Part shown: positions 1 to 64,000 of the stretch, piece by piece
Position numbering within the stretch: the first letter of the stretch is position 1
Layout: each line of letters opens with the position of its first letter
Assembly (NCBI RefSeq): GCF_012952295.1
Contig: NZ_JABBCH010000010.1
Span: 1-64,000 of the forward strand
Source: Crystallibacter degradans
GTDB lineage: Bacteria > Actinomycetota > Actinomycetes > Actinomycetales > Micrococcaceae
DNA length: 64,000 nucleotides
Direction: 5' to 3'
Translations under genes and position numbers: made by a program
Notes under the pieces: model-generated
The model's database searches: none
What the model was told of the DNA's origin: nothing
Seen by the model: the letters and a program-made list of their open reading frames with translations, nothing else

Positions 1-250
1 TTTACTAACAGACACAACACCGGCCCCCGGGAAAACGGGAACCAGCACTGCACTAAATTCAAACCAGGCTAAAAAACATCGCGGCACACCACGGAGGCGG
101 TGCCCCACGACAATAATTCAACCAATAAAATAATTGGTATCAACAAACTTGGCACACTATTGAGTTCTCAAACAACAGGAGCAAACGAATACTTTTTGAA
201 ACTCGAATTCATTGAATTCTTTTATTGTTTCGCTTTTTTTCGCTGCGATG
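1..250 (-). other. rRNA operon leader (5' part of an rrn transcript, mature 16S outside window)
   Basis: Read on the minus strand, this stretch has the features of an actinobacterial pre-16S leader. Positions 151-176 carry GTTGTTTGAGAACTCAAT followed by AGTGTGCC, the antitermination (boxA-type) element seen in mycobacterial and Arthrobacter rrn leaders. Positions 121-138 form a small stem-loop, ACCAAT-TATTTT-ATTGGT. AT content is much higher than in the flanking genes. The mature 16S start is not reached before position 1, so the operon continues leftward out of the window. The identification rests on the leader motif and the promoter just upstream, not on rRNA sequence itself. Confidence 0.8.
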
Positions 251-256
251 TTCATA

Positions 257-285
257 AATTTATTTCATTCGATATCGCTTGTCAA
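257..285 (-). promoter_or_regulatory. Predicted sigma-A promoter of the rRNA operon
   Basis: On the minus strand a consensus -35 TTGACA (285-280) is followed by a 17-base spacer and a -10 TAAATT (262-257). Transcription would start near 250 and enter the boxA-containing leader. It is the only near-consensus -35/-10 pair I saw in the upstream region. The rest of 286-501 is AT-rich and shows no gene; it may hold upstream promoter elements. Confidence 0.75.
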
Positions 286-501
286 ATCGGTGTTTTCCGC
301 GATTTTCCATTCGATAAAGAATGCACCCGCAACAATTTTCAGCGCCCCCGGCTTTTGCATCTAAGCGCACGCCCGAGTTGCTTCCGATTTATCTTGGGAT
401 TTTGTCCTCCTGCTCGCTGTGTCTTTTTCAACTCAGCGGCGGCGACTCAGAAAACAATACACAAGGTTTCGGGCTCCTGCAAATCCGCCCAAATTACCCC
501 T

Positions 502-541
502 CAAAAAAGAAAGGCGGACCCGTCCCTGTGCACGCCGCCTT
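502..541 (-). terminator. Rho-independent terminator of tyrS
   Basis: On the minus strand a stem AAGGCGG (541-535) pairs with CCGCCTT (517-511) and is followed by TTCTTTTTTG. It lies about 70 bases beyond the tyrS stop and separates tyrS from the rRNA promoter on the same strand. Confidence 0.75.
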
Positions 542-613
542 GCTGGCAGCTGACACGGGTACGGGCCCGCCATGTTGGCTTTGCCGGGGATTGTCCCGAC
601 TTGCAGCCGCTGG

Positions 614-1924
614 CTAGGCGGGTACTTCAACCATGGCCAGGGTGCGCTTGCCCCTGCGCATCAGCAAGTACTTGCCGTGCAGCAGCTTTGCAACGTCGAT
701 GACTGCATCCGGATCCGTGATTTTTTCGTTGTTCACATACGCACCACCTTCGGCTACGGTGCGACGGGCGCCGGAATTGCTCGGCACGAGGCCGGAGGCA
801 ACGAGCAACCCAATGATGTTCAGGGAACCGCGGTCCACTGTGGCGCTGGGCAGCTGCGAAGTGGCCGAAACCAATGTGGCTTCGTCCAGCGCTTGCAGCT
901 CTCCCTGCCCGAACAACGCCGCCGAAGCAGCGATCACTTTGTCGGTTGCTTCCTCCCCATGCACCAGCGAGGTCACGTCGTAGGCCAGCACGCGCTGGGC
1001 CTCGCGGGTATGGGCGCGTTCGGCCACTGCCTTTTCGAGCTCTTCGATTTCGGTTCTGCTCCGGAAGGTGAAGACCTTGAGCCGCTCGACAACGTCGGCA
1101 TCGGCCGTGTTCAGCCAGAACTGGTACATCGCGTACGGGCTGCACATTGCGGCGTCGAGCCAGATGGCGTTGCCTTCGCTCTTGCCGAACTTGGTTCCAT
1201 CCGAGTTTGTGATCAGCGGAGTGCCGATGGCGTGGACGGACTGGCCCTCGACCTTGCGGATCAGCTCGGTGCCGCTGGTCAGGTTGCCCCACTGATCCGA
1301 CCCGCCGGTCTGCAGCACACAGCCGTACTGGCGGAACAGTTCCAGGTAGTCCATGCCCTGCAGGATCTGGTAGCTGAATTCCGCGTAGCTGATGCCCTCG
1401 TCGGAGTTCAGCCGGGAGGCGACGATGTCTTTCTTGATCATGGTGCCGACACGGAAGTGTTTGCCAACGTCGCGCAGGAAGTCCAGCACACTCATTGGTG
1501 CCGTCCAGTCCAGGTTGTTCACCATCCGGGCAGCATTCCCGCCCTCGAAGCTGAGGAACCGCTGCACCTGGCCCTGCAGGTAGCCGACCCATTCGGCGAC
1601 GGTTTCCTTGGTGTTCATCGTCCGCTCCGCTGTGGGGCGCGGATCCCCCACCAGGCCGGTGGAACCACCGACCAGGCCGAGGGGCTTGTGGCCTGCCAGC
1701 TGCAGACGGCGCATGGTCAACAGCTGGACGAGGTTGCCCAGATGCAGGCTCGGCGCCGTCGGGTCGAAGCCGCAGTAATACGTGATCGGTTCACCGGCCA
1801 GCAGCTTTTCCAGCTCCGCCTCATCGGTGGAGACGTGGACCAGTCCGCGCCACTTCAGTTCCTGCCATACATTGGCGAAACCGGGGTCATTGCTTTGGGA
1901 ACTCAGAAACGTATTAGTTGACAC
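614..1924 (-). CDS. tyrS: Tyrosyl-tRNA synthetase
   Basis: A 436-residue class I synthetase that charges tRNA-Tyr in the cytoplasm. The HIGH-type motif HLGN is at residues 61-64 and the KMSKS-type motif KFGKS at 245-249. The tyrosine-site segment GGSDQWGN is at about 207-214, and an S4 RNA-binding domain forms the last 65 residues or so. Length is typical. The start is GTG at 1924, only 13 bases after the helD stop, and its ribosome binding site is weak, so it is probably co-transcribed and possibly translationally coupled with helD. A terminator follows, then an rRNA operon on the same strand. Confidence 0.97.
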   Translation of the reverse strand: MSTNTFLSSQSNDPGFANVWQELKWRGLVHVSTDEAELEKLLAGEPITYYCGFDPTAPSLHLGNLVQLLTMRRLQLAGHKPLGLVGGSTGLVGDPRPTAERTMNTKETVAEWVGYLQGQVQRFLSFEGGNAARMVNNLDWTAPMSVLDFLRDVGKHFRVGTMIKKDIVASRLNSDEGISYAEFSYQILQGMDYLELFRQYGCVLQTGGSDQWGNLTSGTELIRKVEGQSVHAIGTPLITNSDGTKFGKSEGNAIWLDAAMCSPYAMYQFWLNTADADVVERLKVFTFRSRTEIEELEKAVAERAHTREAQRVLAYDVTSLVHGEEATDKVIAASAALFGQGELQALDEATLVSATSQLPSATVDRGSLNIIGLLVASGLVPSNSGARRTVAEGGAYVNNEKITDPDAVIDVAKLLHGKYLLMRRGKRTLAMVEVPA

Positions 1925-1937
1925 GGACTCTAAAATA

Positions 1938-4193
1938 TCAGCCTTCGATGCCCGGTGGGATATCGCCCTCCGCCAGAAGACGCAGACGCTGGGTGGGGCG
2001 TGTCATTGCGACGTACAGATCGCCCACCTTGCCGCTGACGCCGTCGAGCAGTTCCGCCGGTTCCAGCAGGACAACACCGTCGAATTCCAGTCCCTTGGCT
2101 TCCTTGGGTCCGATGACCGTGATGTCCTGGTCCAACCCGCCGGCTCCCGCGCCCACGCGGCTTCCGTAGACAGCCGCCAGTTCCTTGCGTGCCTGCTCAA
2201 CACGATGATCCGCCGCGATGACCGCCAACAGGCCGCCGTCGAGGGCGTCGAGCTCCTCGGGCATGACCTCGAGCAGTCTGCCCAGGAGTCCGCCGTCGTC
2301 CACCTTGTCAATGATCGGATCCCAGATACCGTCCCGGACAGCCTTGGGCGCAGAAATCACCAGTCCGGCCGCATTGGCCATGCGCACCGCGGCTTCCGCG
2401 ATTTGCGACGGCGTGCGGTAATTCACCGTCAGCTCTTCCAGCCGCCAGCGGTCCTGGGCAAAGGGCTCAAGGACCTGCTGCCAGGAGTGTGCGCCTGCAG
2501 CGGAGCTCGTCTGTGCGATGTCGCCCACCACTGTGAAGGATTTCAGCGGGCAGCGGCGCATCAACAGCCGCCACTGCATGGCCGAGAGTTCCTGCGCTTC
2601 ATCGACCACGATGTGGCCGAAGGCCCAGGTGCGGTCCGACGCGGCACGTTCTGCCGCGGTGAAGCGGGTCTCCTGTATCTGGTTGTGGGCCGCCAGGTCC
2701 TCGGCGCTGACGAGACCGTCGATCCCGCTTGCCTTTAATGCCTCGTCCAGGTTCACGAGGGACTGCTCGGCATTCGCGACGTCGCGGGCACGCTGGTGCT
2801 CCCGCTGGGACTTGTCGCGGGCACTGGAAACATCCATCGGGCCGAGAAGTTCCGCCGCCTCGTCGAGGAGCGGCACGTCGGCCTCGGTCCACGGCGCCGA
2901 CGGATCACGCAGGAGCAGTGCCCGTTCCGCGTCGCTCAACCGAGGCGCGGCACCTTCGAGGTGCGCGGACTTGCTCAGCAGTTCGCCGATCAGCTGCTCC
3001 GGCGTCAGCGGCATCCAGCACAGGTTCAGGGCCACCCGAACGTCGCGGGAGGTGCGGACGTCTTCCGTCAGGTAGCTGCGGTCCGCATTGTTGCCCGGCC
3101 CGGAGGATTCTTCCAGCGCCTGGGTCAACTGCTCGGTCAGTTCGCGCAGCAGGATTTTCACGAAGGTCGTTCGGGCCTCGTTGTGCGGCTTGCCGGTGGA
3201 CCGTGCCCTGTCCCGTGCCCGGGCCACCTGCTTGGGAGTCAGCGTCAGGATGGTGCCCTCGACGTTGAGCTTGCGCGGGCCCGCCGGGAGGCGCTGCCGG
3301 TTAGCCACCGCCCGCGCCACTACCTTGGCCATGGACGCGCGGCCCTTGAGTTCGGCGACGGCCTGGTCGCTTTCCGGCACGGCGTTAATACCCGGCATGA
3401 GTTTGCCCAGGGTGGACATCACCACACCGGTCTCCCCGAGTGACGGCAGTACGCGTTCGATGTACTTCATAAAGGAGTTCGACGGCCCCACCAGCAGGAC
3501 GCCGGCGGACTTCAGCCGTTCCCGGTGCATGTACAGCAGGTACGCCGCGCGGTGCAGAGCCACGGCGGTCTTGCCCGTCCCCGGCCCGCCCTGGACTACC
3601 AAGACGCCCGGCATGGGACTGCGGATGATGCGGTCCTGCTCGGCCTGGATAGTGCCGACGATGTCCGACATCTGCCCGGTGCGTTTCGAGTTCAGCGCCG
3701 CCAGCAGAGCGCCCTCGCCCTGCAGGTTGCCCGAATCGAGCATCGACGCGTCCAGTACGTCGTCCTCAACGGCTTTAACGTCCCGGCCCTTCAGGATCAG
3801 ATGCCGGCGCCGTCGTACGCCTTGGCGTTCGAAGGCCGTGGCCTGGTAGAAGACTCCGGCCTCTGGCGCGCGCCAGTCCACCATGAGCCGCTGCAGATCA
3901 GCCGTGCTCAGGCCGATGCGGCCGATGTAGCGGGACTCACCGCTGTCCAGATCCAGTCGTCCGAAGACAAGCCGGTCATCCACGGCGTTGAGCTGGGCGA
4001 GCCTGTCCTCGTACATGCTGGCAAAGGCGTCACGTTCAGAAATATTCTGCATCGTGCCTACTGCACCACCGCTGCGGACCCGGTCCAGCTGCTGCTGCTT
4101 TTCGGTGCGCAACTCATCCAGACGCTGGTACAAACCCGCGACATAGTCCCGCTCGTGTTCAAGTTCCGTGTGTGCCGAAACTGCTTCCTGCAT
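1938..4193 (-). CDS. helD: HelD/HelR-type RNA polymerase-associated ATPase (UvrD-like superfamily 1)
   Basis: A 751-residue SF1 helicase-like ATPase. The N-terminal 75 residues are charged and helical (LEHERDYVAGLYQRLDELR), the coiled-coil arm typical of HelD. Walker A GGPGTGKT is at 202-209; the Walker B/motif II region reads VVDEAQELS and is followed by VVGDIAQ. The C-terminal motif VAMTRPTQRL is the UvrD-type motif VI. Known HelD proteins bind RNA polymerase and recycle stalled enzyme; actinobacterial HelR relatives contribute to rifamycin tolerance. I chose the ATG at 4193 because GGGAGGA lies 7 bases upstream; an in-frame TTG at 4211 lacks a site. Cotranscribed with tyrS. I saw no clear rifamycin-response palindrome upstream. 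Confidence 0.88.
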   Translation of the reverse strand: MQEAVSAHTELEHERDYVAGLYQRLDELRTEKQQQLDRVRSGGAVGTMQNISERDAFASMYEDRLAQLNAVDDRLVFGRLDLDSGESRYIGRIGLSTADLQRLMVDWRAPEAGVFYQATAFERQGVRRRRHLILKGRDVKAVEDDVLDASMLDSGNLQGEGALLAALNSKRTGQMSDIVGTIQAEQDRIIRSPMPGVLVVQGGPGTGKTAVALHRAAYLLYMHRERLKSAGVLLVGPSNSFMKYIERVLPSLGETGVVMSTLGKLMPGINAVPESDQAVAELKGRASMAKVVARAVANRQRLPAGPRKLNVEGTILTLTPKQVARARDRARSTGKPHNEARTTFVKILLRELTEQLTQALEESSGPGNNADRSYLTEDVRTSRDVRVALNLCWMPLTPEQLIGELLSKSAHLEGAAPRLSDAERALLLRDPSAPWTEADVPLLDEAAELLGPMDVSSARDKSQREHQRARDVANAEQSLVNLDEALKASGIDGLVSAEDLAAHNQIQETRFTAAERAASDRTWAFGHIVVDEAQELSAMQWRLLMRRCPLKSFTVVGDIAQTSSAAGAHSWQQVLEPFAQDRWRLEELTVNYRTPSQIAEAAVRMANAAGLVISAPKAVRDGIWDPIIDKVDDGGLLGRLLEVMPEELDALDGGLLAVIAADHRVEQARKELAAVYGSRVGAGAGGLDQDITVIGPKEAKGLEFDGVVLLEPAELLDGVSGKVGDLYVAMTRPTQRLRLLAEGDIPPGIEG

Positions 4194-4343
4194 TATGTGT
4201 TCCTCCCGCAAAGGCAGAGCGTCAATCTTACAGTGCCCGGCCTGAAATTACATGAATGCTCACGTCAGCGCCGCAACACGACGACGGAACCGGAGGGGTT
4301 CCAGAGAAGATCCGGAATAGACCCGGTGGGATGCCGGATGTAA

Positions 4344-4883
4344 TTACTCGCGGACCAACGAGCGGATCCGGTGGCCTGCCAGTGCCGCGCGTCCGCGCAG
4401 GCCCGTCAGTTCCAGTACGACGCCGAACCCGGAAACCTGCACTCCGGCCCGTTCGAACAGCCGGCAGGCCGCGCCGAGGGTGCCGCCGGTGGCCAGCACA
4501 TCGTCAAGGATAAGTACGCGCATGCCGGGCTTGAGATCATCGGCATGCAGTTCAAGCGTCGCCGTACCGTATTCGAGGGTGTAATCCTCCGAGTAGACCT
4601 TCCGCGGAAGTTTGCCCTTCTTCCGTACCGTCACCACGCCTTTGCCTGATGCATACGCTCCGGCGGCTGCCAGCAAAAAGCCGCGGGCTTCGATGCCGGC
4701 CACGGCGTCGAACTGCCCTTCGAAGGGGTCGATGAGGGCATGCACGATGGTGCGCAGTGCGGGACCGTCCGCAAAAACGGGCGTGAGGTCCCGAAAGACA
4801 ATGCCTGGTTTCGGGTAGTCGGAGACGGTGGCCGAAAGCCGGCTGATGACTGACTCCGCGGACTCTGAAGCTCGTTCACTCAC
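4344..4883 (-). CDS. apt: Adenine phosphoribosyltransferase
   Basis: A 179-residue purine salvage enzyme converting adenine and PRPP to AMP. The PRPP-binding motif VLILDDVLATGGT occupies about residues 124-136, and the adenine-recognition segment IEARGFLLA is at about 63-71. Length is normal for bacterial APT. The start is GTG at 4883. There is no Shine-Dalgarno sequence, but TATGGT sits exactly 6 bases before the GTG, predicting a leaderless mRNA. It is separated from helD by about 150 bases containing only a weak inverted repeat (ATCCGG...CCGGAT). Confidence 0.95.
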   Translation of the reverse strand: MSERASESAESVISRLSATVSDYPKPGIVFRDLTPVFADGPALRTIVHALIDPFEGQFDAVAGIEARGFLLAAAGAYASGKGVVTVRKKGKLPRKVYSEDYTLEYGTATLELHADDLKPGMRVLILDDVLATGGTLGAACRLFERAGVQVSGFGVVLELTGLRGRAALAGHRIRSLVRE

Positions 4884-4889
4884 CCCATT

Positions 4890-4895
4890 ACCATA
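4890..4895 (-). promoter_or_regulatory. -10 element of apt (leaderless start predicted)
   Basis: TATGGT on the minus strand, 5 of 6 matches to TATAAT, then 6 bases to the GTG. There is no good -35; that zone is overlapped by the GTCATCCC repeats. Confidence 0.6.
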
Positions 4896-4912
4896 CCGGC
4901 CGCTGGCCTGCA

Positions 4913-4936
4913 GGGATGACGGGATGACGGGATGAC
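4913..4936 (-). repeat. Three perfect tandem 8-bp repeats GTCATCCC upstream of apt
   Basis: On the plus strand GGGATGAC is repeated three times without interruption. The array spans about -30 to -53 relative to the apt start, where a -35 or activator site would lie. It may be a microsatellite or an operator; nothing else distinguishes the two. Confidence 0.7.
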
Positions 4937-4997
4937 GGCCGTGCGTGGGTAGACACCTGCCGGCTCCGTCCGGCTCAGATTACCCGCCGCCCGGCTT

Positions 4998-5642
4998 TTA
5001 TCCGTCCGCGCGGCGGCGGGGTTTGGCCGCGCGGTAGGGCGAGACGGTCTTTTCCCCCTCCAGCCAGAACCGCCAGGGGTAGCTATCGGTCCCGCCCTCA
5101 CCGCTGACCCCCACCCGGGGCCCGCTGCGCACATGGGCCGGCGGAGCGGGCGTGGCAGGTAGCCGGAGCTCGAGTTCACCGGGGACGAAGGCCCGGCCGT
5201 TATCCGCCAGGGTAAGCCCCAAGGCCTGCGCAAGGCGGCCCGGTCCGCGAGCCAGCTCGGTATCGTTTTTCGCCGAGGTACGACGGCGGTACGCCAGTTC
5301 GCGTCCGTGGGTCACCTCCCCGGCGCGGATCAGTACACCGGTAGCTATACCGGCGTGGCCGCAGACAATGTTGACGCAGTGGTGCATCCCGTAGGTGAAG
5401 TAGACGTAGATGTGGCCGGCCGGGCCGAACATGGCCTTGTTCCGGTTGGTCTGGCCGCGGAAGGCATGCGAGCCCGGGTCTCTTTCGCCCAGGTACGCCT
5501 CCACCTCGGTGATCCGCACGCCCACGGCGCCCTCCGGCGTCGTCCGGAGCAGCTGCGCACCGAGCAGGCCCGGAGCCACTTCATCGGCCGGACGTGCGAG
5601 CCATTTCAGCAGTGCTCCCGGGATGGCGGGGACAGTCTCCAC
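4998..5642 (-). CDS. DNA-3-methyladenine glycosylase, AAG/MPG family
   Basis: A 214-residue monofunctional base-excision glycosylase removing 3-methyladenine, hypoxanthine and related lesions. The diagnostic segment [20 protein letters not shown] near the N-terminus contains the catalytic Glu of this family, and [11 protein letters not shown] follows in the active-site wall. Length fits bacterial AAG (about 200). I place the start at GTG 5642, which overlaps the stop of the upstream SRPBCC gene by one base (TAGTG). The reading frame stays open far upstream, but that part lies wholly inside the SRPBCC gene. Translational coupling with that gene is likely. Confidence 0.9.
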
Positions 5643-6640
5643 TACGATCCGGCGCTGCCGGCCATCCGGCGGTAAAAGTGCGTCAAGGCATCCCGGTGAT
5701 GCGCGGAAGGATGGATTTCGGCCCCGGAGAGGTGCAGGGCCAGCGCATCGAGCCGTTCGTGCCATAGCGCCAGGAGTTCGGCGGCGCTGGCCTTCGAGCG
5801 CAGTCCATGGCGGAGTTTCAGCAGTGTCTTGCCGCCGGAGTTCTCCAGCATCCAGCGCACGGAACTCTGCTCCACTTCCGGGCTGCACCAGCTGTACTCC
5901 AGCGTCTGCTCGTTCAGGACGTTCGTTACGTCGCCGCGCATGCTGAAGGTCTCGAAGTCCAGCCGGACGCTTCCGCCGACCTGCAGCTGCAGGGCTCCGG
6001 GTGCGAGCCATTTTCCGAACATGTCCGGCTCAGTCAGAGCCTGCCAGACCGTTGACCGGTCCGCGCCCAGCAGCCGGTCAAAGTGGACGCAGTCGTGGCC
6101 GGAGTCCTTGCCGAGGGTGCCCATGGTGTGCGACAGCGAGTACTCGCGCGCGTAGGCTTCCCGCAGCTTGCTCCAGCGGTCAGGCTGCGGCTGCGGTGTC
6201 CGTCCGGCCGCCACGTCCTCGAACGCGTCCAGGATGGTTTCCCAGCCCGCGGCACCTTCGGTCAGGAACGCTTGGCTCTCGGAGCGCGCGCGCAGCTGCA
6301 CCAGCGTGCCGCCGTTGCTGTTGAGCATCCGCCACTCGAGCACGGACTCATTGTCCAGCTCGTCCTCCCAGGTGATCTGCAGGCTCAGCGGCGCGTTCAG
6401 CTGCAGCACGCTGCCGGTGACCGTGCCCCCGACCTCCAGTTCGTAAGGCTGGCCCTGTTCCCATCCGCCGATCAGGTTCCCCAGCCATTTGGCCACATGT
6501 TCCGGCTCGGCCAGCAGGCTCCACAAGTAGCTGTGCGGATAGTCGAGCTGGCGGTCAAAGGCCAGCACATAGTCGGACGCGATCCGTTCGATCCGTCCGG
6601 ACGGAACTACTTTCTCATCCTGCGGGCTCAGCGTGGTCAT
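5642..6640 (-). CDS. Tandem two-domain SRPBCC (AHSA1-like) protein
   Basis: A 332-residue cytoplasmic protein made of two SRPBCC/AHSA1-like halves. Domain 1 covers about 22-165 and contains [20 protein letters not shown]; domain 2 covers about 195-300 and contains [20 protein letters not shown]. Each has the W...L..P......W signature of the START/Bet v1-like fold. Single-domain relatives bind hydrophobic ligands or resemble the Aha1 C-terminal domain; the ligand here is unknown. ATG at 6640 is chosen for GAGGAAG 7 bases upstream. It is followed immediately by the glycosylase gene. Duplication followed by fusion is inferred. Confidence 0.75.
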
Positions 6641-6774
6641 CGTCACTTCCTCGGCTCGTGGGCTCCGGCTGCATCTCTGTTTCACAAACTACCCCAAAGA
6701 CGGAAGTTACTGGCCGGTAACTTCGGTTTGGTGAGAGCGACGAAGGGCAGAAGCAAGGGTGCCCACGGACAGAG

Positions 6775-6825
6775 AACGACGGCGGGTCCGCATCTGCTCG
6801 CTGCAGGTGCGGACCCGCCGTCGTT
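6775..6825 (-). terminator. Long perfect hairpin downstream of argH
   Basis: The 18-base arms 6775-6792 (AACGACGGCGGGTCCGCA) and 6808-6825 are exact complements around a 15-base loop. It follows the argH stop by 18 bases. There is no U-tract on the minus side, so termination may depend on the stem alone or on Rho. The outer arm matches the hairpin at 17354-17393. Confidence 0.75.
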
Positions 6826-6843
6826 AGCAGGTTGTTACGGGTG

Positions 6844-9476
<2,633 letters not shown>

Positions 9477-9515
9477 TTAAGGGTGCTCCTATTGGTTTGC
9501 AGGAATGGTACGTTT

Positions 9516-10037
9516 TCAGGTCTGGCTGTTGCGGGCGGGTTCGTCCGCGAACTGCAGGAAGCGGGCGGCCAGGTCGGCGCCGCCGTCGGGGTCCCTGGTC
9601 ACCAGCAGCACGGTGTCGTCGCCGGCAATGGTGCCCAGCACGGAGGGCATGACGGAGTGGTCGATGGCCAGGGCCAGGAAGTTCGCGGCTCCGGGCGGAG
9701 TCCGCAATACCACCAGGTTGCCGGAGGCCTCGGCGGTGACCAGCAGGTCCGCGCACAGTTTGGCCAGGCGGGCGTCCAGAATCTCCTGGGTAATGCCCGC
9801 CTGCGGGACGCGTTCTCCCCCTTCGGACCTGACGGCGTAGACCAGCGCGCCGTCCTGGCTGCGCACGCGCACCGCACCGAGTTCCACCAGGTCCCGGGAC
9901 AGGGTTGCCTGCGTCACCTGGACGCCCTCAGCGGCGAGCAGGGCCGCGAGTTCCGCCTGCGAGCGCACGGACTGCCCGGTCAGGATCGCGGTGATGCGGG
10001 CCTGGCGGGCGGTCTTGGTGGTGGGCATGCTGGTCAC
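9516..10037 (-). CDS. argR: Arginine repressor ArgR
   Basis: A regulator of about 173 residues. The N-terminal winged helix contains the SRDL recognition segment ([18 protein letters not shown]). The C-terminal oligomerisation and arginine-binding domain contains [12 protein letters not shown], with the two Asp residues that contact arginine. I favour GTG at 10037 because AAGGA lies 10 bases upstream; ATG at 10028 is the alternative. It is encoded inside the operon it presumably represses, through the ARG-box-like sites upstream of argC. Mature ArgR acts as a hexamer. Confidence 0.93.
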
Positions 10038-10060
10038 GGCCGGGTGTTCCTTCAGCGCCT

Positions 10061-11023
10061 TCAAGAAATCTTCTGCAACGGTGCCAGGCCGGCCTTGTCC
10101 ATCAGCCAGGTCATCAGCGCCTTCTGCGCGTGCAGCCGGTTCTCGGCCTCGTCCCACACCACGGACTGGTCGCCGTCGATTACGTCGGCCGCGATCTCGT
10201 AGCCGCGGTAGGCCGGCAGGCAGTGCAGCACAATGGCGTCCGGCGCGGCCAGCTTCATCGCCGCTGCATCCACCGAATAGTCCTTGAACAGCTCAAGCCG
10301 CTGGGCCTTTTCCTCTTCCTGGCCCATGCTGACCCAGGTGTCGGTGGCGACGACGTCGGTCCCTGCCAGTGCCTCGGCCGCATCGGAGGTAACCAGCACC
10401 GAGCCGCCGGTTTCCGCGGCGCGGGCCTCGGCTTCGGCGACGACGGCGGCAGCGGGCAGGTAGCCAACGGGTCCGCCTATCCGCACATGCATGCCCGCCG
10501 TGACGCCGGCCAGCAGGTAGGAGTTGGCCATGTTGTTGGCCGCATCCCCCAGGTATGTCATGGTCAGGCCGGCGAGTTCGCCCTTGTGTTCCCTGATGGT
10601 GAGCAGGTCCGCCAGCAGCTGGCATGGGTGGTAGTCGTCGGAGAGCGAGTTGATTACCGGCACGCGTGAGATGGCGGCCATCTCCTCAAGTCCGGAGTGG
10701 GCGTAGGTGCGCCAGACCACGGTCGAGACCATGCGCTCCATAACCTTGACGGTGTCCGAAATGGACTCCTTGTGGCCCATCTGGGATTCGCCCGGATTGA
10801 TGATCAGCGGCACGCCGCCCAGATCCGCGACGCCGGCGGCGAAGGACAGCCGGGTCCGGGTGGAGGTCTTGTCGAAGATGACCGCCACGGTCTTGCGCGC
10901 AGCCCCGTCCGCGGCATACGGCTGGTAGAGGTAGGGCGACTCCTTCAGCTGCGCCGCCAGGTCCAGCACCGAGAGCTGTTCGGCCGGGCTCAGATCGGTG
11001 TCTTTGAGGAAGTGGCGGATCAT
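10061..11023 (-). CDS. argF: Ornithine carbamoyltransferase
   Basis: A 320-residue transcarbamylase making citrulline from ornithine and carbamoyl phosphate. The carbamoyl-phosphate loop STRTR is at about residues 53-57 and the ornithine-site HCLPAYRG near 270. Length is typical of the anabolic enzyme. Its ATG overlaps the argD stop (ATGA), indicating coupled translation. Confidence 0.96.
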
Positions 11024-12360
11024 GGCGTGTCCTTCGGGGCGTCGGCGTTGGGGGCAGCTTTTTCAGTTGCGGCTTCGGCCGCAGCTTCGGCGGCCGCTGC
11101 CAGAATGGCGGGCAGCGCCTGGATAAAGGCGTCGGCCTGCCCCCCGGTGAGGATCAGCGGCGGAGCGAGGCGAAGCGTACGCGGACCGGGGTTGTTGATA
11201 ATGAAGCCGGCCTCCAGCGCGGCGCGGACGGCCAGTGCGGCAACCTCCTCGGCCAGATCGAAGCCGATCAGCAGGCCCTCGCCGCGGACCTCGGTGACGC
11301 CGTCGATACCGGCCAGGGCGGTGCGAAGCTGCGCGCCGACGTCGTTCGCATGCTGCAGCAACTGCCGGGCCTCGATCGAGTGCAGCGTGGCCAGCGCGGC
11401 GGCGGTTGCCACCGGGTTGCCGCCGAACGTGGTGCCGTGCTGGCCGGCGGTCAGCAGCGTGGAAACCTGCTCGCCGAACGTCACCATGGCGCCGATGGGG
11501 AACCCGCCGCCCAGGCCCTTGGCCAGGGTCATGGCGTCGGGCAGGATGTCCTCGCCGCCGGCCACGCTGCCCTGGTAGGCGAACCAGTTGCCGGTGCGTC
11601 CCACGCCGGTCTGGACTTCGTCCAGGATCAGCAGCGCCCCGGCCTCGCGGGTGATTTCGCGGGCGGCCTTGAGGTAGCCCGGCGGCAGCGGACGCACCCC
11701 CACTTCGCCCTGGATCGGCTCAAGAACGACGGCGGCAACGGTTCCGTCGACCGCGGCGCGCAGCGCATCCACGTCGCCGAAGGGGATATGCTCCACGCCG
11801 CCGGGCAGGGGCTCGAACGGTTCGCGGTAGGCCTGTTTGGCCGTCAGCGCCAGCGCGCCCATGGTCCGGCCGTGGAAGGCACCGTCCAGGGCGATGATCC
11901 TGTTCCGCGTGGCGGTGGAGTTGCGGCGGGCCAGCTTGAAGGCCGCCTCGTTGGCTTCGGTGCCGGAGTTGGCGAAGAAGACCTTGGAACCGGCCGGGGC
12001 GTGCGCCAGCTCCAGCAGCTTTTCGGCCAGCGCGATCTGCGTCGGGCTGGTGAAGAAGTTGGAAATATGGCCCAGTGTGGACAGCTGGCTGGAGATGATG
12101 CTGGTGATAAACGGGTCAGCGTGGCCCAGGGCGTTCACGGCGATGCCGCCGAGCAGGTCCAGGTATTCCTTGCCGTCGGCGTCCCAGACGGTGCAGCCAT
12201 TGCCGCGGACCAGCACGCGCTGCGGCGTGCCGAACACGCCCATCAGGGACTGGTTGTAGCGGGCCAGCAGTTCCTGGTTGTGCAGCCCGTCGAGGCTGGC
12301 CAGCTCCGACGCCGAGCCGGTGGCCGGCTGTGGTGTTGCCTGTTGGATTGCCTCGCTCAT
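11020..12360 (-). CDS. argD: Acetylornithine aminotransferase
   Basis: A 446-residue PLP-dependent class III aminotransferase that converts N-acetylglutamate semialdehyde to N-acetylornithine. The PLP lysine lies in [11 protein letters not shown], and the cofactor-binding Asp in LILDEVQTG. The first 30 residues and the last 25 (Ala/Glu-rich, ending NADAPKDTP) extend beyond the usual core of about 400. It overlaps argB and argF by 4 bases each. Confidence 0.96.
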
Positions 12361-13265
12361 TTCTCGTCTCCGTCCGGAACAACCTGGGTGCCGATGCCGG
12401 CAGCCGTAAATATTTCAAGCAGGATCGAGTGCGCCATCCGGCCGTCGACCACGGCGGCGCGCTCCACTCCCCCGTCGACCGCCTTGAGGCAGGCTTCCAT
12501 CTTGGGGATCATGCCCGCTTCGAGCTGGGGCAGCAGGTCCCGCAGTTCGGAGGCGGTCAGCGAGGAGATCAGCGAGGACTTGTCCGGCCAGTTGGCGTAC
12601 AGACCCTCGACGTCGGTCAGGATCACCAGGCGCGAGGCATGCAATGCATCGGCCACCGCAGCCGCGGCGGTGTCGGCGTTGACGTTCAGCACCTGGTTGG
12701 TGCCTTCGCCGTCGTTGTTGATCTCCGGGGCCACGGTGGAGATGACCGGGATCCGGCCGGCCTCGAGCAGGTCCAGGATGGCGGAGGGATTCACTCCCAC
12801 CACTTCGCCCACGAGGCCCAGGTCCACTTCCTCGCCGTCCACCACGGTGCCGGTGCGCACGGCCTGCAGCAGCCGGCCGTCTTCGCCCGAAAGCCCGACG
12901 GCGTACGGGCCGTGCGAGTTGATGAGGCCGACCAGTTCCCGGCCCACCTGGCCGGTAAGCACCATCCGCACCACGTCCATGGCCTCCGGCGTGGTCACGC
13001 GCAGGCCGCCCTTGAACTCGGACTCGATGCCGAGCTTGGAGAGCATGGCGTTGATCTGCGGGCCGCCGCCGTGCACCACCACGGGTTTGATGCCGACGTG
13101 GTGCAGGAAGACGATGTCCTCGGCGAAAGCCCGGCGCAGCTCGTCGTTGACCATGGCGTTGCCGCCGTACTTGATGACCATGGTGGTCCCGGCGAAGCGC
13201 TGGATCCATGGCAGCGCTTCAATCAGCGTGCCCGCCTTGTCCTGGGCTACAAGCATCGTGTTCAT
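12357..13265 (-). CDS. argB: Acetylglutamate kinase
   Basis: A 302-residue amino-acid kinase phosphorylating N-acetylglutamate, the arginine-feedback step in the cyclic pathway. The nucleotide-binding VIKYGGNAM and substrate-binding VHGGGPQI motifs are near the N-terminus. Start ATG 13265 (MNTML) was chosen; 19 further in-frame codons upstream overlap argJ and lack family similarity. Confidence 0.96.
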
Positions 13266-13272
13266 CGGTTCC

Positions 13273-14424
13273 TCAGCTCGAGTACGCGGAGTTCTCGTGC
13301 ACATACTCGTGCGTGAGGTCATTGGTCCAGATGGTGGCGGACTCGTTGCCGGCGTTCAGATCGATCATCACGATGACCTCGCGGGTGTCCAGATCCACCA
13401 GGTCCCGGGAGTCCCCCACGCCGCCGTCGCGGCAGACCTGCACGCCGTTCATCGTGACGTTCAGCTGGTCCGGTTCAAAGACTGCGTCGGTGGTGCCGAC
13501 GGCGGAGAGCACCCGGCCCCAGTTGGGGTCCTTGCCGAAGATGGCGGTCTTGAAGAGGTTGGACCGGGCCACGGCACGGCTGACGACCTCCGCATCCCGT
13601 TCGGAGGCGGCGTTGAGGGTGGTGATGGCGATGTCGTGGCTGGCGCCCTCGGCGTCGGTAATCAACTGGCGGGCCAGATCGGCGCACACCGTGGTCAAGC
13701 CGGCACTGAATTGAGCCAGGTCCGGCACCGCGCCGGAGGCACCGGAGGCCAGCAGGACAACGGTGTCATTGGTGGACATGCAGCCGTCCGAATCCGTCCG
13801 GTCGAAGGTCACCCGGGTGGCCTCACGCAGCGCCATGTCCAAGGCGGGCGCTTCGACGTGGGCATCGGTGGTGATGACCACCAGCATCGTGGCCAGACCG
13901 GGGGCCAGCATGCCGGCGCCCTTGGCCATGCCGCCGATGACGTAGCCCGAGCCGTCGAACCGCGACTGCTTGGCCACGCTGTCGGTGGTCATGATCGCGG
14001 TGGCGGCGTCAGCGCCGCCGTCGTTGTTGAGGGCCGCCACAGCAGCCTCGACGCCGGGGAGCAGCTTGTCCATGGGCAGTTGCTCCCCGATCAGCCCGGT
14101 GGAGCACACCACCACATCCGACGCGGAAATGCCCAGCAGCGCGGCAGTTTTCTCCGCGGTGCTGTGCGTGTTCTGGAAACCCTCAGGGCCGGTGCAGGCG
14201 TTGGCCCCGCCGGAGTTGAGGATTACGGCGTCCGCGCGGCCGTCACTGAGCGCCTGCCGGGACCAGTGGACAGGGGCGGCTGCCACGCGGTTGGAAGTGA
14301 AAACCGCGGCGGCAGATTTGGCGGGACCGTCGTTGACCACCAGGGCCACGTCCGGATTGCCGGAGGCCTTCAGCCCGGCGGTCACGCCTGCGGCGCGGAA
14401 ACCTTGTGCAGCGGTGACGCTCAC
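13273..14424 (-). CDS. argJ: Glutamate N-acetyltransferase / ornithine acetyltransferase
   Basis: A 383-residue Ntn-type enzyme that transfers acetyl from N-acetylornithine to glutamate, closing the acetyl cycle. The autoprocessing and nucleophile region reads [10 protein letters not shown] at about residues 66-75. The conventional self-cleavage motif of the family, with Thr at the new N-terminus, is expected later in the chain around [11 protein letters not shown]. No argA was seen, consistent with the cyclic pathway. Overlaps argC by 4 bases. Confidence 0.95.
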
Positions 14425-15452
14425 GGTGATACTCCCTGGTGGGTCAGGCCGGCGGTCTCCTCAAGACCGAGGGCGATGTTCATGGACTGGACAGCGCCGC
14501 CAGCGGTGCCCTTGGTCAGGTTGTCGATGGCGCAGCTGACGATCACGCGGCCTGCATGTTCGTCGAAGGCCAGTTGGATGGCGACGTGGTTGGAGCCCTG
14601 CACGGACTTGGTGTGCGGCCACTGGCCCTCCGGCAGCAGATGCACAAAAGCCTCGCCGGCGTAGGCCTCGGTCCAGGCCTGGCGCAGCGCTGCGGTGTCG
14701 GTGCCCGGCTTCACCCTGGCGGTGGCCGTGGTGAGGATGCCGCGGCTCATCGGCGCGAGGGTGGGAGTGAAGGAAACCTGGACGTCTTCGCCCGCGGCAG
14801 CGGAGAGGCCCTGCTCGATTTCGGGCGTGTGCCGGTGGCCGCCGCCGACGCCGTACGGGCTCATGCCGCCCATCACCTCGGAGCCCAGCAGGTTGACCTT
14901 CACGGATTTACCCGCGCCGGACGTCCCCGAAGCGGCGACGATGACCACGTCCTGGGTCTCCAGCAGGCCGGCGCTGAAGCCCGGCGTCAGCGCGAGCAGA
15001 GAGCTGGTGGGATAGCAGCCGGGAACGGCGATCCGCTTGGCCTCGCGCAGACGCTCGCGGTGGCCCGGGAGCTCGGGCAGGCCGTAGGGCCAGGTTCCGG
15101 CGTGGACCGTGCCGTAGAACTTCTCCCATACGAGCGGATCTTCCAGCCGGTGGTCCGCCCCGGCGTCGATCACCAGGGTCTCTTCGGGCAGCTTGGCCGC
15201 GATCTCCGCGCTGGCACCGTGCGGCAGGGCCAGGAAGACGACGTCGTGCCCGGCCAGGTTTTCCACGGTGGTTTCCGTCAGCTCACGCTCGGCCAGGGTG
15301 TGCAGATGCGGCTGGAGCGAACCCAATCGGGAGCCGGCATTGCTGTGCGCAGTGATGGCCCCGATGGAGACCTCTGGATGGCTGGCCAGCAGGCGGAGCA
15401 CTTCTCCGCCGGCATAGCCACTGGCACCGGAAACAGCTACCGAAAAAGTCAT
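14421..15452 (-). CDS. argC: N-acetyl-gamma-glutamyl-phosphate reductase
   Basis: A 343-residue NADPH-dependent reductase and the first gene of the operon. The Rossmann motif GASGYAGGE starts at residue 9, and the catalytic Cys lies in VPGCYPTS. Start ATG 15452 is preceded by TATAGT with exactly 6 intervening bases and no ribosome binding site, so the operon mRNA is probably leaderless at argC. Confidence 0.96.
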
Positions 15453-15458
15453 AGAGCC

Positions 15459-15464
15459 ACTATA
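15459..15464 (-). promoter_or_regulatory. -10 element of the arginine operon
   Basis: TATAGT on the minus strand, 6 bases before the argC ATG. The -35 zone has no good hexamer and is occupied by ARG-box-like sequence. Confidence 0.65.
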
Positions 15465-15466
15465 CA

Positions 15467-15500
15467 GGAAAATTTATTCATAGGGAGTCATAATTATGCA
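15467..15500 (-). promoter_or_regulatory. Two tandem ARG-box-like operators upstream of argC
   Basis: Read toward argC the sites are TGCATAATTATGAC (15500-15487) and TGAATAAATTTTCC (15480-15467). They are centred 20 bp apart, close to the spacing of paired ArgR boxes in other bacteria. The second has a perfect TGAAT half-site; both have AT-only centres in an otherwise GC-rich region. They abut the -10, so ArgR binding would block RNA polymerase. Confidence 0.6.
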
Positions 15501-15608
15501 CGATACGATGAAGCCAGCGCCTGCAGCGGAGACTGCGGGCGCGCGAAAACGCCAGTCTAGCTGCCGCCGCACGCGCGTGCGCGGTTGATTACAGGAGGAC
15601 CAGACGCC

Positions 15609-16574
15609 ATGGCCCAAGCAATCGTTGCCGAAGCTCCCGGAGGACCCGAGGTTATGCAGCTGCAGGAGGTCCGGATCCCCACCCCGGGACCGGGCCAGCT
15701 GCTGGTCAAGGTTGCGGCCGCGGGTGTGAACTTCATCGATACCTATCAGCGCAGCGGCGTGTACAAGGTCCGGTTCCCGTTCACCCCAGGCAGCGAGATC
15801 GCCGGAACTGTGGAAGCCTGCGGCGAGGGCGTCACGGGTTTTGCCGCCGGCGACCGGGTGGCCACCTCCGAGGCGCGCGGCGGCTATGCGCAGTATGCGC
15901 TCGTCGACGCGGACGGTGCCCTGCCGGTCCCGGACGGCGTCAGCGACGAGACGGCCGCGGCTATCCCGCTTCAGGGCATGACGGCGCACTATCTGGTCAA
16001 TTCGAGCTTCAAGGTCCAGTCCGGCCAGACCGTGCTGACGCACGCGGGTGCCGGCGGCGTGGGCCTGGTCCTGACCCAGTTGCTCAAGGCCAAGGGCGCC
16101 CGGGTCATCACCACGGTCTCCACCGACGAAAAGGAAGAGCTGGCGCGGGAGGCAGGAGCGGACGAAGTCCTGGGCTACGACGGCTTCGCCGAGCAGGTGC
16201 GCGAGCTGACCGGCGGCACCGGGGTGGACGTGGTGTACGACGGCGTGGGCAAGGATACGTTCGAAGGCTCGCTCGCCAGCCTGCGGACCCGCGGCACATT
16301 GGTGCTCTTCGGGGGCGCCTCCGGCCAGGTTCCGCCGTTCGACCTGCAGCGCTTGAACGCGGCCGGCTCGCTGTTCGTGACGCGCCCCAAGCTGGCCGAC
16401 CACCTGCTCACGGCAGAAGAACGCCGCTGGCGCTCGGAGGAGCTCTTCGCCGCGGTCCTGGACGGTTCCCTCAAGATGCGAGTGGGAGCGAGCTACCCGT
16501 TGGCCGAGGCGGGGCAGGCCCACTCCGACCTGGAGTCACGCCGCACCACGGGCAAACTCCTGCTGATCCCGTAA
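15609..16574 (+). CDS. Zinc-independent quinone oxidoreductase (NADPH:quinone reductase type)
   Basis: A 321-residue medium-chain dehydrogenase/reductase of the zeta-crystallin type. The N-terminal GroES-like domain lacks the catalytic zinc cysteines, and the Rossmann motif HAGAGGVG is at about residues 143-150. It probably reduces quinones or enones with NADPH; the physiological substrate is unknown. ATG at 15609 has AGGAGG 9 bases upstream. Divergent from argC, and convergent with the Sfp gene, whose stop is 35 bases away. Confidence 0.9.
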   Translation: MAQAIVAEAPGGPEVMQLQEVRIPTPGPGQLLVKVAAAGVNFIDTYQRSGVYKVRFPFTPGSEIAGTVEACGEGVTGFAAGDRVATSEARGGYAQYALVDADGALPVPDGVSDETAAAIPLQGMTAHYLVNSSFKVQSGQTVLTHAGAGGVGLVLTQLLKAKGARVITTVSTDEKEELAREAGADEVLGYDGFAEQVRELTGGTGVDVVYDGVGKDTFEGSLASLRTRGTLVLFGGASGQVPPFDLQRLNAAGSLFVTRPKLADHLLTAEERRWRSEELFAAVLDGSLKMRVGASYPLAEAGQAHSDLESRRTTGKLLLIP

Positions 16575-16609
16575 CCTTTCCGCCGCCATGCTGCTCGGGC
16601 CGTGGCTGT

Positions 16610-17332
16610 TCAGCGCGGCACTGCCAGAGTTTCCCGGAAAATAACACCCGGATCGGCCGAACCGCCGATGGCCAGTGCCGCTGTCAACGTTGGCGGGACG
16701 GCTGTCCCGTCGGCCATGGCCGGCGTGAGCTGGAGGTCAACCAGCTGCACGCCCGGCCGTTCCCCGGCCGAGCCGGGCCAGACGGTCAGCAGGGCGCTCC
16801 CTTCCGCATCCGCCACTCCTACCGCGTCGGGGGCAAGGCGGAGGCCGTGGCCGGTGGATTTCAGCACGGCTTCTTTCCGCGTCCAGAGCTGCGCGCGGAG
16901 CCGCCGGCGGTCAACGGCCCGGGCGAGCAGTTCGCGTTCGTCGGGGGTGAGCATCACGGCGTCGATGTTGTCATCCTCGCCGAAGGCCGCCGAACCCGTG
17001 TCCTCCAGGTCCACGCCCAGAAGCACCGGCCGGAAGGACAGCGCGGCCAGCAGCCAGTCCCCGGTGCGGCTGTAACTGACCCGAACGGGCGCAGGATTGC
17101 CGTCCAGCAGCAGGTACGGCTGGCCATGGCTTCCGTCGTTGCCGCGCAGGCAGTCGCGGCAGTCGAATGCCAACTGCACGCGTTCGGTCCCGACGTCGAG
17201 CTCATCCGCCGCCAGGCGCCGTACTGCGTCACGGGACAGGCTGCGGATGGCACCCCGGCGGAAGGCGCGGCTGGCCATGCCGGAACCGGAATCAGCCAGG
17301 CGGACCAGCCGCAGGATGACCTCACCCCTCAT
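16610..17332 (-). CDS. 4'-phosphopantetheinyl transferase superfamily protein (Sfp type)
   Basis: A 240-residue protein with the Sfp-type signatures: GVDLED for Mg/CoA binding at about 100-105, and LWTRKEAVLKSTGHG matching WxxKEAxxK. Such enzymes move phosphopantetheine from CoA to carrier-protein serines. No carrier or synthase is encoded nearby, so the target is unknown. ATG at 17332 has GGAGGT 7 bases upstream; an upstream in-frame start runs through the hairpin region and is rejected. Confidence 0.85.
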   Translation of the reverse strand: MRGEVILRLVRLADSGSGMASRAFRRGAIRSLSRDAVRRLAADELDVGTERVQLAFDCRDCLRGNDGSHGQPYLLLDGNPAPVRVSYSRTGDWLLAALSFRPVLLGVDLEDTGSAAFGEDDNIDAVMLTPDERELLARAVDRRRLRAQLWTRKEAVLKSTGHGLRLAPDAVGVADAEGSALLTVWPGSAGERPGVQLVDLQLTPAMADGTAVPPTLTAALAIGGSADPGVIFRETLAVPR

Positions 17333-17353
17333 ACACTTACCTCCAAGACCGCC

Positions 17354-17393
17354 AACGACGGCGGGGCCTACCAAGGCGCGCCCCGCCGTCGTT
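17354..17393 (-). terminator. Perfect hairpin after pheT
   Basis: Arms 17354-17367 (AACGACGGCGGGGC) and 17380-17393 are exact complements around a 12-base loop, 18 bases beyond the pheT stop. It lacks a U-tract. It shares its outer arm with the argH hairpin. Confidence 0.7.
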
Positions 17394-17411
17394 GTTCAGT
17401 TCGCTTTTTCT

Positions 17412-19955
17412 TTAACGCTGGACGGCGCCGAACCGTTCGGCGGCCAGAGCCACCGCGGCGGCCCGCGCCTCCGAGGCCTCATCGGCCGTCAGCGTGCGGT
17501 CATCGGCACGGAAGCGCAGCCCGAAGGCCAGGGACTTCTTGCCGTCTTCGATGCCTGTCCCGGCGTACACGTCGAAGAGCGCGATGTCCTCCAGCAGTCC
17601 GCCAGCGCCCTCGCGCAGGGTCTCCCGCACTGCCTCGGCGGCCGTGTCCGCATCCACCACCAGCGCAACGTCCTGCGTGGCCACCGGGTAGGTGGAAAGG
17701 TGCTTGGCGACGATAACATCCGGGGCGGCCTCGAAGAGCACGTCCGCGTTGAGCTCCAGTGCCGCAGTGCGTTCCGGCAGGTCCTGCGCGGCGAGCAGCT
17801 TGGGGTGCAGTTCGCCTGCGTAGCCGACGCTCTGGCCGTTACGGAGCGAGATCCTGGCCGTACGCCCCGGATGGAAGGCCTGGTGCGAACCCTGCTCCAC
17901 TACGAGTTCGACGCCGAGCACGTCGCCGACCAGGCGCGCAGCATCGAGGGCATCCGCCCAGTCCCAGGGACGCGGGGTGTGGTTGGCGCCGGCGGGCGAG
18001 TCATGGCCCATGAAGACGGCCGCAAGGTGCAGCGGCTGCTCGGGAATCCCCGAGTAGAGTTCGTCCAGCACCTCTTCGGAAGGGCGCACGCCCAGCGGCG
18101 GGATCTCCGCCGAGCCGAGGCGGCCGTTGGGCAGGAAGACCAGTCCGGCCTCGTACAGGGCCAGGTCGCGGAAGCCGCGGGAGTGGTTCCGGCGCGCCGT
18201 TTCCAGCAGCCCCGGCAGCACTGACGTGCGCAGGTAGCCGTGTTCATCGCTGAGCGGATTGGCCAGCTTGAGCGCACTGCGCTCCTCCCCATCCGCCGCG
18301 GCACCGAAGGTGTCATTGGCCGCCTTGGTGACAAACGGGTACGAAAGCACCTCGGTCAAACCCGCATCCGCGAGCGCCTGCATGACGCGCCGGCGCTGCT
18401 GCTGCACGCGGGTCAGTCCGCGTCCGGGAGGCGCCACCGGCAGGGTCGCCGGGATCTGGTCGTAGCCGACCAGCCGGGCGATTTCTTCAACCAGGTCTTC
18501 CTTGATCTCCAGGTCCTGGCGCCAGCTCGGCGCCGTGACCTTGTACCCGCCGTCGTACTTTTCGACCTCCGCACCCAGATCCGTGAGCGCCACGGTGATC
18601 TGTTCCTCGGTGAAGTCGATACCGATCCGTTCGGCCGGGAAACCTGCCGGCAGATCAATAACGACGGCGGCCGGTTCCTGCCCGGCGTCGGTCACCGTGG
18701 TGTCCGCGGTACCACCAGCCAGCTCGGTCAGCAGGTCCACGGCGCGCTGCGCGGCCTCGTCGGCCACTTGCCAGTCCACGCCCCGCTCGAAGCGCTTGGA
18801 CGCTTCCGAGGGGAGCTTGTGGCGGCGGCGGGAGCGGGAAATGCTGACTTCTTCGAAGTGGGCCGCCTCGATGAGCACGTTGACCGTGCTGTCCGAAACC
18901 TCGGTCGCCGCACCGCCCATCACGCCGGCGATGCCGATGGCGCCGGAAGCGTCGGTGATCAGCAGGTCCTCGGGATCCAGCTTGCGCACCTTGTCGTCGA
19001 GCGTCCGCAGGGTCTCCCCCGCGTTGGCACGGCGCACCACAATATCGCCCTGGAGCCGGTCCAGATCGTAGAAGTGCAGCGGCTGGCCCAGCTCGAGCAT
19101 GACGTAGTTGGAAATGTCCACGACAAGCGAGATGGAACGGATACCGGCCAGGCGCAGGCGCGAAGCCATCCAGGTGGGCGTCGGCCGGGTGGGATCCACG
19201 CCCCGCACCGTGCGGGCGACAAACCTGTCGCAGCCGGGCTTGCCGTAGATCGGAGCCTGGTCTTCGAGCCGGACTGGGTAGCCGGGACCGGTGGAAGCGT
19301 CGACGGCGACCGCGGCAGCCGGATCCTTGAACTGAGTACCAGTCGCGTGGGCGAATTCGCGCGCCACGCCTCGGATGGAGAAGCAGTAGCTGCGGTCCGG
19401 GGTCACGTTGATCTCGGCGGCCTCGTCGTAGAGGCTGAGCACCTCAAGGGCGTCCGCGCCGATTTCGGGATCCAGGCCCAGCGTGCCGAGTACCAGGATG
19501 CCGTCATGGTCATCGCCGATGCCGAGCTCCCGCACGGAAGCGATCATGCCGGCGGAAACGTGGCCGTAGGTCTTGCGCGGGGTGATCCTGAAGTCGCCGG
19601 GCAGCACGGCGCCGGGCAGGGTGACGACAACCTTGTCCCCCGGCTCGAAGTTGTGCGCGCCGCAGACTACGCCCTGGACACCGGAAGGGTCGATGCCATC
19701 TCCGGTCAGGGTCTGCTCCTGGCCCTCCGGTACTACGCGGACCTGGCACCAGTTGATGGTCTTGCCGTTGGACTGCGGTTCCTTCTCGGCCGAGAGCACC
19801 TGCCCGACGACTACCGGGCCCTTCAGTTCGTCGAGCGGACGGTGGACGTCCTCCTCTTCGAGACCAACCTTGACCAGTTCGGCCATGACGTCTTCAGCGG
19901 TTGCTTCCGCCGGTACCTGGGCATACTCGCGCAACCAGGAAAGTGGGATACGCAT
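17412..19955 (-). CDS. pheT: Phenylalanyl-tRNA synthetase beta subunit
   Basis: An 847-residue subunit of the alpha2-beta2 PheRS. It begins MRIPLSWLREY and has the EMAP/OB tRNA-binding domain at about 40-155. It continues with B1, B3/B4 editing and B5 domains, the catalytic-like core, and a C-terminal ferredoxin-fold anticodon-binding domain ending in FRADDRTLTADE. Length is typical for actinobacteria. It follows pheS by 3 bases. Confidence 0.97.
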   Translation of the reverse strand: MRIPLSWLREYAQVPAEATAEDVMAELVKVGLEEEDVHRPLDELKGPVVVGQVLSAEKEPQSNGKTINWCQVRVVPEGQEQTLTGDGIDPSGVQGVVCGAHNFEPGDKVVVTLPGAVLPGDFRITPRKTYGHVSAGMIASVRELGIGDDHDGILVLGTLGLDPEIGADALEVLSLYDEAAEINVTPDRSYCFSIRGVAREFAHATGTQFKDPAAAVAVDASTGPGYPVRLEDQAPIYGKPGCDRFVARTVRGVDPTRPTPTWMASRLRLAGIRSISLVVDISNYVMLELGQPLHFYDLDRLQGDIVVRRANAGETLRTLDDKVRKLDPEDLLITDASGAIGIAGVMGGAATEVSDSTVNVLIEAAHFEEVSISRSRRRHKLPSEASKRFERGVDWQVADEAAQRAVDLLTELAGGTADTTVTDAGQEPAAVVIDLPAGFPAERIGIDFTEEQITVALTDLGAEVEKYDGGYKVTAPSWRQDLEIKEDLVEEIARLVGYDQIPATLPVAPPGRGLTRVQQQRRRVMQALADAGLTEVLSYPFVTKAANDTFGAAADGEERSALKLANPLSDEHGYLRTSVLPGLLETARRNHSRGFRDLALYEAGLVFLPNGRLGSAEIPPLGVRPSEEVLDELYSGIPEQPLHLAAVFMGHDSPAGANHTPRPWDWADALDAARLVGDVLGVELVVEQGSHQAFHPGRTARISLRNGQSVGYAGELHPKLLAAQDLPERTAALELNADVLFEAAPDVIVAKHLSTYPVATQDVALVVDADTAAEAVRETLREGAGGLLEDIALFDVYAGTGIEDGKKSLAFGLRFRADDRTLTADEASEARAAAVALAAERFGAVQR

Positions 19956-19958
19956 TAC

Positions 19959-21038
19959 TTAGATCTCCATCCCGAAGTGTTCGCTGAACCGTACATCGCC
20001 TTCAATCATGTCGTGCATGTCGCCCACCTCGTTGCGGAACATCAGCGTGCGCTCGATGCCCATGCCGAAGGCGAAGCCCGAATAGACCTCCGGATCAATT
20101 CCGGCCGCACGCAGCACGTTCGGGTGCACCATACCGCAGCCGCCCCACTCGATCCATTGCGGGCCGCCCTTGGCCCCCGGGTGCCAGATGTCCAGCTCCG
20201 CGGAGGGCTCGGTGAAGGGGAAGAAGTTCGGGCGCAGCCGGATGCTGGCGTCGGCGCCGAACATCTGCCGGGCGAAGTGCTCCAGCGTCCCGCGCAGGTC
20301 CGCCATGCTCAGGCCCTTGTCGATGGCCAGGCCTTCGAACTGGTGGAACACGGGTGTATGGGTGGCATCCAGCTCATCGGTCCGGAACACCTTGCCCGGG
20401 CACAGCACGTAAATCGGCACCTCGCGCTCCAGCATGGAGCGGACCTGGACCGGAGAGGTATGCGTACGCATCAGCAGGTGGGCTTCCGGGGGCTCCACGA
20501 AGAAGGTGTCCTGCATCTCCCGCGCGGGGTGGTCCGGCTTGAAGTTCAGCGCGTCGAAGTTGAACCACTCGGACTCCACTTCGGGACCTTCGGCGATTTC
20601 CCAGCCCATACCAACAAAGATGTCGCTCACGCGTTCCTGCAGAATGGACAGCGGGTGCCTGGCACCGGCACGACGACGGCGCGGGGCAGCCGTAACGTCC
20701 ACGGCCTCATCCACGAGGATTTGCGCATCCCGCTCCGCTTCGAGCTCCTCGGTGCGGCTGGCCAGCGCCTTGTTCAGGCGCCCTCGCGCCGGGCCCACAA
20801 GCTTGCCAGCTGCAGCCTTCTCTTCCTTGGCGAGCTTGCCGATCTCGCGGTTGGCCAGGCTCAGCGGCGACTTCTCACCGGTGTGGGCAATGCGGGCGGC
20901 CTTCAGTTCTTCAAGGTTGGCGGCGGCGGCAATCGCGGCCAACGCCTGCTCGACGGCGGCGCCAACGGCAGCCTCGTCCAGCGGATGCGGCACAGCGGCG
21001 GCCTGCGGGGTCTCAGTCCCCAATGTGGTTTCAGACAT
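19959..21038 (-). CDS. pheS: Phenylalanyl-tRNA synthetase alpha subunit
   Basis: A 359-residue catalytic subunit. An N-terminal coiled-coil occupies about 20-100. Class II motifs follow: [10 protein letters not shown], then [19 protein letters not shown], and motif 3 [13 protein letters not shown] near the C-terminus. The ATG has AGG about 11 bases upstream. The 5' region (21039-21180) has short uORFs but no Phe-rich leader peptide, so classic attenuation is not supported. Confidence 0.97.
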
Positions 21039-21258
21039 GTATGTTCTTACCTATTGATTCTGTATGCAGGTGTGTCTTCGGCTCATGAACAGGTGCCTCG
21101 AATACGCCAGTGCAGCACTTCAGGTGCCCGCCACTTCGGTCATGTCTCAGCACAAACAGTCTAGTGGACAGTGCCGATACCTCCGACATCGAGGGAGTGG
21201 ATGCGGGCTGCCACCGATGACCAAATGCGCCGTCGCGAGGCGCTGCACCTGCAGAACC
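21039..21258 (-). other. Intergenic region between pheS and the divergent HExxH gene
   Basis: About 220 bases holding the pheST promoter and leader. A possible -10 TAGACT lies near 21163-21158. I see no tRNA, T-box or convincing terminator. Confidence 0.3.
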
Positions 21259-21264
21259 TATGAT
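21259..21264 (+). promoter_or_regulatory. -10 element of the HExxH gene (leaderless start predicted)
   Basis: TATGAT, 5 of 6 matches to consensus, 6 bases before the ATG at 21271. No ribosome binding site is present. Confidence 0.6.
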
Positions 21265-21270
21265 GTTGGC

Positions 21271-21699
21271 ATGACCGCCGGTGAGCGCCTGCGCAGCTAC
21301 CTGAACCTCATCAATCTCTCCACCCTGGTGGGGCTCGCCGTCGCGAAGACGGCGGGATGTTCTCTTCAGCACGCTCCCCGGGGCCTGCTTGTTGCGCAGG
21401 GTTACACCTGGTCGGCGCCGAAAGCATCGGCCTTCACACTGGGAAACGTGGTGCTGCTCCGCCCAGCGGCCGCGCATCTGGCCGCCAATCCGGTCCTGAT
21501 GGGCCACGAGGCACGCCACAGCACCCAGTACGCCTGCTGCCTTGGACTGCCCTTCCTGCCGCTGTACGGCGCTGCCGCGGTCTGGTCGCTGCTGCGGACC
21601 GGCGATCCGGCCTCGCGCAATATCTTTGAACGGTGGGCCGGCCTGCGTGAAGGCGGGTATTCCGAGCGGCCCCTGCGGCGCTGGCGCACGAGGGACTAG
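21271..21699 (+). CDS. Small HExxH-containing protein of unknown function
   Basis: A 142-residue protein I cannot place in a named family. GHEARHSTQY (about residues 78-87) is an HExxH zinc-metalloprotease-type motif. It is followed at once by a hydrophobic segment (LGLPFLPLYGAAAVWSLL) that could be a membrane helix, and an Arg-rich end. A short hydrophobic stretch (LINLSTLVGLAVAKTAG) lies near the N-terminus. It may be a minimal membrane-linked metallopeptidase or a degenerate relative; activity is not established. The ATG has a -10 six bases upstream. Confidence 0.7.
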   Translation: MTAGERLRSYLNLINLSTLVGLAVAKTAGCSLQHAPRGLLVAQGYTWSAPKASAFTLGNVVLLRPAAAHLAANPVLMGHEARHSTQYACCLGLPFLPLYGAAAVWSLLRTGDPASRNIFERWAGLREGGYSERPLRRWRTRD

Positions 21700-21729
21700 G
21701 CCGGATCTCGGCGGCTCTTGCCGAATGCG

Positions 21730-21745
21730 TCGAACGTGTGTTCGA
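21730..21745 (+). promoter_or_regulatory. Perfect SOS (LexA) box upstream of the radical SAM gene
   Basis: TCGAAC-GTGT-GTTCGA matches the actinobacterial/Bacillus-type LexA box in all twelve defined positions. A candidate promoter, -35 TTGCCG (21718-21723), 18-base spacer, -10 TCGAAT (21742-21747), overlaps the box, so LexA would block it. The ATG follows the -10 by 6 bases. Confidence 0.8.
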
Positions 21746-21753
21746 ATTGGGTT

Positions 21754-22815
21754 ATGCGTTGGGACGGGCAAGCTTTGGACTCTGTTGATGATCTGGCATT
21801 GCCGGGCCTTGCGAAGATGGCCGGACTGGTGCGGTCTACACAAACCCCCGAGTTCAAGGGGGTCACCTTCCACGAGATCGTCTGCAAATCTGCGCTCAGC
21901 AAAGTTCCCGTGCAGTCTGCCATGCCGTTCGAATGGACCATCAATCCCACCCGCGGCTGTCTGCATCAGTGCACCTATTGTTTTGCGCGGAAGACCCACG
22001 AGTATCTGGACCTGGATGCCGGGCGGGACTTTGACACCCAGATCATCGTCAAGACAAATATCGTCGAGGTGCTTCGCCGCGAGCTGGCCCGGCCATCGTG
22101 GAAACGGCAGCCAGTCGCGCTGGGAACAAACTCGGATCCGTATATGCGTGCGGAGGGCCGCTACAAACTGATGCCCGGCATTATCGAAGCTCTTGCCGAC
22201 GCCGGAACGCCGTTCTCCATCCTCACCAAGGGCCCTTTGCTGAAGCGCGATCTGCCGCTCCTGGCCAGAGCCTCCGACAGCGTGGACATCAGCATCGGCG
22301 TGTCTCTTGCTTTTGCCGATACACGGCTTCAGCAACAGGTCGAGCCCGGAACACCCACGCCCAAGGCCCGGCTGGATCTCATCAAAGCGGTTGCGGACGC
22401 AGGTTTCGATTGCAACGTCATGGCCATGCCGATCCTGCCGTGGCTTACGGACGGGGACGAGCATTTGGACCGCCTGTTCTCCCAGTTGGCTGCCGCGGGG
22501 GCTTCCGGCGTCACAGTGGGCGCCCTGCATCTGCGCCCCGGTGCCCGGGAGTGGTACCTGCAGTGGCTGGGCAGGGACTACCCGCAACTTGTGGCCAGGT
22601 ACCACGGACTTTACAACGGCGGTACCTACGCGTCCAAGGATTATCGCCAGTGGTTGGCAGGACGGGTAACTAAACTTAAATCCCGATACGCGCTATCCGG
22701 CAGCGCCGCCCATCTGCGCGTCCGCACGGTCGCACAGGCAGCCGAGGGGCCGGCTCCGGCCGCTGGACAGACAGCACCGGGGGCTTGGCCGGCTCTGCAG
22801 CCCGCGCTTTTCTGA
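21754..22815 (+). CDS. Rv2578c-family radical SAM protein
   Basis: A 353-residue radical SAM protein. The cluster motif CLHQCTYC (CxxxCxxC) is at about residues 68-75, preceded by NPTRG and followed by FARKTHEYLD. The LGTNSDPYMRAEG and MPILPWLTDGDEH segments are those of the mycobacterial Rv2578c family. The reaction is unknown; SplB-like relatives act on DNA, and the SOS box supports a DNA-damage role. Start ATG 21754 (MRWDGQAL) matches the family N-terminus; an in-frame TTG at 21718 lies within the promoter. Confidence 0.88.
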   Translation: MRWDGQALDSVDDLALPGLAKMAGLVRSTQTPEFKGVTFHEIVCKSALSKVPVQSAMPFEWTINPTRGCLHQCTYCFARKTHEYLDLDAGRDFDTQIIVKTNIVEVLRRELARPSWKRQPVALGTNSDPYMRAEGRYKLMPGIIEALADAGTPFSILTKGPLLKRDLPLLARASDSVDISIGVSLAFADTRLQQQVEPGTPTPKARLDLIKAVADAGFDCNVMAMPILPWLTDGDEHLDRLFSQLAAAGASGVTVGALHLRPGAREWYLQWLGRDYPQLVARYHGLYNGGTYASKDYRQWLAGRVTKLKSRYALSGSAAHLRVRTVAQAAEGPAPAAGQTAPGAWPALQPALF

Positions 22816-23065
22816 CCGTCGGGCAGCGACGGGTAGCCTGAACCATGCTGTGATCGCGGACACCAGCGCGGCGGGAAGGAACAGTCCGTACACGACGGTC
22901 AGCACCGCGCTGTCGATCTCCAGGACGGTCCGGGAGGGCGACAGGAGCATGAGGAAGACTCCAACCAAGAAGCCCGAGGACAACTACCAGCAGCCCGAAC
23001 GGGAAAACGCCTATCCTCTGGCTCCCATATTTCTCTGGCTCCTTGGTTCGGCTCACCGTACCCAT
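22693..23065 (-). pseudogene. Small two-helix membrane protein gene with an apparent frameshift
   Basis: ATG at 23065, 4 bases after the mutT stop, opens a frame encoding a short charged segment and the start of a hydrophobic helix (FPFGLLVVVLG). At about 22972 the coherent continuation (FLVGVFLMLL, then a second helix VLTVVYGLFLPAALVSAITAW) moves to another frame, as if one base were inserted in GGGCTTCTTGG. The combined product would be about 123 residues with two membrane helices. Its 3' end overlaps the radical SAM gene antisense by about 120 bases. A sequencing error or a true mutation are both possible. Confidence 0.5.
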
Positions 23066-23069
23066 TCGT

Positions 23070-23516
23070 TCAGGATCGGGCGGTATCTGCCTGTTCCACC
23101 GTCTCCAGCACGGCCATGATGATCGGGAGATCGGCTGGAATCCAGGGTAAAGCCATGAGCTCCGCGTGCCGCAAGGGCACCCAACACAGCTCGTCGTGGT
23201 CTTCGAGCGGCCGAGGGTCGCCGTCGAGAATCCGTGCCGTCCAGACCCGCATCGCAGCGGCACCGTTGAGCTGCCAGCCTTGTTCCAGCGGACCAGGGAT
23301 CTCCGTGCCGAGCTCGACGTCGACACCTAACTCTTCGCGGATTTCACGCAGAAGCGCGTCTTCGCAGCCCTCTCCCGGCTCCACCTTGCCTCCCGGAAAC
23401 TCCCACAGGCCGGCCAAGGATTCCGGTGCCGTTCTCCGGGCGACCAGGAGCTCGGAGGGCTCCGAAAGAGAGTCCAGGATGGCGGCTCCGACGATCTGTT
23501 TTAGAGGCTGTTGCAC
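23070..23516 (-). CDS. Nudix hydrolase, MutT-like (8-oxo-dGTP diphosphatase type)
   Basis: A 148-residue Nudix enzyme. The Nudix box GGKVEPGEGCEDALLREI continues with REELGV (GX5EX7REUXEEXGU). The preceding VARRTAPESLAGLWEFPGG resembles MutT/CTP pyrophosphohydrolases that sanitise oxidised nucleotides. I choose GTG 23516, because TAGACT lies 7 bases upstream and the upstream extension has no family similarity; the start is uncertain. Confidence 0.82.
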   Translation of the reverse strand: MQQPLKQIVGAAILDSLSEPSELLVARRTAPESLAGLWEFPGGKVEPGEGCEDALLREIREELGVDVELGTEIPGPLEQGWQLNGAAAMRVWTARILDGDPRPLEDHDELCWVPLRHAELMALPWIPADLPIIMAVLETVEQADTARS

Positions 23517-23691
23517 GGAACCGAGTCTACCGACTGTACGCGCGACTCCCCGGAAACGGCCCGCCGCCTCAGTTAGAGTGGAAATGGACAACGACGTCGG
23601 CGCGTTGCACTCCCATCATCTGCCGGCAGAAGCCCTGCGCCTATACCTCCGGCTGCTGGCTGCCTGACTTCAACCGAGAGCTTCTCCATTC

Positions 23692-24951
23692 ATGACTTCC
23701 AAATCCGTTCAACCCGTCAGACAACCCGGTGACAGCACCCATGTTGTTTGGGCGATCATTGCCTTGGCCGCAGGCGGATTTGGTATCGGAACAACGGAAT
23801 TCGCCATCATGGGCCTGCTCCAGGACGTGGCTGAAGGTCTGCAAATCAGCATTCCCCAGAGCGGCCAACTGATCTCCGCCTATGCCCTGGGCGTGGTCGT
23901 GGGCGCGCCCGTCCTGGCCGCGCTCGGCGCCAGAGTTCCGCACAAATACATGGTTCTTGGGCTCATGGGGTTGTTCACCATCGGCAACCTCTCGTCGGTG
24001 GTGGCAGCGGATTACACCACCATGCTCCTGACCCGCTTCCTTTCCGGTCTCCCCCACGGCGCCTACTTCGGCGTCGCTGCCGTGATCGCGGCCTCCCTTG
24101 TTGCCCCGGCCAAGCGCGCCCGGGCCGTGGCCGCCGTCATGCTGGGGCTTTCGGTGGCAAACGTTGTCGGCGTTCCGCTGGTGACTTGGCTGGGCCAGCA
24201 ATACGGCTGGCGGCTGATGTTCGTGGCCGTGGGCATCATGGGCGCAATTACTCTGGTCCTCCTCCAGCGTTTCGTACCGTTCACTCCTACCCATGCGGAA
24301 GCGAGCATCCGCAAGGAGCTCAGCGCACTCAAACGAATCCAGGTATGGCTGGCTTTGCTGATTGGCATTGTCGGCTTCGGCGGTTTTTTCGCGGTGTATT
24401 CGTATATCAGCCCAACCATGACCGATGTCACTGGAGTACCTGAATCGGCACTGCCGCTCATCGTGGGACTGTACGGCCTCGGCATGGTTGCGGGAAACCT
24501 TATCGGCGGCCGGCTTGCCGACCGCTCGGTTATGGGCAGCATCTACATAGTCATGACGGCAATCATTATCGTGTTGGTGCTGTTCTGGGCCGCTGCGGGT
24601 ATCCCGTGGCTGGCGATCCCGCTGGTCTTCCTGCTTGGCGCCGCAGGCGCCAGCCTGATCCCGGGACTGCAGACCCGCCTGATGGATGCCTCACCGGATG
24701 CACAGACACTGGCCGCCTCGCTGAACCATTCGGCCCTTAACATGGCGAACGCGCTGGGTGCCTTCCTCGGCGGAGCCGTCATCGCCGCAGGATGGGGCTT
24801 CAAAGCCCCTGCCCTCGTCGGTGCCGGGCTGGCGTTCCTCGGACTGGCAGTTGCCGCTATTTCCGGCCTCCTTGATCGCCGCGGTCAGGCTCCTGTTGCC
24901 TCCGACGACGCTGATGCCCTGTCTGACCGGAAAATATCCGGCTCCAAGTAG
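23692..24951 (+). CDS. MFS transporter, DHA1 family (AraJ/YdeA-like efflux)
   Basis: A 419-residue protein with 12 predicted membrane helices. GIGTTEFAIMGLLQDVA in helix 1 and the loop GARVPHKY are typical of the arabinose/chloramphenicol-type exporters of the DHA1 family. Substrate unknown. The ATG has no clear ribosome binding site. Its 3' end overlaps the convergent CDF gene by 67 bases. Confidence 0.88.
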   Translation: MTSKSVQPVRQPGDSTHVVWAIIALAAGGFGIGTTEFAIMGLLQDVAEGLQISIPQSGQLISAYALGVVVGAPVLAALGARVPHKYMVLGLMGLFTIGNLSSVVAADYTTMLLTRFLSGLPHGAYFGVAAVIAASLVAPAKRARAVAAVMLGLSVANVVGVPLVTWLGQQYGWRLMFVAVGIMGAITLVLLQRFVPFTPTHAEASIRKELSALKRIQVWLALLIGIVGFGGFFAVYSYISPTMTDVTGVPESALPLIVGLYGLGMVAGNLIGGRLADRSVMGSIYIVMTAIIIVLVLFWAAAGIPWLAIPLVFLLGAAGASLIPGLQTRLMDASPDAQTLAASLNHSALNMANALGAFLGGAVIAAGWGFKAPALVGAGLAFLGLAVAAISGLLDRRGQAPVASDDADALSDRKISGSK

Positions 24952-25835
24952 ATCACCCGGGCAATCGGCACAGCCTCCCTGATCCGCTGCTCGGTTGCAT
25001 CGATCTGTTCCGCGATCTTGCGGCCTGATTCGCTGTGCGCAATAGTGACCTTCGCAGCAACCAGCAGTTCCTCGGGACCCAGGTGCATCGTCTTTAGGTG
25101 AATGATTCTGGTCTCGTTGTCGGCGCCGATTGCCTCTTCGATCAGCCTGATGTGTTCCTTGGTCGCCGACTCACCCAGAAGCAGCGACTTCGTTTCGATC
25201 GCCAAAACAACAGCGATTACCACTAGTAGCACGCCGATCATCGCCGTGCCGACGGCGTCCCAGATGCCGTTGCCGGTGAGCAGTGTCAGGCTGACTCCAA
25301 AGAGTGCGAAGACCAGCCCCAGCAGTGCCCCGATGTCCTCCAGCAGAATTACGGGAAGCTCCGGCGACTTGGCGTTACGGACGAACTGCACCCAGCTCTT
25401 CTTTCCGCGGACGTGGTTCGACTCGACAACGGCAGTGCGGAGAGAAAACGATTCCGCGATGATGGCACCGATCAGGACAGCGAGCGGAACCCACCACCAA
25501 AAGCCTTCAATAGGATGCGGGTCTTGCCACTTGTGGTACGCCTCGTAGAGCGCAAACAGTCCGCCGACGCTGAAGAGCACTATCGAGACAATGAAAGCGT
25601 AAATGTAACGGTCCCGGCCGTATCCGAACGGATGCTGTGGGCTGGCCTGCCGGGCGGCACGTTTACCGCCGACCAGGAGCAGTATCTGGTTCCCCGAGTC
25701 GGCCACGGAGTGGATCGCCTCCGCGAGCATTGAGGACGATGCAGTAAGAATATAGGCGACGAACTTCAGAACCGCGATTGTCAGGTTCGCAGTCAAGGCG
25801 GCAATGATGGCCTTGGTACCTCCGCCGGCTGCCAT
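24885..25835 (-). CDS. Cation diffusion facilitator metal transporter
   Basis: A 316-residue CDF protein with about six membrane helices and a cytosolic C-terminal domain (about 215-305). The metal site in helix 2 reads HSVADSGNQ (HxxxD), and the second site DIGALLGL is in helix 5. It probably exports Zn, Fe, Mn or Co by proton antiport. Starts 2 bases after the trmH-like stop, so the two are an operon. Confidence 0.88.
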   Translation of the reverse strand: MAAGGGTKAIIAALTANLTIAVLKFVAYILTASSSMLAEAIHSVADSGNQILLLVGGKRAARQASPQHPFGYGRDRYIYAFIVSIVLFSVGGLFALYEAYHKWQDPHPIEGFWWWVPLAVLIGAIIAESFSLRTAVVESNHVRGKKSWVQFVRNAKSPELPVILLEDIGALLGLVFALFGVSLTLLTGNGIWDAVGTAMIGVLLVVIAVVLAIETKSLLLGESATKEHIRLIEEAIGADNETRIIHLKTMHLGPEELLVAAKVTIAHSESGRKIAEQIDATEQRIREAVPIARVIYLEPDIFRSDRASASSEATGA

Positions 25836-25837
25836 GG

Positions 25838-26803
25838 CTACTCCGTTTCTAGACGCTGGGTTTCTAGACTCTCGGTCTCCTCAAAGCTATACCCATCCCG
25901 TTGTGCCCGAGCCGAAGCATACAAACAAACAGTCGCTGCGGTTCCAACATTGAGACTTTCGGCTTCCCCGTAGATCGGTACGGCGACTCGCCATTGCGCC
26001 ATGTCCAGTTCTGCGGCCGATAGCCCCTTTGCCTCATTGCCAAAGAACCATGCAGTCGAATCTTCAAGGCGCGGCATCTTCAATTCTGCGGCCGTGCCAC
26101 CGGAATCGTCTCCGCCCTTAAGCCGGCGGCCGGCGCTTTGGTCCTGCAGGCGGTCGAGATCGACGTTTCCATACCCATCGGCAGCCAGCAGAGCAAGCCC
26201 GTGCGTGCGGAGCCCGTCGGTGAGCGAGATGAAATCCTGACCCGTGACGATAGGCAGGTGGAAGAGCGATCCGGCGGTCGAGCGGACAGCTTTCGGATTG
26301 TAGATGTCAACGCTTCCCTCAGTGAGGATCACCGCATCTGCACCGGCGGAATCGGCCGCGCGGAGAACCGTCCCTGCGTTGCCAGGATCTTGGACACGGC
26401 ACATGACTGCCAGCAGCTTCGGGCCTGCCGCCAATACATCACTCAGGGGCCGGTCCAGGAAATTGCAGACGGCGACGATGCCCTGCGGGCTGACTGTATC
26501 TGCCATGGCAGATACAACTTCCTCGGTGGCGTGCCTCAGAGGGACCCCGGCTGCGAGGTCGGCCAATTCGGGCAGCCGTTCGAGACACGGTTCGGTCGCG
26601 AATACTTCAACCACGACGCCGCTTCCACCGGGGACGGCAGCGGCACGGTGCGCAGCCAATGCTTCGCGGACTGCCTGCGGACCTTCGGCCAGGAACTGCC
26701 TGCGCCTTAAACGCACTGAGCGCCCGGCAAGCTTGGCTACGTCTTTGACCCGATCTGCTCGGGGGTTAGACATAACGGCTTGCGGGCGCCCAGTAGTGCT
26801 CAT
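25838..26803 (-). CDS. TrmH/SpoU-family RNA 2'-O-methyltransferase
   Basis: A 321-residue SPOUT enzyme. An N-terminal substrate-binding domain of about 120 residues precedes the catalytic domain. Motif 1 is NAGTVLRAADSAGAD, motif 2 is WFFGNEAKGL, and motif 3 is SLNVGTAATVCLYA, forming the SAM-binding knot. The target, 23S rRNA or tRNA, cannot be told from sequence. ATG 26803 is 6 bases after TATAGT, so leaderless; ATG 26773 is an alternative. Confidence 0.88.
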   Translation of the reverse strand: MSTTGRPQAVMSNPRADRVKDVAKLAGRSVRLRRRQFLAEGPQAVREALAAHRAAAVPGGSGVVVEVFATEPCLERLPELADLAAGVPLRHATEEVVSAMADTVSPQGIVAVCNFLDRPLSDVLAAGPKLLAVMCRVQDPGNAGTVLRAADSAGADAVILTEGSVDIYNPKAVRSTAGSLFHLPIVTGQDFISLTDGLRTHGLALLAADGYGNVDLDRLQDQSAGRRLKGGDDSGGTAAELKMPRLEDSTAWFFGNEAKGLSAAELDMAQWRVAVPIYGEAESLNVGTAATVCLYASARAQRDGYSFEETESLETQRLETE

Positions 26804-26809
26804 AAAGCG

Positions 26810-26815
26810 ACTATA
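26810..26815 (-). promoter_or_regulatory. -10 element of the TrmH-family gene (leaderless start predicted)
   Basis: TATAGT on the minus strand, six bases before the ATG, in the 45-base gap after rplT. No ribosome binding site is present. Confidence 0.6.
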
Positions 26816-26848
26816 GCGTCACCACAGATGCTGCTTGAAACGGCAGTC

Positions 26849-27553
26849 TTACTCGGCGATCTTCTGGCGTGCCTCGCCACCTGCGGGCTCGAAGCCTGCA
26901 GCCTTGGCGGACGCGACGGAGTCAAACCAGTACTCGGCGGCAGTCTGCTCGTACCAGGTGGAGCCCGGAACGTGGTACTTGTTGGACTCAGCGTTCCCCT
27001 TGATGGTGAAACCCTCGGGGGCCGGCTGACCGTCAACAACACGGACCGCACCGGCAGGAGCTTCGCTCTTGTCAGCGGCAGCAGCGTCGCTCTTTTCGGC
27101 CTTTGCCGGGGCCGTCTGAGCCTTCTTTGCGGCCTTGGCTGCTTCGGCCTTCTTTACGGCCGGCTTTGCCTCAACAGCTGCGGGAGCGGAGGTGTCAGCG
27201 GGGAGGGAATCCTTGGCAATCTGAACCAGGGCAGCGAATGCATTGGCATCCGAAACAGCCAGCTCGGCAAGCATGCGCCGGTCAACCTGGACCTCGGCGG
27301 CCTTCAGGCCCTGGATAAGCCGGTTGTAGGTCAGGCCGTTGGCGCGGGATGCAGCGTTGATGCGCTGGATCCAGAGACGGCGGAAGTCACCCTTACGCTT
27401 GCGACGGTCGCCGTAGCTGTACACAAACGAGTGCAGCAGCTGTTCCTTGGCCTTGCGGTAGAGACGGGACCGCTGTCCGCGGTATCCCTTTGCGCGTTCC
27501 AGGATTACCCGGCGCTTCTTATGGGCATTAACCGCCCGCTTCACACGTGCCAC
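26849..27553 (-). CDS. rplT: 50S ribosomal protein L20 with a C-terminal extension
   Basis: Residues 1-118 are a normal L20 ([15 protein letters not shown]...), which binds 23S rRNA and is needed for 50S assembly. The protein then continues for about 116 residues, roughly doubling its length. An Ala/Lys linker (119-170) is followed by a compact module (171-226) with KGN..S.KYHVPGS..Y..TAAEYWF......AGFEPAGG. Similar short modules occur at the ends of other actinobacterial proteins. Start GTG 27553 has AAGGAG upstream. Last gene of infC-rpmI-rplT. Confidence 0.95.
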
Positions 27554-27669
27554 GTGCGTACTCCTTAAGTGTTGATACCCAGAAGCCTAAGTTGATGTTC
27601 CTCAGGCTGGGGAGCTAGTTGAAAAGATGTGGTGGACCGGATGACCGCACCAGAAATCAGAAATTTGAG

Positions 27670-27864
27670 CTAGATGCCCAGCATCTTCTTGATGTTCCTC
27701 ACATCAGCCGGAGCCACGATCTTGTCGCTGGCCAGACGGCGCTTGAGAGTGGAAGCCTTGTGCTCCAGGTAGTGACGGCGGTTAGCCTGCTGCCGCTTGA
27801 GCTTGCCCGTACCGGTGAGCTTGAAGCGCTTCTTGGCGCCGCTGTGGGTCTTCTGCTTCGGCAT
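27670..27864 (-). CDS. rpmI: 50S ribosomal protein L35
   Basis: A 64-residue basic protein, [15 protein letters not shown]..., with the family [10 protein letters not shown] segment; length is exactly typical. GGAG precedes the ATG. It sits between infC and rplT with 139- and 116-base spacers. A 7-bp hairpin (GGTACCC-AGTTC-GGGTACC) lies near 27916-27934 in the upstream spacer. Confidence 0.96.
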
Positions 27865-28003
27865 AGCTGCCGTTCTCCTTACGTCTTCCTCCGGCCATAC
27901 GGCCATCGGTTCATGCGGTACCCAGTTCGGGTACCGGCGGTGTACATGTCTGCCGGACCGGATGCAATAACAGCAACCGGCACCAGATGAAACCCGGCGT
28001 GGC

Positions 28004-29074
28004 TCAGCTCTTGGAGCTGCTCCGGCCGGAAGGCTTGGGTGCTGCCGGTTTGGCCGGCGCCTTGGCCGCGGCTGGTTTCGGCTTGGCCATAGGCTTCGGC
28101 ATCGGAGCCGGAGCCTTGGCTGCTGGCTTCGGTGCCGGAGCTTCCGCCTTGGCTGGAGCAGCCTTCGGTGCCGGAGCCTCCGCCTCAGCCGGAGCAACCT
28201 TCGGTGCCGGAGCCTCCGCCTCAGCCGGAGCAACCTTCGGTGCCGGAGCCTCCGCCTCAGCCGGAGCAACCTTCGGTGCCGGAGCCTCCGCCTCAGCCGG
28301 AGCAACCTTTGGTGCCGGAGCCTCCGCCTCGGGAGCCTGGGCCTCTTCCTTGGGCGCTTCCTGCACCGGTGCAGCTTCTGCCGGCGACTCCGAAGCAGCC
28401 GGCTCCGCGGCAACATTGGTCAGCTCTTCGGGCAATAGGTCGCCCAAGCTCTGGGTCATCGGAGCCTGGTCCGAAGAAACGTCTACGCGCTCCTTCTTGG
28501 CTTCGTTTGCTGCCTTCGCTTCGGCTTTCTGGGCCGCCCGACGCGCTTCTGCCTTGGCCTCTGCCTTGTTCTTAAGCGGGCCGATAACCATTACCATGTT
28601 GCGGCCGTCAATGCGTGGGCTGGATTCGACCACGCCGACTTCGGCAACATCATCAGCGAACTTCTGAAGCAGGCGAATGCCCATCTCCGGACGCTGCTGC
28701 TCACGGCCACGGAACTGGATCATGGCCTTGACCTTGTCCCCGGCTCCGAGGAAACGCAGAGCATGACCACACTTGGTCTCGTAGTCGTGCTTGTCAATCT
28801 TCAGCCGGAAACGGATCTCCTTGAGTACCGTATTCGTCTGGTTCTTGCGCGCTTCACGGGCCTTGACTGCAGCTTCATACTTATACTTGCCAAAATCCAT
28901 GAGCTTGCACACCGGAGGCTTGGCCTGCGGTGCGACCTCAACAAGATCCAGATCCGACTCGGAGGCCAGACGCAGGGCGTCCTCAATACGGACAATACCG
29001 ACTTGTTCACCAGCCGGTCCTACCAACCGCACCTCAGGGACGCGGATCCGATCATTGATTCGTGGCTCGCTAAT
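28004..29074 (-). CDS. infC: Translation initiation factor IF-3 with ATT start and long repeat-rich tail
   Basis: A 356-residue protein. Residues 1-170 are a full IF-3 ([19 protein letters not shown]... to [10 protein letters not shown]), which binds 30S and proofreads start codons. Residues 171-356 are a Lys/Ala/Glu then Pro/Ala-rich tail with four 12-residue repeats ([12 protein letters not shown]). The start is taken as ATT at 29074-29072: AGGAG lies 6 bases upstream, and no ATG, GTG or TTG fits the family N-terminus. IF-3 recognises and represses AUU starts in other bacteria. First gene of infC-rpmI-rplT. Confidence 0.93.
28128..28340 (-). repeat. 36-bp tandem repeat array inside infC
   Basis: Four consecutive near-identical 36-base units occupy 28164-28199, 28200-28235, 28236-28271 and 28272-28307. 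Degenerate copies flank them at 28128-28163 and from 28308. The unit is a multiple of three, so copy number can change without breaking the frame; it encodes a 12-residue Pro/Ala/Glu repeat. Confidence 0.92.
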
Positions 29075-29111
29075 GTGTTGCTCCTGTTGTTCTGGTAACG
29101 AGTACCGCCTG

Positions 29112-29153
29112 CAATAAAAGAAGGCCTCCCATTGCACGCGCAATCGAAGGCCT
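29112..29153 (-). terminator. Attenuator-like intrinsic terminator in the infC leader
   Basis: On the minus strand, AGGCCTTCGATTGC pairs with GCAATGGGAGGCCT around a GCGT loop (one mismatch in 14 pairs). It is followed at once by TCTTTTATTG. It is 38 bases before the infC start and far from any upstream minus-strand gene end, so it would act on the infC operon itself. L20- or IF3-linked attenuation is the natural guess. Confidence 0.7.
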
Positions 29154-29394
29154 CAAACGCCGGCTGCGAAACGACACCGCATGACGGGCGCTTCCTGTTC
29201 ATCCTCGCTGTCCGAAAAGACTGCGAACTGAACATGCCGACCAGGAACCCGGCAGCTCTGGAATATCCATGCCGACAGGTGGGAGAGGTCTCCGCTTGCA
29301 TATTGATTCGCGTTACTTCCGACGGCCTGTAATGCCGTGTGCTTTTGGGCACGAAAATAACTTGAATCAATCGGTCTGTGACAAGCTTACCAGT
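29154..29394. other. Intergenic region between infC and the divergent DUF1844 gene
   Basis: About 240 bases that must hold the infC operon promoter and long leader (minus) and the DUF1844 promoter (plus). A weak minus-strand candidate is TTGTCA-N18-TTATTT near 29383-29354. I see no gene here. Confidence 0.35.
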
Positions 29395-29826
29395 ATGAGC
29401 ACGCCAGATAATAATCCTGCCCCCGCAACAGAGCACCGCCACAGTTTCGGATCCGCCCCGGACTCCGCCCCCGGCGCGAGCGCTCAGGAGCAGGAAGTCC
29501 TGACCCAGATGCGCGATATTGCCGAAGTTCCGGCGGTAGAGGTCATCACCACCGCCGCTGTCCACCTTATGAGTGCTGCAGCCGTCAAATGCGGCTTGGC
29601 CGCCGGCGACGATGCCGAAGAGCTCAAAGACCTGGACGAGGCACGGAAACTGATTACGGCCTTGGCCGGCTTCGTGACCGCGGCCGCACCGGAAATTGGC
29701 AGCCAGCATGCAGGCCCGTTGCGTGATGGGCTGCGATCCCTGCAGCTGGCCTTCCGCGAAGCATCGACCATCCAGGACGAACCGGGCAAAGGCCCAGGCG
29801 AAAAGTACACCGGCCCGGTCAGCTAA
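29395..29826 (+). CDS. DUF1844 domain protein
   Basis: A 143-residue cytoplasmic protein. After an Ala/Pro-rich N-terminus, the DUF1844 core (about 40-125) contains EVITTAAVHLMSAAAVKCGL and the LDEARKLITALAGFV helix. The family is widespread in actinobacteria next to infC; its function is unknown. ATG 29395 is used. A strong terminator follows the stop. Confidence 0.85.
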   Translation: MSTPDNNPAPATEHRHSFGSAPDSAPGASAQEQEVLTQMRDIAEVPAVEVITTAAVHLMSAAAVKCGLAAGDDAEELKDLDEARKLITALAGFVTAAAPEIGSQHAGPLRDGLRSLQLAFREASTIQDEPGKGPGEKYTGPVS

Positions 29827-29845
29827 ACTCTGTCCTGCCCACACC

Positions 29846-29884
29846 AAGTTCGACGCCGGAGTCTCGCTCCGGCGTCGAACTTTT
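29846..29884 (+). terminator. Rho-independent terminator between convergent genes
   Basis: A perfect 16-bp stem, 29846-29861 (AAGTTCGACGCCGGAG) and 29867-29882, with loop TCTCG and TTTTATTA following on the plus strand. It ends the DUF1844 transcript and may also stop the convergent sseB transcript. Confidence 0.9.
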
Positions 29885-29885
29885 A

Positions 29886-30734
29886 TTATCGGGTGAATCG
29901 GATCTCGAGTGAGTCCACCCGCTCCATAAAGTCCGCGTCTCCCCCCAGCCTCCGCTGCAAACGTGCGGCCAAGGCCTGCAGTTCAGTCCGCCCAAGCCCC
30001 TCACGGACTTTGAGCACGAGGCGCAGCTCAGGACCGGCGCCGCCACCGGCAACAATCTTGCCGCTTGCAGTTTTTGCCCCGATTCCTCCTCCAGGTGCCA
30101 AACCGACGCCGCTGATATCGGTCTCGACCGCGACTGCCTGTGAAACGATCCCGGTCAACCATTCGTCTTCGTAGGACGGCACCCATTCCTGCTGTTTCGC
30201 CAGAGCCCACACGCCCGGCCGGCGAACAACGAAAGTCAGTTCAGCACCAGGATCGACGACAAGCAGTTCCGCCTTCTCAGCGACCGCGGACAGTGCGGCA
30301 CGTGCTGCGTAGACGGCCACGGGCCGCGCCTCCAGGTGCCAGGCTTCCAGCGCGGCGATAGAAGAAAACACGGGCAACGCGCGCCGACCATCTGGAGCCT
30401 GCACCGTCACGAGTGCCATATCCGCCTGTTTGTCGGCAGACAGTCCGTGTGCACCGGCTTCTTCCTCTGCCAACTGCGCCACAATCGGCACAAAGACACG
30501 CGCAGTCGCCAGGGCGCGGACAACATCGGTTTCGCCACCGGTGCCGTCGATGAGCGCGGATAACGCCTCGGTGTAAGCAGCGTCGGCGGTGCCGTCGTCC
30601 TGGTCGAAATTATGCAGCGGATTACCCGCGCCACTCAGGTCCCGGCCTTCCCAGGACTGTCCGGCGGAATCAGTGCTTCCGCCGGCGCCTGCCAGCGCCG
30701 CCGCTATGTGCCCGGGAAGCTCTCGCTTTTCCAC
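29886..30734 (-). CDS. SseB-family protein
   Basis: A 282-residue protein with an SseB N-terminal-like domain (VRALATARVFVPIV...PVFSSIAALEAW). The second half has the Gly-rich GVGLAPGGGIGA and a ferredoxin-like end. No catalytic motif is evident. It starts with GTG 30734, 5 bases after the priA stop, so it is the distal gene of the his cluster; the same neighbour is frequent in actinobacteria. Role unknown. Confidence 0.7.
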   Translation of the reverse strand: MEKRELPGHIAAALAGAGGSTDSAGQSWEGRDLSGAGNPLHNFDQDDGTADAAYTEALSALIDGTGGETDVVRALATARVFVPIVAQLAEEEAGAHGLSADKQADMALVTVQAPDGRRALPVFSSIAALEAWHLEARPVAVYAARAALSAVAEKAELLVVDPGAELTFVVRRPGVWALAKQQEWVPSYEDEWLTGIVSQAVAVETDISGVGLAPGGGIGAKTASGKIVAGGGAGPELRLVLKVREGLGRTELQALAARLQRRLGGDADFMERVDSLEIRFTR

Positions 30735-30739
30735 TTCGG

Positions 30740-31483
30740 TCAGCGGCGGCCGGCGGTATCCAGGGCCTGCGGCAAAGTAAAGGCGCCAGCGTAGAGTGCC
30801 TTACCCACAATCGCGCCTTCCACACCGTGCGGCACCAGGGCGCGCAGCGCAACAAGATCATCGAGACTTGAAATTCCGCCGGAGGCAACCACCGGCTTTT
30901 CCGTTCGCGCAGCTACTTCCTGCAGCAGTTCGATGTTCGGGCCCTTGAGGGTACCGTCTTTGGTCACGTCGGTGACAACATAGCGGGCGCAGCCGGCATC
31001 CTCGAGACGAGCCAGTACCTCCCACAGATCGCCGCCCTCCTTGGTCCATCCGCGCGCTGCCAAAGTCGTGCCGCGTACATCAAGCCCCACGGCGATGGCG
31101 TCGCCGAATCGATCGATAACCCGGGCAGTCCATTCAGGATTCTCCAGCGCAGCGGTGCCGAGATTTACCCGGGCCGCCCCGAGTTCCAGTGCCTGCTCCA
31201 GGGAGGCGTCATCTCGGATGCCTCCCGAAAGTTCAACCTTGATGGAGAGTTCCTTGACGACCCGCTGGAGCAATTCGGAATTCGAACCGCGGCCGAAGGC
31301 GGCGTCCAGATCTACCAGGTGGACCCACTCTGCGCCGTCGTTCTGCCAAGCCATCGCAGCATCCAATGGATCGCCGTAGCTGGTTTCGCTGCCGGCCTCG
31401 CCTTGAACGAGGCGGACGGCCTGGCCGTCGGCAACGTCCACTGCGGGCAGCAGTTCCAGAATCGGGGCGTTGTCTGTAGTCAT
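30740..31483 (-). CDS. priA: Phosphoribosyl isomerase PriA/HisA
   Basis: A 247-residue (beta/alpha)8 barrel isomerising ProFAR in histidine synthesis. LLPAVDV carries the first catalytic Asp and [14 protein letters not shown] the second; GGIR and GGISS phosphate-binding loops are present. In most actinobacteria this enzyme is PriA and also replaces TrpF; whether this one is dual-function cannot be decided without knowing if trpF exists elsewhere. Confidence 0.93.
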
Positions 31484-31518
31484 TCGGTATGTCTGCTTTC
31501 TCGGTTGGTTGGAAAGTT

Positions 31519-31680
31519 CTACTCGGACGGGCCGAGTGTGAGCAGGTAAGCGGCCAGCAGCGACATTCCGGCTAGCACATAGAAGCTAATGACAATAGCC
31601 TTCGGGGCCTTCTGGCTGCGGAAGGATATGGCACCACCGATAAGCAGTCCGGCGACACCCATGAGCACTATGCTCCACAT
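31519..31680 (-). CDS. 53-residue two-helix membrane protein in the his operon
   Basis: ATG 31680 starts 2 bases after the hisH stop, and the frame ends at TAG 31519-31521. The product begins [20 protein letters not shown], has a short basic loop (RSQKAPKA), and a second hydrophobic span ([19 protein letters not shown]). It has the tight spacing of an operon member. Function unknown; I know of no named family. Confidence 0.75.
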
Positions 31681-31682
31681 AT

Positions 31683-32324
31683 CTAGCCCAGCGTCCGGAG
31701 CCAGTTGCGCAGCAGTTCAGCTCCCGCGTCGCCTGACTTTTCCGGGTGGAACTGCGTGGCGCAAAGAGGGCCGTTTTCGACAGCGGAGATGAACCTTCCT
31801 CCGTGTTCGGACCAGGTCACCTGCGGCGGGGTCATAGCCGGCTGCGAGACATCGAAATCCCAACGCTGCACTCCGTATGAGTGTACGAAATAGAAGCGCT
31901 CGTCCTCGATGCCGGCAAACAGGCGGCTGCCTTCCGGTGGGTCAACGGTGTTCCATCCCATATGCGGTACAACATCGGCAGCAAGACGCTCCACCGTTCC
32001 GGGCCACTCCCCCATACCCGGGGTACTGACACCATGTTCAACACCCTCGTCGAACAACACCTGAAGACCGACGCAGATGCCAAGAACCGGCCGACCCCCG
32101 GCAACGCGGCGCCCAATCCAGCGCAACGCATCCACCTTCTTCAGCTGCTCCATAACAGCGGCGAAAGCACCGACGCCGGGAACCAGCAGGCCATCCGCAT
32201 TGAGAACGTCCTCGGAGGCATGACTAAGCGTTACTTCCGCACCAACATGCTCAAGCGCACGCACCGCGGACCGGACGTTGCCGGATCCATAGTCGAGGAC
32301 GGTGATTTTTGGGGCTGATGTCAC
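31683..32324 (-). CDS. hisH: Imidazole glycerol phosphate synthase, glutaminase subunit
   Basis: A 213-residue class I glutamine amidotransferase feeding ammonia to HisF. The nucleophile Cys is in [10 protein letters not shown] (about residue 83), and the His-Glu pair in [13 protein letters not shown] at the N-terminus is conserved. hisF is not in the window. Overlaps hisB by 4 bases. Confidence 0.95.
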
Positions 32325-32938
32325 AAGGCCCCCTTCGTGGAGGGAATGCCTTCCACCCGCGGATCCGGTTCGATAGCAGCCCGCAAGGCCCGCGCAAAGG
32401 CCTTGAACTGGGCCTCAACAATGTGGTGCGGGTCCCTGCCGCCCAAGACCCGCATGTGCAGGCAAATCTGTGCATGCAGGGTGACGGCCTCGAAGACGTG
32501 GCGCGTCAGCGAACCCGTGAAGTGACCGCCAATCAAGTGGTACTCCTGGCCCGCGGGTTCCCCGTCGTGCACCAGGTAAGGGCGCCCGGAAATGTCTACA
32601 ACAGCGTTGGCAATAGCCTCGTCCAGCGGAACCGTGGCCTCACCGAACCGCCTGATCCCGGCCTTGTTGCCGAGAGCGCTTTTTAGAACCTCCCCAAGGG
32701 TGATTGCGACGTCTTCAACGGTGTGGTGGACGTCGATATGGGTATCCCCGGAGGCCTTCACCGTCAGATCTATCAGCGAGTGCTTCGCCAGCGCCGTGAG
32801 CATATGGTCATAGAACGGCACGGTCGTGCTGATATCGGATTGGCCTGTGCCATCGAGGTTCAGTTCCACCAGGACGGAGGATTCACTTGTAGTGCGTTCA
32901 AGGCGCGCGGTGCGTCCGGTGGCAATATCCACGGTCAT
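32321..32938 (-). CDS. hisB: Imidazoleglycerol-phosphate dehydratase
   Basis: A 205-residue monofunctional dehydratase without the phosphatase domain of the enterobacterial fusion. The metal-binding histidine motifs are [24 protein letters not shown] and, near the C-terminus, [16 protein letters not shown] 32938 (MTVDIATG) is used, with GGAGTCC-like sequence just upstream weakly resembling a ribosome binding site. Confidence 0.95.
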
Positions 32939-33013
32939 TGGAGTCCTTTGAAGAAAATCGATTCGGCTGTCCACGAAGACGTGCGCCTCTTATATCAGTC
33001 TAGGAGAAATCGC

Positions 33014-34108
33014 TCAGACAAGCTCGCGGAGACGGTTCAGGAACGCCGTGGTCTCCGCCTCAGTGCCGGCAGTAACCCGAAGATGGCCCGGAATCCCCAC
33101 ATCTCGGATGAGCACTCCGGCGTCGAGCAAACCCTGCCATACTGCGTGCGGATTCCGTACTCCCCCGAAGAATACGAAATTCGAATCCGAGGGCGCGGGA
33201 TGCAGACCCATATCCGTGAGTTCGGACACGATCCTGTCACGCTGGCCCTTGATGTCTTCAACGTTGGCCAGCAACGCGTCCGCATGGTCCAGGGCCGCAA
33301 CAGCAGTTGCCTGGGTAATGGCGGACAGGTGGTACGGAAGGCGGACCAAACGCAACGCATCCGTCACTTCGGGGGCCCCTGCCAGATATCCCACACGCGC
33401 CCCCGCTAAAGCGAACGCTTTACTCATTGTTCGCGAAACGATCAGACGCTCTCTGCCCTGAAGCAATTCCAGAGCGCTGGGGGTGCCGGTGTGGGCAAAC
33501 TCGGCATACGCTTCGTCGACAATGACCACGGTGTTGTATTCGGCCCCGGCCTCGTACACGGCTTCTACAACATCCAGGCCTAGAGCTGTCCCGGTCGGAT
33601 TATTCGGGGAACAAAGAATGACGATATTGGCAGCTGACTCTCTGACTGCCCGCGCGGCTGCCTCGGCCGTCAAACTGAAGTCGGAGGAGCGAGCGCCGGT
33701 CACATATTCAGTGTCCGTGCCGCTTGCGAGCAATGGATACATCGAATATGTAGGGGGGAAGCTGAGTACGCGTCGGCCGGGACCGCCAAAAGCCTGCAGA
33801 ATCTGCTGGAGGACTTCGTTCGACCCGTTGGCAGCCCAAACGTTTTCTTCGGTTAGCCCGTGCCCCAGGTAACGAGCCAACGATTGACGCAGTTGCGTAA
33901 ATTCACGGTCAGGATAGCGGTTCAGCCCCGTGGCTGCCGCATCGACGGCTGCCGCAATGGCCTTGTGAACACTCTCGGGAAGTGGATGGGTGTTCTCGTT
34001 AACATTCAGCAGCACCGGCACATGTAACTGGGGTGCGCCATATGGTTCTAAGCCTCTGAGGTTTTCCCTGAGAGGCAGGCGATTCAGTCGTTCTAGCTGG
34101 TCACTCAC
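33014..34108 (-). CDS. hisC: Histidinol-phosphate aminotransferase
   Basis: A 364-residue PLP aminotransferase (fold type I). The PLP lysine is in SRTMSKAFALAGARVG; NNPTGT and DEAYAEF are conserved. GTG 34108 lacks a Shine-Dalgarno; TAAGCT lies 6 bases upstream, so a leaderless start is possible but weaker than others here. hisD, often upstream of hisC in relatives, is absent. Confidence 0.93.
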   Translation of the reverse strand: MSDQLERLNRLPLRENLRGLEPYGAPQLHVPVLLNVNENTHPLPESVHKAIAAAVDAAATGLNRYPDREFTQLRQSLARYLGHGLTEENVWAANGSNEVLQQILQAFGGPGRRVLSFPPTYSMYPLLASGTDTEYVTGARSSDFSLTAEAAARAVRESAANIVILCSPNNPTGTALGLDVVEAVYEAGAEYNTVVIVDEAYAEFAHTGTPSALELLQGRERLIVSRTMSKAFALAGARVGYLAGAPEVTDALRLVRLPYHLSAITQATAVAALDHADALLANVEDIKGQRDRIVSELTDMGLHPAPSDSNFVFFGGVRNPHAVWQGLLDAGVLIRDVGIPGHLRVTAGTEAETTAFLNRLRELV

Positions 34109-34122
34109 TGATCAAGCTTAAG

Positions 34123-34160
34123 CTCCGGCCGGCCCGGGGCAGGAATCGGGCCAGCCGGAG
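34123..34160 (-). terminator. GC-rich hairpin between the LysM gene and hisC
   Basis: CTCCGGC (34123-34129) pairs with GCCGGAG (34154-34160), and inside it GGCCCG with CGGGCC, with one mismatch between. It lies 10 bases beyond the LysM gene stop on the minus strand. No U-tract. Confidence 0.5.
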
Positions 34161-34169
34161 GGTCTCATA

Positions 34170-34544
34170 TTACGGCCGTTGGCCGCTGCCGCTGACGGGA
34201 ACGTGGATTTGCTGTCCGGCTTGCACAACCGAGCCCGGAAGGTTGTTCAATTGGGAAATCTCGGCAATCACATCGTGCGGATTCCGTTCAGGGGCAACGG
34301 CACTGGCGACTTCCCACAGGGTCTGCCCGGCGCCGACCGTCACGGTGATCGTCTCGCCAACTCCTAGACGGTCGCCGGTAGAGGCCATTGCGGGAGCAGT
34401 AAAGAAGCCGATCAGCGTCAACAGGGCAGCAGCTGACAGGATGAGCGGAAGGCCGATCAACAGCAGGCGGCCCCGGCGGGTTAGCTGGAGTGGTTGAGCG
34501 TGGCGCGGTACGGCAGGCGACTGCGGTGCGAGCTGTGCAGACAT
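34170..34544 (-). CDS. LysM-domain membrane protein, probable SOS-induced cell-division inhibitor
   Basis: A 124-residue protein. One N-terminal membrane helix (LLLIGLPLILSAAALLTLIGFF) is followed by a single extracellular LysM domain (about 67-118; VGAGQTLWEVASAVAPERNPHDVI). Size, topology and divergence from lexA match Rv2719c of M. tuberculosis and DivS-type proteins of corynebacteria, which halt division during SOS. AAAGG precedes the ATG. A perfect SOS box lies 47 bp upstream. The inhibitory role is inferred from context. Confidence 0.8.
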   Translation of the reverse strand: MSAQLAPQSPAVPRHAQPLQLTRRGRLLLIGLPLILSAAALLTLIGFFTAPAMASTGDRLGVGETITVTVGAGQTLWEVASAVAPERNPHDVIAEISQLNNLPGSVVQAGQQIHVPVSGSGQRP

Positions 34545-34591
34545 ATGACACCTTTCCCGATCTTCGAACGCTGATGTCCGAGATCAACTAC

Positions 34592-34607
34592 TCGAACTCA
34601 CGTTCGA
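34592..34607. promoter_or_regulatory. Perfect SOS (LexA) box in the lysM-lexA intergenic region
   Basis: TCGAAC-TCAC-GTTCGA, perfect in both half-sites, 47 bp from the LysM gene start and 210 bp from lexA. Confidence 0.85.
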
Positions 34608-34658
34608 ATCCTTCTTCCACAGTTTTAGCACTTATGATCGAACATTGTCGAGACTCAC

Positions 34659-34699
34659 TAGAACAAATGTTTGAAAGTTCACCGCGACTCCCCTAGCGT
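34659..34699 (+). promoter_or_regulatory. Second SOS box and candidate lexA promoter
   Basis: TAGAAC-AAAT-GTTTGA (34659-34674) differs from the consensus symmetrically by one base in each half. It overlaps a -35 TTGAAA (34671-34676) followed by 17 bases and TAGCGT (34694-34699), giving a natural autoregulatory lexA promoter. Confidence 0.55.
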
Positions 34700-34817
34700 T
34701 AAAGCTAAAGGTGGCCGTACATGCAGTGCATCAGCTGCCACTGACAAAATAAGATTCCGGTTCGGTTCAGGCACGGCACTGCTGAATCGGATCGGACGGA
34801 GAAACCGGAGTCCGGCC

Positions 34818-35582
34818 ATGTCGAAGAATGTTTCCAACGCAGCTGCCACATCAGACAGCAAACAGACAAAGCCGACTCGGGCTGCGGGGCAGTCCAAGGG
34901 CCTCACTGCGCGCCAAAAGAAGATCCTTGAAACCATCCAGGGCTCTGTAAGTGCCAATGGTTATCCGCCATCGATGAGGGAAATCGGGGACACAGTCGGA
35001 CTGGCAAGCCTTTCCAGCGTGACCCACCAGCTGATCCAACTCGAAAAGATGGGCTACATCCGTCGTGACCCCAAGCGTCCCCGCGCAATGGAGGTGCTGA
35101 CTCCGCTCACTATTGAGGACGGCGCTGTCCAGGTGGCCGGGATGGAACAAGCAGGCAATCTGCGAAGTATCAACGGTTCCACCGTTTCGGATCTCGGCAG
35201 TGCGTCGGATACAGCTATGGTTCCCCTCGTCGGTCGCATCGCCGCCGGCGGTCCAATCCTGGCGGATCAGGTCGTCGAGGACGTCATGCCACTTCCGCGA
35301 CAGCTGGTTGGCCATGGCGAACTGTTCATGCTCAAGGTCTCCGGCGATTCCATGATCGATGCAGCGATCTGCGATGGCGATTGGGTTGTCGTGCGGCGAC
35401 AGCAAAGCGCCAACAACGGAGACATTGTCGCAGCCCTGCTTAATGACGAGGCAACTGTGAAGACATTCAGGCAGCGGGACGGCCATACGTGGTTGCTGCC
35501 CCAAAATACCCAATACGAACCGATCCTCGGCGACCATGCAACGGTGATGGGCAAAGTGGTTTCAGTAATGCGCACTCTGTAG
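34818..35582 (+). CDS. lexA: SOS repressor LexA
   Basis: A 254-residue LexA. The N-terminal winged helix (about 28-92) includes [12 protein letters not shown] and [19 protein letters not shown]. The self-cleavage Ala143-Gly144 bond is in VGRIAAGGP; the catalytic Ser178 is in VSGDSM and Lys215 in EATVKTF. The Ala/Ser/Thr-rich first 27 residues are an actinobacterial extension. ATG 34818 has GGAG 8 bases upstream. Convergent with dinG; the 162-base gap between them holds nothing I can identify. Confidence 0.97.
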
Positions 35583-35744
35583 CCGAACGCCGTGTTCGCC
35601 GAGGTGGCTGGGAGCCGCTTTCCCGCTGGATGCGGCGCGGCGCCCTACGATCCTTGCAACGATGTCCATGTCTTCGGATGGACCGGAGCTAAGGGCCGGG
35701 GCCTTCCATGTCACGAGTACCGTGGGTTGCCTTTGACGTGCCCG

Positions 35745-37817
35745 TCAACCCGACTGACGTGCCGAGAGACGTTCCAAGATCTGCAGCGCCACACTCCGGT
35801 CCTTAGTAGACCAGAATGGAGGCAAAGCAGACCGGAGGAAACTGCCGTACCGGGCGTTTGCCAAGCGGGAATCCAGTATTGCGACCATGCCACGATCGCC
35901 CGCGGCGCGAATAAGGCGTCCGGCTCCCTGAGCCAGACGGACTGCGGCGTGGGTAGCGGAGACGGCCATAAAACCGTTGCCACCAGCTTGCGCCACCGAG
36001 CGGGTCCTCGCTGTCATCAGAGGGTCATCCGGACGCGGAAACGGAATCCGATCGATGACGACCAACCTACAGGCGTCTCCGGGTACGTCCACACCCTGCC
36101 ACAGTGTCATCGTCCCGAACAAGCAGGTATCCGGCTCCGCCGCGAACTGCTTGACCAAGGCAGCGATCGAAGACTCGCCCTGGCACAGGATTTCGCTACT
36201 AATCCTCCGCCGCATTTCGGCGGCCGCTTCCTCGGCCGCCCGCCGGGATGAGAACAGGCCCAATGCCCCGCCTCCGGAAGCCTTCAGCAGTGCTTCCAAC
36301 TCGTCCAGCTGTTCCGCGCTGGTTCCGCGTTCAGGCTTCGGCAAATGCGAAGCCACATACAGCACTCCCTGCTTCGGATAGTCGAACGGGCTTCCAACGT
36401 CTGCGCTCGAATAGGCCGGTGCACCGGCCCCCATCAGTCCCAGCGATCCTGCCACTGCATCGAAAGCGTTGCCGATGGCTAACGTCGCGGAAGTCAGAAC
36501 CACAGTGTGGCCGTCAAACAATCCTTCACGTAGCCGTGAGGCCACGGATAGGGGTGCAACGTTGACTGTTGCGGGCTGCGTATCGTCCTCTGAACCGAAA
36601 TCCGTTCCGGACGCGAAATTACTAGGCCTGGTAATCCACAAGACTTCCCGAGCCTGAGCCGCCGAGAGAATCCGGTCGCACACCTCCAGCACAACCATCA
36701 GTCTGGAGCGGGCCATCTGCCGTCCACCGTCCGCATTGTTGGACGTGTCCGACTTGGAGTCGGAAAGTGCGATCCGGCAAGCCTCCCGCAACTGTGTCAA
36801 CGCCATTTCATGATCGTCACGGAGCCCGGAGGCCATCAGCCCCGTGGCAGTTGCTGCCAAGGATACTTCGAGGCTCTTCGCTGCGCTGTTGATCGACTCG
36901 ACGCTGGCCGCAGTATGCTTGCGGGCCATGGACGCCGCTGTATGCACCATCGCCACCGAGAGCTGCCCAGCGACCGCGCTGGTGACGCGGTCCTGCAGCT
37001 CATGTGCTTCGTCGATGACTACCACGTCGTATTCCGGAAGTACCGACAGGCCTTCAAAGGCATTGATAGCCAGCAGCGCATGGTTGGTGATCACGACGTC
37101 CGCTTCACCGGCTCGCGTGCGGGCTAGCTCGCTGAAACATTCTGCCGCCATCGGACACTTCTGTGCTCCGAGGCACTCCATGGAACTGACCGAAACTTGT
37201 CGCCAGGCGCGATCGCTGACGCCGGGGACGATCTCATCCCGATCGCCGGTGTCAGTTTCGTCCGCCCATTCCCGCAGTCGTACCACTTCTTTTCCCAGCC
37301 CGGAGGCCGGTCCGCCGGTTGGCGGGGCAGGATGAGGTACGGCATCCTCGCCAAGAGTGAAGAGAGCGTCCGGAACGTCATCCTCGGGGAAACCACCCGC
37401 CAGCTTGTGCCGGCAGAGGTAGTTGTTGCGCCCCTTCAGGAGGGCTACATCTACCGGCCGGGGCAGTTCGTCCGAGATAGCCTCGAGTAATCGCGGCAGG
37501 TCGCGCTTGACGATCTGTGATTGCAAGGCCAGCGTCGCAGTGGAAACAACTGCGGGCTTCTCGCTCTCCAGGGCATGGACGATCAGAGGAATGAGATACG
37601 CCAATGATTTGCCGGTGCCCGTCCCCGCTTGAACGAGCAGATGTTCCTGATTATTGAACGCCTCGGCAACGCGGTCGGCCATCTCATGCTGCCCCGCGCG
37701 GTTCTGCCCGCCCATGGCACGCACCGCAACGTCAAGCAGACGCAACGCTTCCTTTTCGGTCAACGATGCCTCAGCCACGATGGAGGAAGGGTCCGAGCTC
37801 TGCCGCCAGCCCTTCAC
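35745..37817 (-). CDS. dinG: DinG-type ATP-dependent DNA helicase (XPD-like Fe-S helicase)
   Basis: A 690-residue SF2 helicase. Walker A is QAGTGTGKS (about 63-71), DEAH is VVIDEAHELQ. Four cysteines (one in NNYLCRHK and three in MECLGAQKCPMAAECF) are placed as in the XPD/DinG 4Fe-4S domain. Motif VI is QGAGRLIR. It unwinds R-loops and forked DNA. Start GTG 37817 overlaps hflX by 47 bases and has AAGG 5 bases upstream; GTG 37778 is an alternative. No SOS box is seen directly upstream. Confidence 0.92.
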   Translation of the reverse strand: MKGWRQSSDPSSIVAEASLTEKEALRLLDVAVRAMGGQNRAGQHEMADRVAEAFNNQEHLLVQAGTGTGKSLAYLIPLIVHALESEKPAVVSTATLALQSQIVKRDLPRLLEAISDELPRPVDVALLKGRNNYLCRHKLAGGFPEDDVPDALFTLGEDAVPHPAPPTGGPASGLGKEVVRLREWADETDTGDRDEIVPGVSDRAWRQVSVSSMECLGAQKCPMAAECFSELARTRAGEADVVITNHALLAINAFEGLSVLPEYDVVVIDEAHELQDRVTSAVAGQLSVAMVHTAASMARKHTAASVESINSAAKSLEVSLAATATGLMASGLRDDHEMALTQLREACRIALSDSKSDTSNNADGGRQMARSRLMVVLEVCDRILSAAQAREVLWITRPSNFASGTDFGSEDDTQPATVNVAPLSVASRLREGLFDGHTVVLTSATLAIGNAFDAVAGSLGLMGAGAPAYSSADVGSPFDYPKQGVLYVASHLPKPERGTSAEQLDELEALLKASGGGALGLFSSRRAAEEAAAEMRRRISSEILCQGESSIAALVKQFAAEPDTCLFGTMTLWQGVDVPGDACRLVVIDRIPFPRPDDPLMTARTRSVAQAGGNGFMAVSATHAAVRLAQGAGRLIRAAGDRGMVAILDSRLANARYGSFLRSALPPFWSTKDRSVALQILERLSARQSG

Positions 37818-39318
37818 GGACCTTCACTTCCAGCTTCGTTCCGTTTTCGACATGTTCGACGGAGAGAATTTCCGCATCCGGGCTATGCAGCCGGCTCACC
37901 ACTTCGCCACGGTCATACGGAATCAACAACTCAAGCTTGACCGTGGGACGTGGAATTCCGTCGCTGATGGCCTCAAGCAGTTCCGGGATCCCTTGGCCGG
38001 TGCGCGCCGAAACTACCACGTGCCGCGGTTCACGCTGGCGCAGTCGCTCGATGACAAACGGGTCGGCTGCGTCCGCCTTGTTCAGGACTACGATTTCCGG
38101 GAGCTTTCGCGCGTCGACCTCAGTGAGCACTTCCCGGACAGCGGCAATCTGCCCTTCGGGATCCGGGTGGGAGGCGTCGACCACGTGCAGAATGAGATCT
38201 GCATCCGCTGCCTCTTCCAAGGTCGAGCGGAATGCCTCAACCAGCTGAGTAGGCAACGAGCGGACGAAGCCGACCGTGTCGGCCAGGGTATAGCCGAGGC
38301 CATCGGCGGTTTCGGCCTTCCTCACCGTGGGGTCGAGGGTGGCGAAAAGCGCGTTCTCCACCAGTACGCCCGCATTGGTCAGACGGTTCAACAACGACGA
38401 CTTGCCCGCATTGGTGTAGCCGACGATGGCAACGGACGGAACAGCATTGCGTTTTCGGTTGGCCCGCTTCGTATCCCGTGCAGGTTTCATCCCTGTAATT
38501 TCCCTGCGCAGCTTCGCCATCCGGGTGCGAATCCGGCGCCGGTCCAGTTCGATCTTGGTTTCACCCGGGCCGCGGGATCCGATGCCGCCACCGGCAGCGC
38601 CGACCCGGCCACCAGCTTGGCGGGACATTGATTCGCCCCAGCCACGCAATCTCGGAAGCAGGTATTCGAGCTGGGCCAGTTCCACCTGCGCTTTGCCTTC
38701 GCGGCTCTTGGCATGCTGGGCGAATATATCAAGGATCAGGGCTGTCCGGTCGATCACCTTGACCTTGACGATGTCTTCCAAGCCCCGTCGCTGCGACGGG
38801 GAAAGTTCGCCGTCCACAATGACGGTGTCCGCACCCGTGCCCATCACGATGTCCCGCAACTCCTGGGCCTTGCCGGATCCAAGGAACGTGCCGGGGTCCG
38901 GCTTGAGCCGCCGCTGCACTACGCCGTCGAGTACCTCGGAACCTGCGGTCTCTGCCAGGGCTGCAAGCTCGCGCAACGAATTGTCGGCGTCGTCGGCGGT
39001 TCCTTCAGTCCAGAGACCGGCAAGGACGACTCGTTCGAGCCGCAGCTGCCGGTATTCAACCTCGGTGACGTCTTCGAGTTCGGTAGAAAGACCTGCAACC
39101 CGGCGCAAGGCGCGCCGTTCGGCCAAGTCCTGTTGCTCGCCGTCGAATTCCGAGTGTTCCTCGTCCAACGTCGAGATGGCCTGTGCCCTGCCTCTGACAC
39201 CGCCGGACTTCGTCCGTGCCGCAGTATCCTTGGCCAGAATCCGGTCAATGACCGCCTGGATTTCCTCGGGGCTCAGCTCCGGTTCCGGCGAGGGCTGGCT
39301 GTTGCTAGTGGTGGACAT
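37771..39318 (-). CDS. hflX: GTPase HflX
   Basis: A 515-residue ribosome-associated GTPase that splits stalled or heat-damaged ribosomes. An acidic N-terminal extension (1-85) precedes the HflX domain with the RRGLEDIVKVKVIDRTALIL segment. G motifs are GYTNAGKSSLLNRL (G1), DTVGFVRSLP (G3) and NKAD (G4). ATG 39318 has AAAGGAG close upstream. A longer open frame exists but runs into intergenic hairpins. Followed by dinG with overlap. Confidence 0.94.
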   Translation of the reverse strand: MSTTSNSQPSPEPELSPEEIQAVIDRILAKDTAARTKSGGVRGRAQAISTLDEEHSEFDGEQQDLAERRALRRVAGLSTELEDVTEVEYRQLRLERVVLAGLWTEGTADDADNSLRELAALAETAGSEVLDGVVQRRLKPDPGTFLGSGKAQELRDIVMGTGADTVIVDGELSPSQRRGLEDIVKVKVIDRTALILDIFAQHAKSREGKAQVELAQLEYLLPRLRGWGESMSRQAGGRVGAAGGGIGSRGPGETKIELDRRRIRTRMAKLRREITGMKPARDTKRANRKRNAVPSVAIVGYTNAGKSSLLNRLTNAGVLVENALFATLDPTVRKAETADGLGYTLADTVGFVRSLPTQLVEAFRSTLEEAADADLILHVVDASHPDPEGQIAAVREVLTEVDARKLPEIVVLNKADAADPFVIERLRQREPRHVVVSARTGQGIPELLEAISDGIPRPTVKLELLIPYDRGEVVSRLHSPDAEILSVEHVENGTKLEVKVREGLAAELGPFLHRG

Positions 39319-39735
39319 GCTCTCCTTTGAAAAGTCTGTAGTTCTATCGTAGACCTCAGCGGCGTCGGGTACCGAGGGACCAGCCGGTCTTTGTTGATGA
39401 GGGGTCAAGAAATCCTCCTGACAACGGGCGGCGCGTGTCCGCCGGCGCATAATCTGGTAGGCGCCGAAGCGTTTGGCTTCGGCTGATGAAGATCGGAAAA
39501 CTGCGGCACACACCGCCGCAGGTTCAAGGAAGAAGGAACTTGGTTACGCTTCCGGATTGAGGTGCATCATCTTCCCTCGGAGCTGGGCTCAACGGCAGAG
39601 AAGATTCGGCGCGGCTCAGGTCAGCCGCAACAGCACAATCACTTATTCCACATGGACCTACCATACCAGCACTTCGGCCCTCGTTAGGACTGCCTAGATA
39701 CACATTCCGCTCCTGGCGCACTACTCTGGCGGATT
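39319..39735. other. 417-bp intergenic region upstream of hflX
   Basis: No credible gene. It must carry the divergent promoters of hflX (minus) and the methyltransferase gene (plus). Two perfect hairpins lie in it: 39463-39483 (GCCGAAGC stem) and 39501-39521 (CTGCGGC stem). The second is followed by TTTTCC on the minus strand and looks like a small terminator or attenuator in a possible hflX leader. A possible hflX -10 is TACGAT near 39352-39347. Confidence 0.4.
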
Positions 39736-40347
39736 ATGGCCACAGATCATTACTTCAGTGCGGATCCCGGAAAACCCGAGATCCGAAAGCCTCTGACCGT
39801 AGTGTTGGACGGTGAGTCCCGCCGCTTGACGACGTCCAACGGAATTTTCAGCCCGGAGGGCATTGATAAGGGGACGGCGGTTCTCCTGGCTGAGGTGCCG
39901 GCCCCGCCGGCCAGCGGGAATTTGCTGGACATTGGCTGCGGCTGGGGACCAATCGCTCTCACCCTTGCTTTGAAGTCCCCCGGGGCAACGGTGACTGCCG
40001 TCGACGTCAACCCCCGCTGCATCGCCTTGACCAATGACAACGCCCGCGCGCTCGGGCTGGCGAACGTCCGCGCTTGCCTGCCTGAAGAAGTCGATCCGGC
40101 GCTCCGCTTCGATGCGATCTGGTCCAATCCGCCGATCCGGATCGGCAAGAGCGAGCTGCATTCTCTGCTCATGCTCTGGCTGCCGCGACTCGCGTCTGGG
40201 GGAAACGCCTGGCTAGTGGTGCAGAAGAATCTCGGTTCCGATTCGCTGCAGCGTTGGTTAGCCGCCGAGCTTCCCGGGGAGTTTTCGATACGCCGCGAAA
40301 GCACGGCCAAGGCCTTCAGGATACTGCGGGTCACCCGGGCTGCCTGA
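39736..40347 (+). CDS. RsmC-like class I SAM-dependent methyltransferase
   Basis: A 203-residue methyltransferase-small domain protein. The SAM motif LLDIGCGWGPIA (motif I) and the NPPIR tetrapeptide of N-methyltransferases acting on exocyclic amino groups are present. Residues 1-45 (GKPEIRKPLTVVLDG...TSNGIFSPEGID) match the RsmC/YbxB C-terminal half. Likely a guanine-N2 rRNA methyltransferase; target unproven. Its stop is 2 bases from the convergent dapF stop, leaving no room for a separate terminator. Confidence 0.83.
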   Translation: MATDHYFSADPGKPEIRKPLTVVLDGESRRLTTSNGIFSPEGIDKGTAVLLAEVPAPPASGNLLDIGCGWGPIALTLALKSPGATVTAVDVNPRCIALTNDNARALGLANVRACLPEEVDPALRFDAIWSNPPIRIGKSELHSLLMLWLPRLASGGNAWLVVQKNLGSDSLQRWLAAELPGEFSIRRESTAKAFRILRVTRAA

Positions 40348-40349
40348 AG

Positions 40350-41285
40350 CTAGGCGATGGTCCCGGTGGCGACTAGAACCGCCGGGCCGCTGAGCTGCAC
40401 ATGTTCTTTGCCGTCAAGGCCGGGCAGGAAACTGACATGCACGGTGCCGCCGGGTACCTGCACCTGCCATTCGTTCGGTGCTCCTGAGCCGGCCCAGTGC
40501 CGGATGGCTACGGCCGAGGCGCACGCCCCGGTTCCGCACGACTGTGTTTCGCCGACCCCGCGCTCGTGTACCCGCATGGTGATATGTCCGGCACCGTTGT
40601 GAACCAGCGGCTCGGCCGGGACAACAAATTCGACATTGGTGCCGTTGGCGGGCTGCGGATCAACTTCGGGTGATTCGTGCAGCTTTGTGGCTGCCAGCTC
40701 GTCAAGTTCAGCCAATGCAACCACGGTATGGGGATTTCCCATGCTGATGCTCAGCGCGGGCCGCGGTACCTCCAATCCCTCCGCATTGACCAGGGAATCC
40801 ATGGCTTTGGCGGCGGCCTGGTCGGGAAAGATGAACTCCCAGGGCCCCATATCCACCGCATAGCCGTCGTTGGAGCGCGTGATGACCTTGAGTCCGGCGC
40901 GCGTGCCGATGGTCAGGGACTGCCCCTCGCTCAATGTGACAAAGCCCTGCTCAATCAGGAAGTGCACAAACACGCGAACGCCGTTGCCGCACATTTCCGA
41001 GAAGGATCCGTCCCCGTTGCGGTAGTCCATGAACCATTCGGCCTCGGGCGCCATCATGAGCAGGTCGCGGCCCTCGGCCAGATGCTTGGAACGCACCGCG
41101 CGGATCAGGCCGTCACCGCCGATTCCTTGGTGTCGGTCGCAGAGAACTGCCACAGCTTCCGGCCCGATCTGCCGCGTTCCGTCGGGATCGGCGATCAGGA
41201 CAAAGTCATTGCCGGTGCCGTGACCTTTCGAGAATGCGGTTCCGGAAAGAGAAGTCAGAATTGCTGCGCTGGAAGTATCGGTCAC
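40350..41285 (-). CDS. dapF: Diaminopimelate epimerase
   Basis: A 311-residue PLP-independent epimerase converting LL- to meso-diaminopimelate for lysine and peptidoglycan. The two catalytic cysteines are in MCGNGVRVF and [17 protein letters not shown] near the N-terminus is a family hallmark. It is somewhat longer than the usual 275, with short loop insertions. Overlaps miaA by 4 bases. Confidence 0.95.
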
Positions 41286-42205
41286 TGTCCAAGCTTAGCG
41301 ACCTCGGCCGCCGCCTTGTCCACGAGGAACTCGTCCTTCCAATGAAGCCAATGGATGCGCGGGTCTGCACGGAACCAGGTCAGCTGGCGGCGGGCGAACT
41401 TGCGCGTGGCCACAACTGTTTCCTCAACCGCCCCTTCGATGGACAGCTGTCCGTCAAGTACCCGCAGGAACTGTGAGTATCCTAACGCGCGCGCGGCCGT
41501 CTTCCCGTCCCGCAGCCCGTGGCCTTCCAGCCAACGAACCTCGTCCAACAAGCCCTCCTCGACCATTTGATGGACTCGCAGCGCCAGGCGTTCCTTGAGC
41601 TCGTCCCGCTCTACTTCCAGACCGATCTGTACAGCCGGTTGCCAGTAGCGGCGGTCAGGCATGTAGGAGCTGAACGGACGTCCGGTCAATGCATGGACTT
41701 CAAGGGCACGCACCACCCGGCGCCCATCCCCGAGACGGGCCGCCGAGATCGGGTCCACGGCTGCCAGCCGTTCCCGCATTGCAGGCAGGCCGTGCGCGTC
41801 CAGCTCTGCTTCGAGTTGGCCGCGGAGCCCGGGATCGGTTCCGGGGAAATCGATGACGTCCAGGGCCGCCTTGATGTACAGCCCTGATCCGCCGACGAGA
41901 ATGGCCCGCCGGCCCCTGTTGCTTATGTCGGCAATGGCCGCACGGGCCTGCTGCTGGAACGCCGAAACGCTGGCTTCCTGACGGACATCAAGAATGTCGA
42001 GCAGGTGGTGGGGTACTCCCTGGCGTTCGACCGCGGGCATCTTGGCCGTGCCGATATCCATGCCGCGGTAGAACTGCATGGCATCGGCGTTGATAATTTC
42101 GGCATCAATCCGCTGCGCCAACGCGACGGCCAGATCCGATTTGCCCGAGCCGGTAGGTCCGACGACCGCAATGACCGGCGGCGCCGGCGCGGCTCCGTTG
42201 CCCAT
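41282..42205 (-). CDS. miaA: tRNA dimethylallyltransferase
   Basis: A 307-residue enzyme adding dimethylallyl to A37 of tRNAs reading UNN codons. The P-loop [11 protein letters not shown] is at about 16-26, [17 protein letters not shown] follows, and [10 protein letters not shown] is near the C-terminus. It supplies the substrate for MiaB, encoded 12 bases upstream. Confidence 0.96.
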
Positions 42206-42217
42206 TCCGTCCCCGGG

Positions 42218-43747
42218 TTAGTTGCTGCGGACAGGCAGTACCGGCATCCCCAGGGATACGGCAGCCTTGGCTCCGCTGGCCGACCCAGCCGACGGAACGC
42301 CACAGGATTCAGCCTGGGACCGGTCCCATGCATCTCCCGCGCGGGACCGGCGTACCGAGTAATCGGCGGCGTTGTCCGGGTCGGCAACGAGATGGAACGG
42401 TGCGGCCTCCGTAATTGCCACTGTCACCAGGTCCCCGGGACGCGGTGGCTCTGCGCCTGCCGGCACCGAGAAGTGGACCAGCCGCTGGTCGCGGGACCGG
42501 CCCGACAACCGATGGGTCTCGCTGGCTTTGCGGCCTTGCTGAGCGGTGACCATGACTTCGACCCGGTGTCCTACCTGCTTGGCGTTCTCCTCCGCGGAAA
42601 TCCTGTCCTGCAAGGCCGTGAGTCGCTCATAGCGTTCCTGGACAACGGATTTGGGAAGCTGGTCCGGCAGCTCCGCGGCCGGCGTCCCCGGACGCTTCGA
42701 GTATTGGAACGTAAATGCGGTTGCAAAGCGGGACTTCTCCACCACATCCAGCGTCGCCTGGAAGTCTTCCTCGGTTTCCCCGGGGAATCCTACGATGATG
42801 TCGGTTGAAATGGCCGCGTGCGGGATGCGGTCCCGCACTTTGTCCAGGATGCCCAGGAACTTGGTTGACCGATAGGAGCGGCGCATGTCCTTGAGCACCT
42901 TGTCCGAACCCGACTGCAGCGGCATGTGCAGCTGGGGCATGACATTGGGCGTTTCCGCCATCGCATCGATGACGTCGTCAGTAAACGCAGCCGGATGCGG
43001 ACTCGTGAACCGCACCCGCTCAAGACCCTGAATATCGCCGCACGCGCGCAGCAGCTTAGCGAACGCACCCCGGTCGCCGAATTCGACGCCGTACGAGTTC
43101 ACGTTCTGCCCTAGCAGGGTAACTTCGATGGCGCCATCGTCGACCAATGCCTGGATTTCGGACAGGATGTCCCCTGGCCTGCGGTCCCGTTCCTTGCCTC
43201 GAAGGGACGGCACAATGCAAAACGTGCAGGTGTTGTTGCAGCCCACCGAAATGGAGACCCAGCCCGAGTAGACCGCATCCCGCTTTGTCGGCAGCGTGGA
43301 GGGAAAGACGTCCAGGGATTCGAGGATCTCCAGCTGTGCCTCGTTATTGTGCCGCGCCCGTTCCAGCAGCGTCGGCAGCGAGCCCACGTTATGCGTGCCG
43401 AAGACCACGTCAACCCATGGAGCCTTCTTAAGGATTGTCTCCCGGTCTTTCTGCGCCAAACATCCACCGACGGCTATCTGCATACCGGGGTTCTGTTCCT
43501 TGACGGGAGCCAACTGGCCGAGGTTTCCGTACAGCTTGTTGTCCGCGTTTTCGCGTACTGCACAAGTGTTGAAAACAACGACGTCGGCCCGGGCGCCTTG
43601 CGCTTCCACCAGACCTGCATTCTCCAACAGGCCGGACAGGCGTTCGGAGTCATGCACGTTCATTTGGCAGCCAAAGGTCCGTACCTGATATGTACGTTGG
43701 GTGCCTTCGGGCAGGATCGATTCGGGGGCAGGGATGGTCACGCTCAC
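42218..43747 (-). CDS. miaB: tRNA-2-methylthio-N6-dimethylallyladenosine synthase
   Basis: A 509-residue radical SAM methylthiotransferase. The N-terminal UPF0004 domain carries cysteines in TFGCQMN, NTCAVRE and GGCLAQ for one 4Fe-4S cluster; the radical SAM motif CNNTCTFC holds the other. A TRAM domain (about 385-455) ends the core. The last 45 residues are a low-complexity tail. Confidence 0.95.
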
Positions 43748-43819
43748 CTCTTAAGGGTAAGACCTGCCAAGCAGGTCGCCACAATCGGCACCCGAGGACC
43801 CAGGGCAAACACGTATTTG

Positions 43820-44377
43820 TCAGTCCCAGGTTCCCTGCGGGACGTCGAGTTCCTCGTTCACCACGCGAAACGCCATCGAGGGCGGATAGCCCTTCCGGGC
43901 CAGCATGGCAACCAGGCGCCGCACGTGCTTGTCCCTAACGAGACGGTCGCCCAGATTCCAGTCGGGCCGGATTTTCCGGCGGATCAGCTCCCTGGCACTT
44001 TCCAGTTCGTCCTCGGGCGTCAACTGGTTGAGCGCTTGGTCCGCCATGTCTCCGTCGATGCCTTTGTCCGCCAACTCCCGCTTGAGCGCCCCACGAGCCA
44101 AAGCCCGCGTCTGGGACCGGCTGCGCACCCACATTCGGGCGAATTCAGCGTCATCGATGAGCTGAACCTCTTCGAACCTGTCCAGCACGGCAGCCGCGAC
44201 ATCGCCGGGAACATCGCGCTCGGCCAGCTTCTCCGCCAATTGCTTTCTGCTGCGGGGAGCCATCGTGAGCTGCCGCAGAACTATTGACCGCGCCACCTCA
44301 TGCGGGTCCGCTTCGGAAGCCTGGTACGCAGGGCTGCCGGGAGTTGGCCCCGCAGCCCTGCTTCTTTTGCCGGTCAT
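43820..44377 (-). CDS. recX: Regulatory protein RecX
   Basis: A 185-residue RecX made of tandem three-helix repeats. VARSIVLRQLTMAPRSRKQL and ALARGALKRELADKGID are family signatures. It modulates RecA filaments. It follows recA by 6 bases, as usual. The first 30 residues are a Pro/Ala-rich lead. Confidence 0.92.
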   Translation of the reverse strand: MTGKRSRAAGPTPGSPAYQASEADPHEVARSIVLRQLTMAPRSRKQLAEKLAERDVPGDVAAAVLDRFEEVQLIDDAEFARMWVRSRSQTRALARGALKRELADKGIDGDMADQALNQLTPEDELESARELIRRKIRPDWNLGDRLVRDKHVRRLVAMLARKGYPPSMAFRVVNEELDVPQGTWD

Positions 44378-44383
44378 GACAGG

Positions 44384-45436
44384 CTAGAAACCGTCGACGG
44401 CCTTGAGCTTGGGCTCCCCGCCTTCGCCCTCGTCCGGCACAACCCCGATGCCAAGCTTCTCCCTGATCCGGCGTTCGATCTCGTCCGCCAGGTCCGGGTT
44501 GTCAACCAGGAATCTGCGCGCATTTTCTTTACCCTGGCCCAGCTGGTCACCGTCGTAGGTGAACCAGGCACCCGACTTCTTGACCAGCGACTGCTCAACA
44601 CCCATATCGATCAGGCCGCCCTCGCGGGAAATGCCGTGCCCGTACAGAATGTCGAATTCCGCCTGCTTGAAGGGCGGAGCCATCTTGTTCTTGACGATCT
44701 TGGCCCGGGTGCGGTTACCGACGGGGTTGGAGCCTTCCTTCAAGGTCTCGATCCGCCGAACATCGATGCGGACCGAGGCGTAGAACTTCAGGGCCTTACC
44801 ACCGGTGGTCGTCTCCGGGCTGCCGAAGAAGACACCGATCTTTTCACGCAGCTGGTTGATGAAGATCGCCGTCGTCTTGCTCTGGTGCAGCCGGCCCGCG
44901 ATCTTACGCAGAGCCTGGCTCATCAGCCGGGCTTGGAGCCCGACATGCGTGTCGCCCATTTCGCCTTCAATTTCGGCCCGTGGAACGAGCGCAGCGACCG
45001 AGTCAATGACGACGATGTCCAACGACCCCGAGCCAATGAGCATGTCCATGATTTCCAGCGCCTGCTCACCGGTATCCGGCTGTGACACGAGCAAAGCATC
45101 AGTATCCACCCCAAGCTTTTTGGCATACTCGGGATCCAAGGCATGTTCCGCGTCGATAAACGCGGCAATACCGCCCTTGCGCTGCGCATTGGCAACGGCA
45201 TGCAAAGCCAACGTGGTCTTACCGGAAGATTCCGGACCATAGATTTCCACCACGCGCCCGCGTGGCAGTCCGCCGATGCCCAAAGCTATGTCCAGGGCAA
45301 TGGAACTGGTGGAAATTGTTTCGATGGGCGCCCGGGTGTCATCGCCGAGGCGCATGATTGAGCCCTTGCCAAACTGCTTATCGATTTGTGCAAGCGCTGC
45401 TTCCAGAGCCTTCTCGCGGTCAGCTGGTGCGGCCAT
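44384..45436 (-). CDS. recA: Recombinase RecA
   Basis: A 350-residue recombinase and LexA co-protease. Walker [10 protein letters not shown] is at about 69-77, and loop L2 follows [21 protein letters not shown]. The acidic C-terminus is short. No intein is present. GAGGTGAAG precedes the ATG. An imperfect SOS box lies about 170 bp upstream. Confidence 0.98.
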
Positions 45437-45604
45437 TCTTCACCTCGGTATCTTGGGGCCCCTCAGGACCATGTTCATTACTCACTCTGACCGTAGCTTT
45501 CCGCACTGACAGAATCTGATCAGGGATGTCGTTTGTGGATAATCCGCGCACACTGCGCAGATTCCAGCCTCTGTGTAGGAGCTTATCCGCTCACAAGCAC
45601 TGAT

Positions 45605-45620
45605 TCGAACACATCTGCGA
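45605..45620. promoter_or_regulatory. Imperfect SOS box upstream of recA
   Basis: TCGAAC-ACAT-CTGCGA on the plus strand. One half-site is perfect and the other matches 4 of 6. It lies 169 bp from the recA start in the 205-bp gap between recA and the DUF3046 gene. Confidence 0.45.
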
Positions 45621-45641
45621 ATTTTCTAGGCGTGTCGGTAC

Positions 45642-45863
45642 TTATCGGGACGGCTTGATATCCCGGCCCAGACGTCGCTCGGCCGGCACGTCCTGCATCT
45701 CGCACACGGCCAGCCAGACCGATTTTGGCGGTATCCCCGCTTCGAGAGCGGCCATGGCAGTCCTCCCGCCGAGCCCCGTCAGAACGAGGTCCGCAGCGAG
45801 GACACGCGAATATCCCGGCCCGAACTCGTCATCCATCAGTCGCCAGAAGTCACTTATGCGCAC
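45642..45863 (-). CDS. DUF3046 family protein
   Basis: A 73-residue cytoplasmic protein beginning MRISDFWRLMDDEFG, characteristic of the actinobacterial DUF3046 family found next to recA. GTG 45863 has GAGGA about 8 bases upstream. Function unknown. Upstream of recA on the same strand and divergent from marR. Confidence 0.85.
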   Translation of the reverse strand: MRISDFWRLMDDEFGPGYSRVLAADLVLTGLGGRTAMAALEAGIPPKSVWLAVCEMQDVPAERRLGRDIKPSR

Positions 45864-45913
45864 ATTTCCATCCTCTCACGGCAGCGCCTGCGACGGGAGT
45901 TCCACCGTCTCAC

Positions 45914-45919
45914 TACAAT
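45914..45919 (+). promoter_or_regulatory. -10 element of the MarR gene (leaderless start predicted)
   Basis: TACAAT, 5 of 6 matches to consensus, six bases before the ATG at 45926; no ribosome binding site. Confidence 0.6.
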
Positions 45920-45925
45920 GGCTTC

Positions 45926-46420
45926 ATGACCCGACAGGATCCCGCACCGGACGAGACTGGTTTCGACGTGGCAATCGATGCCCTGGAACAACAGCTCAGT
46001 CTCCTGTGGCGCCGCGCCCGAGCCAACTCCCACCGTGTGGCACGTCAGGTGCACCCGGACATGGAGCCGGCAGCGTATGGGCTGCTGATGCTGCTGCAGC
46101 GAGAGGACTCGATGCGCCTGACCGAGCTGGCAGCCAGCATCGGGGTGGGTAAACCTTCCGTCAGCCGTCAGGTCGCACTCCTTGAGCAGCTGGGCTTGGT
46201 CCAGAAGGAAACGGATCCGCTGGACGCCCGCGCCCAGGCCATCACCCTGACCGAAGCCGGTCGGGAGAAATTGCACTCCGCCCAAACCGCCAGGAAGGCA
46301 GCCTTCCATGACCGGCTCGGAGACTGGAGTGTGGACGATCTAACGTCCCTTGCCCAGTTACTTGACCGCCTCAACGAGTCCTATGCCCATGAACAGCCGG
46401 TGGCGCACGACCAGCCCTGA
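45926..46420 (+). CDS. MarR-family transcriptional regulator
   Basis: A 164-residue winged-helix regulator. The DNA-binding core reads MRLTELAASIGVGKPSVSRQVALLEQLGLV, followed by the DPLDARAQAITLTEAG wing. Helices at both ends form the dimer interface. No adjacent effector gene suggests its target. ATG 45926 fits the family start. Confidence 0.88.
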   Translation: MTRQDPAPDETGFDVAIDALEQQLSLLWRRARANSHRVARQVHPDMEPAAYGLLMLLQREDSMRLTELAASIGVGKPSVSRQVALLEQLGLVQKETDPLDARAQAITLTEAGREKLHSAQTARKAAFHDRLGDWSVDDLTSLAQLLDRLNESYAHEQPVAHDQP

Positions 46421-46463
46421 GAAAGACTGCGCACGCCGCGTCGCGGGCACTAAAACCGCGCAA

Positions 46464-46510
46464 CAAAAAAGCGGGCCGGTTACCTGACCCCAAGTAACCG
46501 GCCCGCTTAT
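46464..46510. terminator. Bidirectional terminator between marR and clgR
   Basis: A perfect 13-bp stem, GCGGGCCGGTTAC (46471-46483) with 46494-46506, and a 10-base loop. Six A residues on the left give a U-tract for minus-strand clgR transcripts; TTATT follows on the plus side for marR. Confidence 0.9.
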
Positions 46511-46517
46511 TGGCGTG

Positions 46518-46958
46518 TTAGGACCGCGCGGATGCGAGCCCGCGGCTCAGGCCGTCCGGCAGTTCGTCCGGAATGTCGGCGACAAACTCGCGGGAAAGTT
46601 CCTGCGGCACGGTATCGGGTATGACCACACCTTCTGCAACAGCGACGCGATCACTGACTTCGCGGAGCATCAGGGAAAGCGGAACATCAAGAGCCGAGCA
46701 GATAGACGAGAGAAGCTCTGAAGATGCTTCCTTCTGGCCACGCTCCACTTCGCTCAGGTAACCGAGGGAAACACGGGCGCTGTGTGAAACTTCGCGCAGG
46801 GTGCGGCCCTGCCGCTGCCGGACGTCGCGCAAGACGTCACCGATCTCGTGGCGTAGCACTACCATTTTGCGCTCCTTCTGCTCCCGGTGGGATTCTTCCG
46901 TCAGACCCACATCACGCCAACGGACGACGCCGTTTACGGACACGGGTTGCTTGACCAT
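46518..46958 (-). CDS. clgR: ClgR-type XRE-family regulator
   Basis: A 146-residue regulator with an HTH at about 38-92 ([19 protein letters not shown], then [19 protein letters not shown]) nearly identical to actinobacterial ClgR, which activates clp protease and stress genes. The small residues at the C-terminus (SRGLASARS) resemble ClgR tails degraded by ClpCP. ATG 46958 (MVKQPV) is used with AAGG 8 bases upstream; ATG 46865 is a shorter alternative. Confidence 0.88.
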
Positions 46959-47100
46959 CTGTATCGCCTTACTCCCTCAATGCATGGCGGCTGCTGCCGC
47001 TTGTCTCCAGCTTAGGCCAACTACCGTAACAGTTGCTGACACCTTTGATAACTACTGGGCTAATTATTTTGTTCCCGTGACATGAAAGATGCGGGATAGG

Positions 47101-47601
47101 TCACCTTTGACCACGCGCCGCTGTGGTCCGCTGGATAGCATCCAGCAACTGTTCCAATGCGGCTTCCTCCGCTTGGGCACGGATTTCTGCCCGCCCGCCG
47201 CTGAAGGTAAAGCCCACCGCAGCCGAACCGTCCGCACCGGCAGTTCCAATGAATACAGTGCCTACTGGCTTGCCCCCGTGCGGTTCCGGACCAGCCACAC
47301 CGGTGGTCGAAACAGCAATGTCGGCGCCAAGGACCCGACGGGCTCCTTCAGCCATTTGCCTGGCCACATCGGCGTGGACCGACCCCTCTGTGGCCAGCAG
47401 GTCCTGATCAACCCCGAGCACGCCCGACTTCACCTCGCTCTGGTAAGACACGATGCCGCCCTGCAAGGCAGCCGACGCGCCGGGAACGGTTGCCAGTGCC
47501 GAAGAGACCATTCCGGCAGTCAGTGATTCGGCCGTGCCGATTGTCACGCCGTCCGCGACGGCGGCCAGGACAACCTGCTGCGCCAACGTATGCTCGTTCA
47601 C
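47101..47601 (-). CDS. pncC: CinA C-terminal family nicotinamide-nucleotide amidohydrolase
   Basis: A 166-residue stand-alone CinA C-terminal domain deamidating NMN. IGTAESLTAGMVSSALATVPGAS and STTGVAGPEPHGGKPVGTV carry the family's active-site Ser/Lys region. Start GTG 47601 overlaps the pgsA stop (GTGA). The competence-damage N-terminal domain is absent. Confidence 0.9.
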   Translation of the reverse strand: MNEHTLAQQVVLAAVADGVTIGTAESLTAGMVSSALATVPGASAALQGGIVSYQSEVKSGVLGVDQDLLATEGSVHADVARQMAEGARRVLGADIAVSTTGVAGPEPHGGKPVGTVFIGTAGADGSAAVGFTFSGGRAEIRAQAEEAALEQLLDAIQRTTAARGQR

Positions 47602-48197
47602 TTTCCGGCCTCCCGTCGTGCCCCGGACCGTAGCCGGACAGCTTTGAGAACATAGTCGACGCCGGTCACCACTGTCACCAGCACTGCCACCAACATGACA
47701 ATAAAGGCGATCCAGACTGCCCACTCCCCCAGCCAGGTTCCCAGCGGCAGCAGATACAGGAAGATGGCAAGGGTCTGGAGAACGGTCTTCAACTTGCCGC
47801 CTCGCGACGCCGGCATGACGCCATACTTGATCACCACGAACCGCAACAAAGTGATGCCGAGTTCGCGCACCAGGATGACCACCGTGATCCACCAAGGCAA
47901 TTCGCCGAGGACAGACAGGAGGATGAGGGCGGACCCGATCAGCAGCTTGTCGGCAATCGGATCGGCAATCTTGCCGAAGTTGGTGATCAGGCCCCTGCTG
48001 CGGGCCAGATCGCCGTCCAGTTTGTCGGTGTAGATAGCAACGGCGAAAACGACGACGGCGATCCACCGGAACAGCCCGTGCTCGGCGTTGTCCGCGAGCA
48101 GAAGCCAGATGAAGACCGGCACCAGGAGGATGCGCACCGTCGTGAGGACGTTGGCAATGTTGAGCGTGGGCACCGGATGGGCTGGTGAATCAGTCAC
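47598..48197 (-). CDS. pgsA: CDP-diacylglycerol-glycerol-3-phosphate 3-phosphatidyltransferase (PgsA type)
   Basis: A 199-residue integral membrane enzyme of phosphatidylglycerol synthesis with about six helices. The CDP-alcohol phosphotransferase motif DGDLARSRGLITNFGKIADP continues IADK (DGxxARxxxxxxxxGxxxDxxxD). It follows ftsK by 18 bases and overlaps pncC. Confidence 0.92.
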   Translation of the reverse strand: MTDSPAHPVPTLNIANVLTTVRILLVPVFIWLLLADNAEHGLFRWIAVVVFAVAIYTDKLDGDLARSRGLITNFGKIADPIADKLLIGSALILLSVLGELPWWITVVILVRELGITLLRFVVIKYGVMPASRGGKLKTVLQTLAIFLYLLPLGTWLGEWAVWIAFIVMLVAVLVTVVTGVDYVLKAVRLRSGARREAGK

Positions 48198-48215
48198 GAC
48201 GCTAAGGTTACCCGT

Positions 48216-51056
48216 CTATCGGCCGGTCAGGCTCCAGGCATCTTCCGATCCCTGGTCGTCATCGTCGTCGTAATACTCCGCGGCCTGGGCCCTGGCGTCC
48301 AGGTCTGCCTGGACAAGATCCTCCGGCCCGGCCTGGTCGAAGTTGTGGTTGGCATTGGCGTTGTCGGCGAGAGCATCCGTCATCGGGTCTGCGCCCGGTG
48401 CGGCCGCTGCCGGAACATCGTCGCCCCGGATTGCAGCAAGCGTCACGGCGAGGTCGTCCGGCTTCACCAGCACGTCCCGGGCCTTCGAGCCTTCGGACGG
48501 GCCCACCACGCCGCGGGACTCGAGCAGGTCCATCAGTCGCCCGGCCTTGGCGAAACCGACCCGGAGCTTACGCTGCAGCATGGAGGTGGAGCCGAACTGC
48601 GTGGTCACGACCAGTTCGGTGGCCTGCAGCAGCACCTCCAGGTCGTCCCCGATGTCGTCGTCGATCTGCTTCTTCGGTGCCTCGACGGCCACATCCTCGC
48701 GGTACACCGCCTGCAGCTGGCCCTTGACATGTTCGACAACCTTGTGGATCTCGGTCTCGCTAACCCAGGCGCCCTGGACGCGCATGGGCTTGTTGGCCCC
48801 CATCGGCAGGAAGAGCGCGTCGCCCTGGCCGATCAGCTTTTCGGCGCCCGGCTGGTCCAGCACCACGCGGGAGTCGGTGACCGACGACGTGGCAAACGCC
48901 ATTCGGGAGGGCACGTTGGCCTTGATCAGGCCGGTAACGACGTCGACCGAAGGCCGCTGCGTGGCGAGCACCAGGTGGATGCCGGCTGCACGGGCCAGCT
49001 GGGTGATCCGGACAATGGAGTCTTCTACGTCACGCGGGGCGACCATCATCAGGTCGGCAAGCTCGTCCACGATCACCAGGAGGTACGGGTACGGCTTGAC
49101 GATCCGTTTGGAGCCTTCCGGCGGGATGACCTTGCCGTTGCGCACGGCCTTGTTGAAGTCGTCGATATGTTTGTAGCCGAAGTTGGCCAGGTCGTCGTAG
49201 CGGGTGTCCATCTCCCGAACCACCCACTGCAGCGCTTCCGCGGCTTTCTTCGGGTTCGTGATGATGGGCGTGATCAGGTGCGGGACGCCTTCGTATGCGG
49301 TCAGTTCCACACGCTTCGGATCCACCATGACCATGCGGACCTCGTCCGGCGTCGAGCGCATCAGGATTGAGGTGACCATGGAGTTCACGAACGCGGATTT
49401 ACCGGCACCGGTGGCGCCGGCCACGAGCAGGTGGGGCATTTTCGCCAGGTTGGCCACGACGTAGCCACCTTCGACGTCCTTGCCCACGCCCATGACCATC
49501 GGATGATCCGTCTTGCGCGCGTTGTTGGACCGCAGCACGTCACCGAGAGACACCGTCTCGCGGTCCGTGTTCGGGATTTCGATGCCGATGGCGGACTTGC
49601 CCGGAATGGGGCTCAGGATCCGGACGTCCGAGCTGGCCACCGCGTAGGAGATGTTCTTGGACAACGCCGTCACACGCTCCACCTTGGTGCCCGGCGAGAG
49701 TGAGATTTCATACCGGGTCACGGTCGGGCCGCGGGAGAACCCCGTCACGTGGGCCTCCACCTTGAACTGGTCCAACGTATGGGTCAGCGCGGCAACGACG
49801 GCGTCATTGGCTTCCGAGCGCTCCTTCGACGGGGGGCCCGCAGGCAAGTAGTCCGAGGGCGGCAGCGTGTACGCCACATCGCCAGAGAGCTGAAGCTGCT
49901 CGGTCCGTTGCGGAATGGGCGTCGCCGGCGGCTGTGGCTGGACCGGGTTGGCCGGCACCGCCGCGACGCTCCCGGTCGAGGCAGGGGGCACAACAGGGAT
50001 GGCCTCGGTGGCACCCTCCGGCAGGAGGCCCTGGTCGCGCTTGAGCTTCTCGGCTGCCAGCTCGGACTGGGTCGGACGGCGCACGCCCGGCGGCACCTTC
50101 GGGGCGGCCGGTCCGGGGGCTCCGGCACTCGAAGCGTCCTCGTCTTCAATGACGGGTGTCTCGAAGGCTTCGTCGCCGTAGTAGCCGTCGTCGTGCTCTT
50201 CCTCTTCGGACTCATGCTTGTCGCGGCCGAACCTGCGCTTCCGGGGCTTCTTCGCCTTCGGCTCGCTCCGGTCCGATTCATAGAGGTAGCTCTGGTCATG
50301 ACCGTTGGCCGTGACCGCGTTGAGATCCTGGCCCATGAGGCCTTCGTAAAGGGCGCGGAGCCGGGCCGGAATATGCCGGAACGGCGTGGCGGTAACGATG
50401 AGCAGGCTGACGAAGGCCAGCAGCGAGTAGACGGCAACCGCGAGCCACATGTTGATGGTTGCCAGCGGCGAAGAGATAAGGAAACCGACCATGCCGCCGG
50501 CGGCCCACAATGCATCCAGCCCGTCCGCCAAACCAGGCTCGCCGCCGATGACGTGTGCCAGGGCTGTTCCGGACAGCGTCATCAGAGTCAGCCCGATGGC
50601 GATCCGGTTGTTTCCGCGGGCATCCTCCGGGGAGCGCATCAGGCGCACGGTGAAGATCAGCAGGAAAACAGGCAGCAGCAGTGCCATCCAGCCGAACGTC
50701 CCGCCGGCGACCGCGTGCACGACGTCGGCAAATCCGCCGTTGAGGGCCCACCATTCGACCGCTGCGATGACCACGGCCAGCAGGAGCATGAAGAAACCAG
50801 TGCCGTCGCGGCGCAGGTCTTTGTCCGGATGGACATCCGGACCGAGTTTGCGGATGCCGGCCGCGACGATGTGCGCGGTACCCATCCAAGCGCCGCGGAC
50901 CATCCTCAGCGGCAGCGGAAGGTGGTCCTCCGGCTGCACATTGAGGGCCTTGGTTTTGGCCGCGCCGCGTCCCGCAGTAGAGCGCGAAGCACTGCCTGAG
51001 TTCTTACCGCGCGACTGCTGGGTGCCTTTTTTGGCAGGAGAAGTACGAGTCGCCAT
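48216..51056 (-). CDS. ftsK: DNA translocase FtsK
   Basis: A 946-residue septal DNA pump. A basic N-terminus is followed by four membrane helices (about 60-210), then a Pro/acidic linker (about 250-420). The motor has Walker A AGATGAGKSAF at about 580-590, and the gamma winged helix RKLRVGFAKAGRLMDLLE is near 860-880. It segregates chromosome dimers at division. ATG 51056 has no ribosome binding site; TAACGT lies 7 bases upstream, so leaderless translation is likely. Confidence 0.96.
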   Translation of the reverse strand: MATRTSPAKKGTQQSRGKNSGSASRSTAGRGAAKTKALNVQPEDHLPLPLRMVRGAWMGTAHIVAAGIRKLGPDVHPDKDLRRDGTGFFMLLLAVVIAAVEWWALNGGFADVVHAVAGGTFGWMALLLPVFLLIFTVRLMRSPEDARGNNRIAIGLTLMTLSGTALAHVIGGEPGLADGLDALWAAGGMVGFLISSPLATINMWLAVAVYSLLAFVSLLIVTATPFRHIPARLRALYEGLMGQDLNAVTANGHDQSYLYESDRSEPKAKKPRKRRFGRDKHESEEEEHDDGYYGDEAFETPVIEDEDASSAGAPGPAAPKVPPGVRRPTQSELAAEKLKRDQGLLPEGATEAIPVVPPASTGSVAAVPANPVQPQPPATPIPQRTEQLQLSGDVAYTLPPSDYLPAGPPSKERSEANDAVVAALTHTLDQFKVEAHVTGFSRGPTVTRYEISLSPGTKVERVTALSKNISYAVASSDVRILSPIPGKSAIGIEIPNTDRETVSLGDVLRSNNARKTDHPMVMGVGKDVEGGYVVANLAKMPHLLVAGATGAGKSAFVNSMVTSILMRSTPDEVRMVMVDPKRVELTAYEGVPHLITPIITNPKKAAEALQWVVREMDTRYDDLANFGYKHIDDFNKAVRNGKVIPPEGSKRIVKPYPYLLVIVDELADLMMVAPRDVEDSIVRITQLARAAGIHLVLATQRPSVDVVTGLIKANVPSRMAFATSSVTDSRVVLDQPGAEKLIGQGDALFLPMGANKPMRVQGAWVSETEIHKVVEHVKGQLQAVYREDVAVEAPKKQIDDDIGDDLEVLLQATELVVTTQFGSTSMLQRKLRVGFAKAGRLMDLLESRGVVGPSEGSKARDVLVKPDDLAVTLAAIRGDDVPAAAAPGADPMTDALADNANANHNFDQAGPEDLVQADLDARAQAAEYYDDDDDQGSEDAWSLTGR

Positions 51057-51063
51057 ATCGGAT

Positions 51064-51069
51064 ACGTTA
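51064..51069 (-). promoter_or_regulatory. Possible -10 element of ftsK
   Basis: TAACGT preceded by GG and followed by 7 bases to the ATG, the same arrangement as at dapA. Only 3 of 6 consensus positions match. Confidence 0.35.
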
Positions 51070-51196
51070 CCCGCAAAGACCCGGCAACTGGGGGATTTGC
51101 CATCGAGCACGAGCAGGTGTCAGCCGAATCACGGGCGCGGCGGCAGCACCAACTGCCGCAACGGCGACAGGCCGCCGGAGCGCAACAGAGAGCAGA

Positions 51197-52888
51197 TCAG
51201 GCTTCGAGCACGACAGGTACGATCATGGGCCGGCGGCGGTGTCGCTTATTGACCCAGGTACCCACGACCCTGCGGACCACTTGCTGGAGTTGGTAGGTGG
51301 TGTGCTCCTTCGTGCCTACCACTGCTTCTTCCAGGGCTGCAGTGATCTGGGGCTTGATGTTGTCAAAGACCGCGTCGTCTTCGGCGAAGCCGCGCGCATG
51401 GATTTCCGGGCCGGAGACAATCTTGCCGGTACTGCGGTTGACTACGGTGATCACCGAGATGAAGCCTTCTTCGCCCAGGATCCGGCGGTCCTTCAGGTCC
51501 GAGTCCGTTATTTCGCCGATGCTGGAGCCGTCCACGTAGACGAAGCCGCATTCGACCTGGCCCACAATGCGCGCCTTGCCGTCGACGAGGTCGACCACGC
51601 TGCCGTCGTCGGCCAGCAGGACATTTTCGTCGGCCACGCCGGTCTGCCGCGCCAGGTTTCCGTTCGCGATCAGGTGGCGCGTCTCGCCGTGGACCGGCAT
51701 CGCGTTCTTGGGCTGGAGGATGTTGTAGCAATACAGTAGTTCGCCGGCAGCGGCATGGCCGGAGACATGGACCTTGGCCGTACCCTTGTGGATGACCTCG
51801 GCCCCCAGCTTGAGCAGGCCGTTGATGATCCGGAAGACCGCGTTCTCGTTGCCCGGGATCAACGACGACGCGAGGATCACGGTGTCGCCCTTGCCAACCT
51901 GGATCCGGTGGTCCCCGTTGGCCATCCGCGAGAGGGCAGCCATTGGCTCCCCTTGCGAGCCGGTGGACATAAGCACGATGCGGTCATCCGGGAAGTCTTC
52001 GACGTTTTTCAGGTCGACGATAATGCCCGGAGGTACGTTCAGGTAGCCCAGCTTCTCGGCGATGGCCATATTGCGCACCATGGAGCGGCCGACGAATGCT
52101 ACGTGGCGGCCGTGGGCGGCGGCGGCGTCGAGCACCTGCTGGACGCGGTGGATGTGCGAAGAGAACGACGCGACGATGATCCGTTTCTGGACCTGCCCGA
52201 AGAGCCGTTCCAGCACCGGTCCGATTTCCTTTTCCGCGGTAGTGAACCCGGGGATGTCGGCGTTGGTCGAATCCGACATGAACAGGTCCACGCCTTCTTC
52301 GCCGAGCCGGGCGAAGGCCCGCAGGTCCGTCAGGCGCCCGTCCAGCGGCAACTGGTCCATCTTGAAGTCGCCGGTGTGCAGGACATTGCCCGCGGCCGTT
52401 CGGATGAAGACGGCCAAAGCGTCTGGAATCGAGTGGTTGACGGCGACGAATTCGCACTCGAATGGCCCGAACTGCTCGATCTGGCCTTCGGAAACAGTCA
52501 GCGTGTACGGCTTGATGCGGTGCTCGGTCAGCTTGGCCTCGACCAGTGCCAGAGTCAGCCGGGAACCGATCAGCGGTATGTCCTGGCGCATGCGCAATAG
52601 GTACGGGACGGCACCGATATGATCCTCATGCCCGTGGGTCAGGACCACACCAACGATGTCGTCCAGGCGGTCCTCGATGTAGGAGAAGTCCGGCAGGATC
52701 AGATCCACACCCGGCTGGTGTTCCTCGGGGAAGAGGACACCGCAATCCACAATCAGCAGCTTCGAGTTGATCTCGAACACCGCCATGTTCCGGCCGATCT
52801 CGCCCAGGCCGCCCAGCGGCACTACCCGCAGGGTACCGGCGGCGAGTTTTGGCGGGGTGCGCAGCTCTGTAATTGTGGACTCGCTCAT
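51197..52888 (-). CDS. rnj: Ribonuclease J
   Basis: A 563-residue metallo-beta-lactamase/beta-CASP exo- and endonuclease. LTHGHEDHIGAVPY is the metal motif, beta-CASP motifs follow (SDSTNADIPG, ASFSSHIHRVQQ), and HVSGHAAAGEL is motif C. It matures rRNA and degrades mRNA. It follows dapA by 8 bases. The 140-base gap before ftsK holds a weak 7-bp hairpin (51140-51159). Confidence 0.95.
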   Translation of the reverse strand: MSESTITELRTPPKLAAGTLRVVPLGGLGEIGRNMAVFEINSKLLIVDCGVLFPEEHQPGVDLILPDFSYIEDRLDDIVGVVLTHGHEDHIGAVPYLLRMRQDIPLIGSRLTLALVEAKLTEHRIKPYTLTVSEGQIEQFGPFECEFVAVNHSIPDALAVFIRTAAGNVLHTGDFKMDQLPLDGRLTDLRAFARLGEEGVDLFMSDSTNADIPGFTTAEKEIGPVLERLFGQVQKRIIVASFSSHIHRVQQVLDAAAAHGRHVAFVGRSMVRNMAIAEKLGYLNVPPGIIVDLKNVEDFPDDRIVLMSTGSQGEPMAALSRMANGDHRIQVGKGDTVILASSLIPGNENAVFRIINGLLKLGAEVIHKGTAKVHVSGHAAAGELLYCYNILQPKNAMPVHGETRHLIANGNLARQTGVADENVLLADDGSVVDLVDGKARIVGQVECGFVYVDGSSIGEITDSDLKDRRILGEEGFISVITVVNRSTGKIVSGPEIHARGFAEDDAVFDNIKPQITAALEEAVVGTKEHTTYQLQQVVRRVVGTWVNKRHRRRPMIVPVVLEA

Positions 52889-52896
52889 ACTTTAGA

Positions 52897-53808
52897 TCAA
52901 ACCTCCAGGTTCCAGCCGGCCTCTTCGAGGTCTGCGCGGATCATTGCGATCTCGGCGTCGGACGGCTCGACCAAAGGCAAGCGGACCACCGAGTTGGGCA
53001 GAACGGACTGCCACTTAAGAATGAGTTTGGACGCAACCGCCCCTTGGATATGGGTCATCACCGCCCGCTGGACCGGATCCAGCTCAAAGTGCAGCCGTCG
53101 GGCTGTAGTCAGATCACCGGCATGCATGGCATCGACCAGTGCGCGGTATTGCGCCGTCGCAACATGGGCGCTGACCGACACGAGGCCGACGGCTCCCGCT
53201 GCCATCAGCGGCAGGGTGAGCGAGTCATCGCCGGCGTACACGTCCAGATCGGTGTTCGCCAGGACGCGGGTGGTCTCCTGGTAGTCCGCCTTGGCATCCT
53301 TCAGCGCGACGATGCGCGGGTGTTCGGCCAGCCGGTACAGGGTCTCGGTCTCGATCGGGATGCCGGCGCGGCCGGGGATGTCGTAAACCATGACAGGCAG
53401 ATCGACAGCGTCCGCGATCGCTTCGATGTGTGCCTGGACACCGGCCTGGCTCGGCTTGTTGTAGTACGGCGTGGTGACAAGGAGTCCGTCCACGCCTAGT
53501 TTCGCTGCCTCCTGGGACAGACGGATGGAGTGCCGCGTGTCGTTGGTTGTGGAGCCGGCGATGACCTTTGCCCGTCCGCCGACGGCGTCTACCACCGCGC
53601 GGAACATGCCGAGGTTTTCCTCGTCCAGCAGGGTGGAAGTCTCCCCCGTGGTCCCGGTGACCACCAGCCCGTCGCAGCCGTCCTCGACGAGCTTGAGGGC
53701 CAGCTTTCCAGCGACTTCATAATCCACGTCCCCCTTTTCGTTGAAGGGGGTAACCATGGCAGTCACCAAAGTTCCGAAGGTGTACTCACGGGAAGAAGAC
53801 TCAGACAT
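52897..53808 (-). CDS. dapA: 4-hydroxy-tetrahydrodipicolinate synthase
   Basis: A 303-residue aldolase-fold enzyme condensing pyruvate with aspartate semialdehyde, the first step of the DAP/lysine branch. The Schiff-base Lys is in IVALKDAK, and the Tyr of the catalytic triad in MVYDIPGR. GTTGET phosphate-loop type motif is present. ATG 53808 has no ribosome binding site; TAACGT lies 7 bases upstream. Operon with rnj. Confidence 0.95.
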   Translation of the reverse strand: MSESSSREYTFGTLVTAMVTPFNEKGDVDYEVAGKLALKLVEDGCDGLVVTGTTGETSTLLDEENLGMFRAVVDAVGGRAKVIAGSTTNDTRHSIRLSQEAAKLGVDGLLVTTPYYNKPSQAGVQAHIEAIADAVDLPVMVYDIPGRAGIPIETETLYRLAEHPRIVALKDAKADYQETTRVLANTDLDVYAGDDSLTLPLMAAGAVGLVSVSAHVATAQYRALVDAMHAGDLTTARRLHFELDPVQRAVMTHIQGAVASKLILKWQSVLPNSVVRLPLVEPSDAEIAMIRADLEEAGWNLEV

Positions 53809-53815
53809 AGACAAA

Positions 53816-53821
53816 ACGTTA
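53816..53821 (-). promoter_or_regulatory. Possible -10 element of dapA
   Basis: GG-TAACGT-N7-ATG, identical in layout to ftsK. A -35-like TTGCGG lies 19 bases upstream. Confidence 0.35.
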
Positions 53822-53946
53822 CCGCGTGGACCTCGGTTTGCCGCAACGGCCCTCAGGAGTTTCGTATCACGGGCCCTTTCCGCCTCGAGGCGCTGCGATT
53901 ATTACGCCGCGGGCCCCAATACAGGGGGCTGTGAGAATATCGGATT

Positions 53947-55149
53947 ATGGCATCCACTCACAGCGGTTCCGCCGGGCAGCGGCTGGCCGGAATCGACGCT
54001 GCCCGGGGCCTGGCCCTGCTGGGCATGATGGCCACCCATATCTTTCCGCTGTGGACCGCCGGCGCCAACCCCGAGCCCAGTTTCAGCGGCTTGGTGCTCT
54101 CCGGCCGGTCCTCGGCCCTCTTCGCGGTCCTGGCCGGCGTCGGGCTTGGCCTGTTGACCGGCGGCAGCCGCCCTCACAGCGGCCGGTCGCTACTGGCCGA
54201 CCGGTCCGGGATTACGGTGCGGGCGGCCATTATCGCCGTCGTTGGTCTGATGCTTGGCACGCTGAACGTCAGCATTGCCGTCATCCTTGTGCACTATGCG
54301 GTGCTGTTCCTCTGCGCCCTGCCGTTCCTGCAACTGCGTCTGCCCGTGCTGGCAGCGTGGGCCGGTGGCTGGCTGGTGCTCTCCCCGGTGGCTGCCTACC
54401 TGCTGCGCCCATGGCTGGAAAACACGCTCGGCCTGGGCAGCCTGGGGCACAATCCCATGATTCTCGACGTGTTTATCCCGTCCACGTTCCTGGCCGACAT
54501 CTTCGTCACCGGCTACTACCCCGTGCTGCAGTGGCTTGGCTACATCCTGGTTGGACTTGTCATCGGCAGGCTGGATATCCGCCGCGCGGTGGTCCAGCTG
54601 TGGCTGCTTTCCGGGGGCCTGGCGGCGGCGGCGCTGGCCAAGGCCGGCTCGTGGCTCATCATGGATGGTCTGGGCGGCTACCGCCAGCTCGCCTCCACCG
54701 AGGCGGCGGAACGTGCGGATTTCGCCCTGATCTACCAGGTGAACCTCAGTTGGGTGGACACGGACGATTCCTGGTGGTGGCTGGGGATTTCCGGCCCGCA
54801 TTCCGGCACAACCTTCGATCTGCTGCATACCTCCGGTACGGCGGCGGTGGTGCTTGCCATCTGCCTGCTGCTGACCACGAAGAAGCCGAATCTGCTGCTG
54901 CCGCTCTCGGGCGCCGGTGCCATGACTCTGACCCTATACTCCGTGCATGTCTGGGTGATGAGCTTGATCCCGAAGAATGCGGTCTGGCCCGGGGACAACG
55001 AGATTTACTGGGTGCAGGTCATCGTGGCCCTGTCCGTGGGCACCACTCTGCGAGTGCTGGACCGGCGGGGGCCTTTCGAATACATCACTTCCACCACCTC
55101 GCGGGCCACCCGCGACGCCATCCGCGGCGGCCACCGCCAATACAGCTGA
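53947..55149 (+). CDS. Multi-spanning membrane protein, heparan-alpha-glucosaminide N-acetyltransferase/DUF1624-like
   Basis: A 400-residue protein with about ten hydrophobic helices. It begins with RLAGIDAARGLALLGMMATH, the R..GIDA.RG.A.LGM motif of HGSNAT-type and DUF418/DUF1624 acyltransferase-like proteins. The C-terminal part has LTLYSVHVWVM, again typical of the group. An acetyl-transfer role in envelope polymers is plausible but unproven. ATG 53947 lacks a ribosome binding site. Confidence 0.75.
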   Translation: MASTHSGSAGQRLAGIDAARGLALLGMMATHIFPLWTAGANPEPSFSGLVLSGRSSALFAVLAGVGLGLLTGGSRPHSGRSLLADRSGITVRAAIIAVVGLMLGTLNVSIAVILVHYAVLFLCALPFLQLRLPVLAAWAGGWLVLSPVAAYLLRPWLENTLGLGSLGHNPMILDVFIPSTFLADIFVTGYYPVLQWLGYILVGLVIGRLDIRRAVVQLWLLSGGLAAAALAKAGSWLIMDGLGGYRQLASTEAAERADFALIYQVNLSWVDTDDSWWWLGISGPHSGTTFDLLHTSGTAAVVLAICLLLTTKKPNLLLPLSGAGAMTLTLYSVHVWVMSLIPKNAVWPGDNEIYWVQVIVALSVGTTLRVLDRRGPFEYITSTTSRATRDAIRGGHRQYS

Positions 55150-55184
55150 CGCCCGCCACTTCGCTTACGTATCAAACGTACGAC

Positions 55185-55199
55185 GGCGGGACGCCCGCC
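55185..55199. terminator. Weak hairpin between convergent genes
   Basis: GGCGGG-ACG-CCCGCC between the membrane acyltransferase-like gene and the TPR gene; it has no U-tract. Confidence 0.3.
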
Positions 55200-55219
55200 T
55201 GCCGCTGTCGGCGGCGGAT

Positions 55220-55708
55220 TCAGCTGCGGCTGAGCTCGATCGCCTTGCGCATGGATTCGCGGGCGCGCTTGCGGTCGCGGGCGGCATCGTAGGCGCAGGA
55301 AAGCCGGAACCAGCTGCGCCAGTCCTCGGGCGCGGCCTCGGCCTCCACCTTGTACCTTTCGAACTCGGCATCCGCTGCCTCGCGGACAATGCGTCCGCCC
55401 GGGGTGCGTGGCAGATTGTCCACCGGCAGCCCGCCCTCGGCTTCGAGGATCTTGGCCAGTTTCGACATCCTCGAGCCGAAGAGGATTTCGCGGATCAGTG
55501 CCCATGCGCCGATCACCGGGAGCACCAGCAGGGCGGCGCCGAGGGCGATCGCCACCGGCTGCGGGTCCTGCAGGAGCAGCCAAGCGCGGTGCACGGTCAG
55601 CGCCATGTATGCGAGCAGCAGGAAGATGATCGCCGAGACCCAGATCTTCTCGCCGTGGCGCGAATACCAGGAAGCGGAGCCGGTTCCCGGGGTTGCGGAG
55701 TCAGTCAT
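55220..55708 (-). CDS. TPR-containing membrane protein
   Basis: A 162-residue protein with two membrane helices (about 20-40 and 53-75; IWVSAIIFLLLAYMAL and AIALGAALLVLPVIGAWALI). A cytosolic tail ends with one TPR-like pair (WRSWFRLSCAYDAARDRKRARESMRKAIE). Partner unknown. I prefer ATG 55708, which overlaps dapB by 8 bases, to TTG 55717. Confidence 0.7.
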   Translation of the reverse strand: MTDSATPGTGSASWYSRHGEKIWVSAIIFLLLAYMALTVHRAWLLLQDPQPVAIALGAALLVLPVIGAWALIREILFGSRMSKLAKILEAEGGLPVDNLPRTPGGRIVREAADAEFERYKVEAEAAPEDWRSWFRLSCAYDAARDRKRARESMRKAIELSRS

Positions 55709-56459
55709 TGAGGTCAAGGTATCCGTCCAGGCCGTAGGTCAATCCCGGGTGGGCTGCCACAGCGCGCACGCCCAGCAGGACTCCGGGCATAAAGGAGGCA
55801 CGGTCAAACGAGTCGTGCCGGATGGTCAGCTGTTCCCCAGGGCCGCCGAGCAGCACTTCCTGGTGCGCCACCAGGCCGCGCAGCCGCACGCTGTGCACCC
55901 GGACCCCGTCCACGTCCGCACCGCGGGCGCCGTCGAGGGACTTGGTGGTGGCGTCGGGGCTGGCGGAAACGCCGGCCTCTTCGCGCGATGCGGCGACCAG
56001 CTGCGCCGTGCGTACCGCGGTGCCGGAGGGCGCATCGACCTTGTCTGGGTGGTGCAGTTCGATGATTTCCACCGATTCGAAGTACCTGGCAGCCTTGGCG
56101 GCGAACGCGGACGCCAGCACCGAGCCCAGCGCGAAGTTGGGCGCGATCAGCACGCCGGTTCCCGGGTGCGATTCCAGCAGTGCGGCCAGGTTGCGGCGCT
56201 TCTGTTCGTCCCAGCCGGTAGTACCGACGACGGCGTGCATGCCGTGTTCGACGGCGAAACGGACGTTGGCTTCGGTGCTGTCCGGCGTGGTCAGATCCAC
56301 AACGACTTGTGCGCCGGTGCCGGTCAGCGAATCCAAGCTGTCCCCGCGACCCAGTGCCGCCACAAGTTTGAGGTCTTCGGCGGCGTCAACGGCCTTGACC
56401 GCCTCCGCGCCCATTCGTCCACCGGCACCGAGCACGGCCACCGCAAGTTGTTCAGTCAT
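55701..56459 (-). CDS. dapB: 4-hydroxy-tetrahydrodipicolinate reductase
   Basis: A 252-residue NAD(P)H-dependent reductase following DapA in DAP synthesis. The Rossmann motif LGAGGRMG is at about 10-17, the catalytic His pair in IELHHPDKVDAPSGTA, and GTTGW is conserved. It is 16 bases downstream of moaE, so it may be transcribed with the molybdenum genes. Confidence 0.95.
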   Translation of the reverse strand: MTEQLAVAVLGAGGRMGAEAVKAVDAAEDLKLVAALGRGDSLDSLTGTGAQVVVDLTTPDSTEANVRFAVEHGMHAVVGTTGWDEQKRRNLAALLESHPGTGVLIAPNFALGSVLASAFAAKAARYFESVEIIELHHPDKVDAPSGTAVRTAQLVAASREEAGVSASPDATTKSLDGARGADVDGVRVHSVRLRGLVAHQEVLLGGPGEQLTIRHDSFDRASFMPGVLLGVRAVAAHPGLTYGLDGYLDLND

Positions 56460-56475
56460 GGTTTCCAGCGTATCG

Positions 56476-56907
56476 CTACTGGCCGATGCCCACCCATTCG
56501 GTACGTCCGTCCGCGAAGTGCTGTTCCTTCCAGACCGGCACCCGTTCCTTGACGGTATCCACCAGTTCCGACGCCGCGGCGAACGCTTCGGCCCGGTGGG
56601 CGGAAGCGACGGCGGCTACCAGTGCCGGGTCCCCGATCTGCAGCGATCCAATCCGGTGCGCAACCCAGATGCGCACGCCGTCATACTTCGCGGCAATGTC
56701 GGCGGCGACCTCGGCGATCACCCGGCTTGCGCTGGGATGTGCGGAGTAGCCCAGCGCGGACACCGCTTCCCCGCCGTCGTGGTTGCGGACTACGCCGCTG
56801 AAAGTCACGACGGCGCCGCATTCGGGTGACTCCGCTGCAGCCATCGCCTGCGCAACGTCCAAGGTGGAATCGGCGACCCCTGCGTACAGCACTTCGCTAG
56901 TGCCCAT
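56476..56907 (-). CDS. moaE: Molybdopterin synthase catalytic subunit MoaE
   Basis: A 143-residue MoaE. GAVVTFSGVVRNHDGG and VRIWVAHRIGSLQIGD are conserved; the Lys in VPVWKEQHF is the active-site residue. It inserts sulfur from MoaD into precursor Z; moaD is not in the window. Overlaps mog by 11 bases. Confidence 0.94.
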   Translation of the reverse strand: MGTSEVLYAGVADSTLDVAQAMAAAESPECGAVVTFSGVVRNHDGGEAVSALGYSAHPSASRVIAEVAADIAAKYDGVRIWVAHRIGSLQIGDPALVAAVASAHRAEAFAAASELVDTVKERVPVWKEQHFADGRTEWVGIGQ

Positions 56908-57547
56908 GATGCCCTCCGGTTTTGTGGCTTGTGGTGTGGGTGGAGCTCTCCGCGGCGGCCAGGTGTCCAGGGCCTTCGTGTCCGACTGCTTCGTGTCCGG
57001 CGTCGCGGCGGCCTTCCAGCTGGGTGCAGATGTGCTCGATCAGCGGCTGCAGCACTGCGAGCCCGTCGCGGACGCCGCCGGGCGAGCCCGGAAGATTGAT
57101 GATGAAGGTTCCGCCTGCCACTCCGGCCACCCCGCGGCTCAGGGCGGCGAGCGGCGTGTGGGGCCGGCCGGCGGCGCGGATGGCTTCCATGATCCCGGGC
57201 ACTTCCTTGTCGAGGAGCGCAGCGGTGATCTCCGGCGTGCGGTCGTCACGGGTCAGGCCGGTGCCGCCGCTGGTGATGAGGACCCGGACGCCCTCGGCCA
57301 GCAGGTCCGCCAACGCCGCTCGAACCTCGGGCCCGTCCGGGACCACGCGAACGGGCAGCGGCTCGAAGCCTTCGGCGGCCAGCCACTCTGTGATGATCGG
57401 CCCGCTGCGGTCCGTGTACGTCCCGGCTGCCGCGCGGGTGGAGGCGACAACGACGCCGGCGGTGCGCCGCCTGCCCGCGCCTCCGATGGTGCTGGCGGTG
57501 CCGGTGGCACTGGCCGTGCCGGTGCCGTTGCTGGATTCAGTGCTCAC
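56897..57547 (-). CDS. mog: Molybdopterin adenylyltransferase Mog/MoaB with His-rich tail
   Basis: A 216-residue MogA/MoaB-type enzyme that adenylates molybdopterin. [15 protein letters not shown] and [13 protein letters not shown] are signature motifs (about 95-160). A Gly/Thr/Ser-rich N-terminal lead precedes them. The last 33 residues contain eight histidines, ending GGHHGH, which suggests metal binding. GTG 57547 overlaps the moaC stop (GTGA). Confidence 0.92.
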
Positions 57548-58020
57548 AGCGTCCAGTCCCCGCTCTTGCCGCCGGACTTGGCCAGCACCTTGATGCCGCC
57601 GATGACGGCGTGCTTGTCCACGGCCTTGATCATGTCGTACAGGCTCAGCGCCGCCACCGAGGCCGCAGTGAGTGCTTCCATTTCGACGCCGGTAACTCCG
57701 CGTGTGCGCACGGTCGCCTCGATCCGCACCTCGCTGGTGCCCGGGAAGAAGTCCACGGTGACCTTGCTGATGGGCAGCGGGTGGCACAGCGGAATCAGCG
57801 ACGGCGTCTGCTTAGCGGCCATGATGCCGGCCACGCGGCTGACCGCCAGGGCGTCGCCTTTGGGCAGGCCGCCGGCGGTCAGCAGGGAGACTACGTCCGC
57901 CCGCGTAGTCAGCACTGCCTGCGCGGTGGCTTCACGGGTCGTTTCGGCCTTGGCACTGACGTCCACCATGTGCGCCGTACCGTCCTCGCGGACATGGGTC
58001 AACCGGTCCTGCTCGCTCAT
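57544..58020 (-). CDS. moaC: Cyclic pyranopterin monophosphate synthase MoaC
   Basis: A 158-residue MoaC, the second enzyme in precursor Z formation. [15 protein letters not shown] and [23 protein letters not shown] are family signatures. ATG 58020 overlaps the moeA stop (ATGA); an ATG 9 bases upstream is possible. moaA is not in the window. Confidence 0.95.
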
Positions 58021-59231
58021 AACAGCCATACTTCCACGTTCCACCCGGCCGGGACCTCCGTTACGCCGACGGGAAAATGCACCAGCGCGTTGGACGCTGC
58101 CAGGGCGTAGAGCAGGTGCGAGCCGGGACCGCCGATCAAGGTGACGGAGCCGCCGTCGTAATGGCCGCGCCGGATCTGGTGCTTGGCCGCCGGAGACAGG
58201 ACAGCCTCGGCCAGCGGCACCTGCAGGACGGTGCGCGGCTCCGGGTCGCCCAGCACCTCGCTGAGCGCCGGACGGAGGAAAGTCTCGAAGGACACCAGCG
58301 AACTGACCGGGTTGCCCGGAAAACCCAGGTAAGCCACGCCGCCCACCGTACCGATGGCCTGGGGTCCGCCGGGCTGCATCGCCACCGGGCCGAACTCCAC
58401 CTGGTCCTGGGCCAGGGCCTGCTTAACCACCTCAAAGGCGCCCTTGCTGATGCCGCCGGAGGTCAGCAGCAAATCCGGCTGGTGCCGTTCCAGGTCCTCG
58501 TGCAGCCGGGCCAGGAAGTCCTCCGGGGAATCGGCCAGGATCCGGCTGCCGGCCACGTCCGCGCCGGCCTCGGCGAGCCCGGCCGCCAGCAAGGTGGTGT
58601 TGGCATCGAAAATCTGCCCGGGACCCAGTGTGCCGCCGGGTGCGATGACTTCGTCGCCGGTGCTCAGCAGCAGCACGCGCAGCCGCGGCCGCACCGCAAC
58701 CTCCGCGACGCCGAGCGCCGCCAGCAGTCCCAGCTGGGCCGGCTTGAGCCGCGTGCCGGCGGCGAGGGCAAGGGTGCCGGCGGCAATGTCGCTGCCCTCG
58801 GAGCGGACGAACTGGCCGGCCGGAACGTTGGCCGGCAGCCTCACCGTCAACCCCGGGGCGGGCGTGCGGAAACCGTCCGGATCTGCCTGTTCAATGGGGA
58901 CGACGGCGTCCGCTCCGGCCGGCAGCATGGCTCCGGTCATGATCGGGGCCGCGAAGCCCGCGGCCAGCGGCGGAGCGGGGTAACCCGCGGCAATGGTTTC
59001 GGCCACCGCAAACTCCGGCCGGCCGGCGGCTGCCGCGCTGTCCACGGCGTAGCCGTCCATCTGCGAGTTGGCGAAGGGCGGCAGACTGACCGGGGCGGTG
59101 ATGTCCCGGGCCAGGATCCGGTTGCGCGCCTCAAGCAGCCCGACCGTAGCTGCAGCCCGGGCGTTGCGTTGCACGGCGGCGCGGACCAGCTCGGTGACCG
59201 CCTTGCGGTGCTCGGCTACTGTAGCGGCCAC
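58017..59231 (-). CDS. moeA: Molybdopterin molybdotransferase MoeA
   Basis: A 404-residue enzyme inserting molybdate into adenylated molybdopterin. [10 protein letters not shown], the GDE-type [11 protein letters not shown] and [12 protein letters not shown] motifs mark domains II and III, and GFPGNPVSS is conserved. GTG 59231 has AAGGGAG 6 bases upstream; the open frame upstream runs into the oxidoreductase gene and is not coding. Confidence 0.95.
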
Positions 59232-59260
59232 GCGCAACTCCCTTCTCTTCAGGAGCCATC

Positions 59261-60901
59261 CTAAGCGACGGTCACGCTCACGGTATGCCAGCCGGTGGCT
59301 CCATCCGGCACCACCGGGGCGCTCTCGCCGGTCTGCACCATGCCCGCCGCGTCGATGGCGCGGACCTGGAGACGGTGGCGGCCTGCCGAGGCGTTCCACC
59401 GGTACCGGTACTGCCGCCAGGTATCGGCGGAAATGGGCGCGCCCAGTTCGGCGTCCTGCCACGGGCCGTCGTCGACCCGCAGCTGCACAGCGCTGATGCC
59501 GGTGTGCTGGGACCAGGCCACGCCGCCGATGTCCACCTCCCCGGGCTCGAGCCGTGCGCCGTTGCGCGGCGTGTCGATCCGAGAGCTCATTTTCACCGGT
59601 CCCCGGGCGCTCCAGCCCCGGGTGGTCCAGTAGGCGGTCTCGTCCTCGAAGCGGGTCAGTTTCAGTTCGGTGACCCATTTGGTGGCGGAGACGTAGCCGA
59701 AGAGCCCCGGCACCACCAGCCGCACCGGGAAACCGTGTTCAAGCGGCAGCGGTTCCCCGTTCATGCCGATGGCCAGCAGCGCATCCCTCTCGTCGGTCAG
59801 CACCTCCAGCGGCGTCGAAGCCGTCCAGCCGTCCACGCTGCGCGAGAGCACCATGTCCGCCCCGGCCTGCGGGCGGGCCCGCGCCAGCAGCTTCCGGACC
59901 GGCCAGCCCAGCCACTTCGCATTGCCGATCAGGTCCCCGCCCACCGGGTTGGAGACGCAGCACAACGTGATGTACCGCTCCGCCAGTTCCTGGCTGGCCA
60001 GCTCATCAAAGTCCAGCTCCACTTCCTGCTCCACCATGCCGGTCACCTTCAGCCGCCACTGGTCCACATTGACCACGGGCACCGCGAGTGCGGTGTCGAT
60101 CCGGTAGAAATCCGGATTTGGCGTCACGAGCGGCGTGATGCCCGCTACCGGCAGCGTCGCGGCTGCCGGAATCGGTTCCGCCGGATCGGCCGGGGCGGGA
60201 AGTTGGAAGGCCTGGCGGAGGCGGGCTGCGCCCTGCTGGGCGCTGCGGATGCTCGTAGCGACGACGGCGGTCAGCGCCGCCGCGGCCGCGGTACCTCCCA
60301 GCCACAACAGGAAGGTCCGGCGGGCCGGGTCTTGCCCCGGACCGTCCCGCTGTGTATGAGCGGCGGCGGCTTGGACGCAGCGCCGGACCAGGACCCGCAG
60401 CGCCACCAGCGCCACCACCCCGGCAACCACCGGGGCGGCCAGTGCCAACTGTTCGGCCTGCGGGGCGGCCAGCACAGCGACCGCGCCGGTGGCCGCAAAG
60501 GCGAGGATGACGGCACCGCCAGCGTACCGCCGTCGTACTTCGAGCACTCCGGCGAGGCCGCCGAGGGCCGCGATGACCAATGCCATGGCAACGAAGAACG
60601 CGGCCTTGTCCGCCGTCCCGAAGACCGCAATCGCCGCGTCCTTCACGACCGGCGGCAACACGTCGATGACGGCGGATCCAACCGCGGTCAGCGGCGAGAC
60701 GGAGGGGCTCAGGAACGCCGCGGCCAGCTCACCGGCGGCCGTTCCCAGCAGCGCAGCAGCGGCCCCGGCGGCTGCCGCCCATCCGTTCGGCGCAGTGCTG
60801 TTCGGCATCGTGCTGTTCGGCGGAGATTCGCCCGGTGCCCCGTTGTTGACCGCCGGACGGTTGGGTGCCCATCGGTTCGGTGCCCCTGGGTTCGGTGCCA
60901 T
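59261..60901 (-). CDS. Membrane-anchored sulfite-oxidase-family molybdopterin oxidoreductase
   Basis: A 546-residue protein. Residues 2-41 are eight x-P-N-x-x pentapeptides. Four or five membrane helices follow, the last (196-216) preceded by a twin-arginine (ARRTFLLW, Arg194-195). The Moco domain (about 245-430) has ITLCCVSNPVGG, holding the Mo-ligating Cys near 314, and the C-terminal part is the Ig-like dimerisation domain (RIDTPRNGARL...WSQHTGISAVQLRVDDGPW). It is expected outside the membrane; substrate unknown. ATG 60901 has GGAGG 4 bases upstream. Flanked by mod and moe/moa genes. Confidence 0.9.
   Translation of the reverse strand: MAPNPGAPNRWAPNRPAVNNGAPGESPPNSTMPNSTAPNGWAAAAGAAAALLGTAAGELAAAFLSPSVSPLTAVGSAVIDVLPPVVKDAAIAVFGTADKAAFFVAMALVIAALGGLAGVLEVRRRYAGGAVILAFAATGAVAVLAAPQAEQLALAAPVVAGVVALVALRVLVRRCVQAAAAHTQRDGPGQDPARRTFLLWLGGTAAAAALTAVVATSIRSAQQGAARLRQAFQLPAPADPAEPIPAAATLPVAGITPLVTPNPDFYRIDTALAVPVVNVDQWRLKVTGMVEQEVELDFDELASQELAERYITLCCVSNPVGGDLIGNAKWLGWPVRKLLARARPQAGADMVLSRSVDGWTASTPLEVLTDERDALLAIGMNGEPLPLEHGFPVRLVVPGLFGYVSATKWVTELKLTRFEDETAYWTTRGWSARGPVKMSSRIDTPRNGARLEPGEVDIGGVAWSQHTGISAVQLRVDDGPWQDAELGAPISADTWRQYRYRWNASAGRHRLQVRAIDAAGMVQTGESAPVVPDGATGWHTVSVTVA
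60779..60898 (-). repeat. Degenerate 15-bp repeats encoding eight x-P-N-x-x pentapeptides
   Basis: Eight in-register 15-base units at the 5' end of the oxidoreductase gene give APNPG, APNRW, APNRP and so on to APNGW. Seven of the eight are x-P-N or x-V-N; one is x-P-G. GTTCGGTGC-like words recur on the plus strand. Confidence 0.8.
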
Positions 60902-60958
60902 CGGGCCTCCAGCCTCGCGGTTTTCCGGCGGCTGCGGCAGTTGCAGCGGCCGGACGGG

Positions 60959-62026
60959 TCAGGCGCTCTTGGCCGGATAGATGCTGACCTCCGCCGCCTT
61001 GACGGCGAAATACATGCTGCGCCCCGGGTAGATATCCAATTCCGCCGCCGCAGCAGCCGTGACCTCCGCAGCGAGCTGACCGGCCCGTACCTTTAAGTGT
61101 CCGGCGGCTGGCTCCAGATCGTCAACGGTCACCGCCAGGACGTTGCGCGGGCTGCCGTGCGGCCGCTCGGCAAAGACGGACACGGCAGCGGGACGGAAGG
61201 CGGCGACCGCAGACTCCCCCGGTTCCAGCGGCTGGACTGCCGTCCCCGCCACCGGCGATCCTGCCGGAATACCGGGCTGGCCCCCGCCCGCGAGCAGACC
61301 CTCCGCAGCCGCGGTGCCCCCGATGACGTTCAGGCCGGCCAGTTCCGCCGTGAAGGCGCTGCGAGGATGCGCGATGAGCTGCTTCGGCGTGCCCTGCTCC
61401 ACCACGCGGCCGTGTTCCAGGACCAGGACACGGTCCGCCAGCAGGAGGGCATCGAGAATGTCGTGGGTGACGATGATGGCGCGGCGGCCGGCAAGCACCC
61501 GCCGGAGCATGCGGCGGATTACCGGGGCCACCGTTGCATCCAGCGCTGCGAGCGGTTCGTCCAGCAGCAGCAGGTCCGGTTCCGCCGCTAAGGCCCGGGC
61601 GATCGCGACCCGCTGGGCCTGCCCGCCGGACAGCTCGGCCGGGCGGCGCGCGCCCAGGTGGGTGGCCTCGGCCTCTGCCAGCCAGTCCAGTGCACGTTTC
61701 CGTGCGGCGCGCTTCGGGATTCCCTGGCTGCGCGGGCCGAAGGCGACGTTCTCAAGCGCGCTCAGCCGGGGGAACAGCAGCGCATCCTGGGACAGCAACG
61801 CCACGGACCGCCGGTGCGGCGGCAGCACGGTGCCCGTTCCGAACAAGACGCGCCCGTCCAGCACCGCTTCGCCGTGATCGGGCCGGACCAGCCCCGCGAT
61901 GATGGCCAGCACGCTGGACTTCCCGGCCCCGTTCGCCCCCATCAGGGCGACGGTCTCGCCGTCGTTAACCTTGAACCTGACGTCCAACTGCCGCTCAGCC
62001 AAGGCGGCCCGCACGGTAAAACTCAC
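60959..62026 (-). CDS. modC: Molybdate ABC transporter ATP-binding protein
   Basis: A 355-residue ABC ATPase. Walker A is GANGAGKSS (about 30-38), signature LSGGQAQR, Walker B DLLLLDEP, switch His in VTHD. The C-terminal TOBE domain (about 285-350) probably senses molybdate. It powers ModB. Overlaps modB by 4 bases. Confidence 0.94.
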
Positions 62027-62910
62027 CGCCTGGCCCCATTCCCGAGGCCGGTGCGCCCATACGTCAACGCCACAATCACGACGGCGGCAGCGACCAGCAA
62101 CATCGAAAGGGCCACGGCGGCGTCCGGATCAGTCTCGCGCTGGAGGTAGATTTCCAGCGGCAGCGTCCGGGTCACGCCGGTCAGACTGCCGGCAAAGGTC
62201 AAAGTGGCACCGAATTCGCCCAGTGCCCGGGCGAAGCACAGCACGGTGCCCGACGCCAGCGCGGGCAGCAGCAGCGGTAGCGTCACCCGGCGCAGCACTG
62301 TTGCAGGACGGGCGCCCAGGGTGGCGGCGGCCTGCTCGTAGCGGCTGCCCGAGCTCCGCAGCGACGCTTCCACGCTAAGTACCAGGAACGGCAGCGCTAC
62401 GAAGCTCTGCGCGAGCACGACAGCCGTGGTGGAGAAGGCGATCTGGATCCCCCAAAGCTCCAAGGTGCTGCCCAGCAGGCCCTGGCGGCCGAAGGTATAG
62501 AGCAGGGCCATACCCCCGACGACGGGCGGCAGTACCAGCGGCAGCAGCACCAGCGCCCGGAGCAGCTTGCGGCCCGGGAAGCTCGAGCGGGCCAGCACCA
62601 GCGCCAGCGGCGTGCCCAGCAGCAGGCACACCAGGGTGCTGGCGGTGGCGGTTCGCAGGCTCAGGCCCAGGGCGGCCAGCGCGCCGTCGCTCGTAACCAG
62701 CGGCCAGAAACCGGCCCAGTCCACCCGCAGCGCCATGGCAAGCAGCGGCAGCAGCACCAGCACGGTTCCGGCCGCGGCGAAGATGAAGACCGCGGCGGGC
62801 AGCCCCGTAGTCCCCTGCCGGACAGGCTGCCGCCCCGCCGGGGGCAGTGGCGCGCCGAGGCCGGCTGTTCCGTCCTGCGCGGGGCGTGTGCTGGCTGGGC
62901 CCGTGGTCAT
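62023..62910 (-). CDS. modB: Molybdate ABC transporter permease
   Basis: A 295-residue permease with about six helices. The EAA loop that contacts ModC reads [20 protein letters not shown], followed by LPLLLPAL. About 30 Pro/Gly-rich residues precede the first helix. Overlaps modA and modC by 4 bases each. Confidence 0.93.
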
Positions 62911-63710
62911 GGCATGCCGAACCCGGCGTCAGTGAGCACACGCTGCCCTTGCTCACCGGTCACATACTCCACGAACTCCCGGGCGAGCTCCTCCCGGCCG
63001 GTTCCGGCGGCGCCGACGGTGACCGCGATCGGGTAGGTCACCGCGGCGTCCCCGGCATGGGGCACGGGGATGGTCCGGACTTCGTCCCCGGCGCGCACGG
63101 CGTCGGTCCGGTACACAAAGCCTGCATCCGCCTCGCCCGCGGTCACTTTTCCGAGGACCGCCGTCACCGAATTTTCCTCGCTGACCGGGGCAAGTCTCAC
63201 GCCGCCCGCCTCGGCCAGTTTCCGGGCGGCGGCACCACATGGCACCTGCGGGGCGCACAGCACGAGCTTCACGTCCGGCCGTTCCAGGTCTGCCAAGGTT
63301 TCGATGCCCGCGGGGTTGGCGGCCGGCACCACCAGGGCCGGTATGTTGGTGGCCAGCTTCTGCACACTGCCGGCCACTCCCCCGGCCTCCTCCACGCGCG
63401 CCAGGGTGGCGGCATCCGCCGACGCGAAGATATCGGCAGGGGCGCCCTCGATGATCTGGGTGGCCAGGTCGGCCGACCCGGCGAAGCTCAATCGGACTGT
63501 ACTGCCCGGCGCCTGGGCCTCGAAGGACTCCGCCAGCGCAGTGAACGGTGCCGCCAGCGACGCAGCCGCATACACCGTGATGGTGCCTTCCGCCGCGCCC
63601 CCGGAGCCGCAGGCAGCCAGCCCCATGGTTCCCGCCAGCGCCAGTAGTGCTGCGGCAAGCCGTCCGGGCCCTGCAGTCGTCTTGCTGGACCGCTGTACCG
63701 CCCGCCTCAC
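62907..63710 (-). CDS. modA: Molybdate ABC transporter substrate-binding lipoprotein
   Basis: A 267-residue binding protein. The signal peptide ends in the lipobox GLAAC (Cys near 34). The mature domain has [28 protein letters not shown] and PADIFASAD, all typical of ModA oxyanion binding. GTG 63710 overlaps the upstream stop (GTGA). Confidence 0.94.
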
Positions 63711-64000
63711 GGCCGGCCCTTCGCAGGCTGGGCGGCCGGCGTCTGTACGATCACGTTGGTTGCCTTCACCACGGCGGTGGCCACCGAACCTGGTTCCAGC
63801 CCCAGCTCGCGGACGGCCTCGGCACTCATCAGCGATACCACCCGGTGCGGGCCGCACTGCAGCTCCACCTGCGCCATCACCTTGTCCATCACCACGGAGG
63901 TCACCAGCCCCACAAAGCGGTTCCGGGCCGAACTGCCCGCCGCGGCCTGGTCCGGCGGCAGGGCGGCCTGTTCTTTGGCCAGGGCTGCCAGCTCTGTCCC
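63707..64000 (-). CDS. TOBE (Mop) domain protein, 5' end outside window
   Basis: The visible 97 residues are the C-terminal part of a longer frame that is open to the window edge. The last 65 form one Mop/TOBE domain (RFVGLVTSVVMDKVMAQVEL, then SAEAVRELGLEPGSVATAVVKATNVIV), which binds molybdate. In actinobacteria such a domain often follows a small helix-turn-helix, making a ModE-like regulator; that half is not visible here. Confidence 0.82.
   Translation of the reverse strand, partial: GTELAALAKEQAALPPDQAAAGSSARNRFVGLVTSVVMDKVMAQVELQCGPHRVVSLMSAEAVRELGLEPGSVATAVVKATNVIVQTPAAQPAKGRP

Follow-up and report, generated by a model that had tools for sequence, protein, structure and literature searches.

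Ribosomal proteins that carry the small C-terminal domain called sunset have already been catalogued in curated protein families. NF051450, "50S ribosomal protein L20, sunset domain variant", describes an L20 extended in this way. NF051448, NF051449 and NF051451 (the L17, L4 and S2 sunset variants) and NF051433 (the ArfC sunset variant) hold the same C-terminal domain behind a similar linker, with a different host protein in each case. The same domain lies in the C-terminal extension of C. acnes uL4, again on a different host, and is not described as a domain in the available part of that report (PMC10085706). NF011109 (PRK14537), an L20/unknown domain fusion, is another L20 with an added part. 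A literature search, with most subscription journals and preprints lying outside its scope, found no study of sunset or of an L20-sunset fusion.

The window analyzed here, meaning the whole 64,000-nucleotide stretch from Crystallibacter degradans, contains an rplT gene whose product is an instance of NF051450. The whole protein passed this model with 418 bits against a cut-off of 375; its architecture was the same over residues 1–232, and nothing essential differed. NF011109 matched residues 1–148 with 125.7 bits, below the cut-off of 187, and the sunset domain lay outside that match. The gene and its parts are as follows.

26849 to 27553, minus strand: rplT, bL20 with a sunset tail, a single open frame of 234 amino acids with a GTG start
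27561 to 27566, minus strand: Shine-Dalgarno-like AAGGAG, 7 bases before the GTG of rplT, read from the sequence
27203 to 27553, minus strand: bL20 core, residues 1–117 (PF00453, AlphaFold helices, dN/dS 0.13)
27020 to 27202, minus strand: Ala/Lys/Pro linker, residues 118–178 (low pLDDT, variable length, dN/dS 0.43)
26879 to 27004, minus strand: sunset domain, residues 184–225 (NF051437, AlphaFold, profile match to the Ada zinc domain)
26852 to 26878, minus strand: the last nine residues, GEARQKIAE, after the sunset domain (L20 alignment)

The first-pass annotation had proposed that L20 here bears a separate C-terminal module, and this was confirmed: a normal bL20, a linker and a sunset domain follow one another in one frame. 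PF00453 (bL20) matched residues 3–109 with 137.8 bits, TIGR01032 (bL20) matched with 138.7 bits, and NF051437 (sunset) matched residues 184–225 of 234 with 65.4 bits against a cut-off of 27, so the name sunset was also correct. The limits given for the module, residues 171–226, held only in part; the profile covered the shorter 184–225, while conservation began at about residue 178 (APEGF). The span originally marked, 26849–27194, corresponds to residues 120–234, that is, linker plus domain. Past the domain, R229 and Q230 were invariant in the 28 rows of an alignment of L20 sequences. A search of genome G000 (4.96 Mb, 124 contigs) found exactly one sunset domain, on rplT. Upstream of rplT lie infC and rpmI, assigned by eye; about six 36-nucleotide tandem repeats encode the C-terminal tail of IF3 (28091–28330, minus strand).

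A frameshift or read-through artefact was ruled out, with 38 of 39 family carriers encoding the domain in one open frame with L20. That the domain accompanies L20 in 39 of the 120 genomes of the family likewise argues that the fusion is not a chance event. At one locus of the same genus (L109, genome G105), the sunset domain follows closely after L20 on one contig of a 350-contig assembly but in a different frame, which may reflect an error or decay; this locus was counted among the L20 carriers by manual assignment and was not used in the trees.

AlphaFold predicted the sunset module, from a 66-sequence alignment, as short strands and a helix, with block pLDDT of 83–91 over residues 21–70 of an 81-residue stretch. 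In a full-length model built with 28 L20 sequences, the bL20 core reached block pLDDT of 65–93, except for 43 at residues 41–50, and the sunset domain scored near 80. Linker blocks had pLDDT of 30–50, with residues 123–164 below 50. The pTM of this model was 0.34, so the relative placement of core and domain carries no meaning. These models predict a folded domain behind a disordered linker. Across 34 L20 sequences, one of them from the window, linker length ranged from 37 to 66 residues, and mean identity was 0.91 in the core, 0.81 in the domain and 0.51 in the linker. For L20 sequences with a sunset tail, dN/dS was 0.13 for the core, 0.19 for the domain and 0.43 for the linker, based on 269 of 561 pairs (pS 0.03–0.45) that are not independent of one another. 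The sunset domain of L20 is under purifying selection, stronger than that on the linker, and the L20 tail pairs a domain kept by selection with a loose tether of about 40–65 residues. Near-invariant Lys, His, Pro, Tyr and Thr residues were common to 66 chosen sunset domains of all kinds.

Within the family, 86 of 120 genomes carried at least one sunset domain, giving 122 domains at 121 loci, one of which holds two. The hosts at these loci were L20 (39), L17 (22), L4 (7), cysteine-pair proteins (46) and others (7). A few assignments were made by hand or by eye: L003, a contig-end stretch in G087, where L17 was not found, was labelled L17 from its likeness to L004; nine late loci were counted as cysteine forms by eye; and L111 was binned as cysteine-free in the host counts, the class carrier count and one tree though its pair is visible by eye. 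A ribosomal carrier was present in 66 of the 120 genomes, and 64 of these 66 had one ribosomal host (L20 alone in 39, L17 alone in 20, L4 alone in 5, both L17 and L4 in 2). The other 54 had no ribosomal sunset, which makes the module dispensable. The genes themselves were near-universal (all 120 genomes had L20, 119 had L17 and 119 had L4), so a missing tail is not a missing gene. In one family member (G104:C1:3123510-3124068), L4 is split into two matches, one with an inner TGA.

L20 carriers and L17 or L4 carriers did not overlap in the family, with 0 genomes observed to hold both against 8.8 expected under independence. At genus level, the domain was on L20 in 12 of 32 genera and on L17 or L4 in 7, no genus falling in both groups (P 0.023, genera being compared by their labels only). 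The L20 modules form one clade, so the 39 genomes are not 39 events and the exclusivity is confounded by phylogeny. A scan of named genomes returned 285 relatives, and homologues of the module therefore extend beyond the species. The 80 kept came from Micrococcaceae and Intrasporangiaceae, with L20 as host in 65 and L17 in 15; the nearest among these 80 was from Arthrobacter sp. VKM Ac-2550 (96% over 56 residues). Two names break the genus pattern, Kocuria and Pseudarthrobacter, each of which appeared once on the L20 side and once on the L17 side, although one Kocuria label may be mistaken. In two genomes named Pseudarthrobacter, the domain is on L17 in one (L318) and on L20 in the other (L247).

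Sunset was found in 73 of 394 genomes of the class. The 69 further class loci had L4 (18), L17 (12), S2 (3), cysteine forms (13) and others (23) as hosts, which are no fair sample since most of the loci were picked from frames shorter than about 600 amino acids and did not include every match; for L17, L4 and S2, the assignment was checked with Pfam on a single member per host. Of 296 genomes in the phylum, 29 matched (25 above the cut-off), as did 47 of 198 in the class of G611 (42 above the cut-off) and 3 of 66 in the class of G596. Hosts outside the class included uL22 (identified by Pfam in L182, L183 and L320 and by BLAST in L319), NusA bearing sunset at its C-terminus (L351, in G611) and NuoC (identified by Pfam in L347 and by likeness in L346). 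For uL22 (L182, L183), NusA (L351) and NuoC (L347), no sunset-variant model scored above its cut-off, only NF051437. The two NuoC proteins (complex I subunit C; L346 and L347, genomes G984 and G596) have a long acidic tail, and sunset is not at their very end. One more L20 host beyond the class (L181, G596, family f56) failed NF051450 (203.7, cut-off 375) and passed the ArfC variant model (103.7, cut-off 100).

A strict rule of one carrier per ribosome was rejected. Among the 30 carrier genomes of the class, 27 bore the domain on one ribosomal host and 3 on two, and outside the class two genomes had three hosts each: uL22, L4 and S2 in G905 (S2 and L4 being L348 and L349), and uL22, L4 (L208, by BLAST) and NusA in G611. 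Non-ribosomal hosts included SNase and GmrSD_C nucleases and one LGFP-repeat protein. This bears out the first-pass statements that relatives of the module stand at the ends of nucleases (SNase in L086 and L097, GmrSD_C/HNH in L140 and L170) and on other actinobacterial proteins, which were present among the loci of the surveyed genomes. Each of three short proteins (L117, L125, L121) combines a single hydrophobic, helix-like start with two consecutive sunset domains.

The suggestion that the module serves a site specifically near L20 proved too narrow. Relatives bear it on L17, L4, uL22 or S2 instead, so the ribosomal site seems not to matter much. The broader suggestion that it recruits a factor or stabilises assembly is compatible with the observations. 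The same distribution bears on the idea that the tail tunes how L20 regulates its own infC-rpmI-rplT operon; in E. coli and B. subtilis, L20 acts as an autogenous repressor according to the available excerpt of PMC10931766. The presence of the module on L17, L4, uL22 and S2 speaks against such tuning and leaves it extremely improbable. These four proteins are not known to share autogenous control of the L20 type.

The sunset module has moved between ribosomal protein genes, namely those of L17, L4, L20 and S2 and, outside the class, uL22. Among the 99 ribosomal modules of one tree, the 37 from L20 formed one clade (100/99), whereas those from L4 and those from L17 were each scattered, a single clade being rejected for both (AU p 3e-7 and 5e-6, respectively); with only 52 columns in this tree, many of its forks are open. 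In another tree, the L20, L17 and L4 modules of the family formed a group (99/97) that also took in two G421 modules and the misbinned L111, and L20 stood beside one L17 group (96/77) at a fork that is not firm. A free tree grouped the L20-borne module L181 with modules from membrane-type proteins and NuoC (96/90), but a tree constrained to a single L20 group that included L181 was not rejected (AU p 0.20, L111 dropped). In G421 (family f3), the rplQ and rplD tails share 270 nucleotides at 96% identity, a stretch that starts some 42 codons ahead of the domain and ends 2–6 codons short of the stop. Nine other carrier pairs within the same genome share 123–276 nucleotides at 70–87%; one block in G611 (the first 801 nucleotides) reflects loci that overlap on a single piece of DNA and was excluded from these pairs.

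Such mobility would also suit a promiscuous hitchhiker, a C-terminal module spread by copying within genomes and tolerated on free C-termini, with selection only for remaining soluble and folded. The many unrelated hosts, down to NuoC and single-helix membrane-type proteins, the 54 of 120 relatives without sunset on ribosomal proteins and the copying seen within genomes all agree with this idea. However, the dN/dS of the domain (0.19) is near that of the ribosomal core, and the near-invariant residues of the 66 domains look like a binding site and not like a folding core alone. We consider hitchhiking unlikely while keeping it in view. Alternatively, the module may be a mobile adapter, an Ada-derived zinc-less domain copied among the L17, L4, L20, uL22 and S2 genes and on to NusA, through which the actinobacterial ribosome, whether assembling or working, would retain a handle for a common partner whatever its bearer. 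This reading we hold tentatively, at a low probability.

The origin of the domain was addressed by structure and profile comparison. The two best Foldseek matches among 350,542 PDB chains were structures of the N-terminal zinc domain of Ada (N-Ada), both weak (E 2.4 and 5.0). When 21 chains were re-aligned, three reached Z of at least 2, all of them N-Ada (3.9, 3.1 and 2.6), and no other family did so among these 21. In a Pfam scan of 66 chosen sunset stretches at E up to 10, PF02805 was the most frequent family (12 of 66, best E 0.0012), followed by one with 2 of 66 (best E 0.0015). The window's own sunset stretch had no Pfam match at E up to 10, and PF02805 was absent for the whole window protein at E up to 1. 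Ada was picked for profile comparison after the Foldseek result, with a profile of 29 actinobacterial Ada zinc domains (from 30 loci, one being without the motif). By hhalign the sunset and Ada profiles were collinear over 45 columns, with a probability of 77.5, an E of 1.9e-5 and a score of 28.9; 200 column shuffles scored at most 16.4, the reversed profile 8.7 and three decoys at most 14.1. The 54 rows without the cysteine pair, taken alone, matched Ada with an E of 1.2e-4 over 44 columns, and the 12 cysteine rows alone matched over just 18 columns at the helix end.

One bridging sequence, L202, passed both PF02805 (49.5, cut-off 23) and NF051437 (31, cut-off 27), and its domain (in G584) has a His and three Cys. 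L205 (in G563) passed PF02805 alone (25.5, cut-off 23) and scored 19.3 for sunset against a cut-off of 27. Both L202 and L205 hold His plus three-Cys domains between sunset and Ada zinc domains, and L205 ends a thermonuclease. Where Ada has Cys38, a His was present in 97 of 100 ribosomal sunset domains and in 67 of the 80 others; in the window this is His194. The commonest residues at the first three zinc-cysteine places in ribosomal forms were His, Ser and Ala. An Ada-type four-cysteine zinc site in the window's domain was ruled out, since it has no Cys. Foldseek, Pfam, the profile comparison and one bridging sequence thus agree on a relation to Ada, each being weak to moderate alone. The Ada N-terminal zinc domain (PF02805; PDB 1u8b, 1wpk, 1adn), which the accessible portion of PMC4999995 describes as a circularly permuted treble clef, gave a collinear profile and the best, if weak, structural match, whereas the sunset domain of the window lacks the zinc cysteines and any PF02805 match. 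From these sequence and model comparisons, sunset appears to be related to PF02805, without its zinc, but not to belong to that family. The L20 tail is predicted to be a small metal-free descendant of an Ada-type zinc-binding domain, as one part of our best explanation, whose chances as a whole we put at about even.

A cysteine pair, scored by pattern, occurred in 51 of 80 non-ribosomal and 0 of 100 ribosomal sunset domains, with four more having the second Cys only. Mean net charge was +2.7 for the cysteine form and −3.1 for other cysteine-free forms; by ribosomal host, it was −1.3 on L20, −1.4 on L17, −3.1 on L4 and +1.7 on S2 (n = 3). Many relatives with signal-like starts, judged by eye as secreted, have the pair and are basic. 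The pair is also found on many short single-helix proteins in the class of G611, so it does not mark secretion alone and the split between outside and inside is not clean. Because the L20, L17 and L4 forms lack the pair and are acidic, a protein partner inside the cell seems likelier for the ribosomal forms than a nucleic acid.

These charges weigh on a reading of the tail as a nucleic-acid binder, in which N-Ada-like contact with a phosphate backbone, in rRNA, mRNA or nucleoid DNA, would aid ribosome assembly or placement. The Ada relation itself points this way, as do the cysteine forms, which end nucleases and are basic, and the S2-borne domains with their mean of +1.7. So do the hosts, which include NusA and, going by the available excerpt of PMC10931766, three of six first-step 50S assembly proteins (uL4, bL20 and uL22). 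By that count, 3 of 4 50S hosts are among the six (P 0.014, noticed after the fact). The number of 50S proteins is taken as 33 in this P value. Nevertheless, the L20, L17 and L4 forms are acidic, the zinc cysteines are gone, and bL17, the second commonest host in the family, is outside the six assembly proteins in the same excerpt. We regard nucleic-acid binding as unlikely.

The explanation we favor is that the L20 tail is an Ada-descended domain on a disordered tether that gives the ribosome a position-tolerant docking handle for a putative partner, a proposal with about as much chance of being right as of being wrong. It builds on a domain that is conserved, a linker that is not and a host that changes, as expected if the ribosomal place mattered little. 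Sunset would be displayed on the solvent side of the 50S subunit, and on its tether it could bring a trans-acting partner to the ribosome or the assembling 50S; one handle per ribosome would usually be enough. C. acnes uL4 (PDB 8crx chain e), which carries sunset at residues 241–290, offers a structural view. In the available part of PMC10085706, this solvent-exposed extension is without density and, in the authors' opinion, likely disordered. Missing density is what a tether would give. It would also be compatible with cleavage of the tail after translation, leaving a mature ribosome with plain L20. A floppy tether accounts for the missing density equally well, however, and the sunset domain is conserved; cleavage is thus very improbable.

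Ribosomal proteins are usually seen as fixed; here a domain predicted to fold has been passed between them while selection holds it, and one genome (G421) still shows the transfer as a DNA copy 96% identical. A solved ribosome, that of C. acnes, already carries sunset in its uL4 sequence without density for it, and the Ada relation supplies a testable fold and ancestry for the domain. If sunset has a partner, that partner would be a new accessory of the actinobacterial ribosome. If the domain is indeed a mobile adapter, the ribosome would have an accessory part that can be swapped between bearers, selected for what it does rather than for where it sits.
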